The position numbers were made by a program, and so were the translations under genes. From Piscinibacter sp. (lineage in GTDB: Bacteria; Pseudomonadota; Gammaproteobacteria; Burkholderiales; Burkholderiaceae_C), in contig JAHBZL010000014.1 in assembly GCA_019635485.1 (NCBI GenBank), forward strand, positions 50,587 to 114,586: a DNA stretch of 64,000 bases, read 5' to 3'. The notes beneath the pieces were generated by a model. The model was not told the DNA's origin. It did no database searches and saw nothing but the letters and a program-made list of their open reading frames with translations. This document shows, one piece after another, positions 1 through 64,000 of the stretch (the stretch's first letter is position 1; each line of letters begins with the position of its first letter).

Positions 1-85
1 CGGCCACCACCAGCGCACGAAAAGCCTTCAGGCGATGCAGCTGGGACAGCGCACCGAGGGAGCGGGTGGCCAACTCGTCGTCCAT
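1..85 (-). CDS. ArsR-family transcriptional regulator, N-terminal fragment (runs off window)
   Basis: Only the first 28 codons are inside the window, read leftward from the ATG at 85. The start resembles the arsR product transcribed the other way: after a short acidic leader both carry an Ala-Leu pair, then HRLKAFRALVVA here and VRLEAFRALVVA there, which is the first helix of an ArsR-type winged helix. I infer a paralogous repressor sharing a divergent control region of about 108 bp. The metal-binding residues lie outside the window, so its inducer cannot be judged. Confidence 0.6.
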   Translation of the reverse strand, partial: MDDELATRSLGALSQLHRLKAFRALVVA

Positions 86-118
86 GATCTTCAAAGGTTT
101 CGTGAATTATTGGATTGA

Positions 119-137
119 ATCATGACAAGGACATGAT
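119..137. promoter_or_regulatory. Inverted repeat in the divergent arsR control region
   Basis: ATCATG and CATGAT form a perfect 6-bp inverted repeat around a 7-bp spacer, midway between the two divergent ArsR-family genes. It could be an operator for the leftward regulator. The arms are short, so the call is tentative. Confidence 0.3.
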
Positions 138-157
138 GGGTGGAAGGGGAGCGGGGC

Positions 158-191
158 TTGCGCACCCCATTTGATTCAAGTATTCTTGAAT
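158..191 (+). promoter_or_regulatory. Candidate arsR promoter with overlapping operator
   Basis: A perfect inverted repeat, ATTCAAG-TATT-CTTGAAT, lies at 174-191, ending two bases before the ATG at 194. A plausible -35 box TTGCGC (158-163) and -10 box TATTCT (181-186) are 17 bp apart, so the palindrome covers the -10 box. A repressor bound there would block polymerase, as expected for ArsR autoregulation. The transcript would begin close to the ATG, so the mRNA may be leaderless; no Shine-Dalgarno sequence precedes that ATG. The -35 box is a weak match. Confidence 0.5.
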
Positions 192-193
192 TC

Positions 194-523
194 ATGGATC
201 GCGAAGCCGTTGTTCAAGCCCTGTCCGCACTCGCCCACCCGGTCCGGCTGGAGGCGTTCCGGGCGCTCGTCGTCGCCGGTCACGACGGGCTGGCGCAGAA
301 GGCCCTGGCCGAGGCCGTCGGCGTGGGGCCGACGAACCTCGCCTTCCACCTCAAGGAGCTGGCCGCTGCGGGACTGGTCAGCCAGTCCCAGGCCGGCCGA
401 TTCGTCATGTACCGGGCGGGCTACGACCAGATGAACGCGCTGCTCGCCTATCTCACCGAAAGCTGCTGCGCAGGCCCGGCCAAGGTGCCCTCCTCGCAGA
501 CCTCCGACACCTGCGGGTGCTGA
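194..523 (+). CDS. arsR: ArsR-family metalloregulator with C-terminal cysteines
   Basis: A 109-residue winged-helix repressor of the ArsR/SmtB family, expected to release DNA when it binds arsenite or a similar soft metal. The helix-turn-helix lies around residues 36-60. The metal site appears to be C-terminal: Cys91-Cys92 plus Cys107 and Cys109. This resembles the class of ArsR that senses As(III) through a C-terminal CC...C set rather than a DNA-binding-helix CxC. A GTG at 140 in the same frame is a possible alternative start. I chose the ATG at 194 because it fits the family N-terminus and directly follows the operator palindrome. It heads a run with the monooxygenase and exporter genes. 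Confidence 0.85.
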   Translation: MDREAVVQALSALAHPVRLEAFRALVVAGHDGLAQKALAEAVGVGPTNLAFHLKELAAAGLVSQSQAGRFVMYRAGYDQMNALLAYLTESCCAGPAKVPSSQTSDTCGC

Positions 524-559
524 CCCGCTCCACGCCCGTCATCTTCCTTGGGAACCACC

Positions 560-2179
560 ATGCCCACGATCTCACTGCGGCCGGCCCAACCGACCGAGCC
601 GCCAAAGGCCACCCTCCTGGACCGTCTCCCGGTCGCCGTGCTCGGCGCGGGCCCGGTGGGGTTGGCCGCTGCAGCCCGGCTGGTCGAGCGCGGCATGCCG
701 TTCTTCATCCTGGAGGCGGCCTCGACCGTCGGCGCCAACCTCGATGACTACGGCCACGTGCGGCTGTTCTCGCCGTGGCGCTACGACATCGACGCGGCGA
801 TGGCCAGGCTGCTCGAGCCGACGGGCTGGCGCGCCCCCGACCCGCAGGCGCTGCCCCTGGCGGGCGAGGTCGTGGCGCGGGTGCTCGCGCCCTTCGCGGC
901 CTTGCCGCAGGTTGCCGCCGCGCTCCAGCTGGACACCCGAGTGCTGGCGGTCACCCGCGAAGGCTTCGACAAGGTGAAGAGCGCCGGACGCGCGAACGCA
1001 CCCTTCGTGATCCGCGCCGAGCACCGCGGCGAGATCGTCGAGTTCAAGGCCCGCGCGGTCATCGATGCCACCGGCACCTGGAACCACCCGAACCCGGTCG
1101 GCGCCAGCGGCCTGCCGGCGATCGGCGAGCGCGGGCTGGCGGAGCGCATCTTCTACGGCATCCCCGACGTCCTCGGCGCGCAGCGCGGCCGCTATGCCGG
1201 CAAGCGCACGCTCGTGGTGGGGGCCGGCCACTCGGCCGCCAACGCGCTGCTCTACCTTGCCGAGCTCGCCGGCCAGGCGCCGGGAACGCAACTGGTGTGG
1301 TCGGTGCGCTCGCCGGCGCTGACGCGCGTGTTCGGCGGCGGCGATGCCGACGCCTTGCCGGCGCGCGGCGCGCTCGGCACGTCGTTGCGCCGGCTGCGGG
1401 ATTCGGGCGGCCTGCAGTTCCACGCCGGGCTGCGCATCACGCACATCGACCAGCGCGACGGCCGGCTGAGCGCGCGCGGCGTCGACGCCGAGGGCCGCGA
1501 GCAGGCCATCGACGGCATCGACGAGATCATCTGCGCCACCGGTCAGCGCCCGGACCTCGGACTGACGGGCGAACTGCGGGTGAAGCTCGATCCGTGGCTC
1601 GAGTCCAACGAGGCACTGGGCCCGCTGATCGATCCGAACCTGCACAGCTGCGGCACGGTGCGCCCGCACGGGCACCGCGAACTCGGCCACCCCGAGCCCG
1701 GGCTCTACACGGTGGGCGTGAAGAGCTACGGCCGCGCGCCGACCTTCCTGATGGCCACCGGCTTCGAGCAGGTGCGCTCGGTGGTCGCAGCGATCGCCGG
1801 CGACCTCGCCGCGGCCGACCGGGTCGAACTCGACCTGCCCGAGACCGGTGTCTGCAGTGCCAGCGGCAGCACGACCGAAGGCCTTGCGGACGCCGCGTGC
1901 TGCGGGACGGCGCCCTCCTCCGCGCTCGCGTCCGCCGCTGCCGCGTCGGGTTGCGGGAACGGCGGCTGCGACACAGCGGCGGAGCCGAAGCCGGCCGCAG
2001 CGGTCACGGCCGCGACCAAGGCGCCAACTTCTTGCTGCGGCGGGCCGGCGACGGCCAATGCATCGGCCTGCTGCGCCCTGGACGAACAGAAGAAGGCCGA
2101 AGGGCAGGCGGGTTGTGGCTGCGGCACGCCCGCCAGCGCTCCGGCCCCGGCCCGTACCGCCACGAGCGCCTGCTGCTGA
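560..2179 (+). CDS. ArsO-like flavin-dependent monooxygenase with cysteine-rich tail
   Basis: A 539-residue cytoplasmic flavoprotein. Residues 29-34 (GAGPVG) form the FAD Rossmann motif and 221-226 (GAGHSA) the NAD(P)H motif, the layout of flavin monooxygenases called ArsO in arsenic islands. The last 108 residues (432-539) are low in complexity, rich in Ala, Gly and Ser, and hold 13 cysteines, many as CC or CxC, ending in -SACC. Such a tail could bind As(III) or another thiophilic metal; this is inference. A TTG at 548 is in frame, but the ATG at 560 is preferred. It follows arsR by 36 bp and its stop overlaps the exporter start. The substrate is unknown; organoarsenicals or arsenite are the obvious candidates. 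Confidence 0.75.
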   Translation: MPTISLRPAQPTEPPKATLLDRLPVAVLGAGPVGLAAAARLVERGMPFFILEAASTVGANLDDYGHVRLFSPWRYDIDAAMARLLEPTGWRAPDPQALPLAGEVVARVLAPFAALPQVAAALQLDTRVLAVTREGFDKVKSAGRANAPFVIRAEHRGEIVEFKARAVIDATGTWNHPNPVGASGLPAIGERGLAERIFYGIPDVLGAQRGRYAGKRTLVVGAGHSAANALLYLAELAGQAPGTQLVWSVRSPALTRVFGGGDADALPARGALGTSLRRLRDSGGLQFHAGLRITHIDQRDGRLSARGVDAEGREQAIDGIDEIICATGQRPDLGLTGELRVKLDPWLESNEALGPLIDPNLHSCGTVRPHGHRELGHPEPGLYTVGVKSYGRAPTFLMATGFEQVRSVVAAIAGDLAAADRVELDLPETGVCSASGSTTEGLADAACCGTAPSSALASAAAASGCGNGGCDTAAEPKPAAAVTAATKAPTSCCGGPATANASACCALDEQKKAEGQAGCGCGTPASAPAPARTATSACC

Positions 2180-3384
2180 TGCCGAGCCGCCGCGCCGGCA
2201 CGGTGGCGCGACTGGGCACGGCGCAGACGCTCGCCTGGGCGTCCACGTACTACCTGCCGGCGATCCTCGCCGCGCCGATGGCGCGCGACCTCGGCACGTC
2301 CGAACCGACCGTGTTCGCGGCCTTCAGCGCCGCGCTGATCGTCTCGGCGCTGATCGGGCCGAGGGCCGGTGCCGCCATAGACCGGCTCGGCGGGCGGCCG
2401 GTACTGATGGCCACGAGCGTGCTGTTCGCCGCCGGCCTGTGCGGGCTCGGCCTGTCGCAGGGGCCCGTCGGACTGTTCGCGGCCTGGCTCATGCTCGGCA
2501 TCGGCATGGGCAGCGGGCTGTACGAGGCGGCGTTTGCGTCGCTGGTGCGGCTCTACGGCAAGGACGCGCGGACCAGCATCACCGGCATCACGCTGATCGC
2601 CGGCTTCGCCAGCACCGTGGGTTGGCCACTCTCGACCTACCTCGAGAGCCGGCACGGATGGCGCATCGCCTGCTTCTCCTGGGCCGCGCTGCACCTGGTG
2701 CTCGGCCTGCCGCTCAATGCGCTGCTGCCGAAGGCGGAACACGGCCACCCCGGCGCCGACCCGGCCGCGGCGGCGGCGCCCGAATCGGAAGCCCGACAAG
2801 AGCCACCGTCCTGGCGCGCGATGGCGATCCTCTCGTTCGTGTTCGCGACGACGTGGTTCATCTCGACGGCGATGGCGGCGCACCTGCCGAGGCTGATCCT
2901 GGCGACCGGTGCCACCGCGGCGACGGCGCTGCTCGTGGGCAGCCTGATCGGCCCGGCCCAGGTGGCGGGCCGGGTGCTGGAGTTCGGATGGCTGCGCCGG
3001 GTCCACCCGCTGCTGTCGGCGCGCCTGGCGGCGGCGCTGCACCCGATCGGCGTGGGCCTGCTGCTCGTCGGCGGTCCGACACTGGCGCCGCTGTTCGGCG
3101 TGTTGCACGGCGCCGGCAACGGCATCCTGACCATCGCCAAGGGCACGTTGCCGCTCGTGCTGTTCGGCAGCAGCGGCTATGGGGCCCGACAGGGCTGGTT
3201 GATGGTGCCGGCGCGGGTGGCGCAGGCGCTGGCGCCGTTCGTCTTCGGCATCGCGCTGGACCGGTTGCAGTCCGGTGCCCTGTGGGTCACCGCGGCGATC
3301 GGATCGGCGGCGTTGCTCGCGCTGCTGGCGCTGCGCGCGCCCGCCGGGGACGGCGCCGCAGCCCCTGTCACCGCCGGCCGCTGA
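2179..3384 (+). CDS. MFS transporter of an arsenic-type operon
   Basis: A 401-residue major facilitator protein with about 12 hydrophobic segments in two halves, separated by a hydrophilic loop near residue 200. The typical loop between helices 2 and 3 is present (IDRLGGRPVL). The ATG shares its A with the preceding TGA stop, so translation is coupled to the monooxygenase. Its place after arsR and the flavoprotein suggests that it exports a trivalent arsenical or the monooxygenase product. MFS arsenic exporters such as ArsK and ArsJ are known, but I cannot assign this one to either. It converges on the next gene with a 28-bp gap. Confidence 0.75.
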   Translation: MPSRRAGTVARLGTAQTLAWASTYYLPAILAAPMARDLGTSEPTVFAAFSAALIVSALIGPRAGAAIDRLGGRPVLMATSVLFAAGLCGLGLSQGPVGLFAAWLMLGIGMGSGLYEAAFASLVRLYGKDARTSITGITLIAGFASTVGWPLSTYLESRHGWRIACFSWAALHLVLGLPLNALLPKAEHGHPGADPAAAAAPESEARQEPPSWRAMAILSFVFATTWFISTAMAAHLPRLILATGATAATALLVGSLIGPAQVAGRVLEFGWLRRVHPLLSARLAAALHPIGVGLLLVGGPTLAPLFGVLHGAGNGILTIAKGTLPLVLFGSSGYGARQGWLMVPARVAQALAPFVFGIALDRLQSGALWVTAAIGSAALLALLALRAPAGDGAAAPVTAGR

Positions 3385-3412
3385 ACCGGCCTGCGACGTT
3401 TGTCCGCCCGGC

Positions 3413-5695
3413 TCAGACCGTCAGCGGCAGCTCGCGCAGCCGGCGACCCGTCAGCACGAACAGCGCATTGGCCAGCGCCGGCGCGAGCGGCGGCAGGCCT
3501 GGCTCGCCGACCCCGCCGGGCGGCCGCGTGCTCGGCACGAGGTGCGTCTCGATGCGCGGCGTCTCGGCCAGGGTCAGGATCGGATGGTTCGGGAAGTTGG
3601 TCTGCTGCACCCGGCTGGCGACGATGTCGATGCGGCCGTAGAGCGCGGCGGAAAGCGCGAACACGACGGCACTCTCCATCTGCTGCGCCACGATGCCCGG
3701 GTTGACGACGGTGCCGACGTCGGCGGCCACGACGACCCGGCGCACACGCGGCCGGCCGGCGTCGAGGCTGGCCTCGACGACCTGCGCGACGATGCTGCCG
3801 AAACACTCGTGCAGCGCCACGCCGCGCGCCACGCCGGGCGGCCGCGTGCGGCCCCAGCCGGCCTTCTCGGCGGCCAGCGTGAGCACCGCGGCGTGGCGCG
3901 GCATGTCCTCCAGCAGCCCGAGGCGGAAGGCCACCGGATCCTGGTTCGCCTCGGCCGCCAGCTCGTCGATGAAACACTCGCTGAAGAACGCGTTGTGCGA
4001 ATGGCCGACGGCGCGCCAGTTGCCGATCGGCACGCCGCTGTGCGTCGCCGCGTGCGCCATGCGCTGATGCGGCACCGCATACGGCAGGTCGAACAGGCCC
4101 TCGTCGGCGGTCTTGTCGGGCAGGTCGACGGGCAGCGCCAGCGCCGGCGCGTTGCGCTCCAGGAAGCGCGGCGTCAGCGCGTCGCCGGCGCTGGTGAAGC
4201 GCAGCACCTGCAGGCGCCCGTCGCGGTCCAGCCCGGCCTGCATCAGCGCGGCGGCGGCCGGCCGGTAGAAGTCGTGCGTCAGGTCCTCCTCGCGCGGCCA
4301 GACGAGCTGCACCGGCGCGCCGCCGCATTCGAGCGCGATGCGCACCGCCTGGCCGATCACGTCGGTCTCGAGGCGGCGCCCGAAGCCGCCGCCGAGGTAG
4401 GTCACGTGCAGCGTGACGCGTTCTTCGGGCACGCCGGCCACGCGCGCGGCCAGGGCGCGCGCGAAGCTCGGCACCTGCGTCGGTGCCCACAGTTCGACGC
4501 CGCCGTCGGCGACCCGCGCGGTGCAGTTCGGCGGCTCCAGCGTCGCGTGGGCCAGGTACGGTGCCTGGTACAGGCGCTCGACGCGGCGCTCGGCCCGTGC
4601 CAGCGCATCGTCCGCATCGCCGCGCGCGGTGAAGGCGAAGCCCTCGTCGGCGAGCGCGGCGGCGCGGGCGCGTTGTGCCAGCGATTCGGCGATCCGCGTG
4701 CTGTCCAGCGTGCCGGCCGGCGGGCCGCGCCACTCGATGTCCAGCGCGTCGGCGCCGCGCCGGGCGTGCCAGGTGCTGCGCCCGACCACCGCGACGGCCG
4801 GGGTGGAACCGGCGAAGGGCATCAGCCGGACCACGCGCGACACGCCCGGCTGGCGCAGCGCCGCGTCGACATCGAAGCGCCCCGGGCTGCCGCCGAGCTG
4901 CGGCGCGTGGCGCACGACCGCGTACAGCTGGCCGGGCAGGCGCACGTCCAGCCCGAACACCGCCGAACCGTCGACCTTGCGCGGCACGTCCACACGCGGC
5001 TGCGTGCGGCCCAGCAACGACCACTGCTCCGGGCTCTTCAGGCGCACGTCGCCCGGCGGCGTCGCCGCCGCTTCACGGGCCAGCGCGCCGAAGTCCGCCC
5101 GCTGCACGGTGCCCGGGTGGCTCACCACCCCGTCGCGCACTTCCAGCTCGTCGACCGGGAGCTTCCACTGCAGCGAGGCGGCGCCGACCAGGCGCGCGCG
5201 CGCCGTCGCCGCGGCGAGGCGCAGCGGCTCCCAGGCGTCCGCCACGCTGGCGGAGCCGCCGGTCAGGCTCAGGCCGAGCTCGCGTGCCAGCTTCGCGACC
5301 ACCCAGCGCCCGGCCAGCACGGTGGCGGTCTCGTGGCCCGGTTCGGCGTCGCGCGGATGCTCCGGCAGGCCACCCAGCAGCGCGGCGACGTTGCCGTACA
5401 GCGAATCCGCCCCGGCGTCCTCGAGGTCGATCTTCGCGAGCCCGATGTCGAGTTCCTCGGCCACCAGCATCGCGAGCGCCGTGTGCACGCCCTGGCCCAT
5501 CTCGCTGCGGTTCATCGCCAGCACGACGCGGCCGGCCGGCGTGATGCGGATCCAGCCGTTCAGCACGATGCGGTCCTGCGCATCGGCCAGCGTGGCGGGC
5601 CGGCCGATGCGGCCGCGCGGCGGCAGCACCCCCCAGCCGACCAGCAGCGCCCCGGCCACGCCCGCCCCGCTGAGCAGCAGGCTGCGTCGTTTCAT
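3413..5695 (-). CDS. Molybdopterin-binding aldehyde/isoquinoline oxidoreductase, large (beta) subunit
   Basis: A 760-residue protein of the xanthine oxidase superfamily, in the IorB type. The N-terminus [10 protein letters not shown] followed by a hydrophobic stretch resembles a twin-arginine signal, as usual for this subfamily. GGGFGRR is the molybdopterin-binding loop, and GVGEPGLPP near the C-terminus carries the glutamate used in hydroxylation. Together with the upstream 2Fe-2S subunit it would hydroxylate a heterocycle or aldehyde with water as the oxygen source. Its start overlaps the stop of the small subunit by 4 bp. No cytochrome or maturation gene is adjacent, and the substrate cannot be read from sequence. 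Confidence 0.85.
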
Positions 5696-6171
5696 CGGCG
5701 CTTCGCGGCCGCGCGCAGTTCGTCGGCCGCGGCGTGGATCGCGGCGCGGATGCGCGGGTAGGTGCCGCAGCGGCACAGGTTCGTGATCGCCGCATCGATG
5801 TCGGCGTCGGTCGGGTCCGGCTCACGCTCCAGCAGCGCGGCCGCGGCCATCAGCATGCCGCTCTGGCAGTAGCCGCATTGCGGCACCTGCTCGGCGATCC
5901 AGGCCCGCTGCAGCGGGTGCGGCTGCGCCGCGCTGCCGAGCGCCTCGATCGTGCGCACCGTGCGGCCGGCCACGGCCGACAGCGGCAGCACGCAGCTGCG
6001 CTGCGCCTGGCCGTCCACGTGCACGGTGCAGGCGCCGCAGGCGGCCACGCCGCAGCCGAACTTGGTGCCGGTCAGCTGCAGCACGTCGCGCAACGCCCAC
6101 AGCAGCGGCATGTCCGGCGCCACCGCCTCGTCGGGCAGTTCGCGCAGGGAGCCGTTGACGTGGAGCTGCAT
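5692..6171 (-). CDS. 2Fe-2S subunit of isoquinoline oxidoreductase-type hydroxylase
   Basis: A 159-residue two-domain ferredoxin-like subunit. The N-terminal plant-type cluster uses Cys40, Cys45, Cys48 and Cys60; the C-terminal helical domain binds a second cluster with Cys99, Cys102, Cys133 and Cys135. All eight ligands are present. It passes electrons from the molybdenum subunit encoded immediately downstream, with which it overlaps by 4 bp (ATGA). It has no signal peptide of its own, so it would be exported only by riding with the large subunit, as known for this family. Confidence 0.88.
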
Positions 6172-6269
6172 GCGGGCGGGTCGCTGGGGCGGGCCCGCAT
6201 TGTGGGCTCAGATCGGCCCGGCGCTGTTCCTCGATGTGTCGGCGCGGGGCCGAGGCCCCGGCCGCCGCG

Positions 6270-8846
6270 TCAGGCCGCGAGCGGCAGCGACGCGCCGCCG
6301 CTGCGCTGCTCGATCCGGTCGAGCAGCTCGTCGACCTGGCTCGCGTCCATCGGACGCGACAGGTGGAAGCCCTGCCCGGATTCGCAGCCCATCTCGCGCA
6401 GCTGCGACAGCTGCGATTCGGTCTCGATGCCTTCGGCGATGACCTGCTTGCCCAGCGAGGCGCCGAGCGAGACGATCGCGCGCACGACCTCGGACTCCTT
6501 CGAGCCGACCTGCATGCCGCGCACGAACGAGGCATCGATCTTCAGGCTGTCGATCGGCAGGCTGGACAGGTAGGACAGCGACGAGTAGCCGGTGCCGAAG
6601 TCGTCCACGCTCAAGCCGACGCCCAGCTCGCGCAGTTCGGCCAGCTGGCTGATGGTGCCCTCGACCTGCTCCATCAGCACGTTCTCGGTCAGCTCGAGCG
6701 TCACCTGCTCGGGCGTCAGACGTGCGCCGACGATGGCACGCGTCACGCGGTTCGCGAAGCCCCGGTGCGCGAGGTCGTTGCCCGACACGTTGACCTGCAT
6801 GCGCAGGTGCTGGAACTGCGGCCCGCGTGCGTGCCACTGGCGCAGCTGGCGGCAGGCGCGGTCCAGCACCAGGTCGGTCAGCGGCGCGATCAGCGCCGAC
6901 TCCTCGGCGATCGGGATGAAGGTGGCCGGGCTGATGTCGCCGAGCGTCGAATGGCGCCAGCGCGCCAGCGCCTCGAAGCCGGCGAGGCGGCCGGTGGCGA
7001 GCTCGTGCAGCGGCTGGTAGGCGACCGTCAGGCGACCGGCATCCAGCGCGCGGCGCAGTTCGCCTTCGAGCAGCACGCGGTCGGTGACCTGCTGGTGCAG
7101 CCCGGCGTCGAACACCGCATGGCGCGCCTTGCCGGCCGCCTTGGCCTGGTACATCGCGATGTCGGCGTCGCGCAGCACCTCTTCCGGCAACCGGTAGCCG
7201 ATGCTGCTGGTGGTGATGCCGATGCTCGCGCTGCTGGTGATCTCGGTGCCGCTGATCAGCACCGGCTGGCGCAGCGCCTGCTGCAGCCGGTCGGCCAGGT
7301 GCACCGCGCTGGCGTCGCGGTCGATGTTCAGGCACAGCACGGCGAACTCGTCGCCGCCCAGGCGCGCCACGACGTCGCCCGGCCGCACGTGCACGCGGAT
7401 CCGCCGCGACACCTGCACCAGGAACTCGTCGCCGGCGCCATGGCCCATGCTGTCGTTGATCAGCTTGAACCGGTCGAAGTCGAGGAACATCACCGCGAAG
7501 CGGAACGCCGGGTCCGCCCGGTGCGTGTTGACGGCGCGCGCCAGGTGTTCGTGGAAATGCGCGCGGTTCGGCAGGCCGGTCAGGTTGTCGTGGAAGGCGA
7601 TGTGCTGCAGGCGCTGCTCGGCCAGCCGGCGCGCGCTGATGTCCTGCACCTGCACGATCAGCGTGGCGGCCTCGCCGTCGGTGTCGCCGAGCAGGCTGGC
7701 GTTCAGCGCCACCCACACGTCGGCGCCGTCGCGATGCCGGCAGCGCATCTCCAGCGCGATCGATTCGTCGTGCCGCGCCGCGACGCGGCCGAGCTGCTCG
7801 ATCAGCCCCGGTGCATCCTCGGCACTCGTGAATTCGCCGAGCCGGCGGCCGAGCATGTCGGCCTCCTCCTGGCCCAGCAGCGTGCGCAGCGCGCGGTTGA
7901 CCTGGCGCAGCGTGCCGTCCGGGCCGACCAGCGCCATGCCGATCGACGCATGCGCGAAGGCGCTGTGGAAGCGCTGCTCGCTCTCGCGCAGCTCGCGCAG
8001 GTGGCGCGCCGCCTGCTGCGCCTCGCGCTCGGCAGCCTCGACGCGGCTGCGCCGCACGGCCTCGTCGGCCGACTGCTGGCGGAAGAAGAAGTGCAGCGTC
8101 GCGAGCATCAGGCCGACGATCGGGACCACCGCCATCAGCACGCCGGGACCGGACTGCGCCACCGTCAGTGTCAGCAGGCAGGCCACCGAGGCGCTGCCGG
8201 CGTAGGTGGTGGCGATCCAGCCGAAGCTGCCGAACAGCTCGCGCAGCGCCGGGCGCTGGTTGCGCTTCAGGTAGATCACCAGCGTGACCAGCACGGTGTT
8301 GACGACGAAGTAGACGATCGAGAACGCCATCGCCGCGAGCAGCAGCGCACCGTCGCTGTACAGCCCGCGTGCCTGCAGCGCCGCGATGCTGGCGTGCAGC
8401 AGCGTGCCGGCCCCGAACATCGCGACCGCGGCCATCGCCGGGCTGGCGATGCGGCTGGTCCAGCGCCTGGACGTGCGCCAGGAGCCGACCAGGGCCTCGC
8501 CGGCGGCCGCCAGTGCGGCGGCGGCCGGGCCGTGCATCAGCAGCACGAGGAAGATGAACACCTCGCCGGCCACGAACGAGTTCTTCGAGCGCGGCAGGCG
8601 CACCGGGAAGAAACCGGCCAGCGTGGCGACGAGCGCGCCGGCCAGCGTCTGCAGCACCGCCGCGTGCGACAGATGGCGCAGCGACACCGCGGAGTACAGC
8701 AGGATCGCCGCGCCGAGCAGCACCATGGCCCACCAGTAGACGGTCGCCTGCCGGTTGTAGTCCGGCATCAGCGCGGCATGCAGCCGCCGCCAGGGGCCGG
8801 CGGGCACGCCGGGGTCTTCGAGCGACGGGGTGATGGTGGCGGACAT
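6270..8846 (-). CDS. Membrane GGDEF-EAL protein with PAS domain (cyclic-di-GMP turnover)
   Basis: An 858-residue protein. Residues about 25-260 contain several membrane segments of MASE type, followed by a short coiled coil, a PAS domain (about 275-400), a GGDEF domain and an EAL domain. The cyclase motif GGDEF is intact, with an inhibitory-site RPGD five residues before it. The phosphodiesterase domain keeps EAL, the DDFGTGYSSL loop and downstream acidic residues. Both activities could therefore be real, with the cyclase under product inhibition. It starts 47 bp after the protease gene on the same strand and is probably co-transcribed with it. Confidence 0.88.
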   Translation of the reverse strand: MSATITPSLEDPGVPAGPWRRLHAALMPDYNRQATVYWWAMVLLGAAILLYSAVSLRHLSHAAVLQTLAGALVATLAGFFPVRLPRSKNSFVAGEVFIFLVLLMHGPAAAALAAAGEALVGSWRTSRRWTSRIASPAMAAVAMFGAGTLLHASIAALQARGLYSDGALLLAAMAFSIVYFVVNTVLVTLVIYLKRNQRPALRELFGSFGWIATTYAGSASVACLLTLTVAQSGPGVLMAVVPIVGLMLATLHFFFRQQSADEAVRRSRVEAAEREAQQAARHLRELRESEQRFHSAFAHASIGMALVGPDGTLRQVNRALRTLLGQEEADMLGRRLGEFTSAEDAPGLIEQLGRVAARHDESIALEMRCRHRDGADVWVALNASLLGDTDGEAATLIVQVQDISARRLAEQRLQHIAFHDNLTGLPNRAHFHEHLARAVNTHRADPAFRFAVMFLDFDRFKLINDSMGHGAGDEFLVQVSRRIRVHVRPGDVVARLGGDEFAVLCLNIDRDASAVHLADRLQQALRQPVLISGTEITSSASIGITTSSIGYRLPEEVLRDADIAMYQAKAAGKARHAVFDAGLHQQVTDRVLLEGELRRALDAGRLTVAYQPLHELATGRLAGFEALARWRHSTLGDISPATFIPIAEESALIAPLTDLVLDRACRQLRQWHARGPQFQHLRMQVNVSGNDLAHRGFANRVTRAIVGARLTPEQVTLELTENVLMEQVEGTISQLAELRELGVGLSVDDFGTGYSSLSYLSSLPIDSLKIDASFVRGMQVGSKESEVVRAIVSLGASLGKQVIAEGIETESQLSQLREMGCESGQGFHLSRPMDASQVDELLDRIEQRSGGASLPLAA

Positions 8847-8893
8847 CGGTAGTCTCCGGAAGCGGTGCGCGCGGTGACGATCGGGCGGTGGTC

Positions 8894-11176
8894 TCAGGGT
8901 TCGCCGTCCAGCGCCCCCTGGGTGGCGTACTGCAGCAGCGAGACGCCCGTTTCGCTCAGCACCAGACCCTCGCTGAGCACCAGGCCCTCGCTCAGCACGA
9001 GACCCTCGCTGAGCACCAGGCCCTCGCTGAGCACCAGGCCCTCGCTGAGCACGAGACCCTCGCTGAGCACGAGGCCCTCGCTGAGCACCAGGCCCTGGCT
9101 GAGCGAGGTCCCGCTGCCGCTGGCGAGCCAGCCCGACAGCGTGCCGGTTGGGATGAACACGCCGGTGCGGCCGATGCGCGAACTGACGCCGGCCAGCGAT
9201 CCGCCGTCGACCACGCCGGAGGTGATCAGCGTCTGGTTGCCCGGGGTGGTCTCGGTGAAGGTGCGCACGAACGTGTTGCCCGGCTGGCCATACGTTGCGC
9301 TCCAGTAGACGGGGGTGCGCTTGCGCACGATGCCGCCGGCCCAGACCAGGCGGTGATCCCAGACGGGCTGGAACTTGGTGAGCAGCGCGCTGCCGCTGAG
9401 GATGCGGTTGCCGCCGGCGAACACCATGCGCGACCAGCCGGCGGCGTTGCCGTGCAGCGTCGAGCTGGGGGTCGGCATGCTCGCGCCGCTGCGCAGCAGC
9501 GAGGTGCCGGCGCTCATCCGGCCGGCTTCGACCTCGCCGGCGATGTCGGTGCGCAGCGCCTTCGCCAGCGCGATCGCGCCATCGACGTTCAGCAGCCCGG
9601 CGCCCTGCTCCAGCAGGTTCGCCCCGGCCATCGGCTGCGCGCTGTACTGCAGCATGGCCTTGATCAGCGGCGGCGTCAGGCCGGGATTGGCCTGCAGCAT
9701 CAGCGCCACCGTGCCGGCGACGACCGGTGCGGCCGTCGAGGTGCCGCTCATCATCATCACCGACTCGGTGTAGTACTGCGTGACGCCGACCGGCGCGACC
9801 AGCGCGCTGTAGTTCGACGCCGCCAGCGCGTTCCAGCTGGGGTAGTAGCCGGTGGACGTGGCGGCCGCGGCGACGATGCGGTTGCCGGGCGCGACGAGGT
9901 CCGGCTTGAGCAGGTTGTCCGGGCGGCGCACGCCCGAGGCATCGACCCACGCGCCGCGCGTCGGGCCGCGCGAGCTGAAGTTGTTGACGACGTCGTCGTT
10001 GCGGCCGGCCGTGCCCTTCAGGTTCACGGCGCCGACGGTGATGACGCTCGGGTCGTTGCCCGGCGACGCGATCGCCCCGTAGACCTCGGCGCCGTTGGCG
10101 GCCAGCCCGAAGTTGCCGGCCGCGACCACGACGGTGATGCCGGCCGCGCTGGCGCTGCGCACTGCGACGCACAGCGGGTCGATGCGCCAGCTGTCGGTCG
10201 ACGCGGTCGCGAGGCTCAGGTTCATCACGCGGATGTTGTATTCGCGGGCGTGGTAGATGACCCAGGCGATGCCTTCCAGCGCATCGGTGAGCGTGCCCTC
10301 GCCGTTGCCGTCGAGCACGCGCACGTCGTACACGTCGGCGCCCGGCGCGATGCCGGTGTGGTCCGGCGCGCTGTAGAAGCCGAAGCCGCGGCCGGCCGCC
10401 ACCGAGGCGACGTGCGTGCCGTGCCCATAGGGATCCTGCGTGCCGGCGTTGTCGGCCGCGATCGCACTTTCGTAGCTCATCAGTGCCAGGCTGCCGGGCA
10501 CCGGGCCGGTCGTGCTGTCGACGCCGATCGTCCAGCTCGCCAGGTTGGCATTGCGCAGGTTGACGTTGCGGCGCACGCGCGAGCCGCCGGCGCCGTCGCT
10601 GAAGTCGCGGTGGATCTTCATGACGCCGGAATCGAGCACCGCGATGCCGACGCCGCTGCCGTCCAGCCCGTTGTAGCTGCCCGCCGCGTAGGTGCGCACG
10701 CGGCTGGTCAGCACGCCGGAGGCGGATTCGAGCGTGCTCGCGCTGCGCTGCACCTTGCGGTTCGGCGACACGCCCAGCACGTCGGGACGCTGCGCGATCG
10801 CGGCCAGGCGCGCGGCCGGCAGCTGCACCGTCAGCGCATTCATCGCGTCATGCCGCGCATGCACCGAACCGCCCAGGCGCAGCACCTGCGCGCGCAGGTC
10901 GGCGAAGTCCGGGTCGCTGCCGTCGGTGACGACGATCGCCTGCACGTGCCGCACGCCGCGCACGTCACGCGCCCAGCGTTCACGCGGCGCGCGCACCGAA
11001 CTCGACTCGCGGTCGAAGTCGCGCGCGATCTTGGCCCGCGTCCGTTCGCTGATCGGTTGCGCCTCGGCGGGCGCCGCCACCAGCAGCGCGAGCACGGCGG
11101 CCCCGACGGCCAGCAACCACGTCAGCGGCTGCCAGCGCCGCTCCAGCAGCACGATGAAGGCGATCGGACGAGACAT
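8894..11176 (-). CDS. Secreted subtilisin-like serine protease (peptidase S8) with LVLSEG repeats
   Basis: A 760-residue S8 protease. A charged N-terminus is followed by a hydrophobic signal ending near AEAQ (about residue 40), then an inhibitor-like propeptide. The catalytic triad is visible: Asp in AVLDSGVM, His in YGHGTHVA and Ser in MSGTSTAAP, with the oxyanion Asn in VAAGN. Near the C-terminus eight tandem copies of LVLSEG precede a short tail ending DGEP. Repeats are not part of the catalytic fold and may serve in surface attachment or assembly. The downstream c-di-GMP gene suggests a link to a surface or biofilm role (inference). Confidence 0.88.
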   Translation of the reverse strand: MSRPIAFIVLLERRWQPLTWLLAVGAAVLALLVAAPAEAQPISERTRAKIARDFDRESSSVRAPRERWARDVRGVRHVQAIVVTDGSDPDFADLRAQVLRLGGSVHARHDAMNALTVQLPAARLAAIAQRPDVLGVSPNRKVQRSASTLESASGVLTSRVRTYAAGSYNGLDGSGVGIAVLDSGVMKIHRDFSDGAGGSRVRRNVNLRNANLASWTIGVDSTTGPVPGSLALMSYESAIAADNAGTQDPYGHGTHVASVAAGRGFGFYSAPDHTGIAPGADVYDVRVLDGNGEGTLTDALEGIAWVIYHAREYNIRVMNLSLATASTDSWRIDPLCVAVRSASAAGITVVVAAGNFGLAANGAEVYGAIASPGNDPSVITVGAVNLKGTAGRNDDVVNNFSSRGPTRGAWVDASGVRRPDNLLKPDLVAPGNRIVAAAATSTGYYPSWNALAASNYSALVAPVGVTQYYTESVMMMSGTSTAAPVVAGTVALMLQANPGLTPPLIKAMLQYSAQPMAGANLLEQGAGLLNVDGAIALAKALRTDIAGEVEAGRMSAGTSLLRSGASMPTPSSTLHGNAAGWSRMVFAGGNRILSGSALLTKFQPVWDHRLVWAGGIVRKRTPVYWSATYGQPGNTFVRTFTETTPGNQTLITSGVVDGGSLAGVSSRIGRTGVFIPTGTLSGWLASGSGTSLSQGLVLSEGLVLSEGLVLSEGLVLSEGLVLSEGLVLSEGLVLSEGLVLSETGVSLLQYATQGALDGEP
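8955..9098 (-). repeat. Eight 18-bp tandem repeats coding for LVLSEG
   Basis: Eight head-to-tail units of 18 bp lie in frame in the protease gene. The units differ at only three positions, all third codon bases (Gly GGC/GGT, Leu CTG/CTC, Leu CTC/CTG). The one exception is a Glu-to-Gln change at the N-terminal edge of the array. The peptide is thus identical in all copies although the DNA has diverged. Confidence 0.95.
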
Positions 11177-11340
11177 TGACTTCGCTCCCTGGGCGCGCGT
11201 GCGCCTTCTGTGGTGTTGCCCATCGGACTCGACGCGACACCATGTGTCCGTCTGTATCTGATTGCATCCTAGGGGGGCGAATAAATGGCGTCAGCAGGTC
11301 TTTGGGCGATTTATCCCAAAACGCGGCACAAATTCCCGTG

Positions 11341-11366
11341 AAAACTTCCGCCCCCGGCGGGGACGG
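11341..11366 (-). terminator. Possible rho-independent terminator after the M14 peptidase gene
   Basis: Read on the minus strand, a GC-rich stem built from CCG...CGG arms (11348-11366) is followed by a short TTTT run at 11344-11341. It lies just past the stop of the M14 peptidase gene. The stem has a mismatch and the T run is short, so this is moderate evidence. The remaining bases to 11177 form the leader of the protease gene. Confidence 0.4.
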
Positions 11367-11382
11367 ATCCGGCACCGAAGAG

Positions 11383-13092
11383 TCAGTCGAGACTGACCTC
11401 GGTGCGCACCGCACCGGCGCGGTCGGCACGCGCGGTCAGCGCGAGCCGCGTGCCGGCCGGTGCGCGCACGACCCATTCGGCCACGGCCCGGTCGCCGGTC
11501 ACCTCGCGGTTGGGGAGGAAGGCGATCTGCGAGGCTTTCGGGGCGTGGCCCTCGAGCTGCGGGCCCTCGATGCGCTGCTTGCCGGCCAGCAGCGTGACCG
11601 CGCCGTCGCCGTCGGGCAGGTGGATCTCGAACATCACCCCACGCACCACCTTGCGCTGCAACGCGCGCTGCGTGACGTAGGCCGGCAGCCAGCCGCTGTT
11701 GGCGACCGCCATGCGCACGCGCCAGGTGTCGGGTCCGAGGGCCCGCACCTCGGTGCGCAGCAGTTCGAGCCGCGGCAGCGACAGCGCGACCTGCGTCAAC
11801 CAGGCCGGGAAACGCGCCGCCTCGCGCTCACGCAGCGCCGGCGGCGGATTGCGCCAGTAGTTCAGCTTGTCCCAGCCGCCGATCTCGACCGGCCCGAGCT
11901 GCGGATGCCTGAACGGCCGCCAGTCGACGTGCGCGCGCCCATCGCACTGTTCGTCGCTCCACTTCAGCAGCTTGAGGTCGTCCTCGACCGGGTGCTCGCG
12001 GAACCAGTCGATCCACTTGTAGTCCTTGATGTCCGCGGCCTGGTTCGGCGACCACAGCTCGACCACCCAGAACAGCGCGCCGAGGTGCTCGTACAGCCAG
12101 TCCTGCGTGCCGCCGATGGTCTCCTTCGGGTGGTACTTGAAGTCGTGCCAGATGCTGACCACGGGGTAGCCGGTCAGCTTCTCGCCCAGCGCCGAGAAGC
12201 GCTTGTAGGACCACAGGTCCTCCGGGATCATGTCGTCGTCGCTCTGCGTGCCCATCGGGCGCAGGATCACGCCGCTGTGCGTGTGGAAGCTGACCGCCGC
12301 GCCGATGTTCGGGTGCGCGACCACGAAGTCCACCATCGCCCGCACCTCGGGTTCGCTGGTCGGGTACGGTCCCGCGCCGACCTGCTCGTACTCCTGGCGC
12401 CAGTGGGACGGGAAGTTGCGGTTCAGGTCCAGGCCCTCGACGTCGCGGTTGACGCGCGTGGTCAGCCCGTTCCAGTCCTTCAGCGTGCCTTCGGGCAGCA
12501 GCCGGTAGTACTCGCCGCCGAACTCGCCGGGCTCGCGCGGGACCATGAGCCGCGGGTCCTGCGGGCACTTCTTGTACGTGCCGTGCGGATCCGGGATGCG
12601 CATCGTCAGCACGCGGCCGTCGCCGTCGATGTCCTCCACCGTCAGGCCGTCGACCGGCTCCTCGTCGAACGGCCAGTGGCGCGTCGACGAGCGGATGTGG
12701 CGCGGCCGGTCGGCGAGCGCCAGCTCGGCGCCGTCCGGGCACAGGCGCGGGCACAGGTAGAGGGTGCGCGTGTCCAGCAGCTGCGTGATCGCCGCGTCGC
12801 TGCCGTAACCGGTCACGAGCCGGTGCAGGTAGAGCAGCACCGCGATGCAGGCGGTCAGTTCGGCCGCGTGGATGTTGCCGTCGGCCCAGAAGGCCGGCTT
12901 GTCCGGCGCCGCGCCGGTGGCGCGGTTGGTGAGCGTCGCGACCCAGATGTCGCGACCCTCGTGGCTCTTGCCGATCGAGGACACCTCGACCAGGTCCGGG
13001 TGCGCGTCGGCATAGTCGAACAGCAGCCGGGTCAGCGCCTCGTGACGCGGAAAGGTGTCGAAGCGGGGGATCGGGGTCGCCGGTCGGGTCAT
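11383..13092 (-). CDS. M14-family zinc carboxypeptidase-like protein
   Basis: A 569-residue metallopeptidase of family M14. The zinc motif HAAE is at residues 75-78, the third ligand is the His in SFHTHSG, the substrate-binding DLNRNF lies between, and the catalytic Glu is in VVELW. No signal peptide is visible, so a cytoplasmic location is likely. About 150 residues after the catalytic domain form a beta-rich tail of unknown role. I chose the ATG at 13092 (MTRPATP) over an upstream in-frame start because it lies 7 bp after the preceding gene. The natural substrate is unknown. Confidence 0.85.
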   Translation of the reverse strand: MTRPATPIPRFDTFPRHEALTRLLFDYADAHPDLVEVSSIGKSHEGRDIWVATLTNRATGAAPDKPAFWADGNIHAAELTACIAVLLYLHRLVTGYGSDAAITQLLDTRTLYLCPRLCPDGAELALADRPRHIRSSTRHWPFDEEPVDGLTVEDIDGDGRVLTMRIPDPHGTYKKCPQDPRLMVPREPGEFGGEYYRLLPEGTLKDWNGLTTRVNRDVEGLDLNRNFPSHWRQEYEQVGAGPYPTSEPEVRAMVDFVVAHPNIGAAVSFHTHSGVILRPMGTQSDDDMIPEDLWSYKRFSALGEKLTGYPVVSIWHDFKYHPKETIGGTQDWLYEHLGALFWVVELWSPNQAADIKDYKWIDWFREHPVEDDLKLLKWSDEQCDGRAHVDWRPFRHPQLGPVEIGGWDKLNYWRNPPPALREREAARFPAWLTQVALSLPRLELLRTEVRALGPDTWRVRMAVANSGWLPAYVTQRALQRKVVRGVMFEIHLPDGDGAVTLLAGKQRIEGPQLEGHAPKASQIAFLPNREVTGDRAVAEWVVRAPAGTRLALTARADRAGAVRTEVSLD

Positions 13093-13099
13093 GGGTGGG

Positions 13100-13861
13100 T
13101 CAGTGCAGCGCGAGTCGGTGGCCGTCCTGGAACACGGCCAGCTCGCCGGGGGCAAGCGCGGTCCAGGTCTCGTCGGTGGTCAGCGGCTCGGTGACCACGA
13201 CGGCGACCCGGTCGGTCGCGGCGGTCACGGCCGAGAAGTCGATGCTCAGGTCCTCGTCGGCCAGCCGCGCGCGCCGGAACGGGTGCGCGCGCTCGATGTA
13301 GGCGAGCCGCGTCGAGCAGTGCGCCCACAGCGCCTGGCCGTTGGAGAGCAGGAAGTTGAAACTGCCGCGCCCGGCGATCGGCAACGCCAGCTCGCGCAGC
13401 GTCGCGCTCAGCTCGGCCACGCTCGGCACGGCGGCATGCGCCTTGGCCAGCTCCTGCATCAGCCAGCAGAAGGCGTGTTCGCTGTCCGTGTCGCCGACCG
13501 GCCGGAACGAGGCGTGCAGGGGCGGCGCGAAGTCCTTCAGGTCGCCGTTGTGCGCGAACACCCAGTAGCGCCCCCACAGCTCACGCTGGAACGGATGGGT
13601 ATTCTCCAGCGCCACGCGGCCCTGCGTGGCCTTGCGGATGTGCGCGAGGATGTTGTCGCTGCGGATCGGGTAGCGCCGCACCATCTCCGCCACCGGGGAG
13701 CAGCGGGCGCTCTGGGCATCGACGAACAGGCGCACGCCGCGCCCCTCGAAGAAGGCGATGCCGAAGCCGTCCCGATGCTCCTCGGCCCGCGTCGCGAAGC
13801 CGGTGAAGCTGAACACGACGTCGGTCGGCGTGTTGGCGTTCAGTCCGAGCAGCTGGCACAT
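13100..13861 (-). CDS. Class II glutamine amidotransferase (YafJ-like)
   Basis: A 253-residue protein of the Ntn-hydrolase glutamine amidotransferase fold. Cys2, exposed after removal of the initiator Met, is the nucleophile. HRDGFG, NTHPF and FAHNGDL are the conserved glutamine-binding segments. It is a stand-alone domain like YafJ or EgtC, without the partner domain of GlmS or PurF, so its amine acceptor is unknown. The M14 peptidase gene follows 7 bp downstream on the same strand, suggesting a shared transcript. Confidence 0.85.
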   Translation of the reverse strand: MCQLLGLNANTPTDVVFSFTGFATRAEEHRDGFGIAFFEGRGVRLFVDAQSARCSPVAEMVRRYPIRSDNILAHIRKATQGRVALENTHPFQRELWGRYWVFAHNGDLKDFAPPLHASFRPVGDTDSEHAFCWLMQELAKAHAAVPSVAELSATLRELALPIAGRGSFNFLLSNGQALWAHCSTRLAYIERAHPFRRARLADEDLSIDFSAVTAATDRVAVVVTEPLTTDETWTALAPGELAVFQDGHRLALH

Positions 13862-13916
13862 GGTCGGTCAGCGCGGTCGGCGCGGGTCGTGGCAAGGTGG
13901 CACCGCGCGCGCCATG

Positions 13917-15140
13917 TCATTCGGTGAAGAGTCGCACGAGGCCCTTGACCGTGACCAGCTGCCCCGGGTTGCCGGTCTCCTCGAGCACGCTGCCCATGCG
14001 CTCGCGCACGCGCGGGCTGCGCCGGGCGCGCCAGATCAGCAGGTCCGCGAGCCACGGGTGGCGGTTCACGCGGTTGGCCTTGGCGTAGAGGTCGAAGCGC
14101 GGCTTGAGCTCGGCCAGCGAGACCTCGTACGCCGCGCGCACCGCCGCGTCGTCGCCGCCGGCCGCGATCGCGCGCGCGGCGAGCATGCCCGTCTCGAGGG
14201 CCTTGCCGATGCCCTCGCCGCTGAACGAGTAGGTGCTGCCGGCCGCCTCGCCCGTCACCAGCAGCCCGGGGCGCGTGAAACGCGCGCCCTCGAGCGTGCA
14301 GCGCAGCGGCGCCCCCTTCAGCGGGGCGACCCATTGCCCGCCCTCGACCAGCTCGCGCGCCGGCGCGTAGTGGCGCACGAACGCGTCGAACAGCTCGCGC
14401 AGGTTGCCCTCGCGCTTGACCAGCCGGCCGTTGCGCGCCTCGTTGTGGCTGTCGACGATGCCGACGCCGACGTTGAACACGCCGTCGGGACCGGGAAAGA
14501 TCCAGCCATAGCCGGGGCGCAGGTCGCGGTGCCAGACCAGCTCGAGCGCGTCGAGCCGGCCGGCCAGCGCGTCGTTCTTCAGGTGCCCGCGCAGCGCGAC
14601 GCCACTGGGCGTCTGGCGCTCGCAGACGCCGGCCGCGAGCAGCGCCTGCGGCACCGCGCCGCTGGCCAGCACCAGCCAGCGGCAACGCATCTCGCGGGTT
14701 CCGCCGTCGTGCTGCAGGCGCGCGCCGGCGACGCGCCCGCTTTCCTCGAGCGTGCCGACGAAGCGCAGCGGCGCGAACATGCGCGCACCGGCGTCGACGG
14801 CGTTGCGGCAGACGATCAGATCCAGTTCGCGGCGCGCCAGCACGGCCAGCGTGCCGGGTACGTCCACGCGGCCGCCGCGCGGCCCGATGCAGCCGACGTG
14901 GCGCGCGCGCCGCGCGCGGGCCATCACCTCGTGCAGCACGCCGAGCCGGGCCAGCGCACGGTGCGCATCCGGGATCAGGCCGTCGCCGCACACCTTGTCG
15001 CGCGGGAACGCGTGCTGGTCGACCAGCACGACATCGAGCCCGGCACGCGCCAGCAGCGTGGCCGCCGCGCTGCCGGCCGGACCGGCCCCGACGACGATCA
15101 CGTCGCAGCGGTCGGGGAGTTGGTCGGCGGACAGGTTCAT
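13917..15140 (-). CDS. FAD-dependent oxidoreductase, geranylgeranyl reductase family
   Basis: A 407-residue flavoprotein. GAGPAG at residues 18-23 is the FAD dinucleotide motif, CGDGL at about 51-55 matches the family signature, and the second FAD motif is in VTGEAAGSTYSFSGEGI. In phototrophs this family reduces geranylgeranyl chains. In non-phototrophic proteobacteria members are mostly uncharacterised and also resemble FAD-dependent halogenases. No isoprenoid, bacteriochlorophyll or quinone gene is nearby, so I give no specific substrate. Confidence 0.8.
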   Translation of the reverse strand: MNLSADQLPDRCDVIVVGAGPAGSAAATLLARAGLDVVLVDQHAFPRDKVCGDGLIPDAHRALARLGVLHEVMARARRARHVGCIGPRGGRVDVPGTLAVLARRELDLIVCRNAVDAGARMFAPLRFVGTLEESGRVAGARLQHDGGTREMRCRWLVLASGAVPQALLAAGVCERQTPSGVALRGHLKNDALAGRLDALELVWHRDLRPGYGWIFPGPDGVFNVGVGIVDSHNEARNGRLVKREGNLRELFDAFVRHYAPARELVEGGQWVAPLKGAPLRCTLEGARFTRPGLLVTGEAAGSTYSFSGEGIGKALETGMLAARAIAAGGDDAAVRAAYEVSLAELKPRFDLYAKANRVNRHPWLADLLIWRARRSPRVRERMGSVLEETGNPGQLVTVKGLVRLFTE

Positions 15141-15335
15141 GGCGTGCGCTGCATTCTAGGCAGGGCGCGGCCGGCGACACCGAGGTGTTCCGCGGGCAAT
15201 CGACGTTGCGGAGTCGCCGTCATCGGAAAGGATCCCGTCGGACGCACGGCTGCGGCCTCTTTCGACACGGCTTGCCGACCGCCTCCGGACTGAAGCCACG
15301 TCAACGAGACAGATCGAATTGAGGCCCTCTCAGCC

Positions 15336-15355
15336 ACGGGCCGGGAGCGGCCCGT
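15336..15355. terminator. Perfect 8-bp inverted repeat between the GST and flavoprotein genes
   Basis: ACGGGCCG and CGGCCCGT are perfectly complementary across a 4-bp loop. The hairpin lies about 30 bp past the stop of the GST gene on the minus strand. No U-tract follows on either strand, so it may only stabilise the 3' end. I see no gene in the rest of the 245-bp gap (15141-15385). Confidence 0.4.
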
Positions 15356-15385
15356 CTGTCTCACGCCATCGGAAGCCAGACGGAA

Positions 15386-16063
15386 TCACGCCTCCGCATC
15401 GACAGCGCAAAGGCGTCGCCCGAGCGCGCTGTCGCGCCGCCGCAGGAAGGCGTGCAGCAGTTCGGGGTAGCGCGGATCCGCGGCACCGCGCACCGACGGC
15501 CGGTCGGCCAGCGCGCGACGCCACGCGGCCACCTTCGGCAGTCCGTCGAAGAAGCCGAAGTCGCCGATCGCCTCGAACACGTCGAAGTAGCGGAACACCG
15601 GGCCGAACACCGCGTCGACGAGACTGAAGGCGCCGTCGAAGTACGGACCCTCGCCGAGCACGGACTCCAGGGTCGCGAAGCGTGCGTGGACCTCCTGCGC
15701 GCGCTGCCGCAGAGCGTCTTCGTCGGGCGCGCTGTAGAACGCGCCGATCAGGTTCAGCAGGCCCGAGCCGTACTCGATCCAGCCGCGATGGCGCGCACGC
15801 TGCACCGCGTTGGCCGGGTGCAGCCGCGGCAGCGCGGTCTCGTCGAGGTATTCGCAGATCGCCGCCGACTCGAACAGCGCCTCCCCGTCCACCAGCAGCA
15901 TCGGCGTCTTGCCGGTGGGCGACAGGCGCAGGAACCAGTCCGGCTTGGCCGCGAGGTCGACGTCGCGGCGCTCGAAGGCCACGCCCTTCTCGGCCAGCAC
16001 GATCGCCGCCCGCTGCACGTACGGGCACAGCCGGTGCGAGACGAGGATCGGCACCGCGCTCAC
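15386..16063 (-). CDS. Glutathione S-transferase family protein (omega-like)
   Basis: A 225-residue GST. The N-terminal thioredoxin fold has CPYV at about residues 13-16, the cysteine-containing site of omega-like or lyase-type GSTs, and GKTPML and ESAAI as the glutathione-binding segments. The helical C-terminal domain is present. It overlaps the stop of the upstream GST gene by 4 bp and forms an operon with that gene and doxX. The cysteine suggests glutathione-dependent thiol transfer or reduction rather than simple conjugation (inference). Confidence 0.85.
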   Translation of the reverse strand: MSAVPILVSHRLCPYVQRAAIVLAEKGVAFERRDVDLAAKPDWFLRLSPTGKTPMLLVDGEALFESAAICEYLDETALPRLHPANAVQRARHRGWIEYGSGLLNLIGAFYSAPDEDALRQRAQEVHARFATLESVLGEGPYFDGAFSLVDAVFGPVFRYFDVFEAIGDFGFFDGLPKVAAWRRALADRPSVRGAADPRYPELLHAFLRRRDSALGRRLCAVDAEA

Positions 16064-16668
16064 TTCAGCAGCCCTTCGGCCCGCAGCGCAGCCTGCACCG
16101 CCGGGCGGGCCGCCACGCGCGCCAGGTAGGCCTGCAGGGCCGGGTAGGCCGTGATCGGAATGGCCAGGAAGTTGACCCAGTTCAGGATCGCGAACGCATA
16201 GGCGTCCGCCACGCTATAGGCTCCCGCGATGAAGTCCTGCCCGGCCAGCAGCCGATCGAGTTCGGCGAAGCGCTCGGCCAGCCTGGCGCGCACGGCAGCG
16301 CGTGTCGAGTCGGCCGTTTCCTTGTGCCACAGCCAGGGGCTGAACACCTTGTGCAGTTCGGTGGCGACGAACGCCAGCGCCTCGGTGACGGGCAGCCGGC
16401 GCGGGCTGCCGACGGGACCGATCAGCGCCTGCGCCGGATCGCGGTCGGCGACGAACTGCAGCAGCGCGGCGACCTCGGTGTGGCGGGCGCCGTCGTCGAA
16501 CTCGAGCACCGGCACGTAGCCGCGCGGCGAGATGGCGTAGAAGTCGCCGCCGTCCTTCAGGCGGTGCGTGGCCAGGTCGACGGCCACGCCGTCGAAGGGC
16601 TGGCCGAGCTCGCGCAGCGCGATGTGCACGGCCAGCGAGCAGGCGCCGGGGGAGTAATAGAGCTTCAT
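16060..16668 (-). CDS. Beta-class glutathione S-transferase
   Basis: A 202-residue GST whose N-terminus, MKLYYSPGACSLAVHIALRE, closely follows that of Escherichia coli GstA; Tyr5 and Cys10 fall at the known beta-class active-site positions. GYVPVLEFDD and TEVAALLQF are the glutathione-binding segments. It would conjugate glutathione to electrophiles in the cytoplasm. It is the middle gene of doxX-GST-GST, transcribed away from a LysR regulator. Confidence 0.87.
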   Translation of the reverse strand: MKLYYSPGACSLAVHIALRELGQPFDGVAVDLATHRLKDGGDFYAISPRGYVPVLEFDDGARHTEVAALLQFVADRDPAQALIGPVGSPRRLPVTEALAFVATELHKVFSPWLWHKETADSTRAAVRARLAERFAELDRLLAGQDFIAGAYSVADAYAFAILNWVNFLAIPITAYPALQAYLARVAARPAVQAALRAEGLLK

Positions 16669-16700
16669 GTCGGTTTTCTTTCAGGGTTGAAGTGGAGGGG

Positions 16701-17141
16701 TCAGGCGCGGTGCGCCGGAAGGACCAGCAACGAGCTGCGCCGCAGCGCCGCGGCGCCGTCGCCGAGCAGCCACAGCGCGACCGAGGCGACGGCCAGGAAC
16801 GCCGGGTACTCCCAGCCGCCGCCGGCGCTGGTGAAGACCCAGCCGTTGGGCAGGTGCACGCTGGCCGCGGCGAGCATCAACGGCACGAGCGCCAGCGAGA
16901 CCTGGCGGGCGTAAAAGCCCAGCACCAGCGCGAGGCCGCCGATCAGCTCCACACCGAACACCGGGTAGGCCAGCATGCCGGGGATGCCGACGCTCTCGAA
17001 GAAGCGCGCCGTGCCGGGCAGCGTGAAGACGAACAGCTTGAGCAGCGCGTGGGCGATCCACATCACGCCCAGGCTGACGCGCAGCAGCGTGATGCCGACG
17101 TCCGTCGGCATCGGATTGACGGTGGAATGGGACGATTTCAT
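16701..17141 (-). CDS. DoxX family membrane protein
   Basis: A 146-residue protein with four predicted membrane helices and the family features RVSLGVMWIAHALLK and GVELIGGLALVLG. I chose the ATG at 17141 because an AAGGAG Shine-Dalgarno sequence lies just before it. Members are often annotated as DoxX or quinol oxidase subunits, but their biochemical role is poorly defined. Here the gene leads an operon with two GST genes, pointing to redox or electrophile stress. Confidence 0.82.
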   Translation of the reverse strand: MKSSHSTVNPMPTDVGITLLRVSLGVMWIAHALLKLFVFTLPGTARFFESVGIPGMLAYPVFGVELIGGLALVLGFYARQVSLALVPLMLAAASVHLPNGWVFTSAGGGWEYPAFLAVASVALWLLGDGAAALRRSSLLVLPAHRA

Positions 17142-17212
17142 CGAAGGCTCCTTGGAAGACGAGGGGATGACGGGCACACTCTAGGCTTGCATCCTTGCCA
17201 AAGGAATAGACA
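17142..17212. promoter_or_regulatory. Divergent control region between lysR and doxX-GST-GST
   Basis: A 71-bp gap between divergent genes, the usual place for a LysR-regulator operator. It contains the short palindrome CCTT-GCCA-AAGG at 17193-17204, but its right arm is also the likely ribosome binding site (AAGGA) of the regulator gene. No clear -35/-10 pair stands out. Confidence 0.35.
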
Positions 17213-18106
17213 GTGAAGCAATCATCCATTGCAGAAACGCAATACGCGATCAACCCGGCCGACCTCGAGGTCGTGCTCGCGCTGACCCGCGGCTCGACGC
17301 TCGGCGGCGCCGGCGAGCGCCTCGGCGTCGACGCCTCGACGGTGTTCCGCAGCCTGCAGCGCCTGGAGCGCCACCTGGGCCGGCCCCTGTTCGAGCGCAC
17401 GCGCTCGGGTTACCTGCCCAACGAGCTGGCCACGCAGCTGGCCGCGCACGCCGAGGAGATGGAGGTGGCGCTCGAATCGGCGCGCTCGGCGCTCGCGCAG
17501 GCGCCGACCCAGGTCTCCGGGACGGTGCGCATCACGACCACCGACACGATCCTGCACGGGCTGATCGCGCCGGCGCTGCTCGAGCTGCGCCAGACGCACC
17601 CGCTGCTGAACTTCGACCTGCACGCCGGCAACGAGCTCGCCAGCCTGACGCGGCGCGATGCCGACGTGGCGGTGCGCGCGACCAAGCGCCCGCCCCAGCA
17701 CCTCGTGGGGCGCCACCTCGGGCCGATCCGCGTGGCGCTGTACGCCGCGAAGCGGCGCGGCGCACCGAAGTGGGCCGACGTGCAGGCCGGCCGCGTCGAC
17801 TGGATCGCCGTGGACGACGCGCTGCCCGAGCACCCCTCGGTGGTCTGGCGCAAGCGCCACTTCCCGAAGGTGGTGCCGCGCTACCGGGTCGGCAGCATCC
17901 AGTCGCTGCTGGAGCTCACGGCGCTCGGGCTCGGCGTGGGCGTCGTGCCGATGTTCCTGGCCTCACGCCGCAGCGACGTCGTGCCGCTGACCGACGCCCT
18001 CGACGAGGCCGAGACCGAGCTGTGGCTGCTGACCCACCCGGAGGCGCGCCACCTGCGGCGCATCGCGGTCACCTACACGCACCTGGCGCAGGCGCTGCAG
18101 CTGTGA
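17213..18106 (+). CDS. LysR-family transcriptional regulator
   Basis: A 297-residue LysR-type regulator starting with GTG, with AAGGA 7 bp upstream. The N-terminal helix-turn-helix spans about residues 17-75 (TLGGAGERLGVDASTVFRSL is the recognition part), followed by a periplasmic-binding-like effector domain. It is divergent from doxX-GST-GST and probably controls that operon. It converges on ogt with a 16-bp gap. The inducer is unknown; an electrophile or its glutathione conjugate would fit the context. Confidence 0.87.
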   Translation: MKQSSIAETQYAINPADLEVVLALTRGSTLGGAGERLGVDASTVFRSLQRLERHLGRPLFERTRSGYLPNELATQLAAHAEEMEVALESARSALAQAPTQVSGTVRITTTDTILHGLIAPALLELRQTHPLLNFDLHAGNELASLTRRDADVAVRATKRPPQHLVGRHLGPIRVALYAAKRRGAPKWADVQAGRVDWIAVDDALPEHPSVVWRKRHFPKVVPRYRVGSIQSLLELTALGLGVGVVPMFLASRRSDVVPLTDALDEAETELWLLTHPEARHLRRIAVTYTHLAQALQL

Positions 18107-18122
18107 CCGGCGGCGCCCGGCG

Positions 18123-18674
18123 TCAGCGCGCGTCGAACAGCCCGGGCTGGTTGCCGATGCGGGCCTGCTCGATCTCCAGCAGGCGCCGCTTGGTGTCCAC
18201 CCCGCCCGGCGCCGAAAAGCCGCCGGCGCGCCCGCCCGCCGCCAGCACGCGGTGGCACGGCACGATGATCGCGAAGCGGTTCGCGCCCAGCGCCTGGCCG
18301 ACGGCGCGCGCCGCCTCCGGCTCGCCGAGGCGGCGCGCCACCTCGCCATAGCTCAGCGTCTGCCCGGGCGGGATGCCGCGCGCCACGTCGTAGACACGAC
18401 GATGGAACACCGGCACGCCGTCCATGTCGAGCGGGATCCCGCTCAGGTCGTTGGGTGTCCAGTGCAGCAGCGCGACGATCGCGTCGATGGCCGCCTGCAC
18501 CCGCGGCGGCGGCACCTGCTCGAGCGCGGCGGGGTGGCGGCGGCGCAGGCCGGCCAGCGTGCGCTCGCGGTCGCTGCCGGGCAGGCGCAGGCCGCGCACG
18601 CCGATCGAGTTCCAGGCGATGCCGCAGGTGCCGATCGGCGTGTCGAACAGGGCGATGTGGCTGGCCGCGGGCAT
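18123..18674 (-). CDS. ogt: Methylated-DNA--protein-cysteine methyltransferase
   Basis: A 183-residue single-domain O6-alkylguanine repair protein. The acceptor cysteine is in IIVPCHRVL, and the helix-turn-helix with the Tyr and Arg finger residues precedes it (TLSYGEVARRLG, ARAVGQALGANR). It removes alkyl groups from guanine O6 by irreversible self-alkylation. I chose the ATG at 18674 (MPAASHIALF), which gives the usual length for Ogt proteins without an Ada domain. It is divergent from the gene at 18784. Confidence 0.9.
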   Translation of the reverse strand: MPAASHIALFDTPIGTCGIAWNSIGVRGLRLPGSDRERTLAGLRRRHPAALEQVPPPRVQAAIDAIVALLHWTPNDLSGIPLDMDGVPVFHRRVYDVARGIPPGQTLSYGEVARRLGEPEAARAVGQALGANRFAIIVPCHRVLAAGGRAGGFSAPGGVDTKRRLLEIEQARIGNQPGLFDAR

Positions 18675-18783
18675 GACGGCGCAGATTGTGCGCGCCGACG
18701 GACCCGATTGACCGGCCTCAAGGCGCGCCGCCCCGGCCGCAGCGACGATGCGATCGAAGCCCACTTGAACGAGGATGAATCGC

Positions 18784-19164
18784 ATGAGCCTGTTCCACGC
18801 CGTCGTCTGGATCGACCACCAGAAGGCCCAGGTGCTGCAGTTCGATGCCGAGCACGTGCAGGCGCAGAAGGTCAAGACGCACAGCCACCACACGGCGCAG
18901 CACGGCAGCACGGTGCGCACGCAGCACGAGTTCTTCGGCGAGGTCTGCGCCGCGCTGGCCGGCATCAACGAGGTGCTCGTCGCCGGCCCGCACACCGGCG
19001 TGGCGGATTTCCGCCACTACGCCGAGAAGCACCGGCCCGAAACGGCGCAGCGCATCGTCGGCTACGAGACGGTCGACCACCCGAGCGAGGCGCAGCTCGT
19101 TGCCTTCGCGCGCCAGTACTTCCTCAAGTACGACCGGATGGCCGGGACCCCGACCCCGACCTGA
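18784..19164 (+). CDS. Uncharacterised protein, 'translational machinery' family (eRF1-domain-1-like)
   Basis: A 126-residue soluble protein starting MSLFHAVVWIDHQKAQVLQF. Proteins with this start and a His-rich middle are usually labelled translational machinery protein and resemble domain 1 of eRF1. No function has been shown to my knowledge. The ATG at 18784 is preferred over that at 18775 because GAGGA lies 8 bp upstream of it. It converges on malate synthase with a 4-bp gap. Confidence 0.65.
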   Translation: MSLFHAVVWIDHQKAQVLQFDAEHVQAQKVKTHSHHTAQHGSTVRTQHEFFGEVCAALAGINEVLVAGPHTGVADFRHYAEKHRPETAQRIVGYETVDHPSEAQLVAFARQYFLKYDRMAGTPTPT

Positions 19165-19168
19165 TCGC

Positions 19169-21397
19169 TCAGGCGGCCGTCGCGAGCGGCACGGGGGTCG
19201 CCGTCTTCACGGCCAGCCGCGCCTCGTGCAGCAGGGGTTCGGTGTAGCCGCTGGGCTGCTCCTTGCCCTTGAACACCAGGTCCAGCGCGGCCTGGTAGGC
19301 GCGGCTGGTGGTCCAGTTCCCGGCCATCGGCTGGTACAGCGGGTCACCGGCGTTCTGCTGGTCCACCACCTCGGCCATGCGGCGGAAGGTGGCGTGCACC
19401 TGCTCGGCGGTCACCACGCCGTGGTGCAGCCAGTTCGCGATGTGCTGGCTGCTGATGCGCAGCGTCGCACGGTCCTCCATCAGGCCGACGTTGTGGATGT
19501 CCGGCACCTTGGAGCAGCCCACGCCCTGGTCGACCCAGCGCACCACGTAGCCGAGGATGCCCTGGGCGTTGTTGTCCAGCTCCTGCTGGCGCTCGGCGTC
19601 CTTCCACTTCGCGGCCTTCACGACCGGGATCGACAGCAGCCCGGCCAGCAGCGTCTCGCGCTCGGCCTCCGCGTCGATCTTCTCGAGCGCCTTCTGCACC
19701 TTGAACACGTCGACCTGGTGGTAGTGCAGCGCATGCAGCGTGGCGGCGGTCGGGCTCGGCACCCATGCGGTGTTGGCGCCGGCCAGCGGGTGCGCGATCT
19801 TCTGCTGCAGCATCGCCGCCATCAGGTCCGGCATCGCCCACATGCCCTTGCCGATCTGCGCCTTGCCGCGCAGGCCGCACGCCAGGCCCACCAGCACGTT
19901 GTTGCGCTCGTAGGCCTGGATCCAGGCGCTGGACTTCATGTCGCCCTTGCGCAGCATCGGCCCGGCCAGCATCGCGGTATGCATCTCGTCGCCGGTGCGG
20001 TCGAGGAAGCCGGTGTTGATGAAGGCCACGCGCGACGCCGCGGCGGCGATGCAGGCCTTCAGGTTGACGCTGGTGCGGCGCTCCTCGTCCATGATGCCCA
20101 GCTTCACCGTGCTGTCCGGCAGGCCGAGCAGCTGCTCCACGCGCGTGAACAGCTCGGCCGCGAAGGCCACCTCGGCCGGGCCGTGCATCTTGGGCTTGAC
20201 GATGTAGACCGAGCCGGTGCGCGAGTTGACGATGCCGCCTCGCCCGTGGCGCTGCAGGTCGTGCAGCGCGATCGTCGTCGTGACCACCGCGTCCATGATG
20301 CCTTCGGGAATCTCGCGCTGCGCGCCGTCGGCGCCGTCCCAGAGGATCGCCGGGTTGGTCATCAGGTGGCCGACGTTGCGCACGAACAGCAGCGAGCGGC
20401 CGTGCAGCACAACGTCCTCGCCGCGCGGGCCGGTGTAGCGGCGGTCCGGGTTGAGGCCACGCGTGAAGCTGCGCCCGCCCTTGCTGACCTCCTCGGTCAG
20501 CGTGCCCTGGACGATGCCCAGCCAGTTGCCGTAGGCGAGCACCTTGTCCTGGCCGTCGACCACCGCGACCGAGTCCTCCAGGTCCAGGATGGTGGACAGC
20601 GCCGCCTCGAGCACCAGGTCGGCGACGCCGGCCGGGTCGGTCGCGCCGATCGAGTGCGTGCGGTCGATGCGCAGGTCCAGGTGCAGGCCGTGGTGCGACA
20701 TCAGCACCGACGACGGCGCGTCGGCCTCGCCCTGGAAGCCGACGAACTGCGCCGGGTTCTTCAGGCCGACGGTCGTGCCGTTCTTCAGCGTCACCGCCAG
20801 GTTGTTGTCGACCACGCGGTAGGCGGTGGAATCGATGTGCGAACCCTTCTTCAGCGGCACGCAGCGGTCCAGCACGTAACGTGCGTACTCGATCACCTTG
20901 GCGCCGCGCACCTCGTTGTAGCCCGGGCCGCGGGCCGCGCCACCGGTCTCGGGCAGCGCGTCGGTGCCGTACAGCGCGTCGTACAGCGAACCCCAGCGCG
21001 CGTTGGCGGCGTTCAGCGCGTAGCGCGCGTTGGTGATCGGCACCACCAGCTGCGGGCCGGCCTGCAGCGCGAGCTCGGCGTCGACGTTCTTCGTCGTCGC
21101 CTTCACCTTCTTCGGCGCCGGCACCAGGTAGCCGATCTGCTCGAGGAACTGGCGGTAGGCGCGGGGCTTCGTGATCGGGCCCGGGTGCGCGCGGTGCCAG
21201 GCGTCGAGCTCGGACTGCAGCCGGTCGCGTTCGGCCAGCAGCGCGGCGTTTTTCGGCGCCAGGTCGGCGACGATCGCGTCGAAGCCGTCCCAGAAGGCCT
21301 CGCTCGTCACGCCGGTGCCGGGCAGCACCTCGTCCTCGATGAAGCGGTACAGCGGCGTCGCCACGTGCAGGCGATGGCAGGTGGTGCGGTCGGTCAT
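19169..21397 (-). CDS. glcB: Malate synthase G
   Basis: A 742-residue enzyme of the large, monomeric malate synthase G class. It condenses glyoxylate with acetyl-CoA to malate in the glyoxylate or glycolate pathway. Length and sequence run (start [19 protein letters not shown], core segment [17 protein letters not shown]-terminal [20 protein letters not shown]) match the family throughout. No isocitrate lyase or glycolate oxidase gene is in the window. A haloacid dehalogenase gene, which could release glycolate, lies just upstream on the same strand. Confidence 0.95.
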
Positions 21398-21416
21398 GGT
21401 CGGTCCTCGCGGGGAT

Positions 21417-22100
21417 TCAGGCAGGAAAGAACTCGAGCACGTCGCGCAGGCTGGTGCCGATGCGCGTGGGCAGGGTATCGAGCTGCTCGACGGGCAGCCC
21501 GGCGCGGTTCACCCACAGCGTGGTGTAGCCGTACCAGGTGGCGCCGATCGCGTCCCAGCAGTTGCTGGAGACGAACAGGATCTCGCCCGGAGGCCGGCCG
21601 AGCGATTCGGTGCCGAGCCGGTAGGTCGCCGGGTCGGTCTTGTAGCGCTGCAGCTCGTGCACCGACAGCACCGGATCGAGCAGGTCCGCGAACCCGGCGC
21701 TGCGGACGGCGACCCCCAGCATTTCCGGGTCGCCGTTGCTGAGGATGCCGGCGCGCACGCCGCGCGCCTTCAGCTCGGCCAGCACATCGCGGTTCTCGGG
21801 GAACGCCGACAGGTGCCGGTACTGGTTCATCAGCCGGTCCTCGGCCGCGCCGTCGAGCGGGAGCTGCAGGCGCAGCGCCGCGTAGCGCAATCCGGCCCGG
21901 GTCAGCTCCCAGAACGGGCGGTAGCGCCCGCTCATGGAGGTCAGCCGGGTGTATTCGATCTGCTTGTCGCGCCACAGCTGGGCGAGGCGTTCGCCCTGGC
22001 CGGGGAACAGCTGCTCGGCCAGCAGGCCCACGCTGTAGACATCGAACAGCGTGCCGTAGGCATCGAAGAGAACGGCGCGCGGCCGCAGTGGGGCGTCCAT
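21417..22100 (-). CDS. Haloacid dehalogenase, type II (HAD superfamily)
   Basis: A 227-residue HAD hydrolase of the (S)-2-haloacid dehalogenase type. The nucleophile is Asp13 in [13 protein letters not shown], the second motif is [10 protein letters not shown], and [20 protein letters not shown] carries the C-terminal Asn and acidic residues typical of class II dehalogenases rather than phosphatases. It would hydrolyse 2-halo acids to hydroxy acids; haloacetate would yield glycolate. It ends 19 bp before malate synthase G and may be co-transcribed with it. Confidence 0.85.
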
Positions 22101-22277
22101 GGTCGGACTCTATTCCACCCCGGCCCCGACATTCAGTGGCTGGATCGGCGGGGATCGATGACCTGGACGCAAAGATGGCGACAGGATGACCGATCCGCAT
22201 ACCCCTTGAGGTAAGCCAACAACCCGTGGCGCGCGCCGGCGCCCAATGAACGCCGGTCAACACGAAGGAGGATCGCC

Positions 22278-22427
22278 ATGCGCGCCCTGACAGAACTGTT
22301 CACCACCGATGTCGGCCTGCTGAGCCTCGCGGTGCTCGCCTTCATGCTCGGCATGGGCGGCTACTACCTGCGCTACTTCATCAAGCATGTGCGCGAGGAT
22401 GCGGCCCGGCAGCCGCCCAAGGCCTGA
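22278..22427 (+). CDS. Small membrane protein, DUF3149 type
   Basis: A 49-residue protein with one membrane helix (about residues 13-35) and a basic C-terminus. The start MRALTELFTTDVGLLSLAVL with MLGMGGYYLRYF matches DUF3149, a small family common in Burkholderiales with no known role. The strong Shine-Dalgarno AAGGAGG at 22265-22271 supports real expression. Apart from that site I see nothing further in the upstream gap (22101-22277). Confidence 0.8.
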   Translation: MRALTELFTTDVGLLSLAVLAFMLGMGGYYLRYFIKHVREDAARQPPKA

Positions 22428-22458
22428 TTGTTGACTTCGGCGCGCATAATCGCGCGCC

Positions 22459-23379
22459 ATGGACCGGCTTAAGCAGATCGAATCGTTCGTATCGGTCGCG
22501 GCCCGGGGCAGTCTGACGGCGGCAGCGCACGCCGAAGGCGTGGCCCCGGCGGTGATCGGCCGGCGCATCGACGCGCTCGAGGAGCGGCTGGGCGTCAAGC
22601 TGCTGGTGCGCACGACGCGCAAGATCACCCTGACGCACGAGGGCAGCGCCTTCCTCGAAGACTGCCAGCGCCTGCTGGCGGACCTGGCCAGCGCCGAGGC
22701 CAGCGTCAGCGCCGGCGGCGTGAAGGCGAGCGGCTACCTGCGGGTCACGGCCCCGGCCGGCTTCGGCCGCCGCCACGTCGCGCCACTGGTGCCGCGCTTC
22801 ATTGCGCAGCACCCGGACGTCAATGTCTCGCTGAACCTGAGCGACCGCGTGGTCGACATCGTCAACGAGGGCTACGACTGCGCGGTGCGCGTCGGCGACC
22901 TGCCCGACAGCAGCCTGATCAGCGTGCGCATGGCGGACAACCGGCGCCTGTGCGTCGCCACGCCGGCCTACCTGAAGCGCGCCGGCACGCCGCGGCACCC
23001 GAACGAGCTGCTGCGCCACGAGTGCCTGACGCTCAGCTCGGACGCCAGCCAGACGCGCGGCTGGGCCTTCCAGATCGACGGCGCGGTCACGCACCTGCGC
23101 CCGAGCGGCCGGCTCGACTGCAGCGACGGCCAGGTGCTGCACGACTGGTGCACCGCCGGGCTGGGCATCGCGTGGCGCTCGACCTGGGAGGTCGAGCAGG
23201 AGATCGCCTCCGGGGTGCTGGTCACGGTGCTGGACGAGTTCGCCGCCCCGCCGAACGGCATCTACGCCGTGTTCCCGCACGCTCGCCACCTGGCGCTGCG
23301 CGTGCGGCTGTGGATCGACTTCCTGAAGCACACCTACGGCGACACGGCCTACTGGCGCGCATTGCCGAAGGCGGCCTGA
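22459..23379 (+). CDS. LysR-family transcriptional regulator
   Basis: A 306-residue LysR-type regulator. The helix-turn-helix is near residues 16-40 (GSLTAAAHAEGVAPAVIGRR) and the effector domain spans about 90-300. The CrgA-like subgroup is suggested by TAPAGFGRRHVAPLVPRF. It starts 31 bp after the DUF3149 gene and is followed by a membrane protein gene. There is no divergent partner, so its targets cannot be inferred from position. Confidence 0.87.
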   Translation: MDRLKQIESFVSVAARGSLTAAAHAEGVAPAVIGRRIDALEERLGVKLLVRTTRKITLTHEGSAFLEDCQRLLADLASAEASVSAGGVKASGYLRVTAPAGFGRRHVAPLVPRFIAQHPDVNVSLNLSDRVVDIVNEGYDCAVRVGDLPDSSLISVRMADNRRLCVATPAYLKRAGTPRHPNELLRHECLTLSSDASQTRGWAFQIDGAVTHLRPSGRLDCSDGQVLHDWCTAGLGIAWRSTWEVEQEIASGVLVTVLDEFAAPPNGIYAVFPHARHLALRVRLWIDFLKHTYGDTAYWRALPKAA

Positions 23380-23411
23380 GCCAAGGTGCCACTCGACCGC
23401 CGGAAGACCCG

Positions 23412-23867
23412 ATGATCCTCGACGCACTGCTCGCCTACCTGCACTTCGCCGCGATCCTGACGGCGGTGGTGTTCGTGGCCAGCCAGGCGGCCCTGTGCCG
23501 GCCCGAGTGGCTGAACGCGGCGGCCGTGCAGCGGCTCGCCCGCGTCAATGCGATCTATCTCGTCGCGCTGGGCCTGGTGCTGGCCAGCGGCGCGGCGCGC
23601 GCGCAGTTCGGCGCGAAGGGTCCGGACTGGACCTGGGCGCAGCCGCTGCTGCACCTGAAGCTGGGCCTGACGCTCGCGATGCTCGCGATGGCGGTCGGGC
23701 CGACCCGGCGCTACGCGCATTGGCGCGACCGGCTCGCGCGCGACGGGTCCCTGCCGGCCGAAGCCGAGGTGCGCGCCACCCGGCGCAGCGTGATGATCGC
23801 CTCGCACTTGATGCTGATCATCCCGCTGGCCGCCGTGCTGCTGGCGCGCGGCCTGCTCGGGCGTTGA
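23412..23867 (+). CDS. DUF2214 family membrane protein
   Basis: A 151-residue protein with four predicted membrane helices, starting MILDALLAYLHFAAILTAVV. The pattern (H near residue 11, long hydrophobic stretches, a conserved Arg-rich loop and C-terminal helix) fits DUF2214. Its function is unknown. The gene lies 32 bp after lysR on the same strand and ends one base before the convergent PsiF gene. Confidence 0.75.
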   Translation: MILDALLAYLHFAAILTAVVFVASQAALCRPEWLNAAAVQRLARVNAIYLVALGLVLASGAARAQFGAKGPDWTWAQPLLHLKLGLTLAMLAMAVGPTRRYAHWRDRLARDGSLPAEAEVRATRRSVMIASHLMLIIPLAAVLLARGLLGR

Positions 23868-23868
23868 C

Positions 23869-24171
23869 TCAGGCGCCGGTGCTCAGGCACTGCTTCATGA
23901 AGGCCTTGCGCTCGTCACCCTTCTTGGCGCCGGCTTCCTTGTTGCAGGCGGTCATGCGCTCCTGCTGCGCCTTGCGCTTGTTCGACAGGCAGCTCTTCAT
24001 GAACGCCTTGCGCTCGTCGCCCTTCTTGTCGCCGGCTTCCTGATTGCACTGGGCCATCTTGCTCTGCTGAGCGGTCATGGCCTTGGGCGCGCTGGCGGCC
24101 GCGTCGGCGGCCTGGGCGGACGTGGCGAAGCCGGCGGCGGCCAGGGCCAGCGCGGTGATCAGCTGTTTCAT
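23869..24171 (-). CDS. psiF: PsiF-repeat periplasmic protein
   Basis: A 100-residue secreted protein. A signal peptide (residues 1-21, MKQLITALALAAAGFATSAQ, then A) is followed by two PsiF repeats of about 33 residues, each with a C...KGDERKAFMK.CL pattern and two cysteines. The two repeats remain about 90 percent alike at DNA level over their core, suggesting recent duplication or strong constraint. In E. coli psiF is induced by phosphate starvation, but its role is unknown. I placed the start at 24171 after an AGGAGAAGGAGA ribosome binding site. Confidence 0.85.
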   Translation of the reverse strand: MKQLITALALAAAGFATSAQAADAAASAPKAMTAQQSKMAQCNQEAGDKKGDERKAFMKSCLSNKRKAQQERMTACNKEAGAKKGDERKAFMKQCLSTGA

Positions 24172-24339
24172 CGGGATCTCCTTCTCCTGTGCGGGGCACG
24201 ATTGCCGCTGCGGATTGGAGCCTCGTGCCCCGCCGCCGGCAAGCCACGCAACGCGCCGGCACGCCGATTGGTGCACAGGCTGTGGCGCCCGCGCCTCAGT
24301 TCGCGGTCGGAGTCTTGCGCGCTGCCGGCGCGCCGGCCG

Positions 24340-25707
24340 TCAGAGGATCCGGCGCGGATGGGCCAGCGCCTCGTGCGCGGCGTGCAGCCGCCGTACCAGC
24401 ACGCGGATGAAAGCCTCGTCGAAATGGTGCCGGCAGCCCGGGCTGACCTGGGCCAGTGTCTCGGGCGTGAAGGAGATCGTCGTGGCCGTCTCGGTGACGA
24501 TCACGTCGGTGCTGTGCTGGCGCAGGTCCGGGCTGGGCGCGAGGTAGGCCATCTCGCCCACCGAGGTACCGGCGCCGAGCTGGGCGACCTTCTGGCCGTC
24601 GCGGAACACCTCCAGCTCGCCCTTGGCGATGATGTGGAAGGTGCGCCCCTCCTCGCCCTTGCGGTACAGCGCGTGGCCGAAGTCGAAGCGCTGCCACCGG
24701 GCGCGGTGCACGACCTCCCACAGCTCGACATCGCCGAAGCCGCTGAAGAAGTCCAGGCTGCGCAGCAGGTTGAAGCGCTCCGAGTCGAGCACGCCCTGCA
24801 GCTGCCCGCGCGGCACGTGCTGGTGCGTGATCAGGCCGGAGAGCGCCTGGGCGAACTCGTCCCAGTCGCGGTAGCGACCCGCAGGGTCCTTGGCCAGCGC
24901 GCGCTGGATCACCGCGTCGACCGTCGGCGCGACGCCCGAGCGCAGGTGGTGCAGCGGCGCCGGCTGCTGCTGGTAGATCTGCTGCATCATCGCCGACTGC
25001 ACCTGCGCGTCGAACGGCGGCCGTCCGGCGATCAGGTGATAGAGCACCGCGCCGAGCGAATAGATGTCGGCCCGGCAGTCGAGCGCCGCGCCGTCGAGCT
25101 GCTCGGGCGACATGTAGGCGAGCGAGCCGACGCGATAGACCTGCGTCACGTCCGACGCCAGGTTCAGCACGCTGCCGAAATCGCTCACCTTGACGTCGGT
25201 GATCGTGCCGCCGCCCAGCGTCACCAGCAGGTTGGCGGGCTTGACGTCGCGGTGGATCAGGCCCTGGCGGTAGACGTAGCCGAGCGCCATTGCGCACTTG
25301 AAGCCGATCTCGACGATCAGCTCCAGCGACAGCAGCTGGTCGGCACGGCAGTACGGCCGCAGTGTCGCGCCGTTGACGTACTCCATCACCAGGTAGGGCT
25401 CGACCGGGTCGGCCACCGCGTCGTAGATCTGCACCACGTTCGGGTGCTTCAGGCGGCCCACCAGCGCAGCCTCGGCGGCGAAGAAGCGCTCGAAGTAGCG
25501 GTTCTCGCGGCCATCGGCGACGGCCAGCGGGCGCACCTTCTTGATCGCGACGTCGCGATCCAGGAAGTCGTCGTGGCAGAGGAAGACCTCGCTGGTCGCC
25601 CCGTCGCCGAGCCGGCGCAGCACGCGGTACTTGCCGATCATGGCCGGCTGGTCGGACAAGGGCAGGGCCATATCCTCGGGGCGAAGGGTGGAGCTGATGA
25701 AGGACAT
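24340..25707 (-). CDS. Ser/Thr protein kinase with C-terminal cyclic-nucleotide-binding-like domain
   Basis: A 455-residue fusion. The Hanks-type kinase domain (about 25-290) has the glycine loop GDGATSEV (34-41), Lys56, the catalytic HRDVKPAN (152-159), DFG at 176-178 and SPEQ. All catalytic residues are present, so it should be active. Residues about 320-425 form a cyclic-nucleotide-binding-like barrel. The usual phosphate-binding Pro-Arg is altered: GEMAYLAPSP is followed by DLRQ, so cAMP binding is doubtful. No membrane segment is visible. It is divergent from argS and its substrates are unknown. Confidence 0.87.
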   Translation of the reverse strand: MSFISSTLRPEDMALPLSDQPAMIGKYRVLRRLGDGATSEVFLCHDDFLDRDVAIKKVRPLAVADGRENRYFERFFAAEAALVGRLKHPNVVQIYDAVADPVEPYLVMEYVNGATLRPYCRADQLLSLELIVEIGFKCAMALGYVYRQGLIHRDVKPANLLVTLGGGTITDVKVSDFGSVLNLASDVTQVYRVGSLAYMSPEQLDGAALDCRADIYSLGAVLYHLIAGRPPFDAQVQSAMMQQIYQQQPAPLHHLRSGVAPTVDAVIQRALAKDPAGRYRDWDEFAQALSGLITHQHVPRGQLQGVLDSERFNLLRSLDFFSGFGDVELWEVVHRARWQRFDFGHALYRKGEEGRTFHIIAKGELEVFRDGQKVAQLGAGTSVGEMAYLAPSPDLRQHSTDVIVTETATTISFTPETLAQVSPGCRHHFDEAFIRVLVRRLHAAHEALAHPRRIL

Positions 25708-25824
25708 GGCGGGCCGGCGGCACGAAGGCGGGCCCGACGATCTTGGCACGCCCGCTGCTCCCGGCTGCGCGGAAAAGGGGCCCGATTCGCGGCCAATCGT
25801 GCGCCGCACCCTGGCCCCGAGTTG

Positions 25825-25834
25825 CAACCGGTTG
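25825..25834. promoter_or_regulatory. Perfect 10-bp palindrome between the kinase gene and argS
   Basis: CAACCGGTTG is a perfect palindrome in the 179-bp divergent gap, 53 bp upstream of argS. A TAGAAT -10-like element occurs about 9 bp before the argS ATG, but no -35 box sits 17 bp before it. The palindrome could be an operator for either gene; this is weak evidence. Confidence 0.25.
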
Positions 25835-25886
25835 TGACACTGGTGGCCCGCCCGGGGAGTCCGGGGGCGGCCCGTAGAATTCGCCC

Positions 25887-27629
25887 ATGATCCAAGCCCG
25901 ACAGGAGCTGCTGGCCGCACTGGCCGCGGCGATCGCCGAGGTCAGCCCGGGCGCCGCGCTGGCTGCCGCATTCGAATCCCCCAAGCAGGCCGCGCACGGC
26001 GACCTCGCCTGCACGGCGGCGTTGCAGCTGGCGCGCACCCTGAAGAAGAACCCGCGTGAAGTGGCCCAGGCCCTGGTGGCTGCGCTGCAGCGGCAGGCGG
26101 CCGTGCAGCGCTGGGTCGAGTCGCTCGACATCGCCGGGCCGGGCTTCGTGAACCTGAAGCTGCGCGACGCGGCGCGCCAGGCGGTGGTCGGCGAGGTGCT
26201 GGCCGGCGGCGACGATTTCGGCCGCGCCGCGGGGGCCGGCCCCTCCGTGCTGGTCGAGTTCGTCTCCGCCAACCCGACCGGCCCGCTGCACACCGGGCAC
26301 ACGCGCCAGGCCTGCCTGGGCGACGCGATCTGCAACCTGCTCGAGTGGCAGGGCGCGCGGGTGACGCGCGAGTTCTATTACAACGACGCCGGCGTGCAGA
26401 TCGCCACGCTGGCGAGCTCGGTGCAGGCGCGCCTGAAGGGCCTGAAGCCGGGCGAGCCGGGCTGGCCCGAGTCGGCCTACAACGGCGAGTACATCGCCGA
26501 CGTGGCGGCCGACTTCCTCGCCGGGCGCACGGTGCACGCCGGCGACCGCGCCTTCACCGCCTCGGGCGACCCGGACGACCTGGACGGCATCCGCCAGTTC
26601 GCGGTCGCCTACCTGCGCCGCGAACAGGACCTGGACCTGCAGGCGCTGGGCGTGCGCTTCGATCACTACTTCCTCGAGTCCAGCCTGTATGCCGACGGCC
26701 GCGTCGAGGACGCCGTGCGCCGCCTGGTCGAGTCCGGCAAGACCTACGAGAAGGATGGCGCGCTGTGGCTGCGCACCACCGACTACGGCGACGACAAGGA
26801 CCGCGTGATGCGCAAGTCCGCGCCGCCGGACGGCGCCGCCGCGGCGGACGGCACGCAGTACACCTACTTCGTGCCGGACGTGGCCTACCACCTGGTCAAG
26901 TACGAGCGCGGCTTCGCCAAGGCGATCAACATCCAGGGCGGTGACCACCACGGCACGATCGCGCGCGTGCGCGCCGGCGTGCAGGCGGCCGGCATGGGCG
27001 TGCCGCCCGGCTACCCCGACTACGTGCTGCACAAGATGGTCACCGTGATGAAGGGCGGCCAGGAGGTCAAGATCTCCAAGCGCGCCGGCAGCTACGTGAC
27101 CTTGCGCGACCTGGTCGACTGGACCGGCCGCGACGCGGTGCGCTTCTTCATGCTCAGCCGCAAGGCCGACACCGAGTTCGTGTTCGACGTCGACCTGGCG
27201 CTCAAGCGCAACGACGAGAACCCGGTCTTCTACGTGCAGTACGCGCACGCACGCATCTGCTCGGTGCTCGCGCAGTACGCCGAGCAGGGCGGCGACGCCG
27301 CCACGCTGCGCGAGGCCGATCTGGCGCGGCTGACCGCGCCGACCGAGGCCGCGCTGATGCTGCGCCTGGCCGAGTTCCCGAACGTGCTGGCCGGCGCCGC
27401 CGCGGGGCTGGCGCCGCACGACGTCGCCTTCTACCTGCGCGACCTCGCCGGCGCGTTCCACAGCTACTACGCGAGCGAACGCTTCCTGGTCGAGGACGCG
27501 GCCCTGGCGCGTGCCCGCCTGGCGCTGCTGGCCGCCACCCGCCAGGTGCTGCGCAATGCGCTGGCCGTGCTCGGCGTCGGCGCCCCCGAACGCATGGACC
27601 GCGAGCAACCGGTCCTGGAGACAGCATGA
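25887..27629 (+). CDS. argS: Arginyl-tRNA synthetase
   Basis: A 580-residue class I aminoacyl-tRNA synthetase. HTGH in [13 protein letters not shown] is the HIGH motif, and KISKRAG takes the place of KMSKS. The N-terminal Add1 domain and C-terminal DALR anticodon-binding domain are complete. It charges tRNA-Arg with arginine. The start is supported by length and the family N-terminus. Its stop overlaps the start of the SPOR-domain gene by 4 bp. Confidence 0.97.
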
Positions 27630-28258
27630 GAAGTCAACGCGGCGGTTTTGCCATGGGGCTGATCGTCGGCCTGCTGATCGGGCTGGCGCTGGCGCTGGCG
27701 GTGGCCCTGTACGTCACCAAGGTGCCGGTGCCGTTCGTCAACAAGGTGCCGCAGCGCACGGCCGAGCAGGACGCGGCCGAGATCGAGCGCAACAAGAACT
27801 GGGATCCGAACGCCCCGCTGGCCGGCAAGCCGGCCGCACGCGCGGCCAGCGGCACGGTGCCGGCGCTCAGCAACCCTCCGGCGACCGCGCCGACGCCCAC
27901 GCCGGCGGCGCCTGTCACGACGGCGCCCCCGGGGCGCGATCCGGCCGCCATCCTCTCCGGCCAGGTCCCGGCGCCGGGCGCCGTGCCCGCGCCGCGGCCG
28001 CAGCCGACACCGGCGGCCGATCCGTTCCTGTACTTCGTGCAGGCCGGGGCGTTCACGCGCCCGGACGACGCCGAACAGCAACGCGCCCGGCTGGCGATGA
28101 TGGGCTACGAGGCGAAGGTGACCGAGCGCGAGCAGGCCGGCAAGACGATGTACCGGGTGCGCATCGGCCCGTTCGATCGAAAGAACGACGCCGACGGCGC
28201 CAAGGACAAGCTGGCCGGCGTGGGCGTCGAGTCGGCGCTGGTACGCGTGCAAAAGTAG
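27626..28258 (+). CDS. SPOR-domain cell envelope protein
   Basis: A 210-residue inner-membrane protein. A single N-terminal helix (about 10-31) is followed by a Pro/Ala-rich linker and a C-terminal SPOR domain (about 133-208, from [20 protein letters not shown] on) that binds denuded septal peptidoglycan. The layout is that of FtsN-like or DedD-like division proteins. Its start overlaps the argS stop (ATGA), an arrangement usual in Burkholderiales. Confidence 0.88.
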
Positions 28259-28320
28259 CCCGGCCTGACTGAACTTCCTGCGGCGGCCGGACTCTGCCGG
28301 CTGCCCCTACCGAGGAAAGA

Positions 28321-28959
28321 ATGAAAACACTGCGCCGCCGCGAGTTCACCGCCGCCTTGCTGTCCAGCGCCGCACTGCCGGCACTCGCGCAGGGCGGGCC
28401 GATCGAGGGCACCCACTACGTGCGCCTGAGCCAGCCGGTGCCGGCCAATGCTCCGGCCGGCAAGGTGGAGGTGATCGAGTTCTTCTGGTACGGCTGCCCG
28501 CACTGCAATGCCTTCGAGCCGGCCCTCGAGGCCTGGGTCAAGCGGCTGCCGGCCGACGTGGTGTTCCACCGCGTGCCGGTGGCATTCCGCGAGGAGCCGT
28601 TCGGCGCCCACCAGCGCATCTACTACGCCCTGGAGGCGATGGGGCAGGTGCAGGCGATGCACCGCAAGGTGTTCTACGCGATCCACACCGAGCGCATGCG
28701 CCTGGACAAGGTGGCCGACATCGCCGCCTTCATGGGCAAGAACGGCGTCGACGGCGCCAAGTTCACCGAGCTCTTCAACTCCTTCTCGGTGCAGACCAAG
28801 GCGCGCCAGGCCAGGCAGCTGTCCGAGGCCTACAAGATCGACGGCGTGCCGGCGATCGGCATCCAGGGCCGCTTCTACACCTCCGGCACGTTGGCCGGCT
28901 CCCCGGAGCGCTCGCTGCAGGTGGCCGACTACCTGATCGCCGCCGCCCGCAAGGGCTGA
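28321..28959 (+). CDS. dsbA: Thiol:disulfide interchange protein DsbA
   Basis: A 212-residue periplasmic oxidase with a signal peptide and the thioredoxin-fold active site Cys59-Pro-His-Cys62. The cis-Pro loop is in DGVPAIGI. It introduces disulfides into exported proteins and is reoxidised by DsbB. The signal begins MKTLRRREFTAALL, with adjacent arginines reminiscent of a twin-arginine motif, although DsbA normally uses the SRP-Sec route. It follows the SPOR gene by 62 bp. Confidence 0.93.
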   Translation: MKTLRRREFTAALLSSAALPALAQGGPIEGTHYVRLSQPVPANAPAGKVEVIEFFWYGCPHCNAFEPALEAWVKRLPADVVFHRVPVAFREEPFGAHQRIYYALEAMGQVQAMHRKVFYAIHTERMRLDKVADIAAFMGKNGVDGAKFTELFNSFSVQTKARQARQLSEAYKIDGVPAIGIQGRFYTSGTLAGSPERSLQVADYLIAAARKG

Positions 28960-29079
28960 CGGCCGTCCTCGCCGCGCCCCGCCGGGTCGGTCTGCAACCG
29001 CCCTTCCGGTGTCCCGACCGGTCCGGGCCGGTCGCATTGCGCACTGCCCCCGGACCAACCGGCCGGGCCTGCCCGCTTT

Positions 29080-29110
29080 GACGGAAAACCGTCGGAGCAG
29101 CGCGCTAGAA
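29080..29110 (+). promoter_or_regulatory. Candidate lptA promoter region with inverted repeat
   Basis: GACGG-AAAA-CCGTC (29080-29093) is a perfect inverted repeat, and TAGAAT at 29105-29110 is a good -10 box. No convincing -35 box lies at 17 bp. If the -10 is real, transcription would begin near 29117, which excludes the in-frame ATG at 29110 and supports the ATG at 29134 as the lptA start. The rest of the 174-bp gap after dsbA is GC-rich and shows no gene. Confidence 0.35.
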
Positions 29111-29133
29111 TGGTCTGCAAGTTTCATGCCTTT

Positions 29134-29793
29134 ATGAAGAACTGCAGCCTTGCTTTCCTGACACCAGCCTTGCAGCGCGTGGCCGCTGGATCGCTGGCCG
29201 TCCTCGCGCTGCTGGCCGGCGGCCCGGCAGCGGCCGAGAAGGCCGACCGCTTCAAGCCGCTGAACGTCGAGGCCGACCAGCCCGGCCGCATCGACCTGCT
29301 GAAGCAGTACGTGGAGTTCAACGGCAACGTGGTCGTCACCAAGGGAACGATGACGATCCGCGCCAACCGCATCGAGGTGCGCGAGTCGCCGGACGGCTAC
29401 CACAACGCCGTCGCCTACGGTGCCCCGAACAAGCCGGCCACCTTCCGCCAGAAGCGCGACGGCGTGGACGAGTACATCGAGGGCGAGGCCGAGCGCCTGG
29501 AATACGACGGCCGTACCGACACGATCCGCTTCGTCAACAACGCCGCGGTCCGGCGCACGCGCGGCAGCGGCGTGGCCGACGAGATCGCCGGCAACCTGGT
29601 CACCTACGACGGCATCACCGAGGTGTTCAGCGTCTCCGGCGGCGCCGCCGCCACGCCCACCAACCCCGGCGGCCGCGTGCGCGCGGTGCTGACGCCGCGG
29701 GAGGGCACCGCCGCCGCGGCCGAAGCGGCCTCCGCAGCCTCGGCCGCCGCGTTGCCGCTGCGCACGAGCCCGGCACTGGGCGAGAAGAAATGA
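29134..29793 (+). CDS. lptA: Lipopolysaccharide transport periplasmic protein LptA
   Basis: A 219-residue secreted protein: signal peptide to about residue 34 (ending GGPAAA), then an OstA/LptA beta-jellyroll with [26 protein letters not shown] and VRAVLTPR. LptA forms the bridge that carries LPS from the inner to the outer membrane. An Ala-rich C-terminal tail of about 30 residues is an addition to the usual fold. The next gene, lptB, overlaps it by 4 bp. lptC and kdsC, often upstream, are absent here. Confidence 0.92.
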
Positions 29794-30572
29794 GCGCCGT
29801 GCCGGCCAGCAGCGCGGCTTCCGCCGTCCGCACCCACCGCCTCGAAGCGGTGGGCCTGCAGAAGTCCTACGGCGTGCGCAAGGTCGTCAAGGACGTGCGG
29901 CTCGCGGTCGACAGCGGCGAGGTGGTGGGCCTGCTCGGCCCGAACGGCGCGGGCAAGACGACCAGCTTCTACATGATCGTCGGCCTGGTGCGCGCCGACG
30001 CCGGGCAGATCAGCATCGAGGGCCGGCGCGTCGAGCGGCTGCCGATCCACCAGCGCTCCCGGCTCGGCCTGTCCTACCTGCCGCAGGAAGCGTCGATCTT
30101 CCGCAAGCTGACGGTCGAGGAGAACATCCGCGCGGTGCTCGAGCTGCAGATCGGCAGCGACGGCAAGCCGCTGCGCGACGGGCAGATCGAGCAGTTGCTC
30201 GATTCGCTGCTGCACGACCTGTCGATCGACAAGCTGCGCCATGCGCCGGCGCCGGCGCTGTCCGGCGGCGAGCGGCGCCGCGTCGAGATCGCGCGTGCGC
30301 TGGCGACGCAGCCGCGTTTCATCCTGCTGGACGAGCCGTTCGCCGGCGTCGACCCGATCGCGGTGCTGGAGATCCAGCGCATCATCAGCTTCCTGAAGGC
30401 ACGCGGCATCGGCGTGCTGATCACCGACCACAACGTGCGCGAGACGCTGGGCATCTGCGACCGCGCCTACATCATCAGCGAAGGCACCGTGCTTGCCGAG
30501 GGCACGCCGGCCGAGATCGTCGAGAACGCCGACGTGCGCAAGGTCTACCTCGGCGAACACTTCCGGATGTGA
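29790..30572 (+). CDS. lptB: LPS export ABC transporter ATP-binding protein LptB
   Basis: A 260-residue ABC ATPase. The Walker A motif is GPNGAGKTT, the signature [15 protein letters not shown] and Walker B LLDEPFAG, with the switch His in TDHNVRE. It powers extraction of LPS from the inner membrane with LptFG, which are encoded elsewhere. The ATG overlaps the lptA stop. rpoN follows 75 bp downstream, the widely conserved proteobacterial order. Confidence 0.97.
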
Positions 30573-30647
30573 CATGACGACCCCCCGGTCCACCTCCGGT
30601 GTCCCGACCCTCCGCGGCGGTTGCGCGGCCGCGCGCAGGACCCGGCG

Positions 30648-32186
30648 ATGAAACCTTCGCTCCAGGTCCGCCTCTCGCAGCATCTCGCGCTGACGCCGCA
30701 GCTGCAGCAGTCGATCCGCCTGCTGCAGCTGTCGACGCTCGAACTCCACCAGGAGGTCGAGCAGATGCTGGAGCAGAACCCCTTCCTCGAAGTCGACGAG
30801 GAAGCGCCGGCGCCGTTCGAGCCGCTGGCCGAGCGCACATCGCCGGCCGAACGCGCCGGCGAGCAGGAGTCCGAGCGGGCCGTCGAATCGTCCAGCAGTG
30901 ACGCCGGCGACGACGCCCCGGGCCTGGATGCCGCCGAGCTCGGCACCACCGAGCGCGACGACTGGGAGAACGGCACCGAGCGCGACGACTTCGACGGCAT
31001 CGGCGAAACGCCCGCCAAGGGCACGGCGACCGGCGCCGACGGCGAGGACTTCGACGGCCAGGAGCGCGACAGCGCGATGCCGACGCTGCAGGACCACCTG
31101 CGCCAGCAGCTGCTCGGCATGCGCCTGTCCGCCGAGGACGCCGCCGCGGTGATGGTGCTGATCGAGTCGCTGAACGACGATGGCTACCTGGCCGATCCGC
31201 TGGAGGAGATCGCCGCGCAGCTGCTCGGCCCCGACGCCGACCCGCTGGAGCTCGAGGAACTGATCGACCGGCTGCGCTGCGGCCTGCGCTTCCTGCAGAG
31301 CATGGAGCCGACCGGTGTCGGCGCGGCCGACCTGCCCGAGTGCCTGTGCCTGCAGCTGCGCGCGCAGCCGCGCGACGAGGCGCAGGCGGTGGCGATCATC
31401 ATCTGCAAGCAGCACCTGGATCTGCTCGCGCGGCGCGACCTGAAGAAGCTGATGGCCGCCACCGGCGCCGACGAGGACCTGCTGAAGCAGGCGCAGACGC
31501 TGATCGTCGCCTGCGAGCCCAAGCCCGGGCGTCCGTTCGCGCGTGCCGAGGCCAACATCATCGTGCCGGACGTAATCGTGCAGAAGTCCGGGCGCAGCTG
31601 GAAGGTCGTGCTGAACCCGGACGTGATGCCGCGCCTGCGCATCAACGACCTCTATGCCAACGCGATCCGCCAGGGCCGCGGCGGCGGCATGAACGGCGCC
31701 GGTGCCGGGCTGAATGCCCGGCTGCAGGAAGCGCGCTGGTTCATGAAGAACATCCTGCAGCGCTTCGACACCATCCAGCGCGTCTCGCAGGCGATCGTCG
31801 AGCGCCAGAAGAGCTTCTTCACGCATGGCGAGATCGCGATGAAGCCGCTCGTGCTGCGCGAGATCGCCGACGAGCTCGGGCTGCATGAATCGACCATCTC
31901 GCGCGTCACCACCGCCAAGTACATGGCCACGCCGTTCGGCACCTTCGAGCTGAAGTACTTCTTCGGCTCGTCGCTGAACACCGATGCCGGCGGCAACGCG
32001 TCGAGCACCGCGGTGCGCGCGCTGATCAAGCAGCTGATCGCCGCGGAGGACGCGGCCAAGCCGCTGTCGGACAGCCAGCTCTCGCAGATGCTCGAGGAGC
32101 AGGGCATCCAGGTCGCGCGGCGCACGGTCGCGAAGTACCGCGAGGCCCTGAAGATCGCCCCGGCCAACCTGCGGAAGGCGATGTAA
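30648..32186 (+). CDS. rpoN: RNA polymerase sigma-54 factor
   Basis: A 512-residue sigma-54. The N-terminal Gln/Leu-rich activator-interacting region (MKPSLQVRLSQHLALTPQLQ) is followed by an acidic linker (about 45-150), the core-binding and DNA-binding regions, and the invariant RpoN box ARRTVAKYRE near the C-terminus. It directs transcription from -24/-12 promoters and needs an ATP-dependent activator. The start at 30648 matches the family N-terminus. A repeat element lies between its stop and the next gene. Confidence 0.97.
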   Translation: MKPSLQVRLSQHLALTPQLQQSIRLLQLSTLELHQEVEQMLEQNPFLEVDEEAPAPFEPLAERTSPAERAGEQESERAVESSSSDAGDDAPGLDAAELGTTERDDWENGTERDDFDGIGETPAKGTATGADGEDFDGQERDSAMPTLQDHLRQQLLGMRLSAEDAAAVMVLIESLNDDGYLADPLEEIAAQLLGPDADPLELEELIDRLRCGLRFLQSMEPTGVGAADLPECLCLQLRAQPRDEAQAVAIIICKQHLDLLARRDLKKLMAATGADEDLLKQAQTLIVACEPKPGRPFARAEANIIVPDVIVQKSGRSWKVVLNPDVMPRLRINDLYANAIRQGRGGGMNGAGAGLNARLQEARWFMKNILQRFDTIQRVSQAIVERQKSFFTHGEIAMKPLVLREIADELGLHESTISRVTTAKYMATPFGTFELKYFFGSSLNTDAGGNASSTAVRALIKQLIAAEDAAKPLSDSQLSQMLEEQGIQVARRTVAKYREALKIAPANLRKAM

Positions 32187-32194
32187 TCGTGCTG

Positions 32195-32235
32195 CCCCCA
32201 CGCTCGCTTCGTTCGCTGCCCCCCGAGGGGGCGCG
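32195..32235. repeat. Dispersed C-rich hairpin repeat, copy 1
   Basis: A 41-bp element beginning CCCCCACGCTCGCTTCG and containing the hairpin GCCCCCCGAGGGGGC at 32218-32232. It matches a second copy at 52070-52110 at 38 of 41 positions by eye, and weaker similarity continues toward the next start codon. It fills the gap between rpoN and the RlmL-like gene. It may be a REP-type element. Confidence 0.8.
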
Positions 32236-32268
32236 CGCCTCACTCGGGGCGGCCCAGCGCTCGGCGCG

Positions 32269-33492
32269 ATGAGGCTGTTCCTGCCCTGCGCGGCCGGCGT
32301 CGAGGCGCTGCTGGCCGAGGAGGTCGGCCGCCTGCTGCCGGGGCGCGCGCCGCAGGCGCAGCGCGGCGGCGTCGCGCTGGACGCCGAGCCGGCCGACGCG
32401 ATGGCGCTGAACCTGGGCTCGCGGCTCGCGCAGCGCGTGCTGATCGAGGTCGCGCACGGCCCCTACCGCGACGAGCACGACCTCTATGCGCTGGCCCGCA
32501 GCGTCGACTGGACCCAGTGGATCACGCCGCGCCACACGCTGCGGGTCGACACGACCGCACAGCGCAGCCCGCTGAGGAGCCTGAACTTCGCGGCGCTGCG
32601 CGTGAAGGACGCGGTCTGCGACCGGCTGCGTGAAACGCACGGCGAGCGCCCGAACGTCGACACACGCGCGCCCGACCTGCCGCTGCTGCTGCACGTCGGC
32701 CCCGAGCACGCGACGCTGTACGTCGACAGCTCCGGCGAGGCGCTGTTCAAGCGCGGCTGGCGCGAGGACAAGGGCGACGCGCCGCTGAAGGAGACGCTGG
32801 CCGCGGCACTGCTCGCGGCGGCCGGCTGGCGCGGCACGCCCGAGGCAGGTGGCGCGCTGCACGACCCCTGCTGCGGCTCGGGCACGATCGTGATCGAGGC
32901 GGCACAGATCGCCTGCGGCATCGCACCGGGGCTGCAGCGCCGCTTCGCGTTCGAGCGGCTGCTGCCGTTCGGCACGCCGGATCTGCGCGCCGCGTGGCAG
33001 CGCCAGAAGAACGAGGCGCGCGCGCGCGTGCACGAGGCGGCCGTGCCGATCGTCGCGAGCGACGTCTCGTTCCGCATGGTCGACTTCGCGCGCCGCAACG
33101 CGCAGCGCGCCGGCGTCGAGGGCGCCATCGAGTTCCACGGCGGCGATGCGCTGGAGCGGCCGGCCCCCGGGCTGCCGGCCGGACTGCCCGGCACGCTGCT
33201 GATCAACCCGCCCTACGGCGAGCGCATCGAGGTCGCCGGCAAGGCCGCGGCGCGCCACGAGGGCGACAACAAGGCGCTGCCGACCGACTTCTTCGCCCGC
33301 CTGGCCGCCCACTGGAAACGCGCCTACACGACCCACCCGGCAGGCTGGACCGCCTGGGTGCTGAGCCCGGACATGAAGCTGCCCGGCGCGATGCGCCTGA
33401 AGGCATCGCGCCGCGTGCCGCTGTGGAACGGGCCGATCGAGTGCCGGCTGTTCCGCTTCGACCTGGTCGCCGGCTCGGCGCGCGAGCGCTAG
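32269..33492 (+). CDS. THUMP-domain class I SAM-dependent RNA methyltransferase (RlmL N-domain-like)
   Basis: A 407-residue protein. The N-terminal ferredoxin-like and THUMP domains (about 1-155) are followed by a Rossmann methyltransferase with DPCCGSGTIVIEAA as the SAM loop and the catalytic NPPYGERI. It corresponds to the first half of E. coli RlmL, which methylates 23S rRNA G2445; the second (RlmK) half is missing, as in many betaproteobacteria. The start lies about 34 bp after the dispersed repeat, and no clear Shine-Dalgarno sequence is visible. Confidence 0.85.
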   Translation: MRLFLPCAAGVEALLAEEVGRLLPGRAPQAQRGGVALDAEPADAMALNLGSRLAQRVLIEVAHGPYRDEHDLYALARSVDWTQWITPRHTLRVDTTAQRSPLRSLNFAALRVKDAVCDRLRETHGERPNVDTRAPDLPLLLHVGPEHATLYVDSSGEALFKRGWREDKGDAPLKETLAAALLAAAGWRGTPEAGGALHDPCCGSGTIVIEAAQIACGIAPGLQRRFAFERLLPFGTPDLRAAWQRQKNEARARVHEAAVPIVASDVSFRMVDFARRNAQRAGVEGAIEFHGGDALERPAPGLPAGLPGTLLINPPYGERIEVAGKAAARHEGDNKALPTDFFARLAAHWKRAYTTHPAGWTAWVLSPDMKLPGAMRLKASRRVPLWNGPIECRLFRFDLVAGSARER

Positions 33493-33505
33493 CGTCGACT
33501 GCGGC

Positions 33506-33925
33506 TCAGCGGCCGCCCAGGCGCGCGAGCAGGTCGCCCAGATCCGGCATCGCGTCGGCCCCGCCCTCCGGCAGACGGCCGTGCGGCGTCAGCTGGTCCA
33601 CCACCTGCGGCAGCAGCTGCGCGAGCGGGCCGAGCAGCGCGCCCGCGTCGATCCCGCTGCGCTGCGCCAGGCCGGCGAGCAGGTCATCGCCCAGCGCGCC
33701 GCCCAGCGCGTCGGGCGAGACGGGCATGTTCTGGCCCGTTCCGACCCACGAACCCACCGCGTCGCCCAGGCCGCCGCGCTGCAGCCGGCCGACCAGGTCG
33801 GCGAGGCCGCCGCCCTGGCCCTGCGCCAGCATCGCGAGCACGGCGCGCAGCAGCTCGCCCTGGCCCGCGCCGCCGCCCCCGGACGGCTGGCCGAGGGCAC
33901 CGATGACGGAATCGAGCAGACCCAT
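33506..33925 (-). CDS. YidB-family (DUF937) protein
   Basis: A 139-residue soluble protein rich in Gly, Leu and Ala. It starts MGLLDSVIGALGQ and contains VGRLQRGGLGDAVGSWVG, the pattern of YidB/DUF937 proteins. Their function is unknown. An AAGGAG ribosome binding site precedes the ATG at 33925. It ends 13 bp from the convergent RlmL-like gene. Confidence 0.8.
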   Translation of the reverse strand: MGLLDSVIGALGQPSGGGGAGQGELLRAVLAMLAQGQGGGLADLVGRLQRGGLGDAVGSWVGTGQNMPVSPDALGGALGDDLLAGLAQRSGIDAGALLGPLAQLLPQVVDQLTPHGRLPEGGADAMPDLGDLLARLGGR

Positions 33926-33984
33926 GGTGAACTCCTTCGAGTGATTTCGGCGCCATTCTGCGCCGGGCGACAGCTGCCCGCGCT

Positions 33985-35154
33985 TCAGGCCACGGCCGCG
34001 CGCCGGCGCTGCGCCGCCAGCCACAGCAAGCCCACGGCGATCAGCACCACCGGCACGATCGACCCCAGGTTCAGCCAGGTCCAGCCGCTGGTCGTGACGA
34101 GCGCGCCGGAGCCCAGCGAAGTCAGCGTCATCGTCGCCATCACGGTGCCGTCCATGGCCGCCTGCGCACCGGTCTTCTCCTCGGGGCGGTAGGACTGCGT
34201 GAACAGCGTCGTGCCGCCGATGAAGAGGAAGTTCCAGCCGATGCCCAGCGCGACCAGCGCCGCGAGGAACTGCGCCACCTCGACGCCGCTGAGCGCCACT
34301 GCGATGCACAGCGCGTTCAGCAGCACGCCGACACCCATCACCGGCAGGCAGCCGAAGCGCTTGATCAGCGCGCCGGTGAAGAAGCTGGGCACGAACATGC
34401 CGAGCACGTGCCACTGGATCACCTGCGCCGCGGCGCCGAAGGGATGGCTGCATTGCGCCATCGCGATCGGCGTCGCGGCCATCAGCAGGTTCATCACGCC
34501 GTAGCCGAGCGCGCAGCTGGCCACGGCGACGATGAACACCGGCTGGCGCGCCAGCTCGGACAAAGGCCGGCCCGGCCGCGCCGCATCGGGCAGCGGCAGC
34601 GGCGGGAAGCGGATGAAGGCGAGCGTGACCAGCGCCAGCAGCGCGACCAGCACCAGCGCCGCATAGGCGCCGACGAACGCGACCGTGAACAGACCGCGCG
34701 TCGCCGTGGCCAGGTTCGGCCCGACCACCGCGCCGAGGATGCCGCCGGCCAGCACCCACGAGATGGCGCGTTCCTTGTGCTCCGGGCCCACCAGTTCCAT
34801 GGCCGCGAAGCGGTACAGGCCGGCGTTGGCGTTGTAGTAGCCGGCCACCAGCGTGCCGAGCACGAGCAGCCAGAAGTCCTGCCGCCACGCCGCCCAGGCG
34901 CAGGTGGCGGTGCTCGCCATCGCGACCAGCACGCCGAGCTGGAACGCACGCTGGCGGCCGAACGCTCGCTGGTGGCGCGCGACGAGCGGCGCGGCCAGCG
35001 CAGCGCCGGCCACGTAGCCGGCCACCGGCAGCGTCGCCATCCAGGGCTGCGGCGCGAGGCTGAGCCCGACCAGCCCGTTGATCGCGATGAACGTGACGTT
35101 GTTGATCAGGAGCAGGCCCTGGCACAGGGTCAGCAGCGCGAGCGGCAGGTTCAA
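33985..35154 (-). CDS. MFS transporter
   Basis: A 389-residue major facilitator protein with about 12 membrane helices; the loop between helices 2 and 3 contains RHQRAFGRQRAF. It starts with TTG, which overlaps the rsmE stop in the sequence TTGA, so translation is probably coupled. An internal ATG would delete the first helix, which argues for the TTG. The substrate is unknown. Confidence 0.8.
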   Translation of the reverse strand: MNLPLALLTLCQGLLLINNVTFIAINGLVGLSLAPQPWMATLPVAGYVAGAALAAPLVARHQRAFGRQRAFQLGVLVAMASTATCAWAAWRQDFWLLVLGTLVAGYYNANAGLYRFAAMELVGPEHKERAISWVLAGGILGAVVGPNLATATRGLFTVAFVGAYAALVLVALLALVTLAFIRFPPLPLPDAARPGRPLSELARQPVFIVAVASCALGYGVMNLLMAATPIAMAQCSHPFGAAAQVIQWHVLGMFVPSFFTGALIKRFGCLPVMGVGVLLNALCIAVALSGVEVAQFLAALVALGIGWNFLFIGGTTLFTQSYRPEEKTGAQAAMDGTVMATMTLTSLGSGALVTTSGWTWLNLGSIVPVVLIAVGLLWLAAQRRRAAVA

Positions 35155-35882
35155 CGGCGGCTTTCGAGCCCGAGGGCCAGGTGCGCCAGCAGGGCCAGCG
35201 GGGCGGTGTCCGCACGCAGCACGCGCGGCCCGAGCGAGACGGAGACGAAACCACAGGCGCGCGCCGCCTGCTCCTCGGCGTCGGTCAGGCCGCCCTCGGG
35301 CCCGCTCAGCGCCAGCACCTCACCGGAGCCACGCAGCGGTTCGAACCCGACCGCCCCCGGGCTGAGCAGCAGCCGCTGCGCCCCGGCAACGGCCGGCGGC
35401 AGCGCGGCCAGCCAGTCCGCCAGCGGACGCACGGCCTCGACGACGGGCAGCCGCGTGCGGCCGCTCTGCTCGCCGGCCGCAGCCGCGACGGCGCGCCAGT
35501 GCTGCACCTTCTTCTGCGCCCGCTCGCCGGCCAGGCGCAGCACCGAGCGTGCGCAGACCAGCGGCTGGATTGCCGCCACGCCGAGCTCGCAGGCCTTCTC
35601 GACCAGCGTGTCCATGCGGTCGTTGGCGGGCATGCCGAGCGCCAGCGTGACCGGCAGCGCGAGCTCGCGCGAGACGGCGTCGAACGCGCCCAGCCGCACC
35701 TGCACCGACTGGCGGCCGATCTGCAGCACCTGCGCGGCCCACTCGCCGCCGCTGCCGTCGAACAGCGTCAGCGCGTCCCCCGGCTGCAGGCGCAGCACCT
35801 GCACGTGGCGCGCGGCACCGTCGGGCAGGTCGAGGTTCGCCCCCTCGTGCAGGGGCAGCGGAACATGGAATCGCGGCGGCAC
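35151..35882 (-). CDS. rsmE: 16S rRNA (uracil1498-N3)-methyltransferase
   Basis: A 243-residue SPOUT-class methyltransferase. The N-terminal PUA-like domain begins PPRFHVPLPLHEG, and the knot-forming C-terminal motifs are LSGPEGGLTDAEEQAA and VSLGPRVLRADTAPLA. It methylates U1498 of 16S rRNA. I chose the GTG at 35882 because the family starts directly with PRF; a longer in-frame ATG would add 29 unrelated residues. It leads a coupled pair with the MFS gene. I see nothing clear in the gap 35883-36078. Confidence 0.9.
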   Translation of the reverse strand: MPPRFHVPLPLHEGANLDLPDGAARHVQVLRLQPGDALTLFDGSGGEWAAQVLQIGRQSVQVRLGAFDAVSRELALPVTLALGMPANDRMDTLVEKACELGVAAIQPLVCARSVLRLAGERAQKKVQHWRAVAAAAGEQSGRTRLPVVEAVRPLADWLAALPPAVAGAQRLLLSPGAVGFEPLRGSGEVLALSGPEGGLTDAEEQAARACGFVSVSLGPRVLRADTAPLALLAHLALGLESRR

Positions 35883-36078
35883 GGGAGCGCAGTGTGCCCG
35901 AGGCGGCGCCGCCTCAAGCTGTGAATGAACCCGGCGCGCCCGAGCGGGCCGACGGCAGAACGCGGCCAATCCAGGCGCAAAGCACAGCCATGGCTCTTCG
36001 TGCCATGGCGAGCATTTGCAACGACGAGTGGCCGCGTTCTGGCAGGTTCAGCGGGGGGTGGCGGAGTTCGTTCACTGC

Positions 36079-36843
36079 TCAACTTCCGGCCGCACCGCCA
36101 TCGAGCCAGGTGCCGATGATCTCGCGCGTGTAGACGCTCGCGACCTCGGCGATGAAACGCCCGAAGTCGACATGCGCGCTGTCGTCGGCCCGGTCCGAGA
36201 CGGTGCGCACGACGGCAAAGCGGGCCTCGAAGTCGGCGCACACCTGAGCCAGCGCCGCGCCTTCCATCTCGACCGCCAGCGCGTCCGGCAGCGCCTCGCG
36301 CAGCGCCGCGCTTTCCGGCGCGGTGGCGACGAAGCGGTCGCCGCTGATCACCAGGCCTTCGTGCAGCAGCGGACTGTCGATGCCGAAGTCGGCCAGATGC
36401 GCCTCGCCGATGCGCTGCGCCGCATGGTTCAGGCAGTGCAGCGCGGCCGCGGCCAGCGCGTCGCTCAGCGCCGGGTCGGTCGGAAAGCGCGAGCGGCCGG
36501 TCAGCGGCACCTCGAAGCGCGGGAACAGCGGCGAGGCGTCCATGTCGTGCTGCAGCAGCTCGCGCGCCACCACCGCGTCGCCGACCCGCACCCCCGCGCC
36601 CAGCCCGCCCGCCGCGCCGGTGAAGACGATGCGCTCGACCTCGACCTCGTGCAGCAGCAGCGCCGCGGTGGTGGCGGCGGCGACCTTGCCGATGCCCGAC
36701 AGCACCAGCACCACCGGCTGGCCGCACATCTGGCCGAGGTGGAAACGGCGGCCGGCGAACTCGGCCTGCTGCGGGCGCTCCAGCATCGGCAGCAGCGCGC
36801 GCAGCTCCTCATGCATCGCGCTGACGATCGCGGTACGGCTCAA
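36079..36843 (-). CDS. mtnN: 5'-methylthioadenosine/S-adenosylhomocysteine nucleosidase
   Basis: A 254-residue nucleoside hydrolase of the PNP/UDP superfamily. The start TAIVSAMHEELRALLP matches the family, FTGAAGGLG binds substrate, and VEMEGAALAQV holds the ribose-binding Met-Glu pair, followed by VRTVSDRADDSA with the catalytic Asp. It cleaves MTA and SAH to adenine and thioribose products, relieving inhibition of methyltransferases. The start codon is TTG at 36843 with AAAGGAG just upstream; the first ATG lies inside the conserved strand. Confidence 0.92.
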   Translation of the reverse strand: MSRTAIVSAMHEELRALLPMLERPQQAEFAGRRFHLGQMCGQPVVLVLSGIGKVAAATTAALLLHEVEVERIVFTGAAGGLGAGVRVGDAVVARELLQHDMDASPLFPRFEVPLTGRSRFPTDPALSDALAAAALHCLNHAAQRIGEAHLADFGIDSPLLHEGLVISGDRFVATAPESAALREALPDALAVEMEGAALAQVCADFEARFAVVRTVSDRADDSAHVDFGRFIAEVASVYTREIIGTWLDGGAAGS

Positions 36844-36890
36844 CCGGGACTCCTTTCAGAGCCGCGATCTTGCCATCCCCGCGCTGGCGT

Positions 36891-38564
36891 TCAGCCCTTG
36901 GCGCGCAACTCGCGGCGCAGGATCTTGCCGACCGGCGTCTTCGGCAGCTCGGTGCGGAACTCGACCACCTTCGGGCGCTTGTAGCCGGTCAGGTGCGCCT
37001 CGCAGTAGGCCCGCACGTCGGCCTCGGTGACGGCCGGGTTCTTCTTGACGATCACCAGCTTGACGGCCTCGCCGGCCTTCTCGTCCGGCACGCCGACTGC
37101 CGCGCACTCGAGGATGCCGTCCATCTGCGTCACCACGTCCTCGACCTCGTTCGGGTAGACGTTGAAGCCGCTGACCAGGATCATGTCCTTCTTGCGGTCG
37201 ACGATGCGGAAGTAGCCGCGCTCGTCGACGACGCCGATGTCGCCCGAGCGGAAGAAGCCGTCCGCCGTCATCACCTTGGCGGTCTCGTCGGGGCGCTGCC
37301 AGTAGCCGGCCATCACCTGCGGGCCCTTGATCGCGATCTCGCCGGGCATGCCGGGCGGCACTTCCTTGCCGTCGTCGTCCAGCAGCGTCAGCTCGGTGTT
37401 CGGCATCGGCAGGCCGATGTTGCCGCTGTAGGCGCTGCTGTCCACCGGGTTGCAGGTCGCCGACGGCGACGTCTCCGACAGCCCGTAGCCCTCGACGATC
37501 GGGCAGCCGGTCTTCTCCAGCCACAGCTTGGCGGTGGCGCTCTGCACCGCCATGCCGCCGCCCACCGAGATCACCAGGCTGCTCCAGTCCACCGAGCCGA
37601 ACTCGGCGTGGTTCGCCATCGCGTTGAACAGCGTGTTGACGGCCGGGAAGGAGTGGAACTTCTCGCGCGCCAGGTCCTTGAACATCGCCGGCAGGTCGCG
37701 CGGGTTGGCGATCAGGATGTTGCAGCCGCCCATGCGCATGGACAGCATCATGTTCGTGTTGAAGCCGAAGATGTGATAGATCGGCAGCGCGCAGACGGTG
37801 AAGATCTGCTCGCCGGGCGGAATCTTCTTCAGCGCCGGCTGGTACCAGGCCTCGGCCTGCAGGATGTTGGCCACCAGGTTGCGGTGCAGCAGCACGGCCC
37901 CCTTGCTGACGCCGGTCGTGCCGCCGGTGTACTGCAGCACCGCGATGTCGTCCGGCCCGGCCTGGGCCGGCTTGAAGGTCTTGCCGCGGCCCTGCGACAG
38001 CGCATCGCCGAAGCGGACGGCGCCCGGCAGCTCGTAGGCCGGCACCATCTTCTTCACGTTGCGCACCACGTAGTTGACGATCAGCGACTTGGGGAACCCC
38101 AGCATGTCGCCCAGCGCGGTGAGGATGACCTTCTTGGTCGGCACCGCCGGCAGCACCTGCTGCAGCGTGTGCGCGAAGTTCTCCAGGATCACGATCGCCT
38201 TGGCGCCGGAATCCTTCAGCTGGTGCTCCAGCTCGCGCGGCGTGTACAGCGGGTTGACGTTGACCACCACGAAGCCGGCCCGCAGGATCGCCGCGACCGT
38301 CACCGGGTACTGCGGCACGTTGGGCATCATCGCGGCGATGCGGTCGCCCTTCTCGAGCCCGAGCGACTGCAGATAGGCCGCCAGTGCCCGCGACGCCTCG
38401 TCGACCTGCGCGAAGCTGATCGACTTGCCCATGAACTTGTAGGCCGGCAGCGCGGCGTACTTCTTCAGGCTCTCCTCGATCAGCGCCACCAGCGACGGGT
38501 ACTGCTCGACGTCGATGTTCGCCGGCACCCCGGCGGGGTAGTGCTTCAACCAGATCTTTTCCAT
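36891..38564 (-). CDS. fadD: Long-chain fatty acid--CoA ligase
   Basis: A 557-residue AMP-forming acyl-CoA synthetase. The phosphate loop is YTGGTTGVSKGA, the adenylate motif YGLSETSP, the hinge DRKKDMILVSGFNVYPNEVE and the catalytic Lys is in KTPVGKILRR. It activates fatty acids for beta-oxidation at the inner membrane face. A GTG two codons upstream is possible, but GGAG spacing favours the ATG at 38564. It is transcribed away from a GntR regulator gene. Confidence 0.93.
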   Translation of the reverse strand: MEKIWLKHYPAGVPANIDVEQYPSLVALIEESLKKYAALPAYKFMGKSISFAQVDEASRALAAYLQSLGLEKGDRIAAMMPNVPQYPVTVAAILRAGFVVVNVNPLYTPRELEHQLKDSGAKAIVILENFAHTLQQVLPAVPTKKVILTALGDMLGFPKSLIVNYVVRNVKKMVPAYELPGAVRFGDALSQGRGKTFKPAQAGPDDIAVLQYTGGTTGVSKGAVLLHRNLVANILQAEAWYQPALKKIPPGEQIFTVCALPIYHIFGFNTNMMLSMRMGGCNILIANPRDLPAMFKDLAREKFHSFPAVNTLFNAMANHAEFGSVDWSSLVISVGGGMAVQSATAKLWLEKTGCPIVEGYGLSETSPSATCNPVDSSAYSGNIGLPMPNTELTLLDDDGKEVPPGMPGEIAIKGPQVMAGYWQRPDETAKVMTADGFFRSGDIGVVDERGYFRIVDRKKDMILVSGFNVYPNEVEDVVTQMDGILECAAVGVPDEKAGEAVKLVIVKKNPAVTEADVRAYCEAHLTGYKRPKVVEFRTELPKTPVGKILRRELRAKG

Positions 38565-38781
38565 CGCCACGGTTCTCCGTCCACCAGCGGCCGATTCTGA
38601 CCGAGCGGCAGCGGCAGCCCGTTAGGGTTTTTCGATACGGGCCGGCCGGCGCAACCGGGTATTCCCGGCGTCGACGCACGGCACCGGTGCGCGAACGCCG
38701 CGCGGCCGCGCCCGCGACGCCGCTGCCTAGGGAAACCACGCTGAGCGCCACCGGGGCCGCGGCCTACAGTCGATGGCCCAA

Positions 38782-38792
38782 AGGTCAGACCA
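38782..38792. promoter_or_regulatory. Candidate FadR/UxuR-type GntR operator
   Basis: AGGTCAGACCA fits the palindromic GGTCnGACC core typical of FCD-class GntR regulators. It lies 17 bp before the GntR start, in position for autoregulation, and in the 244-bp gap shared with fadD. No second copy is visible before dctP. The rest of the gap shows no gene. Confidence 0.5.
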
Positions 38793-38808
38793 CTGTACCG
38801 GTCAGCGC

Positions 38809-39543
38809 ATGCCGCTCCACACCATCGAACCCCGCCGGCTGTACCGCCAGATCGCCGAGCAGCTGCGCACGCTGATCCGCCAGGGCGAGTACGCGGTCGG
38901 CTCGCGCCTGCCGGCCGAGCGCGACCTGGCGGTGCAGCTCGGCGTGTCGCGCCCCTCGGTGCGCGAGGCGCTGATCGCGCTCGAGGTCGAGGGGCTGGTC
39001 GAGGTGCGTGTCGGCTCCGGCGTGCACGTGGTCGCGCGCGAGCCGAGCGCGCGCGGCCTTGCCGCGGCGCAGGTGGAGGAGTTCGGCCTGTTCGAGATCA
39101 TCCGCGCCCGCCAGCTCGTCGAGGGCGAACTGGCGGCGATCGTCGCCCGCAGCGCGAGCCCCGAGCTGCTGCGTGAGTTGCGCGGCGCGCTGGTGCGCAT
39201 GGAGGACGAGATCGCGGCCGGCGCGATGCCGATCGCCGGCGACCGGCTGTTCCATCTGCTGATCGCGCAGGCGGCCGACAACGGCCCCTTGCTGCGCATG
39301 GTCACGCAGCTGTACGACATGCGCAACAGCCCGCTGTTCGAGAAGTTCGGCCACCACTTCGAGGACGCGGCGAGCTGGCGCAAGGCGGTCGCCGAGCACC
39401 GCGCCGTCGTCAAGGCGCTCGCCGCGCACGACCCGGAAGCCGCGCGCGCCGCGATGCAGCGCCATCTGCAGCGTTCGCACGACCGCTTCGCCGACTCCTG
39501 GCCGCAGGTCGAGGAGCTCGCGGCCGCCGCCCCGACCGGCTAG
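38809..39543 (+). CDS. GntR-family regulator (FadR/FCD subfamily)
   Basis: A 244-residue repressor. The winged helix (about 10-75) contains LPAERDLAVQLGVSRPSVRE, and the all-helical FCD effector domain (about 85-225) has metal-binding His and Asp candidates such as DRLFHLLIAQ and AEHRAVVKAL. The subfamily commonly senses sugar acids or other carboxylates. It precedes the TRAP transporter and sugar-acid genes by 90 bp on the same strand, and is likely to regulate them and itself. Confidence 0.88.
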   Translation: MPLHTIEPRRLYRQIAEQLRTLIRQGEYAVGSRLPAERDLAVQLGVSRPSVREALIALEVEGLVEVRVGSGVHVVAREPSARGLAAAQVEEFGLFEIIRARQLVEGELAAIVARSASPELLRELRGALVRMEDEIAAGAMPIAGDRLFHLLIAQAADNGPLLRMVTQLYDMRNSPLFEKFGHHFEDAASWRKAVAEHRAVVKALAAHDPEAARAAMQRHLQRSHDRFADSWPQVEELAAAAPTG

Positions 39544-39633
39544 ACCCGGCGGCCGGACGCTCCGGCCGAGGTTCCTTGTCGCGGCCCCCGAAGAGGCCGT
39601 TCCCCTGAGAAGCCACCCGAGAGGAGACTGCAC

Positions 39634-40608
39634 ATGAAACGACTCGCCCTGAAGACCCTCGTCGCCGCCGCGGTGCTGGCGCTGGCCGGCCCGGCCCTCG
39701 CGCAGACCAAGCTCAAGTTCGCGCACGTGTACGAGACCAGCGAGGCCTACCACAAGTGGGCGCTGTGGGCCGCTGACGAGATCAAGAAGCGCACCGAGGG
39801 GCGCTACGAGATGCAGGTGTTCCCGGCCTCGCAGCTCGGCAAGGAGACCGACATCAACCAGGGCCTGACGCTGGGCACGGTCGACGTGATCTACACCGGC
39901 CAGGCCTTCGCCGCGCGCACCTACCCGCCGCTGGCCATCGGCGGCGCGCCGTTCATGTTCCGCGACTTCGACCACTGGAAGAAGTACTCCAGCAGCCCGC
40001 TGCTGTCGGAGCTGATGGAGGCCTACTACAAGAAGGGCGGCAACAAGCCGCTGGCCGTCACGTACTACGGCGTGCGCCACACCACCGCCAACAAGCCGAT
40101 CGTCAAGCCGGAGGACATGGTCGGGCTCAAGCTGCGCGTGCCGGACGCGCCGCTGTATGCCGCGTACCCGAAGGTGCTGGGCGCCAACGCGACGCCGATC
40201 GCCTTCGCCGAGGTCTACCTCGCGCTGCAGAACAAGACGGTCGACGCGCAGGAGAACCCGCTGCCGACCATCGAGGCGAAGAAGTTCTACGAAGTGCAGA
40301 GCCACATCAACCTGACCGGCCACATCACCGAGATGCTGCTGACGATCGTCAGCGGTCAGACCTGGGCCAAGCTGTCCGACGCCGACAAGAAGGCCTTCGA
40401 GGCGATCTTCCGGGAGGCGGCCGCCAAGTGCACCGACGACATCGCCGCCGCCGAGCAGCGTCTGGCGGACGACTTCGTCACCAAGTACAAGAAGACCGTC
40501 ATCAAGTCCGACCGGGCCGCCTTCGGCGCCAAGTTCAAGGCCTTCCACACCGGGCCGGATGCGACCTGGGACAAGTCGCAGTACGAGCGGCTGCAGGCCA
40601 TCCAGTGA
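39634..40608 (+). CDS. dctP: TRAP transporter substrate-binding protein DctP
   Basis: A 324-residue periplasmic protein with a signal peptide ending near ALAQ (residue 24). The DctP fold is indicated by KFAHVYETSEAYHKWA, FPASQLGKETDINQGLTLG and the carboxylate-binding Arg region LKLRVPDAPLY. It captures an organic acid for the DctQM permease encoded downstream. A GAGAGGAGA ribosome binding site precedes the ATG. The neighbouring genes suggest a sugar acid as ligand (inference). Confidence 0.93.
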   Translation: MKRLALKTLVAAAVLALAGPALAQTKLKFAHVYETSEAYHKWALWAADEIKKRTEGRYEMQVFPASQLGKETDINQGLTLGTVDVIYTGQAFAARTYPPLAIGGAPFMFRDFDHWKKYSSSPLLSELMEAYYKKGGNKPLAVTYYGVRHTTANKPIVKPEDMVGLKLRVPDAPLYAAYPKVLGANATPIAFAEVYLALQNKTVDAQENPLPTIEAKKFYEVQSHINLTGHITEMLLTIVSGQTWAKLSDADKKAFEAIFREAAAKCTDDIAAAEQRLADDFVTKYKKTVIKSDRAAFGAKFKAFHTGPDATWDKSQYERLQAIQ

Positions 40609-40684
40609 CACCCCCCGGCCGCGGGCGGCGGGCCGTTCGCCCGCCGCCCGAGGCCGCCTGCCCGACCTCCGCCACGCTGCCCCG

Positions 40685-41254
40685 ATGAGCACCGAACACG
40701 AACCCGCCCCGAAACTGATGGGCGACGACGGGGAGTTCCACGTCGTCGACGACGAGGTCGACCTGTCCGACACGCCCGCCGAAGGCTGGGTCGCGCTGCT
40801 GCTGTTCTGGATCCTGGGGGCGGTGGTGTTCATCCAGTTCTTCACGCGCTACGTGATGAACGACTCCGCCGCCTGGACCGAGGAGATCGCGCGCTACCTG
40901 CTGATCGGCACCGTGTTCGTCGGCGCGTCGATCGGGGTCGCGAAGAACAACCACATCCAGGTCGACTTCCTGTACCGCTACCTGCCGCGCGGCGCGGCGC
41001 TGTGGCTGTCGCGCGGCGTGGACCTGCTGCGCGTGGCCTTCTTCGCCACGCTGTCCGTGCTGACCGTGCAGATGATGGGCAAGCTCGGCAACCTGCAGAT
41101 GACGATCGTCGACCTGCCGATGAACCTCGTCTACGGGGTGTGCCTGTTCGGCCTGGCGGCGATGACGCTGCGCTCGATCTGGGTGGCGCGGGTGCACTGG
41201 CAACGCGGCTACAGCGTGCTCGAGCGGCCCGAAACCCAGATGTCGGACCGCTGA
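40685..41254 (+). CDS. dctQ: TRAP transporter small permease DctQ
   Basis: A 189-residue membrane protein with four predicted helices. FTRYVMNDSAAWTEEIARYL is the conserved DctQ signature. The hydrophilic, acidic N-terminus of about 35 residues is longer than usual. It supports the large subunit DctM. It starts 76 bp after dctP and is followed by dctM after 15 bp. Confidence 0.92.
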   Translation: MSTEHEPAPKLMGDDGEFHVVDDEVDLSDTPAEGWVALLLFWILGAVVFIQFFTRYVMNDSAAWTEEIARYLLIGTVFVGASIGVAKNNHIQVDFLYRYLPRGAALWLSRGVDLLRVAFFATLSVLTVQMMGKLGNLQMTIVDLPMNLVYGVCLFGLAAMTLRSIWVARVHWQRGYSVLERPETQMSDR

Positions 41255-41269
41255 CCGCGGCTGCCCACC

Positions 41270-42664
41270 ATGCTCAAGATCCTGTTTCTCGTGCTGATGA
41301 TCATCGGCGTGCCGGTGTCGATCGCGATGGCCGGCTCGTCGCTGCTGTACATCCTGATCAGCGGCGACCTGCCGCCGTTCACCGTCGTGCACCGCATGAT
41401 CGGCGGCATCGACAGCTTCCCGCTGCTGGCGGTGCCGTTTTTCATCCTGGCCGGCAACCTGATGAACAACGCCGGCATCACGAACCGCATCTACAACTTC
41501 GCGCTTGCGCTGGTCGGCTGGCTGAAGGGCGGCCTCGGCCACGTCAACGTGGTCGGCTCGGTGGTGTTCGCCGGCATGAGCGGCACCGCGATCGCCGATG
41601 CCGCCGGCCTGGGCACGATCGAGATCAAGGCGATGCGCGACCACGGCTACGCCGCCGAGTTCGCGGTCGGCGTGACGGCGGCCTCGGCCACGCTCGGGCC
41701 GATCATCCCGCCGTCGCTGCCGTTCGTGATCTACGCGATGATGGCCAACGTCTCGGTCGGCGCGCTGTTCCTGGCCGGCATCCTGCCGGGCCTGCTGCTG
41801 GCGCTGCTGATGATGGCCACCGTGGCCTGGTTCGCGCACAAGAACGGCTGGGGCGGCGACATCCGCTTCTCCGGCGCGCGCTTCGGCAAGGCGATGCTCG
41901 AGACCGCCGTGGTGGCGGCCTGGCCGCTGGGCGTCTACGGCCTCGTGCAGGCCGGCGCGCCGGTGCAGCTGACGGTGGCGGTCGCGCTGGTGCTGCTGTT
42001 CGCCGCCGACCGCTTCTTCCGCTTCCAGGCGGTGCTGCCGATCATGACGCCGGTGCTGCTGATCGGCGGCATGACCACCGGCCTGTTCACCCCCACCGAG
42101 GGCGCGATCGCCGCCTGCGTCTGGGCCATGGTGCTGGGCCTGTTCTGGTACCGGACGATGAGCTGGAAGATGTTCGTCAAGGTGTGCCTGGACTCGGTCG
42201 AGACCACCGCCACGGTGATGTTCATCGTCGCCGCCGCGTCGATCTTCGGCTGGATGCTGACCGCCACCGGCGTCACCGCGCAGATCGCGCAGTGGGTGCT
42301 GGCGGTCACCAAGGAGCCCTGGCTGTTCCTGCTGATGGCCAACCTGCTGATGCTGTTCGTCGGCTGCTTCCTCGAGCCGACGGCGGCGATCACCATCCTC
42401 GTGCCGATCCTGCTGCCGATCGCACGCCAGCTCGGCATCGACCCGGTGCACTTCGGGCTCGTGATGGTGCTGAACCTGATGATCGGGCTGCTGCACCCGC
42501 CGATGGGCATGGTGCTGTTCGTGCTGGCACGGGTGGCCAAGCTGAGCGTCGAGCGCACCACGGTGGCGATCCTGCCCTGGCTGCTGCCGCTGCTGGGCAG
42601 CCTGATCCTGCTGACCTACATTCCCTCGATCGGCCTGTGGCTGCCCCGCACGCTCGGCCTGTGA
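41270..42664 (+). CDS. dctM: TRAP transporter large permease DctM
   Basis: A 464-residue inner-membrane protein with about 12 helices of the DctM/IT family. VPFFILAGNLMNNAGI, AGMSGTAIADAAGLGTIE and FTPTEGAIAA are family landmarks. It couples substrate uptake to a sodium gradient with DctQ and DctP. It lies in the middle of the operon, 17 bp before the dehydrogenase gene. Confidence 0.94.
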   Translation: MLKILFLVLMIIGVPVSIAMAGSSLLYILISGDLPPFTVVHRMIGGIDSFPLLAVPFFILAGNLMNNAGITNRIYNFALALVGWLKGGLGHVNVVGSVVFAGMSGTAIADAAGLGTIEIKAMRDHGYAAEFAVGVTAASATLGPIIPPSLPFVIYAMMANVSVGALFLAGILPGLLLALLMMATVAWFAHKNGWGGDIRFSGARFGKAMLETAVVAAWPLGVYGLVQAGAPVQLTVAVALVLLFAADRFFRFQAVLPIMTPVLLIGGMTTGLFTPTEGAIAACVWAMVLGLFWYRTMSWKMFVKVCLDSVETTATVMFIVAAASIFGWMLTATGVTAQIAQWVLAVTKEPWLFLLMANLLMLFVGCFLEPTAAITILVPILLPIARQLGIDPVHFGLVMVLNLMIGLLHPPMGMVLFVLARVAKLSVERTTVAILPWLLPLLGSLILLTYIPSIGLWLPRTLGL

Positions 42665-42681
42665 CCCCTGGAGTTCCCGCC

Positions 42682-43428
42682 ATGACTGGACGACTCGCCG
42701 GCAAGACGGCCGTCGTGACCGCCGCCGGCCAGGGCATCGGCCGCGCCACCGCCGAGGCCTTCGTGCGCGAGGGCGCGCGCGTGATCGCGACCGACCGCGA
42801 CGAGGCCTTGCTCGCCGGCCTGGCCGGCGCGACGCTGCACCGGCTGGACGTGCTCGACGGCGCCGCGATCGCCGCGCTGGCGGCGCAGGTCGGCCCGGTC
42901 GACGTGCTCTTCAACGGCGCCGGCATCGTGCATGCCGGCAGCGTGCTCGACTGCAGCGAGGACGACTGGATGCTCGCGTTCGACCTGAACGTGCGCTCGA
43001 TGTACCGCACGATCAAGGCCTTCCTGCCCGGCATGCTGGCGCGCGGCGGCGGCTCGATCGTCAACGTGGCGTCGGCCGCGGGCAGCACCAAGGGCGTGCC
43101 GAACCGCTTCGTCTACGGCACCACCAAGGCCGCCGTGGTCGGGTTGACGAAATCGGTCGCGGCGGACTTCGTCACGCGCGGCATCCGCTGCAACGCGATC
43201 TGTCCCGGCACCGTCGAATCGCCGTCGCTGCGCGCGCGCATCGCGGCGCAGGCCCGCGCCAGCGGGCAGTCGCCGGAGCAGGTCGAGGCGGCGTTCGTCG
43301 GCCGCCAGCCGATGGGTCGCCTCGGCCGCGCCGAGGAGATCGCGGCGCTGGCCGTCTACCTGGCCGGCGACGAGTCATCATTCACCACCGGCACCGTGCA
43401 GCTGATCGACGGCGGCTGGAGCAACTAG
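42682..43428 (+). CDS. Short-chain dehydrogenase (2-keto-3-deoxy-sugar-acid dehydrogenase-like)
   Basis: A 248-residue SDR. TAAGQGIG (14-21) binds NAD, NGAG follows, and the catalytic Ser, Tyr and Lys are in NVASAAGS and VYGTTKAAV. The Asp at the end of the second strand (IATDRDE) favours NAD over NADP. Overall it resembles the DHRS6/2-keto-3-deoxy-L-fuconate dehydrogenase group. With the neighbouring dehydratase and hydrolase, it would oxidise a 2-keto-3-deoxy sugar acid to its diketo form (inference). Confidence 0.82.
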   Translation: MTGRLAGKTAVVTAAGQGIGRATAEAFVREGARVIATDRDEALLAGLAGATLHRLDVLDGAAIAALAAQVGPVDVLFNGAGIVHAGSVLDCSEDDWMLAFDLNVRSMYRTIKAFLPGMLARGGGSIVNVASAAGSTKGVPNRFVYGTTKAAVVGLTKSVAADFVTRGIRCNAICPGTVESPSLRARIAAQARASGQSPEQVEAAFVGRQPMGRLGRAEEIAALAVYLAGDESSFTTGTVQLIDGGWSN

Positions 43429-43437
43429 AGGAACTTC

Positions 43438-44304
43438 ATGAAGCTGATGCGATACGGCGCCAAGGGCGCCGAGAAACCGGCCCTGCTCGATGGCGACGGC
43501 GGCGTGCGCGACCTGTCCGGCGTGCTGGCCGACATCACCGCCCATGTGCTGACGCCCAAGGGGCTGGAGCGGCTGCGCGCGATCGACCCGTCCACGCTGC
43601 CGCTGGTCGAGGCCCCGGGGCGCATCGCGCCGCCGTGGAGCGGCTGCGAGAAATTCCTCTGCATCGGCCTGAACTATGCCGACCATGCGGCGGAATCGAA
43701 CCTGCCGATCCCGAAGGAGCCGATCCTGTTCATGAAGCCGATCAGCGCGCGCACCGGGCCGAACGACCCGGTGGTGCTGCCGCAGGGCTCGGTGAAGGGC
43801 GACTGGGAGGTCGAACTCGGCGTGGTGATCGGCAGCAAGGCACGCTACGTGTCGGAGGCCGACGCGCTGGCGCACGTGGCGGGCTACTGCGTCGTCAACG
43901 ACGTCTCCGAGCGCGAGTACCAGATCGAGCGCGGCGGCACCTGGGACAAGGGCAAGGGCTGCGACACCTTCGGCCCGGTCGGCCCGTGGCTGGTGACCGC
44001 CGACGAGGTCGGCGACCCGCAGAACCTGTCGATGTTTTTGGAAGTCAACGGGCACCGGTACCAGAAGGGCAGCACGAAGACGATGATCTTCGGCGTCGCG
44101 CAGCTGGTCAGCTACGTCAGCCGCTTCATGACGCTCTACCCGGGCGACCTGATCTCCACCGGCACGCCGCCCGGCGTCGGCATGGGCGTCAAGCCGGCAC
44201 CGGTCTACCTGAAGGCCGGCGACACGATGCGCCTGGGCATCGAGAAGCTCGGCGAGCAGACCCAGACGGTGCACGCCTGGGATCCGGCGCTGATCGACGG
44301 CTGA
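43438..44304 (+). CDS. Fumarylacetoacetate hydrolase-family protein
   Basis: A 288-residue FAH-fold hydrolase. Metal ligands are the two Glu in DWEVELGVVIG and the Asp in VVNDVSEREYQ; the oxyanion/substrate segment is STGTPPGVGMG. The family cleaves C-C bonds in beta-diketo acids. Known members next to such an SDR split 2,4-diketo-3-deoxy sugar acids into pyruvate and a hydroxy acid. It starts 9 bp after the SDR gene with AGAGGA as ribosome binding site. Confidence 0.85.
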   Translation: MKLMRYGAKGAEKPALLDGDGGVRDLSGVLADITAHVLTPKGLERLRAIDPSTLPLVEAPGRIAPPWSGCEKFLCIGLNYADHAAESNLPIPKEPILFMKPISARTGPNDPVVLPQGSVKGDWEVELGVVIGSKARYVSEADALAHVAGYCVVNDVSEREYQIERGGTWDKGKGCDTFGPVGPWLVTADEVGDPQNLSMFLEVNGHRYQKGSTKTMIFGVAQLVSYVSRFMTLYPGDLISTGTPPGVGMGVKPAPVYLKAGDTMRLGIEKLGEQTQTVHAWDPALIDG

Positions 44305-44324
44305 ACGCGATCCGGAGATCCACG

Positions 44325-44375
44325 ATGCCCCTCCCGACCTGGCGCGCGCTCGCGGTGCAGGCCTGCCAGCCATGA
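44325..44375 (+). CDS. Possible 16-residue leader peptide before the dehydratase gene
   Basis: The reading frame MPLPTWRALAVQACQP has its own GGAG 7-10 bp upstream of the ATG, and its TGA overlaps the ATG of the dehydratase gene (ATGA). The dehydratase ATG has no Shine-Dalgarno sequence of its own, so ribosomes finishing the short frame could restart there. It may equally be the remnant of a lost gene. No family is recognisable. Confidence 0.4.
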   Translation: MPLPTWRALAVQACQP

Positions 44376-45904
44376 ACGCGGCCGCTCCCGTCATCCGCAT
44401 CCACCCGGCCGACGACGTCGTCATCGCGAAGCAGCAGCTCGTCGGCGGGCTGCGGCTGGAGGGCGAGGGCGTCACCGTCGCCGGCCTGGTCCCGCCCGGG
44501 CACAAGGTGGCGGTGCGCGCGATCCGCGCCGGGCAGCCGGTGCGGCGCTACAACCAGATCATCGGCACCGCGAAGGTCGACATCGCCCCCGGCCAGCACG
44601 TGCACACGCACAACCTCGAGTTCGCCAGCTTCGCGCGCGACTACGCGGTCGGCACCGGCACCCACCCGACGGACTACGCACCGGTGCCGGCCACCTTCCA
44701 GGGCATCGTCCGGCCGGACGGGCGCGTCGCGACGCGCAACTACCTCGGGGTGCTGACCTCGGTGAACTGCTCCGCGACTGCGGCGCGTGCGATCGCCGAC
44801 CACTTCCGGCGCGACGTGAACCCGAAGGCGCTGGAGCGCTTCCCGAACGTCGACGGCGTGGTCGCGCTGACGCACGGCGCCGGCTGCGCGACCGACAGCG
44901 CCGGAGAGCCGCTGCAGATCCTGCGCCGCACGCTGGGCGGCTACGCGCGCCACGCCAACTTCGCGGGCGTGCTGATGGTCGGCCTGGGCTGCGAGACGAA
45001 CCAGATCGACGGCCTGCTCGAGCAGGAGGGTCTCGCGGCCGGGCCGCAGCTGCAGACCTTCAGCATCCAGGACAGCGGCGGCACGAGGAAGACGGTCGCC
45101 AAGGGCATCGAGCTGATCGAGTGGATGCTCGAGGAGGCGAACCGCGTCGAGCGCGTGCCGGTGCCGGCCAGCCACATCACGGTCGGCCTGCAGTGCGGCG
45201 GCTCGGACGGCTATTCCGGCATCAGTGCCAACCCGGCGCTGGGCGCCGCGGTGGACCGGCTGGTGCGCCACGGCGGTACGGCGATCCTGTCCGAATCGCC
45301 CGAGGTCTACGGCGGCGAGCACCTGCTGACGCGCCGCGCGGTCAGCCAGGCGGTGGCCGACAAGCTGATCGCCCGGCTGCGCTGGTGGGAGGACTACACC
45401 GCGCGCAACGGCGGCGAGATGGACAACAACCCCTCGGCCGGCAACAAGGCCGGCGGGCTGACCACCATCCTCGAGAAGAGCCTGGGCGCGATCGCCAAGA
45501 GCGGCACCACCAACCTGGTCGAGGTCTACGAGTACGCGCAGCCCGTCACCGCGAAGGGCCTGGTGTTCATGGACACGCCGGGCTACGACCCGGTCTCCGC
45601 CACCGGCCAGGTCGCCGGCGGCGCGAACCTGATCTGCTTCACCACCGGCCGCGGCTCGGCCTACGGCTGCGCGCCCTCGCCGTCGCTGAAGCTGTCGACC
45701 AACACCGCGCTGTGGCTGAAGCAGGAAGAGGACATCGACATCAACTGCGGCGACGTGGTGGACGGCACGGCCAGCATCGACGAACTCGGCGAGCGCATCT
45801 TCCGCCTGATGCTCGAGACCGCCTCCGGCCGCCCCACCAAGAGCGAGTTGCACGGCTACGGCCAGAACGAGTTCGTGCCCTGGCAGCTCGGCGCGGTGAT
45901 GTAG
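44372..45904 (+). CDS. UxaA-family sugar-acid dehydratase (altronate/galactarate dehydratase-like)
   Basis: A 510-residue fused enzyme: an N-terminal SAF domain (about 10-100, with QHVHTHNLEF) and the large UxaA domain. THGAGCA, LGCETNQ, LQCGGSDGYSGI and NPSAGNKAGGLTTILEKSLG are family motifs; several cysteines probably hold iron. The family dehydrates altronate or galactarate to 2-keto-3-deoxy acids. It ends the GntR-TRAP-SDR-FAH run and probably acts first on the imported acid. The exact substrate is not readable from sequence. Confidence 0.88.
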   Translation: MNAAAPVIRIHPADDVVIAKQQLVGGLRLEGEGVTVAGLVPPGHKVAVRAIRAGQPVRRYNQIIGTAKVDIAPGQHVHTHNLEFASFARDYAVGTGTHPTDYAPVPATFQGIVRPDGRVATRNYLGVLTSVNCSATAARAIADHFRRDVNPKALERFPNVDGVVALTHGAGCATDSAGEPLQILRRTLGGYARHANFAGVLMVGLGCETNQIDGLLEQEGLAAGPQLQTFSIQDSGGTRKTVAKGIELIEWMLEEANRVERVPVPASHITVGLQCGGSDGYSGISANPALGAAVDRLVRHGGTAILSESPEVYGGEHLLTRRAVSQAVADKLIARLRWWEDYTARNGGEMDNNPSAGNKAGGLTTILEKSLGAIAKSGTTNLVEVYEYAQPVTAKGLVFMDTPGYDPVSATGQVAGGANLICFTTGRGSAYGCAPSPSLKLSTNTALWLKQEEDIDINCGDVVDGTASIDELGERIFRLMLETASGRPTKSELHGYGQNEFVPWQLGAVM

Positions 45905-45924
45905 CGCCGCGGCCTCCCACACGC

Positions 45925-46566
45925 TCAGGGCTGGCGCGCGACCAGCCCGATCAGCGCCGAGGGGCCGACGTGCGAGCTGCCTTCGGCCAGCACGGTCTCG
46001 AACTCGTCCAGCCGCTCGATGGCCATACCGGCGAAGGCCTTGCGCAGCAGCGCCTCGGTGTACAGATGCGTGTCGATGCCCGGCCCGCCGGTGCGCAGCA
46101 CGATCTGCCGCGGGGTGTAGCCCAGCAGCATCAGCACGCCCCCCGGGCGCAGGCTGCGCCGCATCGCGGCGAACAGGCGCGCGCGCTGCGCCGGTGTCGC
46201 GTACTGGATGAAGATCGCCACGACGCCGTCGTACAGCCCCGCCGGCCAGGCGAGCGCGTCGCCGTCGGCCACGGCGTAACGCACGTCCGCGCCCCGCTGC
46301 TGCGCGAAGCGGCGCGCCTTGGCCACCCCGACCGGCGAGATGTCGAAGGCGTCCACCGTGTGCCCCTGCCCGGCCAGCCAGACGCTGTTGCGGCCCTCGC
46401 CGTCGGCCACGCACAGCACGCGCCCGCCCGGCGGGAGCGCGCCGGCGCGCTCCCGCAGCCAGTCGTTCGGCGCGGTGCCGAAGGCGAAATCGTCGCCGGC
46501 AAAGCGGCGGTTCCACTTGTCGACGGCGTCGAGGAAGGGCTCGGCGGGCGGGGGCGCAGCGCTCAT
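45925..46566 (-). CDS. Class I SAM-dependent methyltransferase (TehB-like)
   Basis: A 213-residue methyltransferase. The SAM loop is VLCVADGEGRNSVWLAGQG and the acidic motif VDAFDISPVG. NRRFAGDDFAFGTAPNDWL at the start is typical of TehB- or thiopurine-methyltransferase-like proteins that methylate small molecules. I chose the ATG at 46566. It converges on the dehydratase gene with a 20-bp gap and is functionally unrelated as far as can be seen. Confidence 0.8.
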   Translation of the reverse strand: MSAAPPPAEPFLDAVDKWNRRFAGDDFAFGTAPNDWLRERAGALPPGGRVLCVADGEGRNSVWLAGQGHTVDAFDISPVGVAKARRFAQQRGADVRYAVADGDALAWPAGLYDGVVAIFIQYATPAQRARLFAAMRRSLRPGGVLMLLGYTPRQIVLRTGGPGIDTHLYTEALLRKAFAGMAIERLDEFETVLAEGSSHVGPSALIGLVARQP

Positions 46567-46682
46567 GGCCGTCCATGCTAACCCTGGCACGAAGTTCGCA
46601 CTGGGAAGCTCAATCCAGATTCGAAGGGCCGGATTTGCCGAGTTGTCCCCATCTGGGGCCCGCCGAGGTGACCGGAATTCAC

Positions 46683-46805
46683 ATGAACGACAAGAATCGT
46701 CACCGCCCCCTGCCGGCGCCCAAGGGTTCGCTGCCGAACTGGGCGCTGGTGCTGTGCATCGCCGGCGCGATCGTGCTCGTCTCGGTGGCGCGATCGATCG
46801 TCTGA
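46683..46805 (+). CDS. Small single-helix membrane protein, uncharacterised
   Basis: A 40-residue frame, MNDKNRHRPLPAPKGS followed by one membrane helix (about 18-36). The basic N-terminus would stay in the cytoplasm. GAGGTGA lies about 11 bp upstream, a rather long spacing. The composition is typical of real small membrane proteins, but I recognise no family. It precedes creA by 39 bp. Confidence 0.5.
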   Translation: MNDKNRHRPLPAPKGSLPNWALVLCIAGAIVLVSVARSIV

Positions 46806-46844
46806 CGCTCGGTTAGTCTCGGCCCCGTGTCCACGGAGGCCGCG

Positions 46845-47321
46845 ATGAACCGATTCCTGCTCCTGCCGCTGGCCGTTCTGGCCACCCTGACCGCCTCCTG
46901 CTCGCGCGCCGAGCCGATCGGCGAGGTGGACACGGTCTTCAAGTGGATCGGCCCCGACCACAAGATCGTCGTCGAGGCGCATGACGATCCGGGCGTCGGC
47001 GGCGTCACCTGCTACGTCTCGCGCGCCAAGACCGGCGGCATCAAGGGCGGCCTCGGCCTGGCCGAGGACAAGGCCGAAGCCTCGATCGCCTGCCGCCAGG
47101 TGGGCCCGATCAGCTTCCCGAAGCCGCTGCCCCGCCAGGAGGAGATGTTCTCCGAGCGCATCTCGCTGGTCTTCAAGAAGCTGCGCGTCGTGCGCATGGT
47201 CGACCCGGCGCGCCACACGCTGGTCTACCTGACCTATTCCGACCGCGTCATCGAAGGCTCCCCTCAGAACAGCCTCACCGCGGTGGCGGTGGACCGCGGC
47301 ACGCCGATCCCGCTGCGCTGA
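46845..47321 (+). CDS. creA: CreA family protein
   Basis: A 158-residue exported protein. A signal segment ends near residue 20, with a Cys in [11 protein letters not shown] that could be a lipoprotein or ordinary processing site. [20 protein letters not shown] and [20 protein letters not shown] are strong CreA motifs. CreA is widespread in proteobacteria; its function is unknown. ACGGAGG lies 7 bp upstream of the ATG. Confidence 0.9.
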
Positions 47322-47359
47322 GGGCCGCCGCCCGGCCGCCCGCAGGTTAGGCTTGCGGC

Positions 47360-48304
47360 ATGGATGCCCCCGAACTCGACGTCATCACCGTCGGCGAGAC
47401 CATGATCTCGTTCGCCGCCAACGAGCCCGGCGCGCTGCAGGACGCGGCCAGCTTCACCGCCATCGTCGGCGGAGCGGAGACCAACGTCGCGGTCGGCCTG
47501 GCGCGCCTGGGCCTGAAGGTCGCCTGGGTCAGCCGGCTCGGCGCCGACTCGTTCGGCGCCCGCATCCGCGCGACGCTCGCCGCCGAGGGGGTGGACTGCA
47601 GCGCGGTCGCCGAGGATCCCGCGCGCCCGACCGGCTTCATGCTGAAGTCCCGCGCGCTGGCCGGTGCCGACCCGGTGGTCGAGTACTTCCGGCGCGGTTC
47701 CGCGGCCAGCGCGCTGTCGCGCGCGGACCTCGACGAGCCGCGCTTCCTCGCTGCCCGCCACCTGCACGTCACCGGCATCACGCCGGCACTGTCGCCGTCC
47801 TGCGCCGCGCTGGTGGAACGCGCGATGCGGCTGATGCGCGCGGCCGGGCGCACCGTCTCGTTCGACCCCAACCTGCGCCCGCGCCTGTGGCCGAGCCGCG
47901 AGGCGATGGCCGAGCACCTGAACCGGCTGGCCGGCCTGGCCGACTGGGTACTGCCCGGAATCGCCGAGGGCCGCACGCTGACCGGGCTCGACACGCCGGA
48001 GCAGATCGCCGCGTTCTACCGGGAACGCGGCGCGGCGGCGGTGGTCGTCAAGCTCGGCGCCGAGGGCGCCTACTGGAGCAGCGCCGAGGGCGAGGGCCGT
48101 GTGCCGGGGGTCCGCGTCGAGCAGGTCGTCGACACCGTCGGCGCCGGCGACGCGTTCGCGGTCGGCGTGCTCAGCGGTCGCCTCGAAGGGCTCGACTGGC
48201 CGGCCACGCTGGCGCGCGCCAACTGGATCGGCGCCCAGGCGATCCAGGTGGTCGGCGACATCGAGGGCCTGCCGCGGCGCGCGCAGCTGCCGGCCGGGCT
48301 GTGA
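47360..48304 (+). CDS. PfkB-family sugar kinase (2-keto-3-deoxygluconate kinase-like)
   Basis: A 314-residue ribokinase-fold enzyme. The start VGETMISFAANEPGALQ, GGAETNVAVGLARLG, SFDPNLRPRLWPS and the catalytic GAGDAFAVG match KDG kinases. It would phosphorylate 2-keto-3-deoxygluconate to KDPG for the Entner-Doudoroff route. It lies 1.5 kb past the UxaA-type dehydratase, whose known products include KDG, so a metabolic link is possible although intervening genes are unrelated. Confidence 0.82.
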   Translation: MDAPELDVITVGETMISFAANEPGALQDAASFTAIVGGAETNVAVGLARLGLKVAWVSRLGADSFGARIRATLAAEGVDCSAVAEDPARPTGFMLKSRALAGADPVVEYFRRGSAASALSRADLDEPRFLAARHLHVTGITPALSPSCAALVERAMRLMRAAGRTVSFDPNLRPRLWPSREAMAEHLNRLAGLADWVLPGIAEGRTLTGLDTPEQIAAFYRERGAAAVVVKLGAEGAYWSSAEGEGRVPGVRVEQVVDTVGAGDAFAVGVLSGRLEGLDWPATLARANWIGAQAIQVVGDIEGLPRRAQLPAGL

Positions 48305-48392
48305 CGGACCGCGGCCGCATGGGTGAAAACTCGCTGCCGCGGCCGCCGCCCGGGTCGAATACTCGGCGGGGACCGATCTGTCCGACCCGAGC

Positions 48393-49061
48393 ATGCGCAT
48401 CCTGCTGGCCGAAGACGAACCCGAGCTGGCGCACTGGCTGGTGCGCGCGCTGGCGCAGAGCGGCTTCCAGGTCGACTGGGTCGACGACGGCCGCATGGTG
48501 CGGCGCAGCCTGAAGGCCACCGCCTACGACGCGCTGGTGCTCGACCTCGGCCTGCCCGGCGTCGGCGGGCACGACGTGCTGGCCGACCTGCGCGAGGCCG
48601 GCCAGCGCCTGCCGGTGCTGATCCTGACCGCGCGCGATTCGCTCATCGAACGTGTCAGCACGCTGCACGAGGGCGCCGACGACTTCCTCGCCAAACCCTT
48701 CGAGCTGCCCGAACTGGAGGCGCGCCTGGTGGCGCTGATCCGGCGCGCGCGCGGCAGCGACCGGCCGCGCTTCGCCTGCGGGCCGCTGGCCTACGACAGC
48801 GCCGGCAAGCAGTTCACGCTCGGCCACGAGCCGCTCGCGCTGACGCCGCGCGAACACGGCGTGCTGCGTGCGCTGATCCAGCGCAGCGGCGAGCCGCTGT
48901 CCAAGCAGGAGATCCTCGATCGTGTGTTCTCCGACGAGCAGGACGTGCAGCCCGATGTCGTCGAGGTGCTGGTGCACCGGCTGCGCAAGCGGCTGCAGGC
49001 CAGCCCGGTGACGATCCGCACGCTGCGCGGGCTCGGCTACGTCCTCGAAAGCAGCGCTTGA
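48393..49061 (+). CDS. tctD: OmpR-family response regulator TctD
   Basis: A 222-residue regulator. The receiver domain has the phospho-acceptor Asp51 in LVLDLGLPG, acidic residues at 7-9 and the conserved Lys in LAKPFELPELEAR. A winged-helix DNA-binding domain follows (about 125-220). With the sensor encoded immediately downstream it resembles TctDE, which induces tricarboxylate uptake. The sensor start overlaps its stop. A direct repeat before tctC is a candidate target. Confidence 0.9.
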   Translation: MRILLAEDEPELAHWLVRALAQSGFQVDWVDDGRMVRRSLKATAYDALVLDLGLPGVGGHDVLADLREAGQRLPVLILTARDSLIERVSTLHEGADDFLAKPFELPELEARLVALIRRARGSDRPRFACGPLAYDSAGKQFTLGHEPLALTPREHGVLRALIQRSGEPLSKQEILDRVFSDEQDVQPDVVEVLVHRLRKRLQASPVTIRTLRGLGYVLESSA

Positions 49062-50482
49062 ATCTGGAGGCCTGGCATCGCCTGAGCCTGCGCCGCACGC
49101 TGCTGACGGTGCTGCTGCCGGGCATGCTGCTGGTGGTCGGCGCCGAGCTGTGGCTGACCTGGCGCACCGCGGTCGATGCGTCGAACGCCGCCTACGACCG
49201 CTCGCTGCTCGGCGCGATCAAGTCGATCGACGCCAACATCTCGACTGCCAGCGGCGGCCTGGGCGTCGAGCTGCCCTACCGCATGCTCGAGTTCTTCCAG
49301 CTCACCGCGAGCGGCTCGGTCTTCTACCGCATCGCCACGGAGGACGGCCTGGTCGAGATCGGCGACACCGCGCTGCCGCCGCCGGCGCGGCCGCTGCAGC
49401 TCGGGCAGCCGCAGTTCGCCGACACGGCCTACTTCGGCACGCCGGTGCGCCTGGGCAGCTACACGCGCCTGCTCGACCGGCCGCTGGCCGGCCAGACGCA
49501 GCGTCAACGCGTCGTCATCCAGGTCGCCGAAACCCTCGGCTCGCGCGAGCAGTTCACGCGCTCCCTGGTGCTGCAGGCGCTCGGACGCGACCTGGCGCTG
49601 GTGCTGGTGGCCGGCCTGCTGCTGGCGGCCGCGGTGGCCTGGGCGCTGCGCCCGCTGGCGCGCCTGCGCGCCGAGGTCGAGGCGCGCTCGCCGCAGGATC
49701 TGCGGCCGGTCGCCGCCACCGCGGTGCCGGCCGACGTGCGCCCGCTGGTGGACGCGATCAACGGCCACGTCGAGCGCACGCAGCGCATGACCGAGGCGCG
49801 CCGGCGCTTCATCGACGATGCCTCGCACCAGCTGCGCACGCCGCTGGCGACACTCGCCACGCAGGTGGGCTTCGCGCTGCGCGAGTCGGACCCGGCGGGG
49901 CTGCGCGGGGCACTGCACGCGGTCAAGGACCAGCTCGACGAGGCGATCCGCCAGACCAACCAGATGCTGGTGCTGGCGCATGCCGACGCGGCCGAGCTCG
50001 TCACCGAGCCGGTCGACCTGGTCGCCTTCGCCGAGGACATGGCACGCCGCTGGTGGAAGGAGGCCGCCGAGCGCGGTGTTGACCTGGGCCTGGATGCCGC
50101 GCCGGGTCCGTTGCGCGCGCCGGTGCACGCCGGGCTGCTGCGCGAGGCCCTGGCCAACCTGCTGCACAACGCGATCCGCTACACGCCGCGCGGCGGCCAG
50201 GTGACGGTGCGCGTCATGTCCGAGGACGGCATGCTGCGCCTCGGCGTCGTCGACGACGGCCCCGGCATCCCGGCCGACGAGCTCGCACGGGCCGGCGAGC
50301 GCTTCTTCCGTGCCAGCAATGCCGGCCAGCCGGGCTCCGGGCTGGGGCTGGCGATCGTGCGCTCGATCGCCGAGCGCCATGGCGGCCGGTTCGAGCTCGC
50401 GGCCGGTCCCGGCGGGCGTGGCCTGGCAGCCTGGATCATCCTGCCGGGAAGCACCGCCCCCGCCCGCAAACCCTCGGGTTAA
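49058..50482 (+). CDS. tctE: Sensor histidine kinase TctE
   Basis: A 474-residue membrane kinase. There are two membrane helices (about 12-32 and 175-200) around a periplasmic sensor domain, then HAMP-like, dimerisation and ATPase domains. The phospho-acceptor is His257 in DDASHQLRTPLATL; the ATPase motifs are NAIRYTP, DDGPGIP and GSGLGLAIVRSI. The start is TTG at 49058, overlapping the tctD TGA (TTGA); no ATG occurs before the first helix. It probably senses an external tricarboxylate. Confidence 0.88.
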   Translation: MNLEAWHRLSLRRTLLTVLLPGMLLVVGAELWLTWRTAVDASNAAYDRSLLGAIKSIDANISTASGGLGVELPYRMLEFFQLTASGSVFYRIATEDGLVEIGDTALPPPARPLQLGQPQFADTAYFGTPVRLGSYTRLLDRPLAGQTQRQRVVIQVAETLGSREQFTRSLVLQALGRDLALVLVAGLLLAAAVAWALRPLARLRAEVEARSPQDLRPVAATAVPADVRPLVDAINGHVERTQRMTEARRRFIDDASHQLRTPLATLATQVGFALRESDPAGLRGALHAVKDQLDEAIRQTNQMLVLAHADAAELVTEPVDLVAFAEDMARRWWKEAAERGVDLGLDAAPGPLRAPVHAGLLREALANLLHNAIRYTPRGGQVTVRVMSEDGMLRLGVVDDGPGIPADELARAGERFFRASNAGQPGSGLGLAIVRSIAERHGGRFELAAGPGGRGLAAWIILPGSTAPARKPSG

Positions 50483-50503
50483 CCCTCGTTATTGGGCGAA
50501 TTC

Positions 50504-50525
50504 GCTGAAAGCCGGCTGAAAGTCG
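50504..50525 (+). promoter_or_regulatory. 11-bp direct repeat, candidate TctD operator
   Basis: GCTGAAAGCCG is directly followed by GCTGAAAGTCG, a tandem repeat with 11-bp period and one mismatch. OmpR-family regulators typically bind two direct half-sites spaced by one helical turn next to the -35 region. TATCGT at about 50533 could serve as a -10. The site is 62 bp before tctC and 22 bp after tctE. Confidence 0.55.
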
Positions 50526-50586
50526 GGCCTCGATATCGTGCCTCCACGCTCCCGGAACGCCGGGATCCGACCCTCGAACAGGAGAC

Positions 50587-51567
50587 ATGATGAACTTGCG
50601 CACCCCCCTCGCCGCCGCCCTCTCGCTCGCCACGTCGCTGGCCCTGGCGGGCCCGCTCGACAAGACCGAATGCATCGCACCGGCCAAGCCCGGCGGCGGC
50701 TTCGACCTGACCTGCAAGCTGGCCCAGAGTGCCCTGATGGACGGCAAGTACATCCCCGACCCGATGCGCATCTCCTACATGCCCGGCGGCATCGGGGCGG
50801 TGGCCTACAACGCGATCGTCGCGCAGCGCCCGGCCGAGGCGAACACCATCGTCGCCTTCTCCGGCGGCTCGCTGCTGAACCTGGCCCAGGGCAAGTTCGG
50901 CCGCTACAACGAGAACGACGTGCGCTGGCTGGCCGCGATCGGCGCCGACTTCGGGGCGGTGATCGTGGCCGAGAACTCGCCGTTCAAGACCCTCGCCGAC
51001 CTGGTCGCCGCGGTGAAGGCGGACCCGACCAAGGTGGTGTTCGGCGCCGGCGGCACGGTCGGCAGCCAGGACTGGATGAAGGCCGCGCTGACCGCCAAGG
51101 CCGCCGGGCTGAGCCCGAAGACGATGCGCTTCGTCGCTTTCGAAGGTGGCGGCGAGGCCCTGACGGCGCTGCAGGGCGGCCACGTGCAGGTGTACTCGGG
51201 TGACGCCTCCGAGGCCGAGGAGCAGATCAAGGCCGGCGCGAAGATCCGCCTGCTCGCCGTGCTGGCCGACAAGCGCCTGGAAGGCAGCCTCGCCAAGGTG
51301 CCGACCGCCAAGGAGCAGGGCTACGACATCGAGTGGCCGATCATCCGCGGCTACTACCTCGGCCCGAAGGTCAGCGACGCCGACTACAAGGTCTGGACCG
51401 ACACCTTCAACAAGATGATGGCCACCCCGGCCTTCGAGAAGCTGCGCGCCGAGCGCGGTCTGTTCCCGTTCGCCAAGACCGGCAGCGAGCTCGACGCCTA
51501 CGTCAAGCAGCGCGTCGCCTCCTACCGCACGCTGGCCGGCGAGTTCGGCCTGAACGTCGCGAAGTAA
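50587..51567 (+). CDS. tctC: Tripartite tricarboxylate transporter substrate-binding protein TctC
   Basis: A 326-residue periplasmic binding protein with a short signal peptide (ending LALA, about residue 22). CIAPAKPGGGFDLTCKLAQS and MPGGIGAVAYNAIVAQ are the TctC/Bug carboxylate-binding loops. The ATG at 50590, three bases on, has better spacing from GGAG and may be the true start. It delivers substrate to the TctAB permease. Position after TctDE suggests induction by the same ligand. Confidence 0.92.
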   Translation: MMNLRTPLAAALSLATSLALAGPLDKTECIAPAKPGGGFDLTCKLAQSALMDGKYIPDPMRISYMPGGIGAVAYNAIVAQRPAEANTIVAFSGGSLLNLAQGKFGRYNENDVRWLAAIGADFGAVIVAENSPFKTLADLVAAVKADPTKVVFGAGGTVGSQDWMKAALTAKAAGLSPKTMRFVAFEGGGEALTALQGGHVQVYSGDASEAEEQIKAGAKIRLLAVLADKRLEGSLAKVPTAKEQGYDIEWPIIRGYYLGPKVSDADYKVWTDTFNKMMATPAFEKLRAERGLFPFAKTGSELDAYVKQRVASYRTLAGEFGLNVAK

Positions 51568-51616
51568 ACCCGTCAGCCCGGCCGGGCAGCTGCCCGGCCC
51601 TCCGAGGAGACGCTCC

Positions 51617-52063
51617 ATGAGCGACCGCATCCTGGGTGCGGCGTGCGTGGTCGTGGCCGCAGGCATGGCCTGGGCCGCGCAGGACTACGCCGCCCCGATC
51701 TCGTACGAACCCGTCGGCCCGCGCGCCTTCCCGCTGCTGCTGTCGGGCCTGCTGGCCGCCGGCGGCGCCTGGCTGGTGCTGCGCCCCGGCCCGCACGGCA
51801 GCGGGCTCGGCCTGGCCTCGCTGAAGACGCTGGGCCTCGCGGCCGCCGCCGTGTTCGCCTACGCACTGCTGTTCGAGTGGCTCGGCTTCACGCTCGCCAC
51901 CACGCTGATGGCGCTGCCGGTGGGCCTGGCCTTCGGCGGGCGCTGGACGCAGGCGCTGGCCGGCGGCGCCGGCCTGGGCATCGTGCTCTACCTGATGTTC
52001 GACAAGCTGCTCGACGTGGTGCTGCCCACCGGCGTGCTGTCGTTCCTGCTCGGAGGCCGTTGA
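51617..52063 (+). CDS. tctB: Tripartite tricarboxylate transporter small permease TctB
   Basis: A 148-residue membrane protein with four predicted helices and the family pattern SYEPVGPRAFPLLLSGLLAA. It is the small permease subunit paired with TctA. GAGGAGA precedes the ATG. Unusually, a dispersed repeat lies between it and tctA, where these genes are normally a few bases apart. Confidence 0.88.
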   Translation: MSDRILGAACVVVAAGMAWAAQDYAAPISYEPVGPRAFPLLLSGLLAAGGAWLVLRPGPHGSGLGLASLKTLGLAAAAVFAYALLFEWLGFTLATTLMALPVGLAFGGRWTQALAGGAGLGIVLYLMFDKLLDVVLPTGVLSFLLGGR

Positions 52064-52069
52064 ATGAAA

Positions 52070-52110
52070 CCCCCACGCTCACTTCGTTCGCTTCCCCCCG
52101 CGGGGGCGCG
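52070..52110. repeat. Dispersed C-rich hairpin repeat, copy 2 (inside the tct operon)
   Basis: A 41-bp element matching copy 1 (32195-32235) at 38 of 41 positions by eye. It contains the perfect 12-bp palindrome CCCCCGCGGGGG at 52095-52106. It starts 7 bp after the tctB stop and ends 32 bp before the tctA ATG. The hairpin could attenuate or stabilise the message between the two permease genes. Confidence 0.8.
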
Positions 52111-52142
52111 TCAGTCCCTTCGGACGGCCGGGCGGTACTGAC

Positions 52143-53657
52143 ATGGACACGCTTCAGTATCTGCTGGCCGGCTTCGGCGTCGCGCTGACGCCTGCCAACC
52201 TCGCGATGGCCGCGCTCGGCGGCCTGATCGGCACCATCGTCGGCATGCTGCCTGGCCTGGGCCCGATCAACGGCGTCGCGATCCTGATGCCGCTCGCCTT
52301 CGCGCTCAAGCTGCCGCCCGAGACCGCGCTGATCCTGCTCGCCGCGGTCTACATGGGCTGCGAGTTCGGCGGGCGCATCTCGTCGATCCTGCTGAACGTG
52401 CCGGGCGATGCCGGCGCGATCATGACCGCGATGGACGGCTACCCGATGGCGCGCCAGGGGCGCGGCGGCGTGGCGCTGTCGATCTCGGCCTGGAGCTCGT
52501 TCATCGGCTCGCTGGTCGCCACCATCGGCATCGTGCTGTTCGCGCCGCTGCTGGCGCGCTGGGCACTCGCCTTCGGGCCGGCCGAGTACTTCGCGCTGAT
52601 GTGCTTCGCCTTCGCCTGCATCACCGGGCTGATGGGCGACGCGCCGATGAAGGCCGCGCTGGCCGCGGTGCTCGGGCTGTCGCTGTCCACCGTCGGGCTG
52701 GACTCCAACTCCGGCGTGTACCGCTTCACCGGCGGCGACGTGCACCTGTCCGACGGCATCCAGTTCATCGTCGTCGTGATCGGTGTGTTCTCGGTCAGCG
52801 AGATCCTGCTGATGCTCGAGCAGCACCACACCAGCGACGGCGTGATCAAGGCCACCGGCCGTGCGCTGTTCAACCTGAAGGAGATGGCGCAGACCTGGTG
52901 GGGCACGCTGCGCTCGGCGCTGGTCGGCTTCGTCGTCGGCGTGCTGCCCGGTGCCGGCGCGACCATCGCCAGCGCGATGACCTACTCGATGGAGAAGCGC
53001 CTCGCCGGCGCCGACGGCGACTTCGGCAACGGCGACATCCGCGGCGTCGCGGCGCCCGAGGCGGCCAACAACGCCTCGGCGGCCGGCTCGTTCGTGCCGA
53101 TGCTGACGCTGGGCGTGCCCGGCTCGGGCACCACGGCGGTGATGGTGGGCGCGCTCTCGCTCTACAACATCACGCCCGGCCCGGCGCTGTTCCAGCAGAA
53201 CCCGACGCTGGTGTGGGGCCTGATCGCCTCGCTGTTCATCGCCAACCTGATGCTGCTGGTCATCAACATCCCGCTGGTCAGCGTGTTCACGCGCATGCTG
53301 CGCACCCCGAACTGGCTGCTGGTGCCGGCGATCCTGGCGATCAGCGCGGTCGGCGTCTACTCGGTGCACGCCACCACCTTCGACCTGCTGCTGATGTCCG
53401 GCTTCGGCGTCGTCGCCTTCCTGCTGCGCAAGCAGGGTGTGCCGATGGCGCCGCTGATCCTCGGCTTCGTGCTCGGCGACATGATGGAGCAGAACCTGCG
53501 CCGCGCGCTGTCGATCACCAACGGCGAACTCGGCATCCTCGTCGAGAGCCCGATCTCCAAGGGCCTGTGGCTGCTCGCCGCGGCGATGGTGACGGTGCCG
53601 CCGCTGCTGCGCCTGCTGGCCCGCCGCCGCCGCCCGACCGTCGCGGCCGCGCACTGA
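52143..53657 (+). CDS. tctA: Tripartite tricarboxylate transporter large permease TctA
   Basis: A 504-residue inner-membrane protein with about 11-12 helices. [20 protein letters not shown] and [20 protein letters not shown] are the repeated TctA signatures, with [20 protein letters not shown] nearby. It drives carboxylate import by ion gradient with TctB and TctC. No Shine-Dalgarno sequence is evident before its ATG, because the dispersed repeat fills the upstream gap. Confidence 0.93.
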
Positions 53658-53681
53658 TTCCCCCACTTCCAGGAGATTCCC

Positions 53682-54962
53682 ATGCAGATCACCGGCATGC
53701 TGCACGGTGCCCGGCTACTGCGGCTGGTGGACTTCCCCACCGCCGAAGTGCTCGGCCCGGACGCGTCCGAAGACCAGATCAGCGCGCTGATCCACCGCCA
53801 CGGCCAGGTGTTCGTCAAGCCGCTGTTCCGCGGCGGCGTCGGCAAGAAGGGCAAGTCCGGCCTGATCGGCCGCGCCACCACGCTGGCCCAGGCGCTGGCC
53901 GAGAAGGAGCGGCTCTACTTCGTCGAGCACCGCCACGGCCATGCCGTCGCCAAGGCCAACGGCGTCACCTTCGAGGGCGGCGTGCCGGCCGAGCACGAGG
54001 TCTATTTCTCGATCACCGACGACACGCGCTTCCGCGCGCCGACGCTGACGCTGACGCACCGCGGCGGCGTCGACATCGAGGAGCTGCCGCGCTCCGAGGT
54101 CGCGACCATCCCGTTCGACGCGCTGACCGGGCTGAAGGCCTTCGTCGTCGCCAACGCGCTGTCGGACATCGGCGCGCCGCGCGAGATCGTCTCGCCGCTG
54201 GTGCAGCACCTGCCCAAGCTGTGGGAGCTGATGCACCACTACGGCATGACGGCGCTCGAGCTGAACCCGATCCGCATGCGCGCCGACGCCGGCGGCCGCC
54301 TGACGCCGGTGGCCTGCGACTTCAAGTGCGGCTTCGACCGCGACGACCCGCGTGTCGCGCGCCTCGGCCTGCCGGACCACCTGTTCGCCGCCGACGTCGG
54401 CGCCTTCGAGCAGGAGGTGAACCAGCTGCGCACGCACCAGGGCCAGTCGGACGTGTTCGTGATCAACGAGCGCGGCACGATCCTCGCGCCGACCTTCGGC
54501 GGCGGCGCCAACAGCCTCGTCACCGAGGTGCTCGGCGAGGCCGCCAGCATCAGCTCGGACTTCGGCGGCAACCCGCCGTACGAGAAGATGAAGCAGGTGG
54601 CGCGCATCTGCTACCGCCACTTCCTGGCCCAGAGCAACGTGCTGTTCGTGATCGGCGGCAAGTCGAACAACACCGACATCCACGAGACGCTGCGCGCCAT
54701 CGGCGATGCGCTGCGCGAGCACTTCGCGACGCACGGCCCGACGCCGCTGTACGTGGTGGTCGGGCGCGGCGGGCCGAATCTGGTGCGCGGCTTCGGCGCG
54801 CTGGCCGACACCTGCGAGGCGCTCGGCCTGCCCTACCGCTTCTTCGGCTTCGACAGCGCGATCAGCGAGGTCGTCAACTACGCGAAGAAGGTCGACGACT
54901 GGATGAAGGCCGGCGGCCGTGCGTTGATCGCGCGCCAGATCGGCCTCCGCGACGCCGCCTGA
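53682..54962 (+). CDS. ATP-citrate lyase-like ATP-grasp/citrate-binding subunit
   Basis: A 426-residue protein that follows the N-terminal part of ATP-citrate lyase rather than plain succinyl-CoA synthetase beta. The ATP-grasp domain includes Lys46 in VFVKPLF, HRGGVDIEELPR and LELNPIRM. The C-terminal part contains GGGANSL, GGKSNNTDIHETLRAIGDAL (from Gly325) and VVGRGGPN with Arg362. These align by eye with GGGAS, GGSIANFTNVAATF and VRRGGPN of human ACLY, the citrate-binding segments. It would activate citrate with ATP and pass it to the subunit encoded 11 bp downstream. A different tricarboxylate substrate is possible. Confidence 0.75.
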   Translation: MQITGMLHGARLLRLVDFPTAEVLGPDASEDQISALIHRHGQVFVKPLFRGGVGKKGKSGLIGRATTLAQALAEKERLYFVEHRHGHAVAKANGVTFEGGVPAEHEVYFSITDDTRFRAPTLTLTHRGGVDIEELPRSEVATIPFDALTGLKAFVVANALSDIGAPREIVSPLVQHLPKLWELMHHYGMTALELNPIRMRADAGGRLTPVACDFKCGFDRDDPRVARLGLPDHLFAADVGAFEQEVNQLRTHQGQSDVFVINERGTILAPTFGGGANSLVTEVLGEAASISSDFGGNPPYEKMKQVARICYRHFLAQSNVLFVIGGKSNNTDIHETLRAIGDALREHFATHGPTPLYVVVGRGGPNLVRGFGALADTCEALGLPYRFFGFDSAISEVVNYAKKVDDWMKAGGRALIARQIGLRDAA

Positions 54963-54973
54963 GGAGAACCGAC

Positions 54974-57688
54974 ATGCATGCCAAAGGCCTCGACGGCTTC
55001 CCCTACTACCTCGGCATCGGCTCGCTGGCCGACGTCGCCACGCGCGGCAACCGCGTCTGCGTGCTCAACATCCTGGGCGGCGAAAGCCGGCAGGTGACGC
55101 CGACCAGCCACGTGTTCTCGGGCGGCAACGTCGTGTTCGGCACCTCGCCGGGACGCGGCGGCCAGGCCCTGAAGACCGCGCTCGGCGACATCCCGGTGTT
55201 CAACAACGTGCGCGAAGGCCTGGAGGCCGGGCACGCGTTCGACACCGGCGTGGTCTACCTGCCGCCCTCGGGCGTGCGCGACGGCGTGGCCGAACTGATC
55301 CGCGTGAACGGTGGCGCGCTGAAGAGGATCGTCATCGTCACCGAGAAGATCGCGGTGCACGACGCACGCGAGATCCGCGCGATGGCGCAAGGTGCCGGCG
55401 TCGACGTGATCGGCGGCAACTGCCTGGGCGTGGCCGACTCGTGGAGCCGCGTGCGCATCGGCGGCGCGCTCGGCGGCGACCATCCGGAAGAGACGCTGCT
55501 GCAGGGCACCGTCGCGGTGTTCTCCAACTCCGGCGGCTTCACCACCACCATCGCGCAGTACCTCGCCACCGAGGGCTGGGGCACGACCACGCTGGTGTCC
55601 TCGGGCAAGGACGTCTACATCCACTACGCGGCGCGCGACTTCGCGCATGCGCTGCGCCACGACGGCCGCTCGCGCGCCGCGGTGCTGTACTGCGAACCCG
55701 GCGGCTACTACGAGCACGGCATAGCCTGGGGCAAGCCGGTGGTGGCCTGCGTGGTCGGGCGCTGGAAGTCCAAGCTGACGCGCGCGGTCGGCCATGCCGG
55801 CGCGATGGCCGGCTCGGGCGACAGCGCGGCCGACAAGGAACGCTGGTTCATGGAGGCCTTCGGCGTCGACGCGATCTTCACGCCCGAGCGGCCGGTGGTC
55901 TCGAAGCAGGGGGCGGTGGTGACGAACATCGCGCACATCCCGGCGGCGCTGAGCGCGGTGATGGCGCTGTCGGGCGCGAAGCCCGACTTCGCGCCGCGCG
56001 GCAGCCTGACGCTCAAGCCCTGGCTGGCCAACGACCAGGGCCTGGCGCTGCCGGCCGAGCTGGCGCTCGCGCCGGTGACCGCGCCCGAGCCCTACGCGGT
56101 GCAGATCGCCGAGCTGGGCCGGCAGGTCGGCGCGGTGGTCGCACGCCAGAACATGAAGGACAAGTCGGGCGCCTCGGTGATGGACCCGACCACCCAGGTC
56201 ACCTCGGTGCACGGCCACTCGGTGCTCGAGCTGGCGCTGCAGCCGCTGCAGGCCAACTTCGCGCTGCCGCTGGTGCATGAGGCGGCGGGCCCGAACGACC
56301 GCGCGATGCTCGACATCGCCGTGGCCGCCGAGGTCAACCTGGTCGGCGACCCGATCCTGGTCGCCGCCGACGCGGCGCGCGAGGCCGGCAACTCGCCCAA
56401 CACGGTGATGGCCGCGGCGGTGGCGATCGTCGGCCCGCAGCGCGTGCAACGTGCGCTCGCCTGCTCGCGCGCGCTGATCGACCTGTTCGTCGGCTCGACG
56501 CTGAAGGAAGGCCACCACGTCGACTTCGACCACAGCGGCATCCGCGTCGACGCGGCCACGCGCGCGCTGTTCGTGGCGCGCGACGACGAGCGCGACGACC
56601 CGCGCGCCGCGGCGATGCTGGCGGCGGTGCGCGAACGCGGCGCCAAGTCGGTGTTCCTCGATTTCCTGGCGCGGCTCGACGCGCCGCTGTCACGCGACGC
56701 GGTGCTGGCCGCGATCGCGACGACCATCGCCTGGGGCCCGCTGGTGCGCAAGCGCATCAGCCGCCTGACCGCCGAGACGCTGCCCTGGTACCTGCGCCTG
56801 TACGGCGTGATGGTCGGCGCCACCATCCCCGGCCGGCACCACCAGAGCGGCTCGCTGTGCGGCATCTCGCGCGCCGAGCGCTTCGGGCAGTGGAGCATGG
56901 CCGACCTGTGTTATCTGGCGATGACCGGCCGCAAGCCGACGCCGGAGCAGGCGCTGCCGCTGCAGATCCTGGTCGGCCTGCTGATCTCCAACGGGCCGGG
57001 CGCGATCTCGCTGCAGGGCGCCAAGGGCGCGGTCTCGGCCGACGGGCCGCAGACGCCCGGCCGGGTGCAGATCAACAAGGCGATGGTCGGCTTCCTGACG
57101 CACACCGGCTACAGCCACGGCGGCAACGGCTTCGAGGGCATGGCCTTCCTGCTCGAGCAGTTCAAGGGCCTGGACCTGAAGGACCCGACCGACCCGAACC
57201 ACGGCCTGGACTTGAAGGCGATGGCCACCGCGTTCGCGAAGCGCTACAAGGCCGAGAAGCGCAGCGCGAAGGAGGCCGGCAGCGAGCTGCGGGCGCTGCC
57301 CGGCGTGCACCACCCGGTGTTCAAGGGCAAGCCGGTCAACCACGACCCGCGCGAGCGCTTCGTGGCGCGCCACCTGGCCGAGAACGGGCAGTACAACGTC
57401 TTCCACGCCTACTACCGCGAGCTGGTGCAGGCGCTCTACGACGCCGGCGCCACGCCCTATGTGTTCTGCGTCAACGTCGATGCGGTGATCGCCGCGCTGC
57501 TGCTGGCGCTGCTGTGGGACGAACACCGGCGCGGCGCGCTGAGCGTGCGCGACCTGGAGAATGCGGCCTTCACCGTGTTCCTCTACGGCCGCATGATCGG
57601 GGCCGCCGCCGAGATCGACGACCACCTGAACCGCGGGCGCAACATGGACACGCGCACCCCCGAAGCCCAGTGCAGCCACGTGCTGTAG
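54974..57688 (+). CDS. ATP-citrate lyase-like large subunit (CoA-ligase plus citrate-synthase-like domain)
   Basis: A 904-residue fusion. Residues 1-330 form a CoA-binding and succinyl-CoA-ligase alpha-type part with the phospho-acceptor His274 in VGHAGAMAG. Residues about 610-904 form a citrate-synthase-like domain with the catalytic set His715 (GYSHGGNG), His780 (GVHHPVFK) and Asp836 (CVNVDAV). This is the AclA layout, and the expected reaction is citrate plus CoA plus ATP to acetyl-CoA and oxaloacetate. AclA is normally about 610 residues; here about 280 extra residues (about 330-610) lie in the middle without a domain I recognise. It follows the ATP-grasp gene by 11 bp, with GAGGAGA before its ATG. 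Confidence 0.75.
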   Translation: MHAKGLDGFPYYLGIGSLADVATRGNRVCVLNILGGESRQVTPTSHVFSGGNVVFGTSPGRGGQALKTALGDIPVFNNVREGLEAGHAFDTGVVYLPPSGVRDGVAELIRVNGGALKRIVIVTEKIAVHDAREIRAMAQGAGVDVIGGNCLGVADSWSRVRIGGALGGDHPEETLLQGTVAVFSNSGGFTTTIAQYLATEGWGTTTLVSSGKDVYIHYAARDFAHALRHDGRSRAAVLYCEPGGYYEHGIAWGKPVVACVVGRWKSKLTRAVGHAGAMAGSGDSAADKERWFMEAFGVDAIFTPERPVVSKQGAVVTNIAHIPAALSAVMALSGAKPDFAPRGSLTLKPWLANDQGLALPAELALAPVTAPEPYAVQIAELGRQVGAVVARQNMKDKSGASVMDPTTQVTSVHGHSVLELALQPLQANFALPLVHEAAGPNDRAMLDIAVAAEVNLVGDPILVAADAAREAGNSPNTVMAAAVAIVGPQRVQRALACSRALIDLFVGSTLKEGHHVDFDHSGIRVDAATRALFVARDDERDDPRAAAMLAAVRERGAKSVFLDFLARLDAPLSRDAVLAAIATTIAWGPLVRKRISRLTAETLPWYLRLYGVMVGATIPGRHHQSGSLCGISRAERFGQWSMADLCYLAMTGRKPTPEQALPLQILVGLLISNGPGAISLQGAKGAVSADGPQTPGRVQINKAMVGFLTHTGYSHGGNGFEGMAFLLEQFKGLDLKDPTDPNHGLDLKAMATAFAKRYKAEKRSAKEAGSELRALPGVHHPVFKGKPVNHDPRERFVARHLAENGQYNVFHAYYRELVQALYDAGATPYVFCVNVDAVIAALLLALLWDEHRRGALSVRDLENAAFTVFLYGRMIGAAAEIDDHLNRGRNMDTRTPEAQCSHVL

Positions 57689-58752
57689 TCCTGCCGTCGC
57701 GCCGCATCGCCCACGCGGCCGCCACGCTGGCGGCCGCGCTGGCGGCGGCGCTGCTCTTCGAGCGGCTGCACGCGCCGCTGCCGTGGATGACCGGCCCGCT
57801 GCTGATCGTCGGGCTGGGCGGCGTGCTCGGGCTGCCGGTGCACTGCCCGGCCGCGCTGCGCCACGCCGGCCAGTGGTCGATTGGTACCGCGCTCGGCCTG
57901 TACTTCACGCCCGGCGTGCTGGCCGCGGTCGCGGGGCTGGCGCCGGCGCTGCTGGCCGGCATCGCGTGGGCGATGCTGATGGGCTGGCTGTTCTACCGCT
58001 GGCTGGCCGCCGTGTCCGGTGCCGCGACGGCGCAGGAGCGTGCCACCGCGTGGTTCGCCGCCGCGATCGGCGGTGCCTCCGAGATGGCCGTGCTGGGCGA
58101 GCGCCACGGCGGGCGCATCGACGGCATCGCCGCGGCGCATTCACTGCGGGTGCTGATCGTCGTGCTGGGCGTGCCCTTCGGCCTGCAATGGGCCGGCCTG
58201 CACGGCCTCGCACCGCCGCCGCCCGGCCCGGCCGAAGTGCACCCCGCCGGGCTCGCGCTGCTGGCCGCGCTGACGCTGGCCGGTTCGCTGCTGCTGCGCC
58301 GCTGGCACGTGCCGAACGCCTGGGTGCTGGGCTCACTGGCCGTCGCCCTGTTGCTGACCGGCAGCGGCGTCGAGCTGTCGGCGTGGCCGCGCCCGTTCAG
58401 CGACGCGGCGCAACTGCTGATCGGCTGCGCGCTCGGGCAGCGCTTCACGCCCGACTTCGTGCACCGCGCGCCGCGCTGGCTGGCGGCGGTGGCGCTGGGC
58501 ACGCTGGCCCTGCTGGCCGGTTCCGCCGGCTTCGCGTGGCTGCTGGCCAGCGCTGCGGCCCGGCCCTGGGCCACGGTGCTGCTGGGTACGGTGCCAGGCG
58601 GCATGGCCGAGATGTGCATCACCGCCAAGGTGCTGCAGCTCGGCGTGCCGACCGTGACGGCCTTCCACGTCACGCGCTACGTCGCGGTGCTGCTGGGCAC
58701 CGGGCCGCTGTTCCAGTGGGCGGAGCGGCGCCGGCGGGCCCACGCCGGCTGA
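57670..58752 (+). CDS. AbrB-family membrane protein
   Basis: A 360-residue inner-membrane protein built of two similar halves, each with several helices; GGASEMAVLGERHG and VPGGMAEMCITAKVLQ are the paired signatures of this family (often called AbrB duplication or ammonia monooxygenase-like). Despite the name it is unrelated to the DNA-binding AbrB. The best start is the GTG at 57670, overlapping the preceding gene by 19 bp. It often accompanies TctABC systems and may be a transporter. Its role here is unproven. Confidence 0.78.
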   Translation: MQPRAVVLPSRRIAHAAATLAAALAAALLFERLHAPLPWMTGPLLIVGLGGVLGLPVHCPAALRHAGQWSIGTALGLYFTPGVLAAVAGLAPALLAGIAWAMLMGWLFYRWLAAVSGAATAQERATAWFAAAIGGASEMAVLGERHGGRIDGIAAAHSLRVLIVVLGVPFGLQWAGLHGLAPPPPGPAEVHPAGLALLAALTLAGSLLLRRWHVPNAWVLGSLAVALLLTGSGVELSAWPRPFSDAAQLLIGCALGQRFTPDFVHRAPRWLAAVALGTLALLAGSAGFAWLLASAAARPWATVLLGTVPGGMAEMCITAKVLQLGVPTVTAFHVTRYVAVLLGTGPLFQWAERRRRAHAG

Positions 58753-58764
58753 GGCCCCGCGGGT

Positions 58765-60183
58765 TCAGGCGTTCAGCGCGGCCAGCACCTCGTCGAGCAT
58801 CTTCTTCGCGTCGCCGAACAGCATGCGGTTGTTGTCCTTGTAGAAGAGCGGGTTGTCGACCCCGGCGTAGCCGGAGGCCATGCTGCGCTTCATCACGACG
58901 GACGTCCGCGCCTTCCAGACCTCCAGCACCGGCATGCCGGCGATCGGGCTGGTCGGATCCTCCTGCGCGGCCGGGTTCACGATGTCGTTCGCGCCGATCA
59001 CCATCGACACGTCGGTGTCGGGGAAGTCCTCGTTGATCTCGTCCATCTCGAGCACGATGTCGTACGGCACCTTCGCCTCGGCGAGCAGCACGTTCATGTG
59101 GCCCGGCATGCGGCCCGCGACCGGGTGGATGCCGAAGCGCACGGTCACGCCCTTCTCGCGCAGCTTCTTCGTGATCTCGCACACCACGTGCTGGGCCTGC
59201 GCCACCGCCATGCCGTAACCGGGCACGATGACCACGCTCTTGGCCTCGCGCAGCAGCTCGGCGGTCTCCACCGCGCTGATCGGCGTCACCTCGCCGGCGG
59301 GCTGGGCCGCGCCGCCCGCGGCCGGCGCCGGCGCGCCGCCGCCGGTGCCGAAGCCGCCCGCGATGACGCTGATGAAGTTGCGGTTCATCGCCCGGCACAT
59401 GATGTACGACAGGATCGCGCCCGACGAGCCGACCAGCGCGCCGACGACGATCAGCAGGTCGTTGCTGAGCATGAAGCCGGTGGCGGCCGCGGCCCAGCCC
59501 GAGTAGCTGTTGAGCATCGAGACGACCACCGGCATGTCCGCGCCGCCGATCGCCATCACCATGTGCACGCCGAACAGCAGCGCGATCACCGTCATCACGA
59601 GCAGCGCCAGCATGCCGGCCTGCACGGTCTCGGCATGCAGGAAGACGCGCCCGAACCAGATCACGATCAGCAGCCCGAGCAGGTTGATCCAGTGCCGGCC
59701 GGGCAGCAGCATGGGCTTGCCGCCGATCTTGCCGGAGAGCTTGCCGAACGCGATCACCGAGCCGGAGAACGTGACGGCGCCGATCAGGATGCCGATGTAG
59801 ACCTCGATCTCGTGAATGGCCTTCTCGGCCTCGGTCGGGAACACGGTCGAGGTGTCGACATAGCTCGCGAAGCCGACCAGGCAGGCGGCCAGGCCGACCA
59901 GGCTGTGCATCAGCGCGACCAGCTCCGGCATCTGCGTCATCTGCACCTTCTTCGCCGCGAAGAGGCCGATGCTGCCGCCGACGACCAGCGCGCCGATGAT
60001 CCAGGCGTAGCCAGCCGGCGTGACCCGCGGGCCGAGCACCGTGGCCAGCACCGCCAGCGTCATGCCGACGATGCCGAACACGTTGCCGCGGCGCGCGGTC
60101 TCGGGGTTGGACAGGCCGCCCAGGCTGAGGATGAAGAGGATGGTGGCGCCGATGTAGGCGACGGTGGCGAGGCTTGCTGTCAT
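58765..60183 (-). CDS. pntB: NAD(P) transhydrogenase subunit beta
   Basis: A 472-residue protein with about nine N-terminal membrane helices and a C-terminal NADP-binding domain III ([37 protein letters not shown]-type segment; [14 protein letters not shown]). It forms the proton channel and NADP site of the energy-linked transhydrogenase. It lies 10 bp after pntA on the same strand. An Ala/Pro/Gly-rich linker near residue 280 is somewhat long. Confidence 0.96.
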
Positions 60184-60193
60184 GGCCGCCTCC

Positions 60194-61771
60194 TCACTTG
60201 CGGAACATCGCCAGCATGCGCCGCGTCACCGCGAAGCCGCCGAACATGTTGATCGCCGTGAGCGCGAGCGCGACGACGGCCATGCCGAGGATCAGCAGCG
60301 ACGGCCGGTCGGCGCTGTCGCCGGCCAGCGGCGGCGCGATCTGGATCAGCGCGCCGATCGCGATGATCGACGAGATCGCGTTGGTGACGCTCATCAGCGG
60401 CGTATGCAGCGAGGGCGTGACGTTCCAGATCACCATGTAGCCGATGAAGCAGGCCAGCACGAACACCGTGAAGTGCGACAGGAACGAGGCCGGCGCGAAC
60501 AGGCCGACCACCAGCAGCGCAAGCGCGCCGAGGCCGAACACCAGCGCCAGCGACCTGGCGGACATCGGCTCGCCGGCGCCATGCCCGTGGCCCTTCGGCG
60601 CCGCGACCGCGGCGGCCGGCTTGGCCGGCGGCGGCGCCGGCAGCTTCAGCGGCGGCGGCGGCCAGGTGATGCTGCCGTCCTTGATCACCGTGAGGCCGCG
60701 GATCGCGTCGTCTTCCATGTTGACGTTGACGACGCCGTCCTTGGTCTTGCACAGCTCCTCGGTCAGGCGCAGCAGGTTGTTCGAGTACAGCGTCGACGAC
60801 TGCTTGGCCAGCCGGCTCGCCAGGTCGGTGTAGCCGACGATGGTCACGCCATGCTTGACCACCGCCTTCCCGGGTTCGGTCAGCTCGCAGTTGCCGCCCT
60901 GCTCGGCCGCCATGTCGACGATCACGCTGCCCGGCTTCATGCTCTGCACCATCTCGGCGGTGATCAGCTTCGGCGCCGGCTTGCCCGGGATCAGCGCGGT
61001 CGTGATGATGATGTCGCACTCCTGCGCCTGCTGCGCATACATCGCGCGCTGCGCCTGCTGGAAGCCCTCGCTCATCACCTTGGCGTAGCCGCCGCCGCCC
61101 GAGCCTTCCTCCTCGTAGTCGACCTTGACGAACTCGCCGCCCAGCGAGACGACCTGGTCGGCCACCTCGGCGCGCGTGTCGTTGGCGCGCACGATCGCGC
61201 CCAGCCCGGCCGCGGTGCCGATCGCGGCCAGCCCGGCCACGCCGGCGCCGGCGATGAACACCTTGGCCGGCGGGATCTTGCCCGCGGCCGTGACCTGGCC
61301 GTTGAAGAAGCGCCCGAACGCATTGGCGGCCTCGATCACCGCGCGGTAGCCGCTGACGCCGGCCATCGAGGTCAGCGCGTCCATCTTCTGCGCGCGCGAC
61401 AGCTGGCGCGGCAGCGAGTCGATCGCGAGCACGGTGGCCCGGCGGGCGGCCAGCTGCTGCATCAGCTCCGGGTTCTGCGCCGGCCACACGAAGCCGATCA
61501 GCGTGCCGCCTTCGCGCAGCAGGCCGACCTCCTCCGCGCTCGGCGGCCGCACCTTGAAGACGATGTCGCTGCCGGACCAGAGCTCGGCCGCGCTGTCCAC
61601 GACCTGCGCCCCGGCCGCGCGGTAGGCGTCGTCGCCGAAGTTCGCGGCCTCGCCGGCGCCGCGCTGCACGGCGACCGAGAAGCCGAGCTTGACGAGCTTT
61701 CCGACCACGTCGGGCACGGTCGCGACGCGCTTCTCGCCCGCCGCCGTCTCGAGCGGTACGCCAATCTGCAT
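60194..61771 (-). CDS. pntA: NAD(P) transhydrogenase subunit alpha
   Basis: A 525-residue fused alpha subunit. The NAD-binding domain I (about 1-390) contains [20 protein letters not shown], and a Pro/Ala linker leads to four C-terminal membrane helices. With PntB it reduces NADP with NADH at the expense of the proton gradient. I chose the ATG at 61771 (MQIGVPLE) with GAGGAGA upstream, over a longer frame. It is divergent from the Nudix gene. Confidence 0.96.
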
Positions 61772-61841
61772 TCTTGTCTCCTCAGCCCCGGATGGTCGAA
61801 CGCGCGAGCTTACACAATGCCGGCGCGGGTACGATCCGGCC

Positions 61842-62339
61842 ATGCCCGCCCGCTGGAGCCCGAGCGTCACCGTCGCCGCGATCATCGAGCGCGACGGCCG
61901 CTACCTGCTGGTCGAGGAGGAGACGCCGGAAGGCTTGCGCCTGAACAACCCGGCCGGCCACCTCGACCCCGGCGAGAGCCCGCAGCAGGGCGTGGCACGC
62001 GAGGCGCTCGAGGAGACCGCCCGGGTGTTCGTGCCCGAGCACCTGGTCGGCGTGTACCTGTCGCGCTTCCAGCGCCCGGCCCGCGGCGAGGACGTGACCT
62101 ACGTGCGTTTCGCCTTCGGCGGGGCGGTCGGCGAGCCCGACCCGACCCGTGCGCTCGACGAGGGCATCGTGCGTACGCTGTGGATGACGCCGGCCGAGGT
62201 GCGGGCCAGCCAGGCCCGCCACCGCAGCGCGCTGGTGCTGCGCTGCATCGAGGACCATGCGGCGGGCCGGCGCTTCCCGCTCGACCTCGTCCACGCCGAC
62301 CCGTCGCTGGTCACACCGGAAATCAAATCCGGCACCTGA
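61842..62339 (+). CDS. Nudix hydrolase (NudJ-like)
   Basis: A 165-residue Nudix protein. The box GHLDPGE...REALEETA is complete except that the last Gly is Ala. The start [20 protein letters not shown] and the position directly before mnmA match E. coli NudJ (YmfB), a phosphatase acting on nucleoside di- and triphosphates and HMP pyrophosphate. The start at 61842 fits the family length. Confidence 0.87.
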
Positions 62340-62404
62340 GCGGGCCAGGGCCGGGGTTCCATGGTGCGGGCAAGGGGCAGGGCCCGGGCGGGATAATTCC
62401 GCCC

Positions 62405-63517
62405 ATGGACAAGCGGCAACGGGTCGTCGTCGGGCTCTCCGGCGGGGTCGACTCCGCGGTCACCGCCCACCTGCTGAAGCAGCAGGGGCACGAGGTGGTC
62501 GCGATCTTCATGAAGAACTGGGAGGACGACGACGACAGCGAGTACTGCTCGTCGCGGCAGGACTTCCTGGACGCGGCGGCGGTGGCCGACGTGCTGGGTG
62601 TCGAGCTCGAGCACGTCAACTTCGCGGCCGACTACAAGGACCGCGTGTTCGCCGAGTTCCTGCGCGAGTACCAGGCCGGCCGCACGCCGAACCCGGACGT
62701 GCTGTGCAATGCCGAGATCAAGTTCAAGGCCTTCCTCGACCACGCGCTGCGCCTGGGCGCCGAGAAGATCGCCACCGGCCACTACGCGCGGGTGCGGCAA
62801 GGCGCGGCCGGCTACGAGCTGCTCAAGGGGCTGGACCCGCTGAAGGACCAGAGCTACTTCCTGCACCGCCTGACGCAGGAGCAGCTGGCGCGCACCTGGT
62901 TCCCGGTCGGCGAGCTGGCCAAGACCGAGGTGCGCCGCATCGCCGCCGAGATCGGCCTGCCGAACGCGCGCAAGAAGGACTCGACCGGCATCTGCTTCAT
63001 CGGCGAGCGGCCGTTCCGCGAGTTCCTGAATCGCTACCTCGCCAACACGCCCGGCCCGATCCGGGACGACCGCGGCCGCACGATCGGCGAGCACGTGGGC
63101 CTGTCGTTCTACACGCTGGGGCAGCGCAAGGGCATCGGCATCGGCGGGCTGAAGGAACGCGGCGCGGCGCGCGGCGGCAGCGAGCACGAGCCCTGGTTCG
63201 TGGCGCGCAAGGACATGGCGAGCAACACGCTCTACGTCGTGCAGGGCCACGACCATCCCTGGCTGCTCTCGCCGACGCTGCGCGCCGACGACGCCAGCTG
63301 GATCGCCGGCCACGCCCCCGCCGCCGGCGGCTTCGCCGCGAAGACCCGCTACCGGCAGAGCGACGCGGCCTGCCGCCTGGCCGGTGGCGCGAACGGCAGC
63401 TTCGCGCTCGACTTCGCCGCGCCGCAATGGGCCGTCACGCCCGGCCAGTCGGCCGTGCTGTACGACGGCGAGGTGTGTCTCGGCGGCGGTGTGATCGCCG
63501 GCGCGGAAACGGCGTAG
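62405..63517 (+). CDS. mnmA: tRNA-specific 2-thiouridylase
   Basis: A 370-residue enzyme that thiolates U34 of Lys, Glu and Gln tRNAs. The PP-loop is [11 protein letters not shown], and the two catalytic cysteines are in [11 protein letters not shown] and [10 protein letters not shown]. The central tRNA-binding and C-terminal beta-barrel domains are present. It receives sulfur from the cysteine desulfurase relay. It ends directly at the stop of the convergent CAP-domain gene, with no spacer. Confidence 0.96.

Positions 63518-64000
<483 letters not shown>

Follow-up and report, generated by a model that had tools for sequence, protein, structure and literature searches.

How might a bacterium use a predicted citrate-cleaving enzyme whose genes directly follow those of a tricarboxylate transporter? 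The question is raised by a locus in the 64,000-nucleotide stretch of Piscinibacter sp. DNA analyzed here (the window), where seven genes, tctD-tctE-tctC-tctB-tctA-A-B, follow one another in one order, all on the plus strand (Table 1). The original prediction had given this order and strand, with gaps of 24 bp between tctA and A and 11 bp between A and B, and our coordinates match it. The other gaps are 104 bp (tctE-tctC), 49 bp (tctC-tctB) and 79 bp (tctB-tctA), and an in-frame TTG places the start of tctE over the stop of tctD. By Pfam, the Tct (TTT) transporter set is complete, with TctA, TctB and TctC all present, and this tctA is one of five TctA genes found in the genome. The best NCBIfam match of the regulator is TctD, at 261 bits, under the equivalog cut-off of 337. 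The interval first described also takes in an AbrB-family membrane gene 3' of B, which starts with GTG, overlaps the end of B and is possibly the last gene of the operon. Members of the AbrB-family cluster occur in other loci (L069, L078, L079, L097 and L130), and such a gene is also annotated in a Microvirga plasmid locus.

Table 1. Genes of the tct-ACL locus, in coordinates of the window.
Feature	Coordinates	Strand	Evidence
TctD-type response regulator, 222 aa	48393..49061	+	Pfam Response_reg and Trans_reg_C
TctE-type sensor histidine kinase	49058..50482	+	2CSK_N, HisKA, HATPase_c; TTG start at 49058
TctC periplasmic tricarboxylate-binding protein, 326 aa	50587..51567	+	PF03401
TctB small membrane subunit, 148 aa	51617..52063	+	PF07331
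TctA large permease subunit, 504 aa	52143..53657	+	PF01970, 503 bits
A, predicted type II ACL subunit with ATP-grasp and citrate-binding parts, 426 aa	53682..54962	+	PF16114 and PF08442 over cut-off
B, predicted type II ACL subunit, 904 aa	54974..57688	+	CoA_binding, Succ_CoA_lig (Pfam)
AbrB-family (Gneg_AbrB_dup) membrane protein	57670..58752	+	PF05145 and TIGR03082 over cut-off

Judged by its sequence, the A and B pair belongs to the type II ATP-citrate lyase (ACL) family, a little-studied group whose name, according to citing papers, reportedly goes back to Hugler and Sievert 2011. Against curated equivalog models, A scored 52 bits for SucC (cut-off 370) and 25 bits for the malate-CoA ligase beta subunit (cut-off 604), and B scored 112 bits for SucD (cut-off 336). 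Because these scores lie far under the cut-offs and B carries a fused lyase-like domain, SucCD and malate-CoA ligase were rejected. Neither A nor B had a Pfam or NCBIfam match to the CitE, CitF or CitD families of the citrate fermentation lyase CitDEF. Among solved structures, citryl-CoA synthetase (6hxq) is the closest match of each subunit, ahead of ACL and SCS, and the AF2 models agree with these folds. For A, which combines Citrate_bind (PF16114) with ATP-grasp_2, the best solved relative is the large subunit of citryl-CoA synthetase (6hxq_B, 9e-29), and Foldseek matched its model to 6hxq_B, 6hxi and human ACLY; 6hxj and ACLY were among the Foldseek matches of the pair. In the citryl-CoA synthetase system the synthetase and the lyase are separate proteins, whereas B of the window fuses a lyase-like domain to the small-subunit module. 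Type I ACLs (Chlorobium AclAB, human ACLY) share with the pair the ATP-grasp/citrate-binding, phospho-His ligase and citrate-synthase-like modules, but are 12-22% identical to it in structural alignments and lack two features of B, an extra degenerate citrate-synthase-like copy and an Asn opposite human His900. The likeness to human ACLY put forward at first holds for the ACL-like character of the pair but not for a close relationship, and a plain human-type ACLY was rejected as its identity.

Earlier reports place type II ACLs in magnetotactic cocci, in Riftia/Tevnia and other tubeworm symbionts and in Thioflavicoccus, and discuss them as a possible enzyme of the reductive TCA (rTCA) cycle and CO2 fixation, termed 'putative' or 'postulated' (PMC3522073, PMC6783814, PMC6315080). 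One of these reports describes their genes near those for 2-oxoacid:ferredoxin oxidoreductase, aconitase and IDH-type enzymes (PMC6315080). Published type II ACL primers (PMC3522073) encode VAKEEWF and NGFEAIA, which fit the family motifs KE-WF and NG(F/Y)E. The window pair shares with known members these conserved primer motifs and the subunit lengths, about 426 aa for one and 900 aa for the other; known members are discussed in connection with CO2 fixation, whereas the group of the window branches apart from them and in many cases adjoins tricarboxylate uptake genes. Of 38 phylum matches besides the window, 20 were retrieved, loci that we label Magnetococcus-like; A and B are adjacent in 20/20 of them, and over the full length the window proteins are 63-69% (A) and 52-57% (B) identical to theirs.

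In subunit A, Gly296, Asn329, Asn330, Thr331 and Arg362 are invariant across all 35 alignment rows, which include both rTCA-type and uptake-linked members. In a sequence alignment, G296, N329, T331 and R362 stand opposite G309, N346, T348 and R379 of human ACLY, which we take to be citrate-binding residues, and this invariance bears out the citrate-binding segments of the original prediction. Subunit B comprises a CoA ligase part (about 1-340), a degenerate citrate-synthase-like copy (about 365-592) and a citrate-synthase-like/citryl-CoA-lyase domain (about 590-904). Glu124 of the ligase and the phospho-His274 occur in 100/100 rows, in agreement with the phospho-histidine loop noted earlier. 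For the citrate-synthase catalytic residues claimed for B, the picture is mixed. His715, His780 and Asp836 are likewise invariant (100/100), and visual comparison places them at AHGG, GHRV and PNVD in the citrate synthase that the genome encodes, but the family has Asn673 at the position placed, in a by-eye alignment with human and pig stretches, opposite human ACLY His900. The His715/His780/Asp836 set looks more like citrate synthase than like human ACLY.

The C-terminal third of B is recognized weakly by the citryl-CoA lyase model NF004869 (2.3e-8, 34 bits against a cut-off of 212), a match common to 16/16 members of alignment A5. The C-terminal domain alone had no meaningful match in a sequence search of the PDB (E up to 10), and hhalign gave no significant match between either citrate-synthase-like part and the genome's own citrate synthase; these weak or missing matches weigh against reading the pair as a citrate-cleaving enzyme. 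In a profile comparison, the middle of B was in register with the C-terminal domain at a score of 48.5 (60 column shuffles: mean 15, maximum 27.3; reversed: 16), and an earlier comparison of 48 rows had given a probability of 63. The in-register match led us to set aside an unrelated insert. A further citrate-synthase-like domain, in degenerate form, thus appears to be present in B, and it could replace one of the two halves in a citrate-synthase-type dimer.

These observations suggest, with a probability of about 0.7, a tricarboxylate uptake operon carrying its own type II ACL. The ACL-like identity and, at the level of predicted activity and substrate, the import-plus-cleavage reading first proposed are both upheld by the profile scores, by residues that do not vary and by uptake genes that recur beside the pair. 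In our model, which predicts induction, substrate, reaction direction and activity, TctDE would detect an external tricarboxylate and induce the operon, TctC would bind it and TctAB would bring it inside. Citrate could be taken up directly or, in other hosts, be formed from aconitate or tricarballylate. ATP would then phosphorylate His274 of B, citryl-phosphate would be made in the citrate site, and CoA would convert it to citryl-CoA. Cleavage would yield acetyl-CoA and oxaloacetate, with the C-terminal citrate-synthase-like domain acting as a catalytic or an allosteric part, and both products could feed biosynthesis, sparing the cell the pair of decarboxylation steps in the oxidative TCA cycle. 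The five tct gene kinds are shared with the Salmonella-type tctDE-tctCBA citrate uptake operon, in which we know of no citrate-cleaving enzyme.

An unrooted tree of the type II ACL pair (100 rows) shows three groups: the Magnetococcus-like one, one of mostly rTCA-type operons, and that of the window, often beside uptake genes. Support for the window's clade is 86, a point against the main reading. The rTCA-type group adjoins genes of the 2-oxoacid:ferredoxin-oxidoreductase type, aconitase and IDH (one representative tested per gene cluster), which gives some weight to the idea that the pair works in reductive CO2 fixation beside incidental tct neighbors. The Piscinibacter sp. genome also encodes a 2-oxoacid:acceptor oxidoreductase away from the locus, which counts against the main reading: it has two POR_N-family genes, and one POR_N locus matches KorA, KorB and KorC of L104 at 33, 35 and 26%. 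However, both lie on contigs other than that of the pair, and the second gene has no match to L104 KorA at 1e-5. No 2-oxoacid:ferredoxin oxidoreductase was found beside the pair in the window, and kor, IDH and aconitase clusters occur within six genes in 0/64 rows of its group; a weak aconitase-like gene (27%) lies near the pair in L212, a relative outside the tree. The genome further encodes citrate synthase and the RuBisCO large subunit, the latter making the description of the host as heterotrophic doubtful, and the tct link has several origins. We consider this role improbable and rejected the rTCA module as the function of the pair.

Outside the rTCA-type group, tctA is present in 30 of 65 loci, 1.3-6.8 kb from B, and in 16/65 it immediately precedes A in the same orientation, 7-428 bp away. 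The arrangement is recurrent, not unique to the window, and found in other bacteria as well. Clustered at 60% identity, the 16 A-adjacent TctAs fall into seven groups, from which it follows that the link arose repeatedly; 15 of the 16 corresponding Bs fall into one group at 70%.

The same architecture could also serve another tricarboxylate, such as methylcitrate, hydroxycitrate or an acid of the gallate pathway, with citrate not the main substrate in the window's clade. TctC-type receptors bind diverse ligands, and PrpF-cluster genes occur in 11 loci; the single one scored reached 516 bits against a cut-off of 440 for 4-oxalomesaconate tautomerase. By clustering, genes resembling those of the tricarballylate utilization system tcuABC (TcuA/TcuB) lie near the pair in L078, L079 and L100; one TcuA and two TcuB proteins were confirmed over the equivalog cut-off, and both genes are annotated near the pair in Gemmobacter fulvus. 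In contrast, the tcu genes are absent from the window, and no TcuA over the cut-off was found in the Piscinibacter sp. genome. Tricarballylate and aconitate, moreover, both convert to citrate through aconitase, and the citrate-site residues are the same in rTCA-type and uptake-linked members. Some pairs adjoin other carriers: CitMHS within about 30 bp 3' of B in L214 and L218, and 2HCT 3' of B in L123, the 2HCT gene being below both its cut-offs. The genome holds one citrate-synthase-family gene (84%-complete assembly) and nothing in it points to a distinct methylcitrate synthase, for which reason a methylcitrate enzyme was rejected. Another main substrate is, in our judgment, unlikely.

A thioesterase gene lies directly 3' of B in 10 of 76 loci; simple citrate catabolism does not explain it, and it counts against the main reading. 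Such acyl-CoA thioesterases, a pyruvate dehydrogenase E1 gene 3' of B in L213 and the analogy to eukaryotic ACLY would suit an anabolic role in which internal citrate supplies acetyl-CoA for lipid or a storage polymer and the transporter is an exporter or unrelated. Yet the pair is accompanied by TctDE sensors and periplasmic binding proteins, which suggest ligands from outside the cell, and differing uptake carriers recur there, making this the most improbable of the alternatives. The scores of TctD and of the 2HCT gene, both under their cut-offs, also weigh against the main reading. Two further counts speak against uptake-linked cleavage: in 30 of 81 loci, the six-gene neighborhood of the pair has no tctA, tctD/E-like or rTCA-type genes (at least 10 of the 30 loci end close to the pair; others do not), and 6/14 loci of the family survey have no directly linked carrier.

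We see even odds that an entire clade within type II ACL serves the catabolism of environmental tricarboxylates and not CO2 fixation. Its enzyme would be patchy in occurrence and partly plasmid-borne, would have been joined again and again to different systems for uptake (Tct, CitMHS, 2HCT, ABC) and to enzymes of entry (TcuAB, PrpF-type), and would have an internal pseudo-domain copy. Full texts searched in the open-access PMC collection yielded no description of an ACL adjoining tct genes. Genome surveys use ACL genes as key enzymes of the rTCA cycle (e.g. PMC9802188). If true, a catabolic ACL in hosts with a normal citrate synthase could result in false autotrophy calls, and would give bacteria an extra ATP-dependent route for using environmental organic acids.

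Within the genus the distribution is patchy, a type II B homologue being found in two of seven other genomes searched (G003 and G005). Both keep the full tctD-E-C-B-A-A-B order, as do two named Burkholderiales loci (L062 and L127), while L056 and L058 have tctCBA-A-B with other genes, or none, directly upstream in place of tctDE. This conservation of gene order is more than chance. Named carriers of the pair include Piscinibacter defluvii, Halomonas, Sinorhizobium and Paraburkholderia.

The original prediction of seven genes, with both short gaps, was borne out in the window by gene positions. By Pfam and NCBIfam, the operon encodes a sensor pair and all parts of a TctABC transporter, together with an ATP-grasp subunit bearing a Citrate_bind domain (A) and a CoA-ligase subunit (B). 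In its assembly (84% complete, 5.0 Mb, 81 contigs) the window is part of contig C6, and the host is Piscinibacter or a near relative (Burkholderiales). The best-supported reading of the pair, with a probability of about 70%, is that imported tricarboxylates would yield citrate, which A and B together would cleave using ATP.

Coordinates of features beside the pair and elsewhere in the genomes compared
Feature	Location	Remark
AbrB-family (Gneg_AbrB_dup) membrane protein	window 57670-58752	overlaps the end of B
RuBisCO large-subunit gene	G000:C3:39579-40502	one in the window's genome
Second A-B pair of Piscinibacter defluvii (G003)	L022, 2672-13100	B ~60% identical; adjoins divergent tct genes and an ORF resembling malic enzyme (by eye)
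Pyruvate dehydrogenase E1 gene	L213:10233-12893	after B

For both subunits, the nearest solved structure by sequence was the Hydrogenobacter citryl-CoA synthetase (9e-29 for A, 3.5e-34 for B); succinyl-CoA synthetases and ACLs ranked next. In Foldseek, AlphaFold2 models of A and B (mean pLDDT 80.5 and 83.2) retrieved the same nearest folds; their domain placement is unsure because pTM was 0.56 and 0.60. Succinyl- or malate-CoA ligase was rejected for A and B, with model scores far under the cut-off. In all 16 relatives examined, the C-terminal domain of B gave a weak match to a citryl-CoA lyase model (best 5e-10). Tubeworm symbionts and magnetotactic cocci have been described as carrying a putative "type II ACL" (PMC3522073, PMC6783814 and PMC6315080). 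The published type II primers translate to VAKEEWF and NGFEAIA, fitting the A/B family motifs KE-WF and NG(F/Y)E. The window pair is a new, uptake-linked variant of this putative enzyme. With matches up to E = 1e-60 and fragments included, 39 of 398 phylum genomes, among them that of the window, have a homologue of B, and A adjoined B in all 20 genomes fetched from the 38 others.

We then considered the predicted active-site residues. Matches between A and human ACLY were read from a printed alignment, with the citrate-binding residues of the human enzyme as reference. Gly296, Asn329, Asn330, Thr331 and Arg362 of A did not vary in 35 rows, nor did Glu124, His274, Asn673, His715, His780 and Asp836 of B in 100. 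Of the by-eye human ACLY matches proposed originally, the citrate-site residues held, being invariant in A; in the citrate-synthase part, Asn673 of B stands where we place human His900. By eye, the C-terminal domain of B was matched to AHGG, GHRV and PNVD of the genome's own citrate synthase; an hhalign comparison with that enzyme gave no support for a match over the whole domain. For human ACLY, PMC10115795 argues that the citrate-synthase domain is allosteric and that the ligase part itself can cleave citryl-CoA, so the type II domain may play either a catalytic or an allosteric role. A stretch of B at residues ~365-592 is in register with 590-904 in a profile alignment (probability 88.6), whose score of 48.5 compares with no more than 27.3 in 60 shuffles. 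Because Asp575 is mostly kept (81/100 rows) and no counterparts of the His motifs were seen in this copy, we read it as a probable degenerate repeat of citrate-synthase-like type, which may form an internal pseudo-dimer.

To place B among its relatives, we used a tree of 100 rows, rooted for drawing only. It held 79 of 81 loci (80 named loci plus the window), 20 Magnetococcus-like rows and one paralogue; L105 and L106 were absent, their called B genes being under 850 aa. The named loci are the best 80 of at least 513 relatives from a scan of genome contigs, so their counts lean to close relatives. Three groups emerged: Magnetococcus-like (20 rows, support 100), Gallionella-type (16 rows, support 99) and the window's own (64 rows, support 86). 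Of the 16 Gallionella-type rows, 13 had aconitase, monomeric IDH or genes of 2-oxoacid:ferredoxin-oxidoreductase type no more than six genes away, and some loci of this group carried a flavoprotein cluster nearest TfrA, under the cut-off (348 of 718 bits). With incomplete loci scored as lacking tctA, the presence of tctA within six genes requires 15 changes on the tree, at least 10 of them forced by strong branches.

Outside the Gallionella-type group, among the best 80 plus the window, tctA was present in 30 of 65 loci, 1.3-6.8 kb from B; these 65 include L106, with an adjoining IDH gene, and the partial L105. In 16 of the 65, tctA immediately precedes A in the same orientation (gaps 7-428 bp); where it lies farther off, it may be part of another cluster next door. 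With five TctA genes in the window's 5.0-Mb genome, a randomly chosen position would be expected to have a tctA within 10 kb ~2% of the time, by arithmetic on that genome (hosts vary in how many TctA genes they have). Neither the 20 Magnetococcus-like loci nor the 16 Gallionella-type loci, several of them short, showed a tctA near the pair. The 16 directly upstream TctAs fell into seven groups at 60% identity, and 15 of the 16 matching Bs into one at 70%. Two Halomonas species (L068, L113) have close Bs, the same downstream gene clusters and upstream TctAs under 60% identical, possibly a recent transporter swap.

B occurs in 21/399 family genomes, the window's included. Besides G000, G003, G005 and G053, we took loci from 14 of 17 further genomes, leaving out G533, G755 and G814 (fragmented matches); L206, L207 and L208 appear to correspond to named loci L127, L059 and L064. 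Of the 14, three had tctA (L206, L209, L213) and three TctDE with a CitMHS-length gene (L214, L216, L218). L207 and L208 had a TctC-type gene and a porin, and the remaining six lacked a directly linked carrier (L210, L211, L212, L215, L217, L219). L211, L212 and L215 had ABC-type genes farther off, and L212 weak PrpF-like and aconitase-like genes. Linkage to tct genes is thus common without being universal. Within the genus the pair is patchy, being present in 2 of 7 other genomes.

Other carriers adjoin the pair. CitMHS-family genes follow B by ~30 bp or less in L214 and L218, and a candidate of similar length follows it in L216. Caballeronia arvi has a 2HCT gene after B, nearest citrate:cation symporters and under both NCBIfam cut-offs; SDF, ABC (NMT1) and MFS carriers occur near further pairs. 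Against equivalog or subfamily cut-offs, the TcuA-like protein of L079 (681 of 369 bits) and the TcuB-like proteins of L078 and L059 scored over. Clustering placed TcuA-like and TcuB-like genes in four loci each of the best 80 plus the window, and L100 reads tcuA-tcuB-A-B. On a Gemmobacter fulvus plasmid, A-B-thioesterase adjoins tcuB, tcuA, an annotated 4-oxalomesaconate tautomerase gene and tct genes. Nineteen plasmid records carry B (E up to 1e-100), labelled "CoA-binding protein" or "hypothetical protein" where annotated. Aminobacter sp. MSH1 (L167) has the pair on pUSP3, a 97-kb plasmid typed conjugative, with annotated CBASS phospholipase and nucleotidyltransferase genes nearby.

The window's genome has one citrate synthase, a RuBisCO large subunit that, judged by sequence, reads like form I, and two genes of the POR_N family, neither close to the pair; the locus around one of the two matches KorA, KorB and KorC of L104 at 26-35%. 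The heterotrophy originally presumed is therefore not safe, and the host is possibly a mixotroph. Neither isocitrate lyase nor TcuA was found over the cut-off in this genome, a weak absence in an 84%-complete assembly.

AbrB-family cluster members lay near the pair in 5 of the best 80 loci, and a Microvirga plasmid has such a gene annotated near its pair. A 4HBT thioesterase gene directly follows B in 10 of 76 loci from the best 80 plus the window (L059, L062, L069, L070, L071, L078, L079, L085, L086, L105), a puzzling pairing with an acetyl-CoA-forming enzyme; the one scored was nearest the acyl-CoA thioesterase YciA, under the cut-off (122 of 162 bits). A ~350-aa protein (cluster c8), of which one member had no Pfam match at 1e-10, occurs in 15 loci of that set, mostly near tctDE-like genes (L065, L068, L069, L071, L077, L080, L085, L089, L093, L101, L116, L121, L124, L130, L132), and one related protein carries the annotation ABC substrate-binding protein.
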